Assembly: GCA_021845835.1 (NCBI GenBank)
Contig: JAJZVE010000001.1
Span: 1 to 32,123, forward strand
Origin: Pseudomonadota bacterium
GTDB taxonomy: Bacteria; Pseudomonadota; Alphaproteobacteria; Acetobacterales; Acetobacteraceae
Reading direction: 5' to 3'
DNA length: 32,123 nucleotides
Position numbers and translations under genes: made by a program
Shown: positions 1 through 32,123 of the stretch, piece after piece
Numbering within the stretch: the first letter of the stretch is position 1
Layout: each line of letters starts with the position of its first letter
Notes under the pieces: model-generated
The model's input: the letters and a program-made list of their open reading frames with translations, nothing else
Told to the model about the DNA's origin: nothing
Databases searched by the model: none

Positions 1-16
1 CACGTCAGCGGTACAA

Positions 17-102
17 CGTTACCCCCGCGAAAGCGGGAGGCCAGGGGGCCCCCCGCCACGCAGGCGGCGCACGCCTGGATGCCCGCCCGCGCGGGCATGA
101 CG
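17..102. repeat. Inverted pair of REP-like palindromic units
   Basis: Two 29-base units face each other. Unit A occupies 17-45 (read on the minus strand) and unit B occupies 74-102 (plus strand). Both start CCTGG and end A-CG, and 20 of 29 positions match. Each unit contains its own hairpin: a 5-bp stem with a GAAA loop at 24-37, and an 8-bp stem with a 4-base loop at 79-98. The pattern resembles the dispersed intergenic palindromes common in GC-rich alphaproteobacteria. It ends 13 bases before the hyfE start. It could act in mRNA processing or as an attenuator between an upstream gene and hyfE, or be only a mobile-repeat remnant. Confidence 0.6.
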
Positions 103-115
103 GGGACAGGCACCC

Positions 116-778
116 ATGAGCAGCTTCTCCTTCGACGTCGCCAACACGCTGGCGGGATTCCTGGTGCTGGCGAGCTTACTGATGATCTATCAGGTGCGGC
201 TGCCGGCGCTGCTGAACATGCTCGGGCTGCACGCCTTCATCCTGTCGCTCGCGGTCGCCTGGCAGGCGTATGCCCAGGACGCGCCGGAACTCTACGTCAC
301 CGCGCTTGTCACGCTGGTGTTCAAGGCGGTGGCGATCCCGCTGGCGCTGCAACGCATCGTCGTCCGCCTGGGCATCCATCGCGAGATCGAGGCGGTGACC
401 GGCATCGGCCTGACCATGCTGGCCGGCATCGGGCTGGTGGCGCTGTCGCTGGAAGTGATGCTGCCGGTGACGGCACATGCCGATCCGCTGACGCGCGAGG
501 ACATCGCGCTGGCGCTGTCGGTGGTGCTGCTCGGCCTCCTGATGATGGTGACGCGGCGCAATGCGGTGAGTCAGGTGGCGGCGTTCCTGTCGCTGGAGAA
601 CGGCGTCGATCTCGCCGCCGCGGCGGCGCAGGGCATGCCGCTGGTGGTGGAGATCAGCATCGCCTTCTCAGTGCTGGTGGCGTTCCTGGTGATCGGCGTG
701 TTCCTGTTCCGCATCCGCGAGCGCTTCGACACGGTCGATCTGCGCGCGCTCGACCAGTTCCGGGGGGAACGGCGATGA
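116..778 (+). CDS. hyfE: Hydrogenase-4-type membrane subunit E (HyfE)
   Basis: A 220-residue, strongly hydrophobic protein with about six to seven membrane segments and few charged loops. It matches HyfE, a small membrane-arm subunit related to NuoK and MrpC. The role in the family is to help form the proton/ion-translocating arm of group 4 hydrogenases and related complexes. The ATG at 116 follows a GGGGACAGG purine-rich stretch. The stop overlaps the next start (ATGA at 775-778), so translation is probably coupled to hyfF. The family assignment is firm. The cargo of the complex depends on the hyfG-like subunit, which is not a normal hydrogenase. Genes for the other membrane subunits (HyfB and HyfC types) would be expected just left of the window. 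Confidence 0.85.
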   Translation: MSSFSFDVANTLAGFLVLASLLMIYQVRLPALLNMLGLHAFILSLAVAWQAYAQDAPELYVTALVTLVFKAVAIPLALQRIVVRLGIHREIEAVTGIGLTMLAGIGLVALSLEVMLPVTAHADPLTREDIALALSVVLLGLLMMVTRRNAVSQVAAFLSLENGVDLAAAAAQGMPLVVEISIAFSVLVAFLVIGVFLFRIRERFDTVDLRALDQFRGERR

Positions 779-2208
779 CCGCCCTCGTCGGCATCCTCGG
801 CGCGCCGCTGGTCGGCGCGGCGATTCTGGCGCTGCTGTCCGGTTACCGGCTGTCGGCGCGCATCAACATCGCGGCGAGCTTTGTCGCCTTCGCCTGCGCG
901 CTGCTGCTGTTCGGGGTGCGGCCGGCGGGCGGCGACCTGCTGCTGGTGGACGACCTCAACGTCGTCTTCATCGTGCTTTCCACCTTCGTTGGTTTCACCA
1001 CCAGTATCTTCAGCGCCAGCTACATCGACCACGAGCTGCACACCGGCCGGCTGACGCCCGCCTATCTGCGGTTTTACCACGCGATGTTCCAGGTGATGAT
1101 GTTCGGCATGAACCTGGCGCTCGTCTCCAACAATATCGGCCTGATGTGGGTCGCGGTGGAGCTGGCGACGCTGTCCACGGTGATGATGGTCGGTATCTAT
1201 CGTACGCACGAGGCGATCGAGGCGGCGTGGAAGTATTTCATCCTCGGCAGCGTCGGCATCGCTCTCGCCCTGTTCGGCACCATCCTCGTCTATCTGGCGG
1301 CGCGGCCGGTGGTCGGCGGCGGCCTGCCGGGCATGGCGTGGACGGTGCTGCTGAAGCACGCCGCCGGCTTCGATCCTGCCCTGCTCGACGTGGCGTTCGT
1401 GTTCCTGCTGCTGGGCTACGGCACCAAGGTCGGGCTGGCGCCGATGCACGCCTGGCTGCCGGACGCGCATGCCGAAGGGCCGACGCCGATCTCGGCCGTG
1501 CTGTCGGGTTTGCTGCTGAATGTGGCGCTGTATGCGCTGCTGCGCTTCAAGGTGCTGCTGGCCGCCTGTCCGGGCGGCATCGCGGCCGGGCCGCTGATGA
1601 TCGGCCTCGGTCTGGTTTCGCTGCTGTTCGCGAGCGTGATGCTGTATCGCCGCCGCGACATCAAGCGCATGTTCGCCTATTCCTCGATCGAGCACATGGG
1701 CATCATCGTGTTCGCCTTCGGCATGGCCGGGCCGCTCGGCAACTTCGCCGGGCTGCTGCAGATGGTGATGCACAGCCTGACCAAGTCGGCGATCTTCTTC
1801 TCGGTCGGCCATGTGGCGCAGGTGAAGGGCACGCAGCGCATCGTCGAGATGGGCGGGCTGACCGAAAGCCATCCGCTGCTTGGCTGGAGTCTGGTCGCCA
1901 GCGTTGCCGCCATCACCGGCCTGCCGCCGTTCGGCGTGTTCACCAGCGAGTTCCTGGTGATCAGCTCCACCTTCGCGCGCGAACCGCTGCTCGCGGTGCT
2001 GCTGGTGCTGGGACTGCTGCTCGCGCTGGGGGCGCTGTTGCTGCGCGTCTCCTCGGTCGCGTTCGGGCCGGTGCGCGGGCCGGCGGGGCCGGTGCAGGCG
2101 TCGTTCGTGCCGATGTTCCTGCATCTCGCACTGGTGCTGATCGCCGGCGTCTATCTGCCGGCGCCGCTGGTGGCGTGGTTTCAGCACGTCGCGGTGTTGC
2201 TCGGATGA
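775..2208 (+). CDS. hyfF: Hydrogenase-4-type antiporter-like subunit F (HyfF)
   Basis: A 477-residue polytopic membrane protein of the NuoL/NuoM/NuoN and Mrp antiporter family (Proton_antipo_M). Features seen are VAVELATL with Glu129 in the TM5 position, GTKVGLAPMHAWLPDAH with Lys218, and KRMFAYSSIEHMG further on. These Glu/Lys residues and the broken-helix TKxGxxPxHxWLPDAH segment are the known ion-channel elements of the family. The start is the ATG at 775, which overlaps the hyfE stop; a longer in-frame ORF back to base 79 only runs through hyfE in the wrong frame. The end overlaps the next gene. It is slightly shorter than E. coli HyfF (about 526 residues). Function: proton or sodium translocation coupled to the soluble arm. 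Confidence 0.87.
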   Translation: MTALVGILGAPLVGAAILALLSGYRLSARINIAASFVAFACALLLFGVRPAGGDLLLVDDLNVVFIVLSTFVGFTTSIFSASYIDHELHTGRLTPAYLRFYHAMFQVMMFGMNLALVSNNIGLMWVAVELATLSTVMMVGIYRTHEAIEAAWKYFILGSVGIALALFGTILVYLAARPVVGGGLPGMAWTVLLKHAAGFDPALLDVAFVFLLLGYGTKVGLAPMHAWLPDAHAEGPTPISAVLSGLLLNVALYALLRFKVLLAACPGGIAAGPLMIGLGLVSLLFASVMLYRRRDIKRMFAYSSIEHMGIIVFAFGMAGPLGNFAGLLQMVMHSLTKSAIFFSVGHVAQVKGTQRIVEMGGLTESHPLLGWSLVASVAAITGLPPFGVFTSEFLVISSTFAREPLLAVLLVLGLLLALGALLLRVSSVAFGPVRGPAGPVQASFVPMFLHLALVLIAGVYLPAPLVAWFQHVAVLLG

Positions 2209-3581
2209 TGCGCTGGGAGAACGCCGAGGCGCGGCTTGCCGACGGCAGCGCGACGCTGCTCGGCCTGTGGGGCGAGCCGGGGGTGGTGCATCTGGCGCTG
2301 TGGCAGGACGATGCGGTGCAGCACCTCGCCTTCACCTGTGCGGATGGCCGCTATCCGGCGATCGGCCGGCTGCACCCGGCGGCGATCCGGCTGGAGCGCG
2401 CGGCGCGCGACCTGCACGGCCTGGTCCCGGTCGGCCTGCCGGACGAGCGGCCCTGGCTCGATCACGGCGCGGACCCGACCGCCTATCCGTTCCTGCCGGT
2501 CGAGGGCGAGAACCTGCACCAGATCCCGGTCGGGCCGGTACATGCCGGCATCATCGAGCCGGGGCATTTCCGCTTCACCTGCGATGGCGAAACGGTGGTG
2601 CGGCTGGAGGAGCGGCTCGGCTACGTGCATCGCGGCGTCGAGGCGCTGATGCAGGGCGCCGACCTGGACACGGCGGCCCGGTTCGCCGGGCGCATCAGCG
2701 GTGACAGCACGGTGGCCTACGCCATCGCGTTCGCGCAGGCGGCGGAGCAGGCGACCGGAACCACGCCGCCGCCGCGGGCGGTATGGCTGCGCGCGCTGAT
2801 GGCGGAGCTGGAGCGGCTCGCCAACCATCTCGGCGATGTCGGCGCCGTCTGCAACGACGCCGCGTTCGCGCTGATGCAGGCGCACTGCGCGGTGCTGCGT
2901 GAGCGGACCTTGCGCGCCGCGGCCGCGTGTTTCGGGCACCGGCTGATGATGGACAGGGTGGTACCCGGCGGCGTGGCGCGCGACCTCGCCGCGGCGGACA
3001 CGGCGGTGCTGCGCGCATTGGTGGCGGATGTGCGCAAGCATTTCCCGCCGTTGGTGCGGCTGTATGACCTGACCGCCTCGCTGCAGGACCGCACGGTGGG
3101 AACGGGCGTGCTGCGTCAGGAGCTGGCGCGGCAGTTCGGTGCCGGCGGCTATGTCGGCCGCGCCTCCGGCCGCGACTTCGATGCCCGCCGCACGCCCGGC
3201 TACGCGCCGTACGACGTGCTCGCCTTCACGGTGCCGACACTGGATGCGGGCGACGTGAACGCGCGTGTCTGGGTGCGGATCGAGGAAATCACGCAGAGCC
3301 TGGGCCTGATCGAGCAGGTGCTGGACCGGCTGCCGGAGGGACCGGCGCGGGCGGAGATCGCGGACGGCGCGGGCGAGGGGCTGGCGCTGGTGGAAGGGTT
3401 CCGCGGCGACGTGCTGCTCTGGCTGCGGGTGAACGACGGGCGCGTCGCGCGCGTGCATGCGCGCGATCCGTCCTGGTTCCAGTGGCCGCTGCTGGAAGCC
3501 GCCATCGACGGCAACATCGTCGCCGACTTCCCGCTCTGCAACAAGTCGTTCAACTGCTCCTACGCGGGGCACGATCTCTAG
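2205..3581 (+). CDS. hyfG: HyfG/NuoCD-like large subunit without NiFe ligands (Ehr-type)
   Basis: A 458-residue fusion of a short NuoC-like part (about 1-100) and a NuoD/hydrogenase large-subunit-like part (about 105-458). It carries the family motif PVGPVHAGIIEPGHFRF (108-124), then ELERLANHLGD (201-211). In true group 4 hydrogenases an RxCGxC motif follows; here the region reads AGRISGDSTVAYA (161-173) with no cysteine. The C-terminal DPCxxC motif is replaced by DFPLCNKSFNCSYAGHDL, whose cysteines (445 and 451) are spaced CX5C. A NiFe centre is therefore unlikely, which is the state known for Ehr complexes. The start is ATG 2205 overlapping the hyfF stop; ATG 2208 is equally possible. The symbol denotes the family only. 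The substrate is unknown; quinone or another redox partner is plausible. Confidence 0.8.
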   Translation: MMRWENAEARLADGSATLLGLWGEPGVVHLALWQDDAVQHLAFTCADGRYPAIGRLHPAAIRLERAARDLHGLVPVGLPDERPWLDHGADPTAYPFLPVEGENLHQIPVGPVHAGIIEPGHFRFTCDGETVVRLEERLGYVHRGVEALMQGADLDTAARFAGRISGDSTVAYAIAFAQAAEQATGTTPPPRAVWLRALMAELERLANHLGDVGAVCNDAAFALMQAHCAVLRERTLRAAAACFGHRLMMDRVVPGGVARDLAAADTAVLRALVADVRKHFPPLVRLYDLTASLQDRTVGTGVLRQELARQFGAGGYVGRASGRDFDARRTPGYAPYDVLAFTVPTLDAGDVNARVWVRIEEITQSLGLIEQVLDRLPEGPARAEIADGAGEGLALVEGFRGDVLLWLRVNDGRVARVHARDPSWFQWPLLEAAIDGNIVADFPLCNKSFNCSYAGHDL

Positions 3582-3589
3582 GCGCACGC

Positions 3590-4126
3590 ATGCGAAGGAC
3601 GCTCCTGCAAGGGCTGCGGCGGCCGTTGACCGAGGCGCCGCCGCGCATCGACGATCCGGCGGTGGTGACGCTCGCGCACGAGCTGGATGCGGCGGCGCAA
3701 CGGCGGCTGGGCCGCAGCCTTTCGATCCGCGAGGTCGATGCCGGGTCCTGCAACGGCTGCGAACTGGAGATCCACGCGCTCAACAACGCCTTCTACGACC
3801 TGGAGCGGTTCGGCCTGCGCTTCGTCGCCTCGCCGCGCCATGCCGACGTGCTGCTGGTGACCGGGCCGGTGACACGCAACATGCGCATGGCGCTGGAGCG
3901 CACCTATGCCGCGACGCCGGCACCGAAATGGGTGGTCGCGGTCGGCGCGTGCGCGCGCGACGGCGGGATGTTCGCGGCCAGTCCGCAGTGCCTTGGCGGG
4001 GTCGGCGCGGTGCTGCCGGTCGATGTCGTCATCGCCGGCTGCCCACCGACCCCGCTCGATCTGCTGCGCGGGCTGTTGACGCTGCTGCGCCCGACGCCGC
4101 CGGTCAGCGACCGAAGCGCGCCGTGA
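3590..4126 (+). CDS. hyfI: NuoB/HyfI-like [4Fe-4S] small subunit
   Basis: A 178-residue protein of the NuoB/hydrogenase small-subunit family. It has AGSCNGCELEIHALNN (51-66, Cys54 and Cys57), VGACARDGG (Cys121) and IAGCPPTP (Cys151), which together supply the four ligands for one proximal [4Fe-4S] cluster. In the family this subunit sits at the junction of the soluble and membrane arms and passes electrons to the large-subunit site. Its cluster ligands are intact although the partner large subunit lacks the NiFe cysteines. That suggests electron transfer is retained but chemistry at the large subunit differs. The ATG at 3590 lies 8 bases after the hyfG-like stop. The 3' end overlaps the convergent PEBP gene by 23 bases. 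Confidence 0.85.
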   Translation: MRRTLLQGLRRPLTEAPPRIDDPAVVTLAHELDAAAQRRLGRSLSIREVDAGSCNGCELEIHALNNAFYDLERFGLRFVASPRHADVLLVTGPVTRNMRMALERTYAATPAPKWVVAVGACARDGGMFAASPQCLGGVGAVLPVDVVIAGCPPTPLDLLRGLLTLLRPTPPVSDRSAP

Positions 4127-4649
4127 AGCTCGCCTTGGCCAGCGTCGCGTAGTGCGTGACGAAGCCGACCACAGCGGCGGTCGGGTTCGGCGGCACCTCC
4201 AGCTTGTCGGTCTTCACCGCGTAGAGGGTGAAGATATAACGGTGCGGTTTGTCGCCCTTGGGCGGGCACGGGCCGCCGTAGCCTTCCGTGCCGTAGTCGG
4301 TGCGGCCCTGCATCGCGCCCGCCGGCTCCTTGCCCGGCGTGCCGGCGCCTTGTGGCAGGCTGGTGACGGAGGCGGGGATGTTGTACATCACCCAGTGCCA
4401 GAACCCGCTGCCGGTGGGCGCGTCCGGATCATAGACAGTCAGCACATAGCTTTTGGTGCCGGCGGGCGCGCCGCTCCAGGACAGCGCCGGGGAGATATTT
4501 TCGCCGGTGCAGCCGAAGCTGTTGAACGCGAACTTGTCGCCGATCTTGCCGCCGGACCTGATGTCCGGGCTGGTCAGTTTGAACTGCTCCGCCGCGGCGG
4601 GCGCCGCCGCAAGGCCGAACAGCAGGAACGAGCAGACGAGTGAACGCAT
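4104..4649 (-). CDS. Secreted YbhB/YbcL-type PEBP family protein
   Basis: A 181-residue protein with a clear Sec signal peptide: MRS, a hydrophobic core, then AAPAAAEQ (cleavage near residue 20). The mature part is a bacterial phosphatidylethanolamine-binding protein. It carries the hallmark YDPDAPTGSGFWHWVMYNIP (72-91) and a later GYGGPCPPKGDKPHRYIF segment, both ligand-pocket motifs. The family is related to eukaryotic RKIP, but the ligand of bacterial members is unsettled. The start at 4649 is chosen because GGGAGGGAA sits 6-14 bases upstream; a much longer open frame to the right is antisense to the binding-protein gene. It is divergent from the ABC operon (129-base gap) and convergent with hyfI. 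No functional link to either neighbour is evident. Confidence 0.88.
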   Translation of the reverse strand: MRSLVCSFLLFGLAAAPAAAEQFKLTSPDIRSGGKIGDKFAFNSFGCTGENISPALSWSGAPAGTKSYVLTVYDPDAPTGSGFWHWVMYNIPASVTSLPQGAGTPGKEPAGAMQGRTDYGTEGYGGPCPPKGDKPHRYIFTLYAVKTDKLEVPPNPTAAVVGFVTHYATLAKASFTARFGR

Positions 4650-4778
4650 CCGATTCCCTCCCTGTGGGTCAGCGTTGCCCGGTCGGATCATAGCCGACGC
4701 GGCGTGGATTTCCAGGTGCGCGATGTGCCGCCCGCGGCTAGGCTTCCGCCGCACGCCAAACAAACGGGGAGTGAGCAA

Positions 4779-5996
4779 ATGAAGTGGCGGAACGGCATGG
4801 TACTGGCGGCCGCGGTGACGGTCGCACTCGGGTGGACCGCGGCGCGCGCGGAGACGGTGCGGGTGACCGCCGCCTACTACAGCGACAAGACCGGCCCGTA
4901 TTTCGAGCAGATGGCGAAGGACTTCCACGCCAGGAACCCCGGCATCGACATCAAGGTCGAGGTAGTGAACTGGGACAACCTGCTGCAGAAGCTGCAGACG
5001 GACGTCTCGGGCGGCACCAATGCCGACATTTCGATCATCGGCACGCGCTGGCTGCTTGATTTCGTCAAGGACGACCAGGCGGAGCCGCTCGACGGCTACA
5101 TGGACCAGGCGTTCAAGGACCGCTTCATCGGCGCTTTCCTCGCCCCCGGCCAGATCGGCGGCAAGACCTATGGCCTGCCGATCGCGGCTTCGGCGAGGGC
5201 CATGTTCTACAACAAGGACCTGCTGGCGCAGGCAGGCATCACCGCGCCGCCGGCGACCTGGGACGAACTGGCGGCCGACGCCGCCAGGCTGAAGGCCAAG
5301 GGCATCGCCGCATTCGGGCTGCAGGGCAAGGCGATCGAGACGGACGTGTACTGGTACTACGCGCTGTGGACCTATGGCGGCGACGTGGTGAAGGACGGCC
5401 GCGCCACGTTCGCCAGCGACGCCGGCGTGAAGTCGCTGACGATGTACAAGTCGCTGATCGACCGGGGTCTGACCGAGGACGGGCCGACCAACTACACACG
5501 CGAGGACCTGCAGAACCTGTTCAAGCAGGGGCGCGTGGCGATGATGATCACGGCGCCGTTCCTGATCAATCAGATCGCGTCGGAGGCGCCGAAACTGAAC
5601 TACGGCATTGCCCCAGTGCCGAAGGAGACGCGCAACGCCACCTATGCGGTGACCGATTCGGTCGTTCTGTTCAAGAACAGCAAGGTGAAACCGGCGGCGT
5701 GGAAGTTCCTGGATTTCCTGTTCACCAGGCAGCCCCGCGTCGATTTCACCAAAGGCGAGGGCTTCCTGCCGACCACGAAGGCGGAGGCGGAAGATCCGTA
5801 TTTCACCACCAACGAGCGGCTGCAGACCTTCGTGAACCTGCTGCCGAACGCGCATTTCGCGCCGACCGTGACCGGGTGGGAGGATACCGCGAAGGCGGTG
5901 TCGGACGCAGTGCAGTCGGTCTATGTCGGCAAGGCGCAACCGGCGGCGGCGCTGCAGCAGGCGGCGGAGACAGCGAACCAGGCGCTCGGCAAGTAG
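4779..5996 (+). CDS. ABC sugar transporter, periplasmic solute-binding protein
   Basis: A 405-residue family 1 extracellular solute-binding protein (SBP_bac_1, UgpB/MalE type). The signal peptide covers residues 1-24 (MKWR start, hydrophobic core, AARA then ETVRV). The mature protein shows the typical pattern: PYFEQMAKDFHARNPGI, DISIIGTRWL, YGLPIAASARAMFYNKDLL, a central YWYYALWTYGGDVV and a later WKFLDFLFT. The start at 4779 has GGGGAGTGAG just upstream; the in-frame region before it is not protein-like. The gene leads a three-gene operon with two permeases. Family members bind mono- or oligosaccharides or glycerol-phosphates, so an aldose is likely, but the exact ligand cannot be read from sequence. 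Confidence 0.9.
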   Translation: MKWRNGMVLAAAVTVALGWTAARAETVRVTAAYYSDKTGPYFEQMAKDFHARNPGIDIKVEVVNWDNLLQKLQTDVSGGTNADISIIGTRWLLDFVKDDQAEPLDGYMDQAFKDRFIGAFLAPGQIGGKTYGLPIAASARAMFYNKDLLAQAGITAPPATWDELAADAARLKAKGIAAFGLQGKAIETDVYWYYALWTYGGDVVKDGRATFASDAGVKSLTMYKSLIDRGLTEDGPTNYTREDLQNLFKQGRVAMMITAPFLINQIASEAPKLNYGIAPVPKETRNATYAVTDSVVLFKNSKVKPAAWKFLDFLFTRQPRVDFTKGEGFLPTTKAEAEDPYFTTNERLQTFVNLLPNAHFAPTVTGWEDTAKAVSDAVQSVYVGKAQPAAALQQAAETANQALGK

Positions 5997-6009
5997 CCGC
6001 GGCGGCCGG

Positions 6010-6909
6010 GTGACGCGGACGGACAGCGACGGGGGCCGCGCGATTCGTCGCGCGGCCTCGCCGTGGCTGCTGGTGCTGCCCAGCCTCGTGCTCGCCGTCG
6101 CGGTGATCGGCTATCCGCTCTATGAGATCGTCCGGCTGTCCGTGTCCGACGTGTCGCGTTTCGGCCAGGTGCGCGGCTTCGTCGGCGGGGCGAATTTCGC
6201 GCGCGTGTTCGCCGATCCGGTGTTCCTGGGCGCGCTGCTGCGCACGCTCGAATGGACCGCGGCGGTGGTCGGCGGCACGGTGCTGATCTCGACCGGGGTG
6301 GCGCTGATCCTGCACCAGGATTTCTGGGGCCGCGGCGTCGCGCGCACGCTGGTCATGCTGCCCTGGTCGATCTCGCTGTCGATGGCGGCGATCGTGTGGC
6401 TGTGGTCGTTCGACGGCGACCACGGCATGGTGAATGCGACGCTGCACCAGCTCGGCCTGCTGCACAACAACGTGCAATGGATGGCGCGCGCCGAAACCGC
6501 GCTCCCGGCCGAGATCGGCGTCGGCATCCTGGTATCGATCCCGTTCACGACCACGATCCTGCTCGGCGGGCTCGCGTCGGTGCCGGGCGACATCTACGAG
6601 GCGGCGAGCATCGACGGCGCGTCGCGCGTGCAGGCGTTCCGGTACCTGACGCTGCCGCTGCTGCGCGGCTTCATCAACATCGCGATCGTGCTCAACGTCA
6701 TCTACGTGTTCAATTCCTTCCCGATCATCTGGGTGATGACGCAGGGCGGGCCGGACAATACCACGCACATCCTGGTGACGTACCTCTACGAACTCGCCTT
6801 CCGGCTCGGCCGCCCCGGTCCGGCGGCGGCGGTGTCGCTGGTGATGCTGGCGATCGTGTTCGCGTTCACGATGCTCTATATGCGGATGCAAAAGGAACAG
6901 TCGGCGTGA
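6010..6909 (+). CDS. ABC sugar transporter, permease 1 (MalF/UgpA type)
   Basis: A 299-residue inner-membrane permease with six predicted helices (BPD_transp_1). The cytoplasmic EAA loop reads EAASIDGASRVQAFRYLTLP, the site that docks on the ATPase. A C-terminal NTTHILVTYLYELAF segment is typical of MalF/UgpA partners. A GTG at 6010, 13 bases after the binding-protein stop, is the best start: an upstream in-frame ATG at 5923 would add an Arg-rich tail that merely overlaps the previous gene. The ribosome-binding site is weak (GGCGGCCGG), so translation may depend on coupling. The gene ends in a GTGA overlap with the second permease. Confidence 0.87.
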   Translation: MTRTDSDGGRAIRRAASPWLLVLPSLVLAVAVIGYPLYEIVRLSVSDVSRFGQVRGFVGGANFARVFADPVFLGALLRTLEWTAAVVGGTVLISTGVALILHQDFWGRGVARTLVMLPWSISLSMAAIVWLWSFDGDHGMVNATLHQLGLLHNNVQWMARAETALPAEIGVGILVSIPFTTTILLGGLASVPGDIYEAASIDGASRVQAFRYLTLPLLRGFINIAIVLNVIYVFNSFPIIWVMTQGGPDNTTHILVTYLYELAFRLGRPGPAAAVSLVMLAIVFAFTMLYMRMQKEQSA

Positions 6910-7757
6910 CCGCAGCGCGGATGCTGCGGCGCTCCATGCTGTGCTGGCTCGCGCTGGCGCCGCTGCTGGTGCTGGTGATCTTCCCGTTCGCGGTGATGCT
7001 GTCCACGGCGCTGAAGCCGATCGACGAGGTGCTGGCCTGGCCGCCGCGCTGGCTGCCCGACCATATCGCCTGGCACAATTTCTCCGACATGTGGATCGCC
7101 GCGGATTTCGGCACGGCGCTGCTGAACAGCATCCTGATCAGCGTGCTCGCGACCCTGCTCGCGATCGCGGTGGCGGTGCCGGCAGCCTATGCGATGGCGC
7201 GGCTGGAGCTGCGCGGGCGCAGCCTGTATCGCCAATTCCTGCTGGTGACGCAGATGCTCTCGCCGGTGCTGCTGGTGCTGGGCCTGTTCCGCATGGCCGC
7301 GGCGATCCCGTTCGGCGACGGCACGCTGGTCGATACGCGCACCGGCGTCGTGCTGATCTACGGCGCGTTCAACATTGCCTTCGCGGTGTGGATGCTCGCG
7401 TCCTACTTCGCCACCATTCCGCGCGACCTGGAGGAAGCGGCGTGGCTGGACGGCTGCACGCGCGCGGGCGCGGTGCTGCGCATCTTTTTGCCGCTCGCGG
7501 TGCCGGCGATCTCGGTCACGGCCATTGTCACCTTCGTCTCGGCCTGGAACGAGTTCACCGTGGCGCTGACGATGCTGCGCGATCCGGCGAAGCTGACGCT
7601 GACGCTGCGCGTGGTCAACCTGGTCGCCGGCCGCTATTCGGTGCAGTGGAACCAGGTGATGCTGGCGACCCTGCTGGCGACGCTGCCGGTCGCGGTGATC
7701 TTCGCCGTGCTGCAGCGCTTCCTGGTGCGCGGCCTGACGCTGGGGGCCGTGAAGTAG
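6906..7757 (+). CDS. ABC sugar transporter, permease 2 (MalG/UgpE type)
   Basis: A 283-residue MalG/UgpE-type permease with six predicted helices. Its EAA loop is EEAAWLDGCTRAGAVLRIFLP and is followed by FVSAWNEFTVALTML, both characteristic of carbohydrate ABC permeases of the CUT1 group. The start is a GTG at 6906 overlapping the previous stop (GTGA); an ATG at 6921 is an alternative. The operon ends here with no nucleotide-binding subunit, since the next gene is convergent with a 15-base gap. CUT1 systems often share a MalK/MsmK-type ATPase encoded elsewhere, which is the likely explanation. Confidence 0.87.
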   Translation: MTAARMLRRSMLCWLALAPLLVLVIFPFAVMLSTALKPIDEVLAWPPRWLPDHIAWHNFSDMWIAADFGTALLNSILISVLATLLAIAVAVPAAYAMARLELRGRSLYRQFLLVTQMLSPVLLVLGLFRMAAAIPFGDGTLVDTRTGVVLIYGAFNIAFAVWMLASYFATIPRDLEEAAWLDGCTRAGAVLRIFLPLAVPAISVTAIVTFVSAWNEFTVALTMLRDPAKLTLTLRVVNLVAGRYSVQWNQVMLATLLATLPVAVIFAVLQRFLVRGLTLGAVK

Positions 7758-7772
7758 GGGCGCCTGGCCGGC

Positions 7773-9608
7773 TTATGACGGGGATGCGCCGGGCATGACG
7801 ATGCGGAACAGTTCGAAGCGTTCGCCGCGGTGAAGCAGGACGAGTCGGTCCGGCGCCGGGCTTGTCGGTTCCGGGCGGTCGATGACGTAGACATAATCGT
7901 AGGTGTGCACCCAATCCGACCAGTAGATGCGGCCGCTCGGGTCGTAGAGGGGCTCCTGGTCCAGTGGAAAGCCGCGCGGCGGTGCCAGCAGCGCGGCGAG
8001 CGGGATCGGCTGGTCGTCGAAGCCACCGGCGCTCGCGCGATAGGGTGGCTTGACCACCAGGATCTGTTGCAGCGGATGCGAGTACAGCAGCGAGACCATG
8101 CAGGATCGCTCGATGACGGCGAGCAGCGGCAGTTCCTGGATGGCCCCGCTCAGCGCATCCGGCGCGGTCACGGACCCGTCGGCAACCAGGATCCTGCTGC
8201 CGGGCGGAATCAGCCTGAGCGACGCCTCGAAGTCGCTGTCGATTCGTCCGTAGTGCTGGAAGGCCGCGCCGACCGATGCCGTCCGGAACAACGCAAGCAG
8301 ACCCAGCACGACGAGGAATCCGGTTCGCGTGACCGCGGTGCGCAGGTCCCAGTGCAAGGCCCCGATCACCACCAGCAGTACGGCGAGCGGCAGGCGAACC
8401 GCGGCGCCCCAGCCGCCGGCGATCTGGTTCGGAACAGCGAGATAGACAAGCCCCGCGACCGCAAGCAGCACCCAGCCGAACGAATGAAGATGGAGGATGT
8501 TGCGGCCGATCGCCACAACGAGGGCCGCGCTGATCAGCAGCATGGCGATCAGATCAAATCGCGGAGAATATGTTTCCAGCAGGAAGCGGATGCCGTCGAT
8601 GCGTGCATGGATGCCGCCCCAGACGAAGGGCGTGGCATATGCACCTTGCCTGGCCGGCCCGAGCAGAAGCAACAGCAGCGCGATCAGGAAGGGCGCGATC
8701 AGCACCACCGCGTCGGCCGCGGGCGTTCGGTGCGCGTGTGGCTGCGACCACCAGTACCAAAGCTCGAAGCTGCCGATTGCAACGCCATAAAATCCGAGCG
8801 CTGCGAAGTGGCAAAAGAACAGGATTGCCACGCAGCAAGCCGAAACGGCGGCCCGCAGCAGCGGATGGGCCGGGCGTAGCGCGATCCACGCCGCGAGCGC
8901 GAACATGGCTAGCCCGATACCGAACTGATAGTTCAGTATGCCCATCTTGCTCACACCGTTGTACACGAACAGCACAGCCACCAGCGGTCCGAAGGAGAGC
9001 TGGCGGTACAGCGCCCAATGGATCGCATGCGGTCCGCTCAGCAACAGCAGCGAGCAGACGACGAAGAACACCTTGCCGGCGAGGAAGATGCTGGTTGCGG
9101 CGGCGAGCCACGGCAGCACCAACTCCATGCCGAGATTCGGGATGACATGCCACTGGATGCCGTAGAACTGCGCCAGCAGGGGATCGCGGCCACGCAGCAC
9201 CATCACATGGATGCGGGCAAGATAGTTCGGATAATCGTCGTCCGGAGGCAATCGCGTGACCAGCACCGGCAGCAGCACGAGCAGGAACAGAAGGCCGGCC
9301 ATTGGCAGCAGGATGGTCAGCCGCGGCGGCGCGGCCGGATGCGGCATCGGGCCGCGCAGGACAGGCGGTTCCGGCGCCGTGCGAAGCAGCAAGGCGGCAA
9401 CGACGGCCAGCGGCAGGCCGACACCCGCCGCAACCCACCCGGCATGGCGCGCTTCAGCGAACTGGGCGGCGACGTACACGCCAACGATCACGGCTAGCGC
9501 GCAAGCGGACCGGAATGCCAGCAGGCGGATGCACCGCCACACCTCCCCCTCGCGCCGCACGCTCAGGGACGGGCGATCGTCCGCGCCGTTGTCGTTCGCT
9601 CCCGCCAC
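7773..9608 (-). CDS. Large polytopic membrane protein, GT-C-like layout, function unknown
   Basis: A 611-residue protein with about eleven to twelve hydrophobic segments between residues 28 and 430, and a soluble C-terminal domain of about 150 residues. After the third hydrophobic stretch comes an acidic loop, RLPPDDDYPNYLARIH (119-134). GT-C glycosyltransferases that use polyprenyl-phosphate sugars place their catalytic acid in the first extracytoplasmic loop, so this layout suggests a GT-C relative. I do not recognise a specific family. The tail includes HTYDYVYVIDRPEP. The start is a GTG at 9608 with GGGAATGAG just upstream; no in-frame ATG fits better. It faces the sugar dehydrogenase across a 150-base gap that holds a dyad. 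Confidence 0.72.
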   Translation of the reverse strand: MAGANDNGADDRPSLSVRREGEVWRCIRLLAFRSACALAVIVGVYVAAQFAEARHAGWVAAGVGLPLAVVAALLLRTAPEPPVLRGPMPHPAAPPRLTILLPMAGLLFLLVLLPVLVTRLPPDDDYPNYLARIHVMVLRGRDPLLAQFYGIQWHVIPNLGMELVLPWLAAATSIFLAGKVFFVVCSLLLLSGPHAIHWALYRQLSFGPLVAVLFVYNGVSKMGILNYQFGIGLAMFALAAWIALRPAHPLLRAAVSACCVAILFFCHFAALGFYGVAIGSFELWYWWSQPHAHRTPAADAVVLIAPFLIALLLLLLGPARQGAYATPFVWGGIHARIDGIRFLLETYSPRFDLIAMLLISAALVVAIGRNILHLHSFGWVLLAVAGLVYLAVPNQIAGGWGAAVRLPLAVLLVVIGALHWDLRTAVTRTGFLVVLGLLALFRTASVGAAFQHYGRIDSDFEASLRLIPPGSRILVADGSVTAPDALSGAIQELPLLAVIERSCMVSLLYSHPLQQILVVKPPYRASAGGFDDQPIPLAALLAPPRGFPLDQEPLYDPSGRIYWSDWVHTYDYVYVIDRPEPTSPAPDRLVLLHRGERFELFRIVMPGASPS

Positions 9609-9625
9609 CTCATTCCCGCGATCGG

Positions 9626-9651
9626 GTTGAATGATTGATCATCTGCTCAAC
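9626..9651. promoter_or_regulatory. Nested dyad, candidate operator
   Basis: The segment has two nested inverted repeats: GTTGA (9626-9630) with TCAAC (9647-9651) outside, and ATGAT (9631-9635) with ATCAT (9638-9642) inside. It is AT-rich compared with its surroundings. It lies 18 bases upstream of the GTG at 9608 on the minus strand and about 108 bases upstream of the dehydrogenase on the plus strand. That position suits a repressor or activator site shared by the divergent genes. No regulator gene is adjacent, so the factor cannot be named. Confidence 0.35.
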
Positions 9652-9758
9652 CGGCATCTTCGCGAGCCTCTGCGCTGTCCCTCCCACTGGCCCGTCTGGC
9701 GCTCTGGCCGGCGGGCTTACCGCGATCTAATCTGCTGGCGAGCGAGGGGGAACGGGCT

Positions 9759-10685
9759 GTGAGCAGGCATCGAATCGGCGTCATCGGCTTGGGCAAGATC
9801 GCTCAGGACCAGCATCTTCCGGTCATCGCTGGCAGCGATAGGTTCGAACTGGCCGCCGTTTCCAGTCAACGCGGCGTGAGCGTGCCCGGCGCGCGTGCGT
9901 TCCGCGATCCCGCCGACCTGCTGCATGCGGCAGACTCGCCTGATGCGGTTGTCATCTGCACGCCGCCCCAGGTCCGTTACACGATCGCGCGCGCGGCGCT
10001 CGCGGCCGGCAAGCATGTCATGCTGGAAAAGCCGCCAACGGCGACGCTCGCCGAACTGTCCGCCCTGGCAGCCGAGGCGGCGCGGCGCGGGCTGGTGCTG
10101 ATGACGACCTGGCACTCGCAGTACAATGAAGCGGTCGATGCCGCGCGCGACCGGCTGGCGAACGAGACGGTGACGCGATTGTTCATCGACTGGAAGGAAG
10201 ACGTCCGCAAATGGCATCCGGGCCAGGCCTGGATCTGGCGGGCCGGCGGCTTCGGGGTGTTCGACCCCGGCATCAACGCGCTGTCGATCGTCACCAGGAT
10301 CCTGCCGCAGCCGCTGTTCGTGGCCGGGGCCGAGCTGCTCACGCCGGCCAATGCCGAAGCGCCGATCGCCGCCCGGCTGCGCTTCGCGGGCGCCGGCGAC
10401 CGGCGCGCCGAGTTCGACTGGCGACAGACCGGGGGCGATGTGTGGGAAATCACCGTCGGGACGGAGTCGGGCCGCACGCTGGTCCTCTCCGCCGGCGGCG
10501 CGCGGCTGTCGGTGGATGGCATGGAGGTTGCGGCGGGACCGCGGGAGGAATACCAGGGCATCTATCGCCATTTCGACGCCCTGCTGCGCGCCGGGCGCAG
10601 CCATGTCGATGCGCGGCCGTTCGAGCTGGTGGCCGATGCTTTCCTGCTCGGCACCCGTACAGCGACTGCGCCGTTCTACGACTGA
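9759..10685 (+). CDS. L-arabinose/D-galactose 1-dehydrogenase-like (Gfo/Idh/MocA family)
   Basis: A 308-residue NAD(P)-dependent sugar dehydrogenase. The N-terminal Rossmann motif is GVIGLGKIAQDQHLP (7-21). The middle has EKPPTATL (Lys91), WKEDVRKWHPGQ (Glu147, His153) and GVFDPGINALSI (Asp169, Asn173). From memory, these segments and even the numbering match the Azospirillum brasilense L-arabinose 1-dehydrogenase, where Lys91, Asp169 and Asn173 lie in the active site. The expected reaction is aldose C1 oxidation to the lactone, the first step of non-phosphorylative arabinose or galactose breakdown. The start is a GTG at 9759 with GAGGGGG nine bases upstream. Downstream pathway enzymes (lactonase, dehydratase) are not in the window. 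A nearby sugar ABC importer fits the role. Confidence 0.8.
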   Translation: MSRHRIGVIGLGKIAQDQHLPVIAGSDRFELAAVSSQRGVSVPGARAFRDPADLLHAADSPDAVVICTPPQVRYTIARAALAAGKHVMLEKPPTATLAELSALAAEAARRGLVLMTTWHSQYNEAVDAARDRLANETVTRLFIDWKEDVRKWHPGQAWIWRAGGFGVFDPGINALSIVTRILPQPLFVAGAELLTPANAEAPIAARLRFAGAGDRRAEFDWRQTGGDVWEITVGTESGRTLVLSAGGARLSVDGMEVAAGPREEYQGIYRHFDALLRAGRSHVDARPFELVADAFLLGTRTATAPFYD

Positions 10686-10703
10686 ATGCGCGGCTGCCCC
10701 AAC

Positions 10704-11060
10704 TCAGCGGCGAAACCCGCCCATGCCGCCGTGGAAGCCGCCGAAACCGCTGCCGGCCCAATGGCCGCCGCCAAAGCCGCCGCCGTAGCGGCCATAGCCG
10801 CCATAGCAGCACCCGCCCCCCCAGTAGCCGCCCCAGAACGGCCAGCCCCACCCCCAGTCGCCCCAGTCGCCCCAGCCGCCCCAGTAATCGTTGTAGGCAT
10901 AGGCGGGAAAGGCGGCATAGGACGGGTAGTAGGGGTAGGCACCGTAGCCGTAGGCGTAGTAGGGGCTGGCGGGGGCATAGGCGACACAGCCCGACAACCC
11001 CAGCAGCGCCGCAAGGACGAAAGCGGCGCGCCACGGCGGCCGCGGATGCGAGGAGGACAT
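10704..11060 (-). CDS. Gly/Tyr/Trp-rich lipoprotein of unknown function
   Basis: A 118-residue protein with a lipoprotein signal: MSSSHPRPPWR, a hydrophobic core, and the lipobox LSGC near residue 28. The mature part is almost wholly Gly, Tyr, Trp, Ala and Phe. It starts with AYAPASPYYAYGYGAYPYY-type repeats, passes WGDWGDWGWGWP, and ends in GGGFGGG and GGMGGF blocks. No enzymatic domain is visible. Such composition suggests a disordered, sticky, surface or envelope-associated polypeptide. The ATG at 11060 has GGAGGGAGA just upstream, a strong ribosome-binding site, so the short ORF is probably real. It lies just downstream of the response regulator and convergent to the dehydrogenase. Confidence 0.72.
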   Translation of the reverse strand: MSSSHPRPPWRAAFVLAALLGLSGCVAYAPASPYYAYGYGAYPYYPSYAAFPAYAYNDYWGGWGDWGDWGWGWPFWGGYWGGGCCYGGYGRYGGGFGGGHWAGSGFGGFHGGMGGFRR

Positions 11061-11119
11061 GGTCTCCCTCCGACAACTCAACACGCTGCAGACATAGGAA
11101 GAAAACGGAGCGGGACGAT

Positions 11120-11136
11120 CCCCGCGCCACGCGGGG
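11120..11136 (-). terminator. GC-rich hairpin after the response regulator
   Basis: A perfect 7-bp stem (CCCCGCG at 11120-11126, CGCGGGG at 11130-11136) with a 3-base loop begins 4 bases after the response-regulator stop. On the minus strand a T-rich stretch (TTTTCTTCC) follows about 15 bases later, further away than in a classic intrinsic terminator. It probably limits read-through into the lipoprotein gene, which has its own strong ribosome-binding site, or it stabilises the 3' end. Confidence 0.45.
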
Positions 11137-11140
11137 CGGC

Positions 11141-11503
11141 TCAGCCGCCGATCATCCGTCGCACTGTGGCGCAGACGTCCGACGGCAAGTACGGCTTGGT
11201 GATGAAGGCTTCGTGCGGCGAAGCCGGGCCGCTCGGGGCGTTCGGCCCTCCGGTGACGAAGATGACCGGGATGGCGGGCGTCGTCTCGCGCGCCCGCCGC
11301 GCCACCTCGACCCCGGTGATGCTGCCGGGAAGCTGCATGTCGGTCAGCAGCAGGGCAACGTCGGGGTGCGAGTTCATTGCCTCGACCGCTTCTTGCCCGT
11401 CGCCTGCCTCGATCGCCTCGAACCCCTCGTCGGCCAGGGCTTCGCAGAGCATCAGCCGGATCAGGAACTCGTCCTCAACGACCAGAATTTTCGCGCCCGC
11501 CAT
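11141..11503 (-). CDS. Single-domain response regulator (CheY-like receiver)
   Basis: A 120-residue stand-alone receiver domain. All key residues are present: the acidic pair in VVEDEF (9-14), the phospho-acceptor Asp in LLTDMQLPG (about residue 55), the switch Thr in FVTGG, and the Lys in TKPYLP. No output domain is attached, so it acts by protein contact or as a phosphate sink. Alphaproteobacteria often use such receivers with hybrid histidine kinases; no kinase gene lies nearby. The start at 11503 is supported by GGGGAG three bases upstream; an upstream ATG in frame at 11650 has no such site. It sits downstream of export and barrel genes, so a link to exopolysaccharide or motility control is possible but unproven. 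Confidence 0.87.
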   Translation of the reverse strand: MAGAKILVVEDEFLIRLMLCEALADEGFEAIEAGDGQEAVEAMNSHPDVALLLTDMQLPGSITGVEVARRARETTPAIPVIFVTGGPNAPSGPASPHEAFITKPYLPSDVCATVRRMIGG

Positions 11504-11646
11504 GAACTCCCCTTCAACGCCGGGTGCGGCGGAGCGATTCGCCTTGCCCTCGGCTGCGTCCGCGACCCGGTGGCGGGCAACAATCCATGCCGGGGCGGCG
11601 TGGCAAGACACGGTCTCGCGACCGCGTCCGGCCCGGCGGAGTCCGA

Positions 11647-13059
11647 TCACATCGCCAGGCGCAACTGCAGCATGGCGACGTTTTGCAGGTAGTCCGGTCC
11701 GAACCCGTTCTGGCCGTTGTGGTCGATCCAGTCGTAGGTCAGGGCGAGGTGGATGTTGCGGTTCATCAGATAGGTGACGCCGGCGCCGGCGCCGAAGAAG
11801 GTTTCGTTGCCGTTGTTCGTCTGCAGGTAGCTGGCGTGCTGGATCGAGGTGTAGCCGGTGAGCAGGATGTTGCGCCGCAGCTCGTGATCCACCTGCAGCC
11901 GGCCGGACGTATAGATGAAGCCGGCGACGTTTTCGTCCACTGCGTCCTCGATGGTGCGCAGCGCCTTCAGCGTCACCGTGGTCAGGCCGGTCGGCTGCCA
12001 GATCACGTTGCCCTCGAACACCGGCGCCGAGTGGGTGGCGTAGTTCGCGTATTCGCGCACTTCGTAGCCGACCAGTATGCGATACCGCCAGACCGCGCTC
12101 GCCGTGTAGTCGAGCCCGGCCAGCGCGTCGATCGTGTTGCCGGAACGGCTCGGGCCGAACAGGCTGGAGTTTGGGTTGACGTACTGGATGTTGGCACCGC
12201 GGACGACGAACACAACGTCGCGCAGCGGCGCGTATTCGTAGCGGGCGGTGAGGCTGCCGAGATAGGTGTTGTGGTCGAGATAGCCCGCACTTTCCGGCAC
12301 GCCGGCCACGAACCCGTTCACTGCCGGCGGCGGCACGAAGCCGTTGAGGCCGAAGATCGGCGCGCTGCCGAAGGTGACATTGGTGAAGTCGAAGGCGGGG
12401 GTCAGGTTGATGCGGCCGAAATCGGCGGTGTAGCTCGCGCGCACGTCGTTGACGCTGTACGGGATCGGCGCACTGTACAGCACGCCCGGCCGGTTGAACG
12501 TCACCACGTCGATGCCGTACGGCTCGATGAAGGCATTGAGGTGCGTGGCAGCGACGGTCAGCACGTCGCGTCCGATCTGGTAGGTGCCGCCGAGTCCGCC
12601 GCTCCAGGTGGTCTGGGTCTGGTTGGGCACTCCGGGCACCTGCAGGTTGGTGACGTTGAAGGTGCCGCCGAAGCTGTTGCGCGCCCAGTCGGAGGCGAAG
12701 GCGAGGTTGCCGCTGGTCTGTTCGAGCAGGCTGCCCTTGGCCGGCACCTGGCCGATGACATTGCTATTGTAGCCTACGCTCTCGTCCACCTCGGGGCGGA
12801 CGATGAAGTCGCCCACCCGGATGCCGAGCGGGTCGTATTCCGGGCGCGCGCGCGACAGAACCGTGGTGCCCAACTGGTCGCCATAACCGGGAATGCCCTG
12901 CACGAAATACTGGTCCAGCGTATAGCGGTCGGGCATCTGCGCGCGCGCGGCCAGCGGCAGCAGCAGCAACGCCCCCGCGCTGACCGCGAGCATGGTCCTG
13001 ATCCGGCACGGCGGCCAGCAGCCAGGGTTAACCTGCAATTGCGACTCTCCCTCAATCAT
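11647..13059 (-). CDS. Outer-membrane beta-barrel protein (BBP2-like), polysaccharide locus
   Basis: About 470 residues. The signal peptide is MLAVSAGALLLLPLAARAQ. The mature protein opens with PDRYTLDQYFVQGIPGYGDQ, then VGDFIVRPEVDESVGYNSNV, a pattern I associate with the BBP2_2 group of outer-membrane barrels found beside capsule export genes. Alternating hydrophobic and polar strands run to the end, which closes with LQNVAMLQLRLAM. A likely role is as an outer-membrane channel or partner for exopolysaccharide export next to the Wza-like protein. The start is uncertain. ATG 13059 is used here; a TTG at 13038 has GAGGGAGAG upstream and gives a shorter leader, and ATG 12993 begins directly at the signal peptide. 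Confidence 0.77.
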   Translation of the reverse strand: MIEGESQLQVNPGCWPPCRIRTMLAVSAGALLLLPLAARAQMPDRYTLDQYFVQGIPGYGDQLGTTVLSRARPEYDPLGIRVGDFIVRPEVDESVGYNSNVIGQVPAKGSLLEQTSGNLAFASDWARNSFGGTFNVTNLQVPGVPNQTQTTWSGGLGGTYQIGRDVLTVAATHLNAFIEPYGIDVVTFNRPGVLYSAPIPYSVNDVRASYTADFGRINLTPAFDFTNVTFGSAPIFGLNGFVPPPAVNGFVAGVPESAGYLDHNTYLGSLTARYEYAPLRDVVFVVRGANIQYVNPNSSLFGPSRSGNTIDALAGLDYTASAVWRYRILVGYEVREYANYATHSAPVFEGNVIWQPTGLTTVTLKALRTIEDAVDENVAGFIYTSGRLQVDHELRRNILLTGYTSIQHASYLQTNNGNETFFGAGAGVTYLMNRNIHLALTYDWIDHNGQNGFGPDYLQNVAMLQLRLAM

Positions 13060-13098
13060 CTGGCGAAAGACGGGGCGCCGATGCAACCACTCACCAGC

Positions 13099-13128
13099 GC
13101 AGCATGACGGCATCGGCCGTCATGCTGC
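13099..13128. repeat. Perfect 13-bp inverted repeat with 4-base loop
   Basis: Arms at 13099-13111 and 13116-13128 are exact reverse complements, separated by ATCG. The repeat sits between the stop of the export lipoprotein and the start of the barrel gene, both read leftwards. No T-run follows on either strand, so it is not a standard intrinsic terminator. It could stabilise or separate the mRNAs of the two genes, or be a protein-binding palindrome. Confidence 0.6.
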
Positions 13129-13171
13129 CAGACATTGATAACACACGATTTCGTGAGCGGGTGCCCGGCGG

Positions 13172-13744
13172 TCAGAACGACCGTTCGTACACGTTGATGA
13201 CATCGCCGGGCCGCACCGGCGTCTCGGGTGTGGCCCTTCCTTCCACCGGCTTGCCGCTGAGCGTTCGCGTAATCTTGAAAGCATTCTCCACGGCGCGGTA
13301 GGTGAACCCGCCGGCGACGGCGACAGCGGTGACGACTGTCATGCCCGGCTGGTAGGGATATTGACCCGGCCGTGCCACCTCGCCGAGCACGAACACCGGC
13401 CGATACGCCGTCACTTCCACCGAGACGCTCGGGTTCCTGTACAGATCGCGGCTGGTGAGGGTGGATGCGACCTCGTTGCCGAGCTGCGTGGTGGTCAGGC
13501 CCGCCGCCTTGACCGCGCCCAGCAGCGGCAGCGACACGGTGCCGTCGTCCTTGACCCGGAACTCCCCGGTCAGCTGCTCGTCGCCAAAGGTGATGATGCG
13601 GACCTGATCGCCGGCACCCAGGCGATAATCCGCGTCGCTCATCTGCGGAACCGGCGGCAGGTTTCCGGGACCGCTGCATGCGGCCAGGCCCAGCACCGAG
13701 AGCAGTAAAAAAACAGCGAGCAAGCCACGCATATAACAGCGCAC
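13172..13744 (-). CDS. Wza/GumB-like polysaccharide export lipoprotein
   Basis: A 190-residue outer-membrane export protein. The lipoprotein signal ends in the lipobox GLAAC (Cys23 with the chosen start). A Poly_export domain follows: YRLGAGDQVRIITFGDEQL, then DDGTVSLPLLGAVKAAGLT. Next is an SLBB domain: FVLGEVARPGQYPYQPGMTV and AVAVAGGFTYRA. It ends with PGDVINVYERSF. The compact size resembles GumB or ExoF-type exporters rather than full-length Wza. The start is a GTG at 13744 because GGGGAG lies ten bases upstream; ATG 13732 and ATG 13795 or 13798 are alternatives with poor sites. The Cys is expected to be lipidated, with the protein forming an export pore with the Wzc-like co-polymerase encoded at 19897. 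Confidence 0.87.
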   Translation of the reverse strand: MRCYMRGLLAVFLLLSVLGLAACSGPGNLPPVPQMSDADYRLGAGDQVRIITFGDEQLTGEFRVKDDGTVSLPLLGAVKAAGLTTTQLGNEVASTLTSRDLYRNPSVSVEVTAYRPVFVLGEVARPGQYPYQPGMTVVTAVAVAGGFTYRAVENAFKITRTLSGKPVEGRATPETPVRPGDVINVYERSF

Positions 13745-13807
13745 GGATGATTTACTCCCCAACGGGTCCCCATCTGGCCGATCATACCGCAACATCATCG
13801 TGTGCTC

Positions 13808-15244
13808 ATGCTCGTTGTTTCTTTCTCGACGGATTGTGAAGCGAGGCGGCGCGTCGCGCGGGCCGCGTTCGTTTCGGGTCTGCCGGCAGGGCTGTTCCTG
13901 CTCTGGCCGGCACTGTTGAACCGCTATCCGCTGGTGTTCTCCGATACCGGCACATACTTGTCGCAGATGGTCGAGCGGCATCTCGGCTGGGACCGCCCGG
14001 TGTTTTACAGCCTGCTGGTGCTGCCGCTGCACCTGACGCTCACGACCTGGCCGGTCATCGTCGCGCAGGCTGGGCTCACGCTGTACGCGATGCGCCTGGC
14101 GATGCGCCTGTTCGCGGGCGACGCGCGCTGGCTGACGGCGATCCTGGCCGTGCTCGCGGTTGCGACGCCGCTGCCCTGGGTGACGGCGCAGCTGATCCCC
14201 GATTTCGCCACGGCGCTGCTGACGCTGCTGCTGCCCGTGCTGGCTGTGCCATCGGAGCGGCTGGCGTGGCGCGAGCACTGGCTGGTTGCCTTGCTGGTGA
14301 CGGGGCTGATCACGCTGCACCAATCGAACGTGCTGCTCGCCCCGCTGCTGCTGCTCGTGTTGTTGCCGCTGCGCCGGCGGCTTGGCGCGGTCGCGCCGCT
14401 CGGCTGGCGCGGGCTGCTGCTGGCCGGCGGTCCGCTGGTCGCCGCGACGCTCGGGCTGACGGCGGTCAACGCGATCGGTCACGACCGCTTCTCGCCCTCT
14501 CCATATGGCAACGTCTTTGCGCTGGCTCGCAGCCTCGCCGACGGACCTGCGATGGACGCACTGCGCCGGCACTGTCCGCAATCCGGCTGGCGTCTGTGTT
14601 TCCTGGTGCGGGAGGGCCAGCCGCGCAGCGCCGACGAGTTCCTGTGGCCGGCGGACAGCGCGCTCGCCCGCGCCGGCGGCGCCAAGCGCGTGGCGACGGA
14701 GGCCGACGCGATCCTGCTCACGGCGCTGCGCGAGGAGCCGGGCGCGGTGGTGCGTGGGGCGTTGCGCAACACGGCCCGGCAGCTCGGCATGGTGGCGACC
14801 GGCGACGGGCTGCAGCCTTGGCCGGGGACGGTGACGCCGGTGATCCATCGCGACTTCCCACCGGCCGAGTCGCGCCGCTACGACGATGCCCTGCAGACCC
14901 AGGGCCGTCTGTCGGTGCCGCGCGGTTTGCAGGCGCTGCACGCGGCCGCCCTGGTACTCGGCGTTGCCGCGACGCTGGTCTGGCTCGCGGTGGCGCTGCG
15001 GCGGCGGCATGCCGTGTCGGCCCTGTGCGTGGCGGTGCTGGTCTGCCTGCTCGGCAACGCCGCGATTACCGGCGCGCTGTCCGGGCCGCACGACCGCTAC
15101 GAGAGCCGCGTGGTCTGGCTGCCGGTGTTCGTGCCGTTCGTGGCGGGGCTGGCGCTGCGCCGCCGGATGGCGATCAGCCGGGTCAGTCCGTCGCCCGATC
15201 GAGTGCCGGCAGACGTCGCAGCACCCAGCGCTTGGTCAGCATAG
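13808..15244 (+). CDS. Polytopic membrane protein, GT-C-like layout, function unknown
   Basis: A 478-residue protein with about ten to twelve membrane segments. After the first helix the loop contains NRYPLVFSDTGTYLSQMVE (Asp46); near the end is SGPHDRYESRVVWLPVF, shortly before the last hydrophobic segment. An acidic residue in the first external loop and a long soluble loop (about 225-355) resemble GT-C transferases or sugar-chain-modifying enzymes, but no family is recognised with certainty. The ATG at 13808 is chosen; a GTG at 13802 is equally open, and neither has a clear ribosome-binding site. It is divergent from the export lipoprotein (63-base gap), and its end overlaps the convergent acyltransferase by 62 bases. 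The setting argues for a role in polysaccharide synthesis. Confidence 0.7.
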   Translation: MLVVSFSTDCEARRRVARAAFVSGLPAGLFLLWPALLNRYPLVFSDTGTYLSQMVERHLGWDRPVFYSLLVLPLHLTLTTWPVIVAQAGLTLYAMRLAMRLFAGDARWLTAILAVLAVATPLPWVTAQLIPDFATALLTLLLPVLAVPSERLAWREHWLVALLVTGLITLHQSNVLLAPLLLLVLLPLRRRLGAVAPLGWRGLLLAGGPLVAATLGLTAVNAIGHDRFSPSPYGNVFALARSLADGPAMDALRRHCPQSGWRLCFLVREGQPRSADEFLWPADSALARAGGAKRVATEADAILLTALREEPGAVVRGALRNTARQLGMVATGDGLQPWPGTVTPVIHRDFPPAESRRYDDALQTQGRLSVPRGLQALHAAALVLGVAATLVWLAVALRRRHAVSALCVAVLVCLLGNAAITGALSGPHDRYESRVVWLPVFVPFVAGLALRRRMAISRVSPSPDRVPADVAAPSAWSA

Positions 15245-16241
15245 GACCGGCGACGCCGGCCAGCATCAGCGCCGCCGCGAACGGCGGGAAGTGCGGCCCG
15301 TCCCAGGACACCAGCCCGAGCAGCAGCGCCTTGGTCAGGCCGATGAACACGGTATTGAGCAGGTAGATCACGAAGACATAGCGGCCGAGCAGCGCGAGAC
15401 CGGAGGCCCGTGCCGACGGCCCGTGCCGCACCAGCCCATGTACCGCCGGCAGCGACAGCAATCCGGCAATCAGCAACGCCCATTTGTACGGGAACCCTTG
15501 CGCTCCTTCCGACCAGGTGAAGCGGATCCAGCCGAGCGAGACCGGCAGGGCCACCACCACCAGCGCCAGCAGGGCCGGCGCCCAGAGGCGATCCAGCGTG
15601 CGCAACCAATGTCGCCCCGCGTCCGCGGCCAGTCCGCCGGCCACGAAAAAGATGAAATAGGTGCCGATGCGGTCGAGATAGAGAATCGGCGGCAGCGGCA
15701 GCACGAACGCCAGCGCGGCGACGACGACCAGCAGCGCGCGGCTGCGATCGAGCGCGAGCAGCAGCGGCGTGACGAGGCAGAACGCGAACAGCACCGCGAT
15801 ATACCAGATCGAGGTGGCGGGGCTGTGCCCGGTGTCCCACACCAGCGCCCGCAGGCCGGGCCACAGACCCGCCGGTACGTTGTCCACTGTGATGAACTGC
15901 GCGACGGCGAGCTTGCCGCAGAGGATCACGACGCCGAACGTCACGAACGGCAGCAGCAGCCGCCCGGCGCGGCGGCGCGCCAGCCGCGGCCAGGCGGCGG
16001 GCGGCGTGCGCGCCGCACCTGACAGGAACGTGACATAGCCGCTGAGATACATGAACAGCGGCATGTGGAAGAGATAGACGGCAATGCGCAGCGGCTCGTA
16101 CCAGCCGACTCCTGCCGGCTCGCGGCGCGCCACCAGATGGCCGAACACGACCAGCAGGATGGCGAAACCCTTGGCCCGATCGAGATCCGAAAGGCGCGCG
16201 GCGGAGCGCGCGGGCGCGAAGGCGAGCGGGGCGGCGGACAT
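15183..16241 (-). CDS. Membrane O-acyltransferase (acyltransferase 3, COG3594-like)
   Basis: A 352-residue integral membrane protein with about ten helices. The first segment is DLDRAKGFAILLVVFGHLV, with the Arg and His positions typical of acyltransferase family 3. It is followed by YLFHMPLFMYLSGYV, a sequence characteristic of fucose 4-O-acetylase-like members. TSIWYIAVLFAFCLVTPLL and a C-terminal YVFVIYLLNTVF fit the same family. The role is transfer of an acetyl or other acyl group from a cytoplasmic donor to a lipid-linked or exported sugar. The start at 16241 is chosen for the compact N-terminus; a GTG at 16256 is an alternative with a slightly better upstream site (CCGAG). It is divergent from the flippase gene. 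Confidence 0.82.
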   Translation of the reverse strand: MSAAPLAFAPARSAARLSDLDRAKGFAILLVVFGHLVARREPAGVGWYEPLRIAVYLFHMPLFMYLSGYVTFLSGAARTPPAAWPRLARRRAGRLLLPFVTFGVVILCGKLAVAQFITVDNVPAGLWPGLRALVWDTGHSPATSIWYIAVLFAFCLVTPLLLALDRSRALLVVVAALAFVLPLPPILYLDRIGTYFIFFVAGGLAADAGRHWLRTLDRLWAPALLALVVVALPVSLGWIRFTWSEGAQGFPYKWALLIAGLLSLPAVHGLVRHGPSARASGLALLGRYVFVIYLLNTVFIGLTKALLLGLVSWDGPHFPPFAAALMLAGVAGPMLTKRWVLRRLPALDRATD

Positions 16242-16429
16242 GGAGGAGGATGACACGGGCGTGCTCGGCTCCCAACTTTGACACTCTGACGGCGTTCGTG
16301 CGGCTGCAGCGTTCCACCCGCTGGCGCGTTGTTTATCCGTGCGGACCGGTGGCGCAGTTATTCTGCATCGCGGTGACATGCCTGCGCGTTCGCATTCGCG
16401 AGAGTGCCAGAACATTACGGGAAAGCGAG

Positions 16430-17869
16430 ATGCGGCTGCTGCAGAGCAACGTGTTCTGGTCCGGCCTGGAGGCCGGCGCCTCCGCCGGTCTGTCCTTCGC
16501 CTCCGCCTTCATCGTCGCCCGCCTCATCGGCCCGACCGAGGTCGGCGTCGGCGCTGCGGTGGTGGCGGTGCATGTACTGCTGTGGGTGGTGGTGAACGCC
16601 CTGTTTGCCGATCCGCTGGTGCAGCGGCTGGAGGTCGACGACCACGAGGCGTCGAGCGCGCTCTGGGCCTCCGTCCTGGTCGGCGTGCTGGCGGCCTTCG
16701 TGCAGGCCGCGGCGGCGGTTCCGATCGCCGATGCCATGGGCGACCGGCGCATCCTGCCGATGGGCCTGCTGCTGGCGCTGCCGCTGCCGCTGGTCGGTGC
16801 CGGAGGCGTGATGCAAGGGATGCTGACGCGCAACCGCGAATACCGCGTGCTCGCCGGGCGGGCGCTGATCGGCCAGGGCGGCGGCACGCTGGCCGGGGTG
16901 GCGCTGGCGCTGTTGGGCGCAGGTGCCTGGGCGCTGGTCGCGCAGCAACTTGTGAACTCGCTGTTCGGCGCGCTGTCGCTGGTGCTGCGCACGCGCTGGC
17001 GCCCGTACTTCATGTTGCGCTGGCAACCGGTGCGCGAATTGCTGCATGTCGGGTTGCCGCTGGTGCTGAGCACGCTGGTGCAGCACAGCCGCTATCGCCT
17101 GTTCGCGCTGCTGATCGGCGGCACCGCGGGGGCGACGGCGCTCGGGCAGGTGCACATGGCGTTCCGCCTCGTGGATACCGTGCGCGAATTGGCCAACACC
17201 GCCTTCTGGCGGCTCAGCCTGCCATCGATGTCCGAGCGCCAGCGCGACCTGCCGGCGCTGCACGCCACCATTTCGCGCTTCCTGGGGCTGATCGGTCTGG
17301 TGCTGTTCCCGCTGTTCGGCGCCATGCTGGTGGCGATCGACCCGCTGGTGCGCCTGCTGCTGGGCCCCGTCTGGGCGCCCTCGGCGGGCGCTTCGGCGGT
17401 GCTGATCGTGATCACGATGTACGGGTTCCTGTACGCGCCGGCCGGCACGGCGCTGGTCGCGCGCGGCCACACGCGGTTCGTGCTCGGTTCGATGTTCTGC
17501 ATGACCGTGCTGACGCTGGTCGGCGTGCTGGTAGTACGGCCGGCGACGCCGCAGGCGGCGGTGGTGGTCTGGGCGGTGTCGCAGCTTCTGGTGTTTCCGG
17601 TGATGCAGTTCGGCACCGCGCGGCTGCTGGGCGATTCGGTGTTCCGCCAGATCCGGGCCGGGTTGCCGGCGCTGGGACTGGCCTGCGTCGCGATCGCCGC
17701 CGCGCTGCTGGTTCCGCGTGCGTTCGGCGAGCCCAGGTCACCGGCGCTGCTCATCGCCGAGCGGCTGACGGCGGGCGCGGTGGTGTATCTGCCCGGGGCG
17801 GTGGTGCTGCTGCGGGCGAGCGTGCTGGCGGCGCTGCGCACCGTGGGCATGCGGCGCCGCCCCGCCTGA
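16430..17869 (+). CDS. Wzx-type oligosaccharide flippase
   Basis: A 479-residue protein with about twelve to fourteen membrane helices, of the polysaccharide-synthesis/MOP-exporter family. Typical segments are SAGLSFASAFIVARLIGPTE (19-38), GVMQGMLTRNREYRVLAGRA and VGLPLVLSTLVQHSRYRLFA. The family flips undecaprenyl-diphosphate-linked repeat units across the inner membrane for Wzy polymerisation. The ATG at 16430 has GGGAAAGCGAG immediately upstream; the open frame continues leftwards to 16250, but that extension is not protein-like. The gene is followed by a low-GC gap, so it is probably its own unit rather than part of the block from 18408. Confidence 0.87.
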   Translation: MRLLQSNVFWSGLEAGASAGLSFASAFIVARLIGPTEVGVGAAVVAVHVLLWVVVNALFADPLVQRLEVDDHEASSALWASVLVGVLAAFVQAAAAVPIADAMGDRRILPMGLLLALPLPLVGAGGVMQGMLTRNREYRVLAGRALIGQGGGTLAGVALALLGAGAWALVAQQLVNSLFGALSLVLRTRWRPYFMLRWQPVRELLHVGLPLVLSTLVQHSRYRLFALLIGGTAGATALGQVHMAFRLVDTVRELANTAFWRLSLPSMSERQRDLPALHATISRFLGLIGLVLFPLFGAMLVAIDPLVRLLLGPVWAPSAGASAVLIVITMYGFLYAPAGTALVARGHTRFVLGSMFCMTVLTLVGVLVVRPATPQAAVVVWAVSQLLVFPVMQFGTARLLGDSVFRQIRAGLPALGLACVAIAAALLVPRAFGEPRSPALLIAERLTAGAVVYLPGAVVLLRASVLAALRTVGMRRRPA

Positions 17870-17917
17870 GCGGTGGAGCGTGGCATTCGCACAACTGCGG
17901 GAAAAAATCCCACAACA

Positions 17918-17939
17918 CGAAGGCTGGCGGAGCCTTTCG
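17918..17939 (+). terminator. Weak hairpin after the flippase
   Basis: CGAAGGCT (17918-17925) pairs with AGCCTTTCG (17931-17939) around a GGCGG loop, with one bulged base. It lies 49 bases after the flippase stop. The T-run is part of the stem rather than following it, so this is a poor terminator at best. Confidence 0.25.
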
Positions 17940-18299
17940 TCACCTGTTGCGTTGTGGGGCGAGGCGGCGCCGAAGCCGCCAGATGGCGGCGGCCGGGGTG
18001 GAATTAAGCACAGTTGGCGGGCAATACGGGCGACGAAATGACGCATTGGCGGCTGTTTAATACGCAAGAAATTCTGTGCAATTGCTCCCCATGTGGCGGC
18101 ATCTCCGTGCCGCTCTGTCGGACATGGGAAGAGACGCGCGGAATGTCTGATCGCTGCGGTGCAAAATGCGGGTTCGTTTTTAGATATGTTCTATGCCGGA
18201 ACGGATTACATGCCGCGGAGAATCGCGGCTTATCTACTCCAGGTTGATGAAGACGCAGAAAGCAGAATTCCTGGGGCAATCGTTGACGACAAAGTTATT

Positions 18300-18327
18300 T
18301 TGTTTCGCTGCACCGCAAGATGATAAT
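18300..18327 (+). promoter_or_regulatory. Possible sigma-70-like promoter
   Basis: TTGTTT (18300-18305) and GATAAT (18322-18327) are separated by 16 bases, about 80 bases upstream of the sugar transferase start. The -10 box is good and the -35 box is poor. The match was found by eye in an AT-rich stretch, where chance hits are easy. Confidence 0.25.
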
Positions 18328-18407
18328 TCTTACCCGTGATGACCGGATTTTCCGTGGTTGCATGGGCCTGAATTCAAAACCCCGTCACAGTCGTTGCGGT
18401 TAACTTG

Positions 18408-19907
18408 ATGGACGATGCCATGAGTCGGATCGGCCCAACCTTGCGCCCGGCGGTCCTGCGGTCTTCCCACGCCTCGGCGGCGAGCCTGTTCGACGCCGGC
18501 CTGGCGCCGCCGCCGCCGCTGCAACCGGTCGCGGCCAGTCTGACGGCGGCCGGGCTGGATGCGGCGATCTGCATCGGCATGCCGTTTCTTGCCGCGTCGA
18601 TGGTGCCGGACGCCCCGCGGACGGAACTGGTCGGCCGCCTGGCGCTGCTGCTGGTGGTGCTGGTGCTGGCCGGCGCGGCGGCCAACGGCGCTTACCGCCA
18701 TGCCGTGCTGTTCCGGCGCGGGGAGCAGGTGCGCGCGGTGCTGCGCGCCGGTGCCGCCGCGCTGGCGGTAATGGCGCTGGCCGTGGCGCTGCTGTCCGAC
18801 CCCGCGGACCTGTCACCCGTGTGGGCCGGCGGCGCCGCCGTACTCGTGCTGGGGGGTCTCGCGCTGGGGCGGTTGGCGGTGGCGCGCGCGCTCGCCGGCG
18901 GGGCTGGCCGCCGCTTCGCTCAGCGTACCGTGATCGTCGGCAGCGGTCTCGTCGGCGCGCGCCTGCTGCGGCTGCTGCGCCAGTTCGACGAACGCTCGGT
19001 TCGCATCGTCGGCATCGTCGATGACCACGCCGATCTGCCCGAGGGGCTGATTGACGGTGTGCCGGTGCTGGGCGCGGTGATGCATCTGCTGGCGCTGGTG
19101 CGCCGCGGCGTGGTGGACGAGGTGGTGCTGGCGCTGCCCTGGTCGGAGGAGCGGCGCATCCTGGAACTGATCGACATGCTTTCGGACTATCCGGTGCATG
19201 TGCGGCTGGCCCCGGATCTGATCAGCTATCACTTTCCGCGCCGCGTGCAGCTCGATCTGCAGGGCCATCCGATGTTGCAGGTTGCCGAGCGGCCGATTTC
19301 CGGCTGGCGCAGCGTGCTGAAGCGCGCCGAGGATCTGCTGGTCGGCGGCGTGGCGCTGCTGTTGTGCGCGATCCCGATGGCAATGATCGTGCTGGCGATC
19401 CGGTTGGACAGTCCGGGACCGGCGCTGTTCCGCCAGAAGCGCACCGGGTTCAACAATCACGAGTTCGAGATGCTGAAGTTCCGCACGATGCATCACCACA
19501 TGGCGGAATACAGCATCTGCCGGCAGACCACGCGCAACGACCCGCGCGTGACCCGCATCGGCGCCATCCTGCGGCGTACCTCGCTCGATGAACTGCCGCA
19601 GATCTTCAATGTGCTGCGCGGCGAGATGTCGATCGTCGGGCCGCGCCCGCATGCCCCCGGCACGTGCGCCGGATCGCGCCCGTTCGAGCAGGTGGTCGAC
19701 CGCTACGCCGCCCGCCACCGTGTCAAGCCGGGACTCACGGGTCTCGCGCAGGTGCGCGGCTACCGCGGCGAGACCCGCACTGAAGACAAGCTGATCCGCC
19801 GTGTCGAATGCGATCTCGAATACATCGACACGTGGTCGCTCTGGCGCGATCTCGTGATCATGCTGCGCACCCTCATCATCGTCCTGCGGATGCAGAATGC
19901 CTACTGA
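18408..19907 (+). CDS. Undecaprenyl-phosphate sugar phosphotransferase (WcaJ/GumD type)
   Basis: A 499-residue initiating transferase. The N-terminal half has about four membrane segments and a nucleotide-binding-like fold (TVIVGSGLVGARLLRLL, then VRIVGIVDDHADLPEG). The C-terminal bacterial sugar transferase domain begins near KRAEDLLVGGVALLLCAIPM. It continues with SPGPALFRQKRTGFNNHEFE, MLKFRTMH, RTSLDELPQIFNVLRGEMS, VGPRPHAP and VKPGLTGLAQVRGYRGET, all signatures of this family. The expected reaction moves a hexose-1-phosphate, usually glucose, from UDP-sugar to undecaprenyl phosphate at the inner membrane, starting each repeat unit. ATG 18408 is chosen; ATG 18420 is possible, and no strong ribosome-binding site distinguishes them. 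The stop lies inside the next gene (11-base overlap). Confidence 0.92.
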   Translation: MDDAMSRIGPTLRPAVLRSSHASAASLFDAGLAPPPPLQPVAASLTAAGLDAAICIGMPFLAASMVPDAPRTELVGRLALLLVVLVLAGAAANGAYRHAVLFRRGEQVRAVLRAGAAALAVMALAVALLSDPADLSPVWAGGAAVLVLGGLALGRLAVARALAGGAGRRFAQRTVIVGSGLVGARLLRLLRQFDERSVRIVGIVDDHADLPEGLIDGVPVLGAVMHLLALVRRGVVDEVVLALPWSEERRILELIDMLSDYPVHVRLAPDLISYHFPRRVQLDLQGHPMLQVAERPISGWRSVLKRAEDLLVGGVALLLCAIPMAMIVLAIRLDSPGPALFRQKRTGFNNHEFEMLKFRTMHHHMAEYSICRQTTRNDPRVTRIGAILRRTSLDELPQIFNVLRGEMSIVGPRPHAPGTCAGSRPFEQVVDRYAARHRVKPGLTGLAQVRGYRGETRTEDKLIRRVECDLEYIDTWSLWRDLVIMLRTLIIVLRMQNAY

Positions 19908-22266
19908 TCCCAACGCGTCCCTGGACGTGCCCGCGACCGAACCGACAGGCCCGAAAGAGTCCCAGGGGAACCAGATGCTGCATGTCCCGACCGAGGTTGC
20001 CGGCGAGCGTGACGGTGGCCGCGAGCGCCGCCACCGCCACCGCGGCACCGGCGCGCGCAGCGGCGACACCCGCAGCGAAGCGAGCGCCGCCGCCGCCGTG
20101 CAACTCGCGATGACGATTTCGGCGGTGCGGCGGCGCAAGTTGCCGCTGATCGTCTGCGCCGTCGCCATTCCGCTGATCGCCTTCGTGGCGCTGAAGCAGG
20201 TCACGCCGCGCTACACCTCCGAAGGCTCGGTGATCTACGAGCCGAGCCAGTACGCCGCGCAGGAACTGCAGAGCATCCTGCACGAGGATCCGATGACCGA
20301 TGCCGTCATGGCGAGCCAGGCGGAGATCGTGCGCAGCCTGTCGGTCGCCTCGCGGCTGGTCGATCGCTACCACCTGACGGACGTTCCGGAATTCAACTAC
20401 ACGTTGCGACCTCCCTCGCTGTTGTCGCGCATCGGGCATGCGGCGCAGCATCTGCTGTATGCCGTGTTCGATCCGGTGTCGCCGTCGCTGGCGGCGGTGT
20501 TTGCCGCGCCGGTGCCGAAGGTGCCGCCCTCGCCGCAGGAAGTCCGCCATTCGGTCGACCAGGCGGTGCAGGACGCGATCAATGTCGAGGCGCTGCGCCA
20601 GTCCCATGTCCTGTCGGTGAAGTTCACCTCGGAAAACCGCCAGCTCGCGGCCGACGCAGTGAACACGATCATGGATCTCTACATCACCGACCAGCTCGCC
20701 GCGAAGTTCCAGGCGGTGAGGTCGGCGAGCCAGTGGCTGGAGACCCGCGCGCAGGAGCTGCGCAAGGAGGTGCAGGGGACCGAAGACAAGATCGCCGCCT
20801 ACAAGGCGCACACCGGGCTGTTCCAGGGTGTGCAGGCGGGCCTCGATACCGAGCAGATCAGCCGCATGACGACCGATCTCGTGACCGCGCAGAACGAGTT
20901 GGCGCAGGCGGAGTCGCGGCTCGATGCGGCGCGCGGCCGGCAGGGCGCTTCGGCACAGGCGGCGGTGGCGCCGAACGTGGTGCAGGCGCGCGTGCAGATG
21001 GACACGCTGAACGCGCAGTTGCAGTCGCTGTTGACGCGGCTGGGCCCGAACCATCCCGACGTGGTCAGCCTGCGTAACCAGCTACGCGAATTGCAGCGCG
21101 CGGTCGGCAGCGAGATCGGCCGCACCGTCGCCGCCGCAGATAACGATGTTCGCGCCAACAGGGCCAAGGTGGCAGCGCTGCAGGCCGACCTGAAAGCGGC
21201 CCAGTTGCAGGTGGACAAGAACAACCAGGCGATGATCCCGCTCAATGCCATGCAGCGGGACGCCGACGCCGCGCGCACGCTGCTGCAGGCGGTGCTGACG
21301 CGCGTGCAGACAACGGCGCAGCAGAGCGCGATCGAGAAGCCCGACGCGCGGGTGATCTCGGAGGCGCTGCCGCCGGCCGAGCCGTCGTTTCCCAAGACGA
21401 AGATCCTGCTGCCGGCCGCAGTTGTGTTCGGTGTCGTGTTCGGTCTGCTGATTGTCTATCTGCTGGAACTCGCCGACAGCACCTTCCGCAGCGGTGACGA
21501 CGTGCGCGCCGTGCTCGGCCTGCCGTGCTTCTCGTTGATCCCGGCCGTGCGACCGCGCCTGCTCGGGCGCATCCGCATGGAGGACTACGTGGTGCGCAAG
21601 CCACTGTCGCCGTTCTCCGAGCAGATCCGCGCGCTGCGCGCGGGCCTGTGGCTGGACAGCGTGCATCCGAAGATCGTCGCCATCACGGCGGCGCGCCCGG
21701 CGGAAGCCAAGACCACGACGGCGATGGCGCTCGGCCGGTCAAGCGCGATGAACGGCGAGCGCGTGCTGGTGCTCGATTGCGACGTGCGTCAGCCGAGCTT
21801 CGGCCGCCTGATGCGCGCCGAGCACAGCCGCGGCATCGTTGATTACCTGCTCGGGCAGGCGACGCTGGACGAGATCGTGCGGCGCGACCGGCTGACCGCG
21901 ATGGATTACATCCCGGCCGGCACATCGAAGGCGAATTCGCTTGGGCTGTTCATGTCTGACGCTATGTCGGAGGCCCTGGATCGGCTGCGCCGCGATTACG
22001 ACCTCGTGCTGCTCGATGCGCCGCCGGTGTTCGCCATGACGGACGCGCGCATCATCTCCCGCATCGCCGACGCGACGCTGCTGTGCGTGCGCTGGCGGGA
22101 GACGCCGCGCAGCGTGGTGTCGCGCTCGCTTGACCTGCTGGACGAGGCCGACGCCCGCGTGATCGGCGTCTCGCTCACCCGGGTCGATCCGCGCGCCCAT
22201 GTCCGCTCAGGCCATTCGGATGCCGAGGTCTATCACCCGCGCTACGGCGGTTATTACCGCGAATGA
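19897..22266 (+). CDS. Wzc/GumC-like co-polymerase with tyrosine-kinase domain
   Basis: A 789-residue fusion. The Wzz-type part has TM1 near residues 83-103, a periplasmic coiled-coil-rich region (about 250-480) and TM2 near 503-525. The cytoplasmic BY-kinase domain follows, with Walker A' around Asp627/Asp629 (VLVLDCDVRQPSFG) and Walker B at YDLVLLDAPPV (Asp707). The tail holds four tyrosines (779, 783, 786, 787), the usual autophosphorylation cluster. The family sets chain length and, with the outer-membrane exporter, controls export. The Walker A loop is odd: ITAARPAEAKTTT keeps Lys605 but has Ala where both usual glycines stand. The start at 19897 overlaps the transferase end, so the genes are coupled. 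The first 80 residues are polar and low in complexity. Confidence 0.9.
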   Translation: MPTDPNASLDVPATEPTGPKESQGNQMLHVPTEVAGERDGGRERRHRHRGTGARSGDTRSEASAAAAVQLAMTISAVRRRKLPLIVCAVAIPLIAFVALKQVTPRYTSEGSVIYEPSQYAAQELQSILHEDPMTDAVMASQAEIVRSLSVASRLVDRYHLTDVPEFNYTLRPPSLLSRIGHAAQHLLYAVFDPVSPSLAAVFAAPVPKVPPSPQEVRHSVDQAVQDAINVEALRQSHVLSVKFTSENRQLAADAVNTIMDLYITDQLAAKFQAVRSASQWLETRAQELRKEVQGTEDKIAAYKAHTGLFQGVQAGLDTEQISRMTTDLVTAQNELAQAESRLDAARGRQGASAQAAVAPNVVQARVQMDTLNAQLQSLLTRLGPNHPDVVSLRNQLRELQRAVGSEIGRTVAAADNDVRANRAKVAALQADLKAAQLQVDKNNQAMIPLNAMQRDADAARTLLQAVLTRVQTTAQQSAIEKPDARVISEALPPAEPSFPKTKILLPAAVVFGVVFGLLIVYLLELADSTFRSGDDVRAVLGLPCFSLIPAVRPRLLGRIRMEDYVVRKPLSPFSEQIRALRAGLWLDSVHPKIVAITAARPAEAKTTTAMALGRSSAMNGERVLVLDCDVRQPSFGRLMRAEHSRGIVDYLLGQATLDEIVRRDRLTAMDYIPAGTSKANSLGLFMSDAMSEALDRLRRDYDLVLLDAPPVFAMTDARIISRIADATLLCVRWRETPRSVVSRSLDLLDEADARVIGVSLTRVDPRAHVRSGHSDAEVYHPRYGGYYRE

Positions 22267-22331
22267 GGCACGGCAGCGTGATCGACGGGCAACGGTTCCG
22301 GGCAGCGACGAGGTTTTCCTTGCTTTGTGAT

Positions 22332-22355
22332 CGCGGCACGGGTTACTGTGCCGCG
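22332..22355 (+). other. 8-bp hairpin between the kinase and the small membrane ORF
   Basis: CGCGGCAC (22332-22339) and GTGCCGCG (22348-22355) form a perfect stem with an 8-base loop, followed by GATTTCTC. The hairpin starts 65 bases after the kinase stop and ends 32 bases before the 60-residue ORF. The weak T content makes it a doubtful terminator; partial attenuation or mRNA 3'-end protection is possible. Confidence 0.45.
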
Positions 22356-22387
22356 GATTTCTCAACCTCACGTATTGCCGACGAACA

Positions 22388-22570
22388 ATGCTCGCAACCA
22401 AGGCGGAAGCCGAAATCCTCCTCCCGGACCTGTCGGAACAGGACACCGGGCTGGCTTGTGCCGACGCGGAGGCCGACGCCCTGGCGCCGGCGCGGGGCAT
22501 CGCGCTCGGAGCCTTGCTCGGCCTGCTCTGTATCGGGGCACTGGTGCTGGCGGTCTGGCGGGCATTCTGA
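22388..22570 (+). CDS. Small single-span membrane protein, unknown
   Basis: A 60-residue ORF. Residues 1-36 are acidic and polar (KAEAEILLPDLSEQDTG, ACADAEADALAP). Residues 37-57 form one clear membrane helix (GIALGALLGLLCIGALVLAV), ending WRAF. The layout is that of a tail-anchored small protein with a cytoplasmic acidic domain. It sits alone between the kinase and polymerase genes, flanked by two hairpins, in the same direction as both. Its amino-acid composition looks like a real protein rather than a shadow frame. The ribosome-binding site is weak. It may modulate the kinase or the polymerase, but that is only inference from position. Confidence 0.5.
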   Translation: MLATKAEAEILLPDLSEQDTGLACADAEADALAPARGIALGALLGLLCIGALVLAVWRAF

Positions 22571-22580
22571 CCTCGCCGCA

Positions 22581-22598
22581 CCGCCCCCACGGGGGCGG
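22581..22598 (+). promoter_or_regulatory. Hairpin covering the ribosome-binding region of the polymerase gene
   Basis: CCGCCCCC (22581-22588) and GGGGGCGG (22591-22598) are exact complements with only two bases between; in RNA the loop would be four bases (CACG) with a 7-bp stem. The right arm is the only purine-rich stretch before the ATG at 22604, so folding would hide the ribosome-binding site. Translation of the polymerase could therefore depend on ribosomes arriving from upstream or on a factor that opens the stem. Confidence 0.5.
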
Positions 22599-22603
22599 TG
22601 AGC

Positions 22604-24046
22604 ATGTCCGACTCGCGCGCGCTCGGGCGTCCTGGCCCCCGGCGTCTGCCGCAACCGCCGCCGCTGGTTGACTCCGGCGGCAGCGTGCATGGCGTCGTGC
22701 TGATTGCCGCGAGCGGTTTCCTGCTCGCGATGTTCCTTGGATCGCTCTACAGCATCCGCTTCCTGCCGCTGTTTCTTGCGGCCGGCACGCTGTTGTGCAT
22801 TGCCGTGCCGGTCATCCGCTTCCCCGTTGCGACCTCCGCCGCGTGGCTGCTGGTGGCGGGCACCAGCCCGGAAATGTGGCTGGGCGATCTGGTCGGGCAG
22901 GACAACACGATCACGGCGGTGGTCAAGCTGATCGGTCTCGCACTGCTGGGCGTCTGCATCCTGCGCTACGGCGCCCGGCTGGACCGGTTCAACCCGTCCT
23001 TCGCCTACCTGGCGATGTTCGCGATTGGCCTCATGCATGGGCTGTGGCCGACGCTGACGGTGCTGGACAGCGTGCGCTCGCTGATCGGCTCCGCGGCACC
23101 CTTCGCCTTTTCTTTCAGCCGGCTGTCGCGGCGCTGGTGCCATGCCATCATCACGGCGACCATCTGGGTCTCGCCGGTCATCGTCGGTTTCGGCGTGGTG
23201 CTGGCGCTGACCCATGTGCGCCCGTTGTTCACCGGCCTCGGCGGCTCGACGCGGCTGCAGGGATCGACGCATCCTGCCTTCCTCGGCGGCTTCGCCGCCG
23301 CCGGCATCTATGCCGCGCTGGTCGAACTCTATCGCGACGGCCGGTCGCGCCACCTGTGGGCCATCGTCGTCAATTACGTCATCCTGGTGCTGTCCGGCGC
23401 CCGCGCGCCGCTCGCGGTGGCGCTGATGGTCACCGCGGCGGCGTTCCTGTTCCTGCGCGCCGACCTGTTCTCGGCGCGCCGTCGTCTGCCGGTCATTCTG
23501 CTCGGCATGCTGGCGCTGCCCGTCCTCGCGGCGCTGGCCACCGGGTCGAATTCCATCCGCCTGCTGAACGTGCTGTCCAGCGATGCCCAGGATCTGTCCG
23601 GGCGCAACCTGATCTGGCCGCTGTTCGAGCGCGCGTGGAATGCCTCGCCGGTGTTCGGATGGGGCATCGGCGCCGGCAAGGTCGTGGTCGATCCGGACAG
23701 CCTGCTCGCCCGGCTGCTGGGCACCACGGCGGCGCACAACGAGTATCTGCGCGTGGGCGTGGACGGCGGCTATGTCGGACTCGCGCTGCTGATCGGGATG
23801 ATGGCGTGTTGGGCGCTGTGGTGGACCCGCCATGCGCCGCGCACCGACCGCTTCATCATGCGTGCCGCGTTCGTCGCCTTCGCCATCCATTCCTTCACCG
23901 ACAACACGCTGATCGCGGCAACGGCGAGCGTGATGTTCACCTGGGTGTCGGCGGTGTTCGCCCGCGCCGCGCTGGAGCGGCAGGAGGCGCGCGAGGCCGC
24001 TGCGCTAATCGAGCAGCGCGATGGCGAGGCCGCGCAGGTAGCCTGA
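22604..24046 (+). CDS. O-antigen ligase/polymerase family membrane protein (Wzy-like)
   Basis: A 480-residue protein with about eleven to twelve membrane segments and one larger periplasmic loop. The Wzy_C/O-antigen ligase pattern is seen in STRLQGSTHPAFLGGFAAAG, then LSGARAPLAVALMVTAAAF, SGRNLIWPLFERAWNASPVF (with GWGIG next) and HNEYLRVGVDGGYVGLALL. The His of HNEYL and the Arg of the G-R-N-L-I-W segment are conserved functional positions in this family. In this setting it most likely polymerises lipid-linked repeat units rather than joining them to lipid A. ATG 22604 is chosen; GTG 22598 lies within the hairpin. The 3' end overlaps the convergent glycosyltransferase by 42 bases. Confidence 0.87.
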   Translation: MSDSRALGRPGPRRLPQPPPLVDSGGSVHGVVLIAASGFLLAMFLGSLYSIRFLPLFLAAGTLLCIAVPVIRFPVATSAAWLLVAGTSPEMWLGDLVGQDNTITAVVKLIGLALLGVCILRYGARLDRFNPSFAYLAMFAIGLMHGLWPTLTVLDSVRSLIGSAAPFAFSFSRLSRRWCHAIITATIWVSPVIVGFGVVLALTHVRPLFTGLGGSTRLQGSTHPAFLGGFAAAGIYAALVELYRDGRSRHLWAIVVNYVILVLSGARAPLAVALMVTAAAFLFLRADLFSARRRLPVILLGMLALPVLAALATGSNSIRLLNVLSSDAQDLSGRNLIWPLFERAWNASPVFGWGIGAGKVVVDPDSLLARLLGTTAAHNEYLRVGVDGGYVGLALLIGMMACWALWWTRHAPRTDRFIMRAAFVAFAIHSFTDNTLIAATASVMFTWVSAVFARAALERQEAREAAALIEQRDGEAAQVA

Positions 24047-25015
24047 GGCGAAGGCGAGCGCGCAGCGTTGCCGGATCATTCCCGGATGGCGCTGCGGCCA
24101 CAGCGCCAGCGGCGCGCGCAAGCCGGCGTGCAGCGCCATGCGCAGCCCCTTCGCGCACGCTTCGCGGCGGCCGTCCAGCCGCGCCGCCACGATCGCCTCG
24201 GAGACGCCGCTCCAGAACTGTCGCCGCAGCAGCCAGTTCGGCGTCAGCCGGGCGGCCTGGATGCTGTGGGTGACGCTGATCGTCGGGTCGTAGTGGATCT
24301 CGTGCCCGGCGCCGCGCAGCGCCCGCATCACCCAGGCCTCCTCGCCGGACAGCAGCTTTGCCCCGATGCGCCCAAGATGGGGCGGGAACCCGCCGACGCC
24401 ACGCAGGGCGGCGGTGCGGAACACCATGTTGGCGCCATATGGCTCGACGTGCCGCGGCAGGCTGCCGTCGCCGACGCGGCCGGGCAGGCTCCAGCTCAGC
24501 ACGGTCAGCGCCGGGATGAGGTCGGCTGGCCACCAGCGCGGGCACGGCGCTTCCCAGCTCGGCACGATCGGGCCGCCCAATGCCGCCGCACCGGCCGGCA
24601 ACCGCGCCACCGTCGCCGCGATCGCGCGCGTCCAGTCCGGCGCCACCCGCGCGTCGTCGTCGATATACGCGACCCACGGCGTCATCACCGCGGCGAGACC
24701 GGCGTTGCGCGCGAGCGACAGTCCGGGCTGCTCGACCCGCAGCAGCGTTGCCCCGTGCGCCGCCGCGAACGCCGCGATTTCGACGGCTGCCGCAGGCGAG
24801 GAGGCGCTGTCCACCACCAGCACGCACCAGTCCGCCCCGGTTTCGGCATCCTCCGGTCCGCGACCCGCCTCCAGGGCAGCGAGGCAGCTCGCAAGGTAGC
24901 GCGGGCGCTCGTGCGTGCAGACGATAACGGTCAGGAACGGCGGCACCGGCGCAAGCAGTGGCGCTTCGAGCGGCGGCGCCGCATCCGCAGGGACAAGGCC
25001 GGGCGCGCCTCCCAT
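24005..25015 (-). CDS. GT2-family glycosyltransferase
   Basis: A 336-residue GT-A fold glycosyltransferase. It opens with FLTVIVCTHERPRYLASCLA (27-46), then LVVDSASS and PGLSLARNAGLAAVMTPWVA. The metal-binding acidic motif is YIDDDARV (117-124). LSGEEAWVMRALRGAG (about residues 220-235) matches the acceptor/catalytic Glu region of this family. There are no membrane helices apart from hydrophobic patches near the C-terminus, so it is cytoplasmic or peripheral. It should add one sugar from a nucleotide donor to the lipid-linked unit. The start at 25015 follows the previous stop by four bases. It is the only conventional glycosyltransferase in the window. The first 25 residues are Pro/Ala-rich and may be non-essential. 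Confidence 0.87.
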   Translation of the reverse strand: MGGAPGLVPADAAPPLEAPLLAPVPPFLTVIVCTHERPRYLASCLAALEAGRGPEDAETGADWCVLVVDSASSPAAAVEIAAFAAAHGATLLRVEQPGLSLARNAGLAAVMTPWVAYIDDDARVAPDWTRAIAATVARLPAGAAALGGPIVPSWEAPCPRWWPADLIPALTVLSWSLPGRVGDGSLPRHVEPYGANMVFRTAALRGVGGFPPHLGRIGAKLLSGEEAWVMRALRGAGHEIHYDPTISVTHSIQAARLTPNWLLRRQFWSGVSEAIVAARLDGRREACAKGLRMALHAGLRAPLALWPQRHPGMIRQRCALAFASGYLRGLAIALLD

Positions 25016-25019
25016 GCCG

Positions 25020-25457
25020 CTAGCGACCTTCCATCGGCTTTTCCTGGTTCGGGTCGATCTGCGTCGTGTAGTCGGGCGGGGCTTCGGCGTAGCCGTGCTG
25101 CTTCTGCGCCTGCTGCGCCTTGTCCTGCGCCGCGAAGTGGCCGCGGAACGGCAGCTTCTTCTTGTTTGCTTCGTAGTGTGGCGGCACGTATTTCCCCTGT
25201 GCATCGAAATGCGGTCCGACCATGCGCTGCCGCGTTCCGTCCGCTGACGGCACCGGCGATTGCGTTCCCGTCGCCCCCGCAGCGGGATAATCCTGCGCCC
25301 GCGCGGAAATGGCGATCAAAAGCGCAAGAGCGACGAATACCGTGAGGATCGTGCGGCGTATATCCGCGCTAGCCTTGCCGGACGGTGCGGCTCGTTCCCC
25401 CTGGCGAAGCGTGACGTGAGCGTTGCAATTGGGTAATTCCGTCGAACGATGAAGCAT
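25020..25457 (-). CDS. Small exported protein of unknown function
   Basis: A 145-residue protein with a long polar lead, then a hydrophobic stretch TILTVFVALALLIAISARAQ (37-56) that looks like a signal peptide cleaved after SARA. The mature part is hydrophilic, with MVGPHFDAQGKYVPPHYEAN, then KKKLPFRGHF, QDKAQQAQKQHGYAEAPPDY and PNQEKPMEGR. The Q/D-G-K-Y-V-P-P-H-Y element recalls short motifs found in small alphaproteobacterial secreted proteins, but no domain is recognised. ATG 25457 has GAGGTCTGAGAG directly upstream and is the only plausible start. It overlaps the divergent acyltransferase start by nine bases. It is followed closely by the GT2 gene, so the two are likely co-transcribed. 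Confidence 0.72.
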   Translation of the reverse strand: MLHRSTELPNCNAHVTLRQGERAAPSGKASADIRRTILTVFVALALLIAISARAQDYPAAGATGTQSPVPSADGTRQRMVGPHFDAQGKYVPPHYEANKKKLPFRGHFAAQDKAQQAQKQHGYAEAPPDYTTQIDPNQEKPMEGR

Positions 25458-26534
25458 CTCTCAGACCTCACGTGCTGCCGCGCGATCTTCGCGGCGTGGG
25501 TGTTTACGTACCATCTGAACCTGGAGGCGCGCTACGCTCCGTCGCTCGGCGTGGCCGGCGCTTTCGTGCAACGCGGCAATCTCGGTGTCGATGGCTTCTT
25601 CATTCTTTCCGGCATGATCCTCGCCTACGCGCATCCTGATCTGACGCCGGGCTTCGCCGAGGCACGAAGCTTCTGGGGCAAGCGGCTCGCGCGCATCTAT
25701 CCGGTGCACCTCGCGATGATCGTCGCGCTGGCCTTGCTGGTCGCCAGCGCCTGGGCGCTGGAGGTGCATCCGCGGCAGCCGGATCGCTTCGGCCTCGGCG
25801 AGCTGGTGAGCCATCTTGCGCTGGTGCATGCCTGGGGATTCAGCGACCGCTGGGCCTGGAACTACCCGTCCTGGTCGATCAGCGCGGAGTGGGCAGGCTA
25901 TCTCCTGTTTCCCTTCCTGTGGACGCTGCTGCGCGGCCAGAACGGTATCGGCGTTGCGGTCGTGCTGCCACTCACATTGCTCGGCGTGATCGCGGCCCGC
26001 GTGATTGGACATGCGCAGGGGCTGTCGCTGACCTACGACGGCGGCCTGATCCGGTTCTTTCCTGAGTTCATCGCCGGAATGGCGATCCTGCCGCTGCTGC
26101 CGCTGCTGCCGCGCTGGTTGAACGGCCATGCGGTTGCGCTTGTCGGTGGCGTGGGCTTCGTCGCTGCCGCGGTGGCGGCGGCGGAGGTGCTCACGATCGT
26201 TGCGATGTGGCTGATGCTGCTCGGGCTGATGCTGGCCGGCGAGCAGGGCCGGAGCGAGCTGCTCGGGCGCATCCCGGCGCTGCGGTGGCTCGGCGAAGTG
26301 TCGTATTCCTACTACATGTCGTTCGCATTGGTGGAGACGATGCAGGCGACGCTGTGGCGTCGGCTGGCGGTGTTGCCGCTCGACCATCCGGTGCTGTACG
26401 TGCTCATGACGACGACGCTGACGCTGGGGCTGGCGACGCTCGCCTGGGCGCTGGTGGAGCGTCCGGCGCTGCGCGCCTATGCCGCTTACACGCAGCGGCG
26501 CGCGCGGCTCGGCGGCTACCCCGCCCGGCTCTGA
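25449..26534 (+). CDS. Membrane O-acyltransferase (acyltransferase 3, OafA-like)
   Basis: A 361-residue protein with about ten helices. It begins MKHLSDLTCCRAIFAAWVF followed by TYHLN, the usual Leu-x-x-x-Arg-x-x-A-x-x-V-x-x-x-H start of the family. Next come NLGVDGFFILSGMILAYAHP and FWGKRLARIYPVHLAMI, then NYPSWSISAEWAGYLLFPFL, all hallmark motifs. The expected role is O-acetylation or another acylation of exopolysaccharide or lipid-linked sugars. The ATG at 25449 has no obvious ribosome-binding site and overlaps the divergent exported-protein gene by nine bases. The 3' end overlaps flhG by 19 bases. It differs in sequence from the acyltransferase at 15183, so the polymer may carry two kinds of acyl modification. 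Confidence 0.87.
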   Translation: MKHLSDLTCCRAIFAAWVFTYHLNLEARYAPSLGVAGAFVQRGNLGVDGFFILSGMILAYAHPDLTPGFAEARSFWGKRLARIYPVHLAMIVALALLVASAWALEVHPRQPDRFGLGELVSHLALVHAWGFSDRWAWNYPSWSISAEWAGYLLFPFLWTLLRGQNGIGVAVVLPLTLLGVIAARVIGHAQGLSLTYDGGLIRFFPEFIAGMAILPLLPLLPRWLNGHAVALVGGVGFVAAAVAAAEVLTIVAMWLMLLGLMLAGEQGRSELLGRIPALRWLGEVSYSYYMSFALVETMQATLWRRLAVLPLDHPVLYVLMTTTLTLGLATLAWALVERPALRAYAAYTQRRARLGGYPARL

Positions 26535-27280
26535 CCCGCGCGCGTCGCGGCCGCGGCCAGCGCCGCGGCCAGCGCCTCCACGTCCGCCGCCGCCGGGCTG
26601 GCGGGATGGCGGGTGAGCAGCAGCGTCTGGCGGCGGATCGTCTCGCGCACCTTGTCGTCGCGCCGGATCACGCCGGCGCAGGGCGGCGTGCGGCCGAGGA
26701 AGGCGGTGCAGGCGCGCGCCAGCGCGGCGTAGGTGCGCGCGCCCGCCGCCGGAGTCGCCGCCTGATTGATGACGATCCGCGCCGTGGCGCCGCGTGCCGC
26801 CGCCGCGTGCAGCTTCAGCACCGCATAGGCATCGGTCAGGCTGGTCGGCTCCTCCGTCGCCATGACCAGCAGCACGTCGGCGAACGCGGCGAGGCGCTGC
26901 ACGCTGGGATCGAGGCCGGCGCCGAGGTCCAGCACCACGGCATGATACCGCTGCGCCAGCGCGCGCAGCCCGCGCAGCACGCCCGCCAGCGTCGCCGGGT
27001 CGAGGGCGGCGAGCGCGCCGGAACCGGAGCGGCCGGGCAGGATGTCGAACCCGCCCGGATGCGGCAGCACGGCGTCCGCCATCGCGAGCTGGCCGGCGAT
27101 GACCGCGCCGAGATCGGCGGCCGGCGTCAGGCCGAGCTGGATATCGACATTGGCCAGCCCGAGATCGGCATCGAACAGCAGCACGCGCCGGCCGAGCCGG
27201 GCGAGCGCGTGGCTGAGCGTGATGGCGAGCCAGGTCTTGCCGACCCCACCCTTGCCGGAGGCGATGGCGATGATGCTCAT
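26516..27280 (-). CDS. flhG: Flagellar number regulator FlhG (MinD-like ATPase)
   Basis: A 254-residue MinD/ParA-family ATPase. The deviant Walker A ASGKGGVGKTWLA (7-19) has both lysines (10 and 15), and FDADLGLANVDIQLG (36-50) follows. VVLDLGAGLDPSV is the Walker B region, and MATEEPTSLTDAYAVLK is typical of FlhG/FleN/YlxH. In the family it counters FlhF and limits flagellar number, and it contacts C-ring proteins. The start overlaps the flhF stop (ATGA), so translation is coupled. The C-terminus is Ala-rich and ends in an overlap with the convergent acyltransferase. It is the last gene of the flagellar operon visible here. Confidence 0.9.
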   Translation of the reverse strand: MSIIAIASGKGGVGKTWLAITLSHALARLGRRVLLFDADLGLANVDIQLGLTPAADLGAVIAGQLAMADAVLPHPGGFDILPGRSGSGALAALDPATLAGVLRGLRALAQRYHAVVLDLGAGLDPSVQRLAAFADVLLVMATEEPTSLTDAYAVLKLHAAAARGATARIVINQAATPAAGARTYAALARACTAFLGRTPPCAGVIRRDDKVRETIRRQTLLLTRHPASPAAADVEALAAALAAAATRAGQSRAG

Positions 27281-28146
27281 GGCGTTGGCTCCGCGCCGGT
27301 GCGGGCAAGGCGGGTGGCGAGCAGATCGGGCGTGAACGGCACCAGGCCGTCGGCCGCGCCGGGGCCGATGCCGGCCTCGGTGAGCGCCAGCCCGGCCGCC
27401 GCGGCGGCCAGCACGCCGCCCAGGCGGCGCGCGCAGTCCAGCCGGGTGGCCACCATTCGCTCCGCCCCCGCCTCGCGATAGGCGGCAGCGAGGTCGGCGG
27501 CTTCCGCCGGGTCGAGGCCGGCGGGCAGCACCGCGACAATGGCGGCGTCGAACGCGGCGGCGAGGGCGGCCAGTTCCTCGCGCTCCAGCGGCTGCAACGG
27601 GTCGCTGCCGGGCAGGTCGATCAGCACCGGCACGCCGCCCTGCCGCTGCGCCACCGCCCGCGTCAGCGCCACCGGATGTGCGGCGACGGCGAGTTCGAGG
27701 CCGAGCAGCCGTGTCAGCGCCGCAAGCTGTTCGGAGGCGCCGGCGCGGCGGCCGTCGGCGGTCACGACCAGCGGTGCGCCGCCCTCCATCACCAGCCGCG
27801 TCGCCAGCCGCACCACCGTCAGCGTCTTGCCCGCCCCCGGCGGCCCGGCGAACAGCAGCGGCCTGCCGTTAAGGTCCAGCGGCAGCCGGTCGAAGCGCAA
27901 TACGCTGGCGAGCGGCGCGGCGCGCAGCCGGTCGGCGAGCGCGGCGGGAACGCCATGCCACGCCAGCGCGCCGGGTGCCGCCGCCGTCCGCCGCGGCTCG
28001 GCTTCCGGCACCTCCAGCGCGGCCGTCACTTCCACCCCGTCGGCAACGCGGCGGGTGCCAAGGATCAGCGCCTCGGCGCCGAGTTCGGCGCGCACCCGCC
28101 CCATCGCCTGCGACAGCGTGCGGGCGTGGAACAGTTTCAGCCGCAT
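27277..28146 (-). CDS. flhF: Flagellar SRP-type GTPase FlhF (short, divergent)
   Basis: A 289-residue SRP-like GTPase. It begins MRLKLFHARTLSQAMGRVRA, the FlhF N-terminal signature, and continues ELGAEALILGTRR. The P-loop is FAGPPGAGKTLTVVRLATRL (99-118). The later motifs are changed: DLPG (177-180) stands where DTAGR is normal, and TRLD (234-237) replaces TKLD. It is shorter than most FlhF proteins because the middle basic linker is brief. In the family it marks the pole for flagellar assembly and is paired with FlhG. The start is coupled to flhA by a one-base TGATG overlap. Identity is supported by order (flhA-flhF-flhG); GTPase activity may be reduced. Confidence 0.87.
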   Translation of the reverse strand: MRLKLFHARTLSQAMGRVRAELGAEALILGTRRVADGVEVTAALEVPEAEPRRTAAAPGALAWHGVPAALADRLRAAPLASVLRFDRLPLDLNGRPLLFAGPPGAGKTLTVVRLATRLVMEGGAPLVVTADGRRAGASEQLAALTRLLGLELAVAAHPVALTRAVAQRQGGVPVLIDLPGSDPLQPLEREELAALAAAFDAAIVAVLPAGLDPAEAADLAAAYREAGAERMVATRLDCARRLGGVLAAAAAGLALTEAGIGPGAADGLVPFTPDLLATRLARTGAEPTP

Positions 28147-30230
28147 CAGATCGTGCCCACGGTGCGGATGCGCGCGCGCGGGAAGATTTCGGTCTGCGCC
28201 AGCACCGCGGTGGCCGGCCGGATGCGCTCGACGATGGCGCGCACATGCGGGCGGATCGCGGCCCCCGTGAGCAGCACCGGCGATTCGGCCGCGGCGGCAT
28301 CGAAGGCGGCGCGGAACCGCTGCATAAACTCGGTGAGCCGGCTCGGCGCCATCGCCAGTTGCCGGTCCTCGGCCGGCCCGACCACCGCCTCGGCGAAGGC
28401 GGCTTCCCATTCGGGCGAGAGGGTGACGAGCGGGATATAGCCCTGCGGGCCGGTATGCGCATCGCTGAGCTGGCGGGCGAGGCGGGCGCGGACATGGCCG
28501 CAGATCGCCGGCACCGCCCGCGCCTGCGCGGCGCACCCCTCCTGGATGCCTTCCAGGATGGTCGGCAGGTCGCGGATGGAGACGCGCTCGGCCAGCAGCG
28601 CCTGCAGCACGCGCTGCACGCCGCCCACGGAGATTTGCGTCGGGATCAGCTCGGAGACCAGCTTCTGCTGCTCGCGCGGCAATTCGTCGAGCAGCTTCTG
28701 CGTCTCGGCGAAGGACAGCAGTTCCGCCATCGTCTGCCGCACGATCTCGGTCAGGTGCGTGGTCAGCACGCTGGCCGGATCGACCACGGTGTAGCCGCGC
28801 AAGGTCGCCGCCTCGCGCTGCGTGGCGTCGATCCACAGGGCGGGCAGGCCGAAAGCGGGCTCGCTGGTGCGCTCGCCCGGCAGGTCCGGCAGCCCGCCGT
28901 TCGGGTCCATCGCCAGCACCTGCGTCGGCCGCAACTCGCCCCGCCCGGCCTCGATTTCCTTCACGCGCACCGAATAGGTGTCGGCGGCGAGCTGCATGTT
29001 GTCCTGGATGCGCACCGGCGGCAGCACGAAGCCCATGTCGGCGGCGATGGTGCGGCGCAGGCCCTTGATCTGCTCGGTCAGCCGCGGCGTGTCGCCGCCG
29101 GCGAGCGTGAGCAGGCCGTAGCCGAGCTCCAGCCGGATCATGTCCATGCGCAGCGCGTCGCTGATCGGCGGCTCGCGCGCGGCGGCGGGGGCGGCGGCGG
29201 GGGCGGCGGCGCCGTCGGGCGGGGCGGTCGGGTTCTTGTGCCGCAGCCACGCGCCGCCGCCGGCCAGCCCCGCCAGCGCCAGGAACGGCAGCGCCGGCAG
29301 GCCGGGCATGGCGGCGAGCAGGCTGGCCGCGCCGGCGGCGACGGCGAGCGGTTTCGGGCTGCCGCCCAACTGGCGCAGCAGCGCGGTGTCGGCGCGGCCC
29401 TCGGAACTGCCTTTCGTCACCACGATGCCGGCGGCGGTGGAGACCAGCAGTGCCGGGATCTGGCTCACCAGCCCGTCGCCGACAGTGAGCGTGGTGAAGG
29501 TGCTGGCGGCCTGCGCGAACGGCATGCCGTGGCGCAGCAGCCCGATCGCGAGGCCGCCGGCGATGTTGATGCTGGTGATCAGCAATCCGGCGACGGCGTC
29601 GCCACGGACGAACTTCGCCGCACCGTCCATCGCGCCGTAGAAGCCGGCTTCCTCCTCCAGTTCGCGGCGGCGATGTCGTGCAGTTTTTTCGTCGATCGAG
29701 CCGGAGGAAAGCTCCGCGTCGATTGCCATCTGCTTGCCCGGCATCGCATCCAGCGTGAAGCGCGCCGCGACCTCGGCGATGCGGCCGGAGCCTTTGGTGA
29801 TGACCATGAAGTTCACCACCAGCAGGATCGAGAACAGGATCAGCCCGATCACCACGTCGCCGCCCATCAGGAAGCCACCGAACGCGGCGACGACGTGGCC
29901 CGCCGCGGTCGGCCCCTCGTTGCCGCGCGAGAGGATGAGGCGCGTGGTGGCGACATTCAGCGACAGGCGCAACAGCGTGGTCAGCAGCAGCAGCGTCGGA
30001 AAACTGGTGAAGTCGAGCGGCCGGCGCAGGAACAGCGCCACCATCAGCACCAGCACCGCGGCGGTGACGGAAATCGACAGGCCAAGATCGAGCACGAACG
30101 CCGGCAGCGGCAAAATCAGCACGGAGAGCAGCGCGACCACGCCAAGTGCCAGACCGACATCGGTGCCCGGCGCATAGGCACGCAGCCGCGCCGACCAGAC
30201 CGGCAGCAGCGCGGTGAGGCTGGCCGACAT
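28146..30230 (-). CDS. flhA: Flagellar type III export gate protein FlhA
   Basis: A 694-residue FHIPEP-family protein. The N-terminal half has about eight membrane helices; LLLLTTLLRLSLNVATTRLI and NFMVITKGSGRIAEVAARFT are conserved. The cytoplasmic loop LDAMPGKQMAIDAEL followed by AGFYGAMDGAAKFVRGDA (206-223) is the diagnostic proton-coupling region. After an Ala/Pro-rich linker (about 335-355) comes the soluble domain, containing VLTTHLTEIVRQTMAELLS and LIPTQISVGGVQRVLQALLA. It forms the nonameric export gate that receives substrates and chaperones. The length is normal for the family. The start overlaps the flbD stop by one base (TGATG), so expression is coupled to the regulator gene. Confidence 0.95.
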   Translation of the reverse strand: MSASLTALLPVWSARLRAYAPGTDVGLALGVVALLSVLILPLPAFVLDLGLSISVTAAVLVLMVALFLRRPLDFTSFPTLLLLTTLLRLSLNVATTRLILSRGNEGPTAAGHVVAAFGGFLMGGDVVIGLILFSILLVVNFMVITKGSGRIAEVAARFTLDAMPGKQMAIDAELSSGSIDEKTARHRRRELEEEAGFYGAMDGAAKFVRGDAVAGLLITSINIAGGLAIGLLRHGMPFAQAASTFTTLTVGDGLVSQIPALLVSTAAGIVVTKGSSEGRADTALLRQLGGSPKPLAVAAGAASLLAAMPGLPALPFLALAGLAGGGAWLRHKNPTAPPDGAAAPAAAPAAAREPPISDALRMDMIRLELGYGLLTLAGGDTPRLTEQIKGLRRTIAADMGFVLPPVRIQDNMQLAADTYSVRVKEIEAGRGELRPTQVLAMDPNGGLPDLPGERTSEPAFGLPALWIDATQREAATLRGYTVVDPASVLTTHLTEIVRQTMAELLSFAETQKLLDELPREQQKLVSELIPTQISVGGVQRVLQALLAERVSIRDLPTILEGIQEGCAAQARAVPAICGHVRARLARQLSDAHTGPQGYIPLVTLSPEWEAAFAEAVVGPAEDRQLAMAPSRLTEFMQRFRAAFDAAAAESPVLLTGAAIRPHVRAIVERIRPATAVLAQTEIFPRARIRTVGTI

Positions 30231-31564
30231 CAGGCGGAGACGCCGAGCGCCGGCGGCGGCACGGCCAGTCCTTCGGCCGCGTAGTCGCGCAGCTTGTTGC
30301 GCAGCGCGCGGATGGAGATGCCGAGAATGGTTGCGGCGTGCGTTCGGTTGCCGCTGGTGTGGTGCAGCGTGTGCAGGATCAGGTCGCGTTCCACCTCGGC
30401 GACGCTGCGGCCAACCAGCCCTGAGACGCCGCTTGGCGCGGCGCCCGTGCCTGGTGTCGGCGCGGCATCGCCGTGCAGCTCGATCGCGTCGGCGCCGATC
30501 GCATCGCCGGTCGCGAGCAGGACGGCGCGATGGATCGTGTTCTCCAGTTCGCGCACATTGCCGCGCCAGCCATGCGCCGCCAGCCGCGCCAGCGCCAGCG
30601 GCGCCAGCGGGCGCTGCGGCAGACCGTTGGTTTCGGCATAGACCTGCGCGAAATGCGCCGCCAGCACGGCAATGTCGGCGCGGCGTTCGCGCAGCGGCGG
30701 GATGCGCAGGGCGACCACGTCGAGCCGGAAATACAGGTCCTCGCGAAACCGGCCTTTCGCGGCTTCGGCGGCGAGGTCGCGGTTGGTGGTGGCAAGAATG
30801 CGCACGTTCACCCGCACCGGCCGCGCGCCGCCGACGCGATCGATCTCGCGTTCCTGGATGGCGCGCAGCAGCTTCGCCTGCAGTCGCGGGTCCATCTCGC
30901 CGATTTCGTCCAGCAGCAGCGTGCCGCCGTCCGCTGCCTCGAATTTTCCCACCCGGCGCGCCAGCGCGCCGCTGAACGCGCCCTTTTCGTGGCCAAACAG
31001 TTCGGATTCCAGCAGGTTTTCCGGGATCGCGGCGCAGTTCAACGCGACGAACGCGCCGCCGGCGCGGCGCGAGCGGCGATGGATGTGGCGCGCCAGCACC
31101 TCCTTGCCGGTGCCGCTCTCGCCGGTGATCAGCACGGAGGCGTCGGCGGCGGCGACCTGTTCGGCGCGCCGGATCGTCGCCGCCATCGCCGGGTCGGCGA
31201 AGATCAAGGCGTGGCCGTCATCGGCGACGGAGGCGAGAATGGCGGCGATCAGGTCCGGATCGGGCGGCAGCGGCAGGAACTCGCGCGCGCCGTCGCGGAT
31301 CGCGCGCACCGCGGCATCCGCCTGCGCGTTGACGCCGCAGGCGACGACCGGGACCGTGATGCGTTCCAGCGTGAGTGCCCGCAGCAGCGCGCCGATGTCA
31401 TGGCGCAGGTCGCACAGCACCAGCGCGATGGCGCCGTCCGCGCGCAGGCAGTCGAGCGCCGCGGCGAAACCGTCCGCCTGCGCGATGCGCGCCCCGCGCG
31501 CGATCGCCATCCGCGCCGCCTGGCCAAGTTCGGCGGCGAGGGAGCCGACGATCAGGACGCGCAT
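30230..31564 (-). CDS. flbD: Sigma-54-dependent flagellar regulator FlbD
   Basis: A 444-residue NtrC-family activator. The N-terminal receiver-like domain (1-115) starts MRVLIVGSLAAELGQAARMA and has no acidic pair, although Asp52 (LCDLRHD) is present. The AAA+ domain has GESGTGKEVLARHIH (148-162), a GAFTGA loop changed to GAFSGA (195-200), LLLDEIGEMD (216-225) and FREDLYFRLDVV. The C-terminus is a Fis-type helix-turn-helix (SGNRTHAATILGISIRALRN). It activates class III/IV flagellar promoters with sigma-54. In Caulobacter the homologue works with FliX rather than a kinase, which fits the degenerate receiver. It lies between fliN and flhA, matching the Caulobacter fliF operon for flbE-fliN-flbD. 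Confidence 0.92.
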   Translation of the reverse strand: MRVLIVGSLAAELGQAARMAIARGARIAQADGFAAALDCLRADGAIALVLCDLRHDIGALLRALTLERITVPVVACGVNAQADAAVRAIRDGAREFLPLPPDPDLIAAILASVADDGHALIFADPAMAATIRRAEQVAAADASVLITGESGTGKEVLARHIHRRSRRAGGAFVALNCAAIPENLLESELFGHEKGAFSGALARRVGKFEAADGGTLLLDEIGEMDPRLQAKLLRAIQEREIDRVGGARPVRVNVRILATTNRDLAAEAAKGRFREDLYFRLDVVALRIPPLRERRADIAVLAAHFAQVYAETNGLPQRPLAPLALARLAAHGWRGNVRELENTIHRAVLLATGDAIGADAIELHGDAAPTPGTGAAPSGVSGLVGRSVAEVERDLILHTLHHTSGNRTHAATILGISIRALRNKLRDYAAEGLAVPPPALGVSA

Positions 31565-31571
31565 GAATCGC

Positions 31572-31895
31572 TCACGACGCGCGGTCCGCCTTGACGATCT
31601 CCGTCATCGTGATGCCAAGGCGGTTGTCGTCCACCATCACCACCTCGCCGCGCGCGACCAGGCGATTGTTGACGTACACATCGATCGCCTCACCGAGCTT
31701 GCGGTCAAGCTCCACCACGGCGCCGCGGCCGAGCTTGAGCAACTGGCTGACCTGCATCGTGGTCTTGCCGAGCACGGCGCTGACCGTGACCGGGATGTCG
31801 TACACCGCCTCCAGCTCACGCGCGCTGCGCGGCAGCGTCGTCTCGGACGGCGGCGCCGGCTCGGCCGCATCGGCGAATTCTGGGTCGTCGGGCAT
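31572..31895 (-). CDS. fliN: Flagellar C-ring protein FliN
   Basis: A 107-residue protein of the FliN/SpoA family. After an acidic lead (1-28) comes the SpoA domain: YDIPVTVSAVLGKTTMQVSQ, then LLKLGRGAVVELDRKLGEAI, VYVNNRLVARGEVVMVDDNR and LGITMTEIV, all matching FliN closely. It forms the lower part of the motor switch and binds FliH and CheY-P. The ATG at 31895 lies 11 bases after the previous stop. The gap to flbD is seven bases, so it is one operon. Confidence 0.94.
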   Translation of the reverse strand: MPDDPEFADAAEPAPPSETTLPRSARELEAVYDIPVTVSAVLGKTTMQVSQLLKLGRGAVVELDRKLGEAIDVYVNNRLVARGEVVMVDDNRLGITMTEIVKADRAS

Positions 31896-31906
31896 TGTTC
31901 ACTCCG

Positions 31907-32123
31907 TCATGCCGTCTCTGCCGAGAGCAGGCCGAGCGGCGCCAGGGCCTCGGCGATGTCGCGCCAGGTCGCCGCACCGTCGCGCACGGCATGGCCATCG
32001 CCCCAGACGATCGCGACGTCGCCCGCCGCCAGACCCGCGTCCGCCTCGATGCGCAGCGGCGCGGCGCGGCGCAGTTTCAGGACAGCGAGTTCGTCGCGGG
32101 CCGCGTCGATCAGCGCCGCCGGC
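31907..32123 (-). CDS. C-terminal part of FliH/FlbE-like flagellar assembly protein (partial)
   Basis: The open frame enters from the right edge of the window and stops at 31907 (TGA), leaving 71 visible residues. They include LIDAARDELAVLKLRRAAPL, RIEADAGLAAGDVAIVWGDG and a C-terminal TWRDIAEALAPLGLLSAETA. The IEAD-GLAxGDVxIxWxDG pattern matches the C-terminal end of FliH/FlbE proteins. Those proteins regulate the flagellar export ATPase and bind FliN. The position directly upstream of fliN and flbD matches flbE in the Caulobacter operon. The start lies outside the window. Confidence 0.72.
   Translation of the reverse strand, partial: PAALIDAARDELAVLKLRRAAPLRIEADAGLAAGDVAIVWGDGHAVRDGAATWRDIAEALAPLGLLSAETA

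What the first reader, a model, noticed from the sequence alone, without database searches (positions are those of the whole stretch)
2205..3581. Hydrogenase-like large subunit that has lost both NiFe cysteine pairs
Seen: AGRISGDSTVAYA (161-173) stands where RxCGxC belongs, and the C-terminus has CX5C (LCNKSFNC, Cys445/Cys451) in place of CxxC. The small subunit keeps its four Fe-S cysteines and the membrane subunit keeps its Glu129 and Lys218. Known: Ehr complexes have hydrogenase-4-like subunits without NiFe ligands. Inference: this is a membrane redox pump of unknown substrate, and the conserved C-terminal cysteines may form a different site.
Basis: partly seen in the sequence, partly recalled or inferred. 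Interest (0 to 1): 0.7.

Follow-up and report, generated by a model that had tools for sequence, protein, structure and literature searches.

The report
Hydrogenase relative without nickel-iron site
The gene belongs to a widespread membrane complex (Hyq/Ehr) that descends from hydrogenases but has lost the nickel-iron centre; the loss is already in print, yet the complex has been reported to consume and make hydrogen, a contradiction that can be tested directly.

Summary
The 458-aa protein has Ser165, Ser168, Ser452 and Gly455 where HycE has its four NiFe cysteines, and it ends at the residue matching HycE Arg537. Cys445 and Cys451 are not a widened CxxC; they lie seven residues and one residue before the first C-terminal ligand position.

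It is not new in kind. It is the HyqG subunit of a Hyq/Ehr complex, in one tree subclade with HyqG of Azorhizobium caulinodans. A 2012 paper (PMC3357923) already says that HyqG lacks both CxxC motifs and keeps three other cysteines. New here: two of those three (Cys445, Cys451) are confined to one clade, being absent from 240 beta-proteobacterial and actinobacterial relatives, so they are not the common site. Common to 441 relatives is a polar set (Asp167, Asp218, Asn446-Lys447-Ser448-Phe449, Tyr453, Asp457). The complex is widespread in genomes without hypE or nifD.

Best reading: an ion-translocating complex with one [4Fe-4S] cluster and an unidentified substrate, not a NiFe hydrogenase. Unresolved: three genetic papers attribute H2 uptake or evolution to this complex. 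Either that attribution is wrong or a NiFe-free hydrogenase exists. No structure model could be made.

The parts
2205..3581 (+). hyqG/hyfG-like large subunit, 458 aa: NuoC-like N-terminal part fused to a NuoD/HycE-like part without NiFe ligands
2685..2723 (+). codons 161-173, AGRISGDSTVAYA, in place of the N-terminal NiFe motif (S165, S168 on HycE C241, C244)
3537..3578 (+). codons 445-458, CNKSFNCSYAGHDL, the end of the protein (S452, G455 on HycE C531, C534; L458 on R537)
3590..4126 (+). hyqI/hyfI-like small subunit, 178 aa, with CxxC...C...C for one [4Fe-4S] cluster
775..2208 (+). hyqF/hyfF-like antiporter-type subunit, 477 aa, Glu129 and Lys218 kept; overlaps hyqG by 4 bases
116..778 (+). 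hyqE/hyfE-like membrane subunit, 220 aa; overlaps hyqF by 4 bases
1..115 (.). stretch before hyqE with two GC-rich palindromes and no likeness to the end of HyfC by eye; in 67 complete operons of relatives hyqC ends close before hyqE (aligned ends 3 to 90 nt apart in all but one, median 7)
   Evidence: hyqB and hyqC are not in this window

Best explanation
This is the large subunit of a Hyq-type Ehr complex: a six-subunit core version of complex I (HyqB, C, E, F in the membrane, HyqG and HyqI in the cytosol) that descends from a group 4 [NiFe] hydrogenase and lost the metal site. Shown: the four NiFe ligands are absent, there is no tail to be cleaved, the cluster cysteines of HyqI and the key charged residues of HyqF are kept, no double-4Fe-4S ferredoxin gene was found near the operon in 80 relatives' loci, and the complex is common in genomes without hypE. 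Inferred: the [4Fe-4S] cluster of HyqI is the only redox centre; a small two-electron substrate or a docking partner reacts with it in the former NiFe cavity, which is now lined by conserved polar residues (Arg163, Asp167, Asn217-Asp218, Asn446-Lys447, Asn450, Tyr453, Asp457); this is passed through HyqC to the antiporter-like subunits and moves H+ or Na+. The substrate is not identified. Recycling of nitrogenase H2 cannot be its general task.
For: Alignment with HycE, HyfG and FHL controls. 0 of 441 proteins of three clades have the four ligands and 1 has two of them. Asp167, Asp218, Asn446, Lys447, Ser448, Phe449, Tyr453, Asp457 are 441 of 441. The protein stops at the position of HycE Arg537 in 441 of 441, while the 4 FHL proteins run on for 32 residues. 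In 67 of 80 loci all six genes are found, in 67 of 67 in the order B-C-E-F-G-I. Double 4Fe-4S motif: 0 of 80 loci, 0 of 8 further ones and not in the window, against 4 of 4 FHL loci. hypE over the cut-off in 5 of 12, 46 of 113 and 26 of 107 carrier genomes. In the tree the 51 NiFe-less group 4 proteins lie together with four-Cys L149 beside them.
Against: No structure could be modelled, so the cavity is inferred from alignment only. The NKSF part of the motif is also in four-Cys L149, so it predates the loss and is not proof of a new site; 7 of 20 Acetobacteraceae copies read have no NKS motif and no NiFe ligands. Redox activity and ion transport of this family are not shown anywhere that I saw. 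The Azorhizobium papers tie H2 uptake and evolution to this complex. The fork that sets L149 apart has only middling support (86/88) and the tool warned of long branches.
Confidence: 0.6

Rival explanations
1. A true hydrogenase without NiFe: HyqG turns H2 over at another site (another metal, or beside the [4Fe-4S] cluster) and exchanges electrons with quinone, as proposed for Azorhizobium.
For: Nodule H2 evolution 0.32 (hupSL), 0.36 (hyqRI) and 27.0 (double) umol per g per h. Cultures under 1 uM O2: 61,000 (hupSL), 14,000 (double), 56,600 (nifK hupSL) and 1,100 (nifA) pmol per 1e9 cells per min. H2 recycling is said to survive deletion of the 20-gene hup/hyp operon, and to occur in Rhodocista centenaria without hup/hyp (both without shown data). 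In the genome identified as A. caulinodans, PF00374 matches only the hup region (four matches at 661-674 kb) and HyqG, and PF02906 (FeFe) nothing. The alpha-type clade alone keeps C228, C445 and C451 beside C216.
Against: One laboratory, whole cells only (a cell-free assay was 'not at hand'); the deletion also removes the regulator hyqR; 14,000 units remain in the double mutant. No known kind of H2-activating site is present. C445, C451 and C228 are missing in 240 of 240 beta and actinobacterial relatives. 70 of 113 and 103 of 107 carriers lack nifD, though other H2 sources are possible.
Confidence: 0.12
2. A quinone oxidoreductase like complex I: electrons from an unknown donor pass the [4Fe-4S] cluster to quinone at the complex I site.
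For: Same fold family and N2-like cluster. The quinone-site Asp139 of T. thermophilus Nqo4 has its match in Asp218, 441 of 441. The 2012 authors argue for H2:quinone oxidoreduction.
Against: The residues at the two quinone-headgroup ligands of Nqo4 (His38, Tyr87; their role is recalled) are Ile117 and Gly166. HyqI has CxxC where E. coli NuoB has the tandem Cys63-Cys64. No donor module and no ferredoxin subunit.
Confidence: 0.2
3. A non-redox or mainly structural large subunit: the membrane arm works as a cation/proton antiporter and HyqG is a scaffold.
For: No NiFe, no quinone ligands, one cluster only; in some Competibacteraceae loci potassium- and SulP-type transporter genes lie next to the operon (names given by me from the sequence).
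Against: All four cluster cysteines and a polar cavity set are kept; a scaffold would not need them.
Confidence: 0.13
4. Decayed or mis-sequenced hydrogenase gene.
For: Loss of four catalytic ligands in one protein.
Against: 441 relatives keep the same replacements and an intact frame of the same operon.
Confidence: 0.01

Closest known systems
Hyq 'endo-hydrogenase' of Azorhizobium caulinodans (hyqRBCEFGI; PMC2650096, PMC2930871, PMC3357923)
   Same: Same genes and order in relatives; HyqG of the identified genome has 504 aa and Cys-258, -491, -497 as printed and equals our C216, C445, C451 in the alignment; same subclade in the tree, 95/95.
   Different: hyqR, hyqB and hyqC are not in the window. 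NifA control was shown for Azorhizobium; a simple sigma54/NifA scan of 70 upstream regions found no clear general excess of both signals together (1 of 70 against 0.7% in controls), but it also missed the Azorhizobium promoter.
[quoted passage not shown] 2013, not held, recalled; passages in PMC6349859, PMC10284858, PMC7304191, PMC10432482)
   Same: Group 4-like large subunit without the CxxC motifs, small subunit with cluster cysteines, antiporter-like subunits.
   Different: Some Ehr are proposed to work with formate dehydrogenase (PMC6349859); no such gene was looked for by profile here, and no double-4Fe-4S subunit lies near these operons.
E. coli hydrogenase 3/4 (HycE, HyfG) and FHL of Azospirillum and Rhodovastum
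   Same: About 32% identity, same fold family and membrane subunits.
   Different: These have the four Cys, a 32-residue tail, HyfA/HyfD/HyfH-type subunits and maturation genes.
L149/L154, an Acetobacteraceae-family genome's four-Cys relative
   Same: 39-42% identity, B-C-E-F-G-I order, NKSF motif, ends at the CTDR position.
   Different: Keeps RICGVC and CYSC; has a weak HycF-like match before the small subunit. Its record has a base N and frame breaks next to the large subunit and was left as it is.

Membership tests
Group 4 [NiFe] hydrogenase | four Cys ligands (RxCGxC and CxxC) | tested here: not met
   S165, S168, S452, G455; 0 of 441 relatives have four
Group 4 [NiFe] hydrogenase | C-terminal tail removed during maturation (present in HycE-type enzymes) | tested here: not met
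   0 residues past L458 in 441 of 441; 32 in 4 of 4 FHL; four-Cys L149 also has none, so the feature is not universal
Group 4 [NiFe] hydrogenase | hyp maturation genes in the genome | tested here: not met
   hypE absent in 67 of 113 and 81 of 107 carrier genomes; the window's own genome is not held
Respiratory complex I | quinone ligands His38 and Tyr87 of Nqo4 | tested here: not met
   I117 and G166; D218 matches D139
Respiratory complex I | tandem Cys for cluster N2 | tested here: not met
   CxxC at 54-57 of HyqI against Cys63-Cys64 of NuoB
Ehr | hydrogenase-like large subunit without NiFe ligands | tested here: met
Ehr | small subunit with [4Fe-4S] cysteines | tested here: met
Ehr | antiporter-like and NuoH-like membrane subunits | tested here: inconclusive
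   antiporter-like HyqF is in the window; the NuoH-like HyqC was found in 71 of 80 relatives' loci but lies outside the window
Hyq | operon hyqRBCEFGI | tested here: inconclusive
   E-F-G-I seen; R, B, C would lie left of the window
Hyq | HyqG groups with A. caulinodans HyqG | tested here: met
   13-row clade, 95/95
Hyq | H2 uptake and evolution | not testable with these tools
   claimed

The most novel reading that the evidence does not exclude
The alpha-type Hyq complex is a hydrogenase of a new kind: it oxidises and evolves H2 without NiFe, without Hyp maturation and without any of the four ligands, at a site in the old NiFe cavity that may use Cys216, Cys228, Cys445 and Cys451 (a set found only in this clade) or the [4Fe-4S] cluster. 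It would be spread through aerobic bacteria that are not counted as H2 users.
Probability: 0.1. Interest if true: 0.96.

Novelty: new member of a known kind. Interest (0 to 1): 0.5.

Why it matters
The function of Ehr complexes is open: the passages I read call it unknown. This family is the one Ehr for which I found deletion phenotypes, and they point to H2, which the sequence cannot explain by any known site. The distribution found here (few carriers with nifD in Acetobacteraceae, most without hypE) shows that NiFe chemistry and nitrogenase H2 recycling cannot be the general answer, and it makes clean tests possible in carriers that have neither.

Tried and rejected
A widened CxxC at Cys445/Cys451: rejected by the register. 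Cys445/Cys451 as the common catalytic site: rejected by the beta and actinobacterial sets. General NifA/sigma54 control: 70 upstream regions scanned; sigma54 score of 9 or more in 23 of 70 against 19.8% of control windows, 10 or more in 4 of 70 against 2.3%, NifA-box-like match in 13 of 70 against 5.0%, both in 1 of 70 against 0.7%; the scan also missed the Azorhizobium promoter, so it is weak. Restriction to N2 fixers, as stated in PMC2930871: not borne out, although nifD is more frequent among carriers in the family of G004 (43 of 113 against 25 of 183, odds ratio 3.9; kinship not corrected) and not clearly so in the family of G002 (4 of 107 against 2 of 93). A common functional neighbour: none found in the 20 loci printed and two annotated plasmids; Competibacteraceae loci share transporter genes. 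Structure prediction: tool switched off. Viral contigs: no relative.

Limits: the 441 proteins are the best hits of three searches plus 80 loci, so close kin are over-represented (438 distinct); carrier lists for searches were copied by hand; draft genomes can miss genes, but of 22 carriers whose match lies beyond 1 Mb on its contig 8 have neither nifD nor hypE; 2 of the 113 carriers are fragments; a cut of E 1e-100 was used and genomes with weaker matches were counted as non-carriers.

Full report
1. The sequence. The gene at 2205-3581 is intact and lies in a tight group hyqE-hyqF-hyqG-hyqI with 4-base overlaps between E/F and F/G. Pfam sees Complex1_49kDa and a weak NiFeSe_Hases match in the large subunit, Proton_antipo_M in HyqF and Oxidored_q6 in the small subunit. 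The best solved relative is HycE of the E. coli formate hydrogenlyase, 7z0s.

2. The NiFe site. With HycE, HyfG and two FHL proteins whose loci carry hycI, hycH and hyp genes, the query has S165, S168, S452 and G455 at HycE C241, C244, C531 and C534. The C-terminal stretch aligns without a gap, and a four-Cys relative that also has the NKSF motif (L149) supports that register. L458 aligns with HycE R537, which is recalled as the HycI cleavage residue; none of 441 relatives has residues beyond it, while the four FHL proteins have 32.

3. What is conserved instead. Three sets were compared: 201 alpha-type, 120 beta-type and 120 actinobacterial proteins. D167, D218, N446, K447, S448, F449, Y453 and D457 are 441 of 441; R163 and N217 are 440; G455 is 440; N450 is 438; position 168 is Ser or Thr in 439; S452 is 422; S165 is 412 (Cys in 24). 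The three cysteines named in 2012 do not hold up: C445 199/201, 0/120, 0/120; C451 197/201, 0/120, 0/120; C216 198/201, 0/120, 120/120, and Cys in 4 of 4 FHL, so C216 is older. C228 (Azorhizobium Cys-270) is 195/201, 0/120, 0/120. Against over-reading the motif: L149 has NKSF together with all four ligands, and among 20 copies read from unnamed Acetobacteraceae-family genomes 12 keep SGD and NKS, 1 is L149 and 7 have neither NKS nor NiFe ligands.

4. Relation to complex I. At Nqo4 His38, Tyr87 and Asp139 the family has Ile117, Gly166 and Asp218. The small subunit has CxxC rather than the tandem pair of NuoB. HyqF keeps E129 and K218.

5. Gene neighbourhood. In 67 of 80 loci all six genes were found, always in the order B-C-E-F-G-I; the others are mostly cut by contig ends. 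Annotated plasmids of Methylovirgula and Rhizobium johnstonii 3841 show an HTH gene before hyfB and no hydrogenase accessory genes in the stretch. A double 4Fe-4S pattern was found in 4 of 4 FHL loci and 0 of 80 plus 0 of 8 Hyq/Ehr loci. In the window hyqE is preceded by a 115-base stretch with two palindromes, not by the end of hyqC.

6. Identity with Hyq. A primer printed in PMC2650096 matched one of 296 genomes; the locus holds all six genes, and its HyqG has 504 residues with Cys at 258, 491 and 497, exactly as in PMC3357923. It carries GRVSGDSTVAYA and ADFPLCNKSFNCSYAGHDL. In a tree of 59 proteins the window protein and this HyqG are in one 13-row clade (95/95), and the 51 NiFe-less group 4 proteins lie together, with L149 next to them (forks 88/99 and 86/88, not among the strongest; long-branch warnings).

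7. What was published. PMC2650096 (abstract, results, discussion read): operon deletion slows diazotrophic growth by about a fifth, no effect with ammonium, NifA-dependent expression, NiFe inferred by homology. PMC2930871 (abstract and results read): only the double hup/hyq mutant evolves H2 in nodules. PMC3357923 (abstract and parts 1 to 4 of 5 read): in vivo H2 uptake and evolution, absence of CxxC motifs and doubt about a NiFe site, no cell-free assay. My searches for later work on Hyq listed only these three papers that use the name; the library holds open-licence papers only. Passages of five papers that mention Ehr were read; three of them state the missing cysteines or motifs and call the function unknown or untested.

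8. Distribution. In 296 genomes of the family of G004, 113 carry Hyq (111 full, 2 fragments): 43 have nifD, 46 have hypE, 61 have neither; among the 183 others 25 have nifD and 31 hypE. In 200 genomes of the family of G002, 107 carry it at E 1e-100 or better: 4 have nifD, 26 hypE, 80 neither; among the other 93, 2 and 7. hypE is thus more frequent among carriers in both families (odds ratios 3.4 and 3.9), which I do not explain; but most carriers lack it. A NiFe enzyme without HypE is not expected (established knowledge), so these complexes do not hold a normal NiFe centre.

9. Judgement. That this is not a NiFe hydrogenase is close to certain (about 0.97). That it is a redox-linked ion pump with an unknown substrate is inference from anatomy (0.6). 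The H2 data from one laboratory remain unexplained: in the genome identified as A. caulinodans no hydrogenase other than the hup region, HyqG and no FeFe type was found. I keep the NiFe-free hydrogenase as a live but unlikely reading (about 0.1).

Noticed in passing
L149 / L154 (G419:C107): Group 4 large subunit with all four NiFe Cys, the NKSF motif and no C-terminal tail; it branches beside the NiFe-less clade and looks like the state before the loss.
   Followed up: partly
L139, L141, L142, L143, L145, L146: Divergent Acetobacteraceae-family copies without NiFe ligands in which the SGD or NKS motifs are also eroded; in G001, G002 and G368 they sit in a genome with a standard copy.
   Followed up: partly
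L124, L126, L088: Another NiFe-less clade with other C-terminal ends (...ASFGLSNAECDR, ...ASFWLTVAGFAR, ...ASFGLTIAGCDR) and other gene orders; L124 carries two such large subunits.
   Followed up: partly
window 1-115: Two GC-rich palindromes before hyqE where relatives have hyqC close by; possibly a dispersed repeat that split the operon.
   Followed up: partly
L081, about 2621-9183: In Methylovirgula plasmid pHY1 a second F-type ATP synthase operon lies just upstream of hyfB, on the other strand.
   Followed up: no
L039, L066 and other Competibacteraceae loci: Genes that look like TrkH-type and SulP-type transporters flank the operon (my reading of the sequences; not profile-tested).
   Followed up: no
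public annotations: Many members are named NADH-quinone oxidoreductase subunit C, HypE or nickel-dependent hydrogenase large subunit, names that the sequence does not bear out.
   Followed up: no
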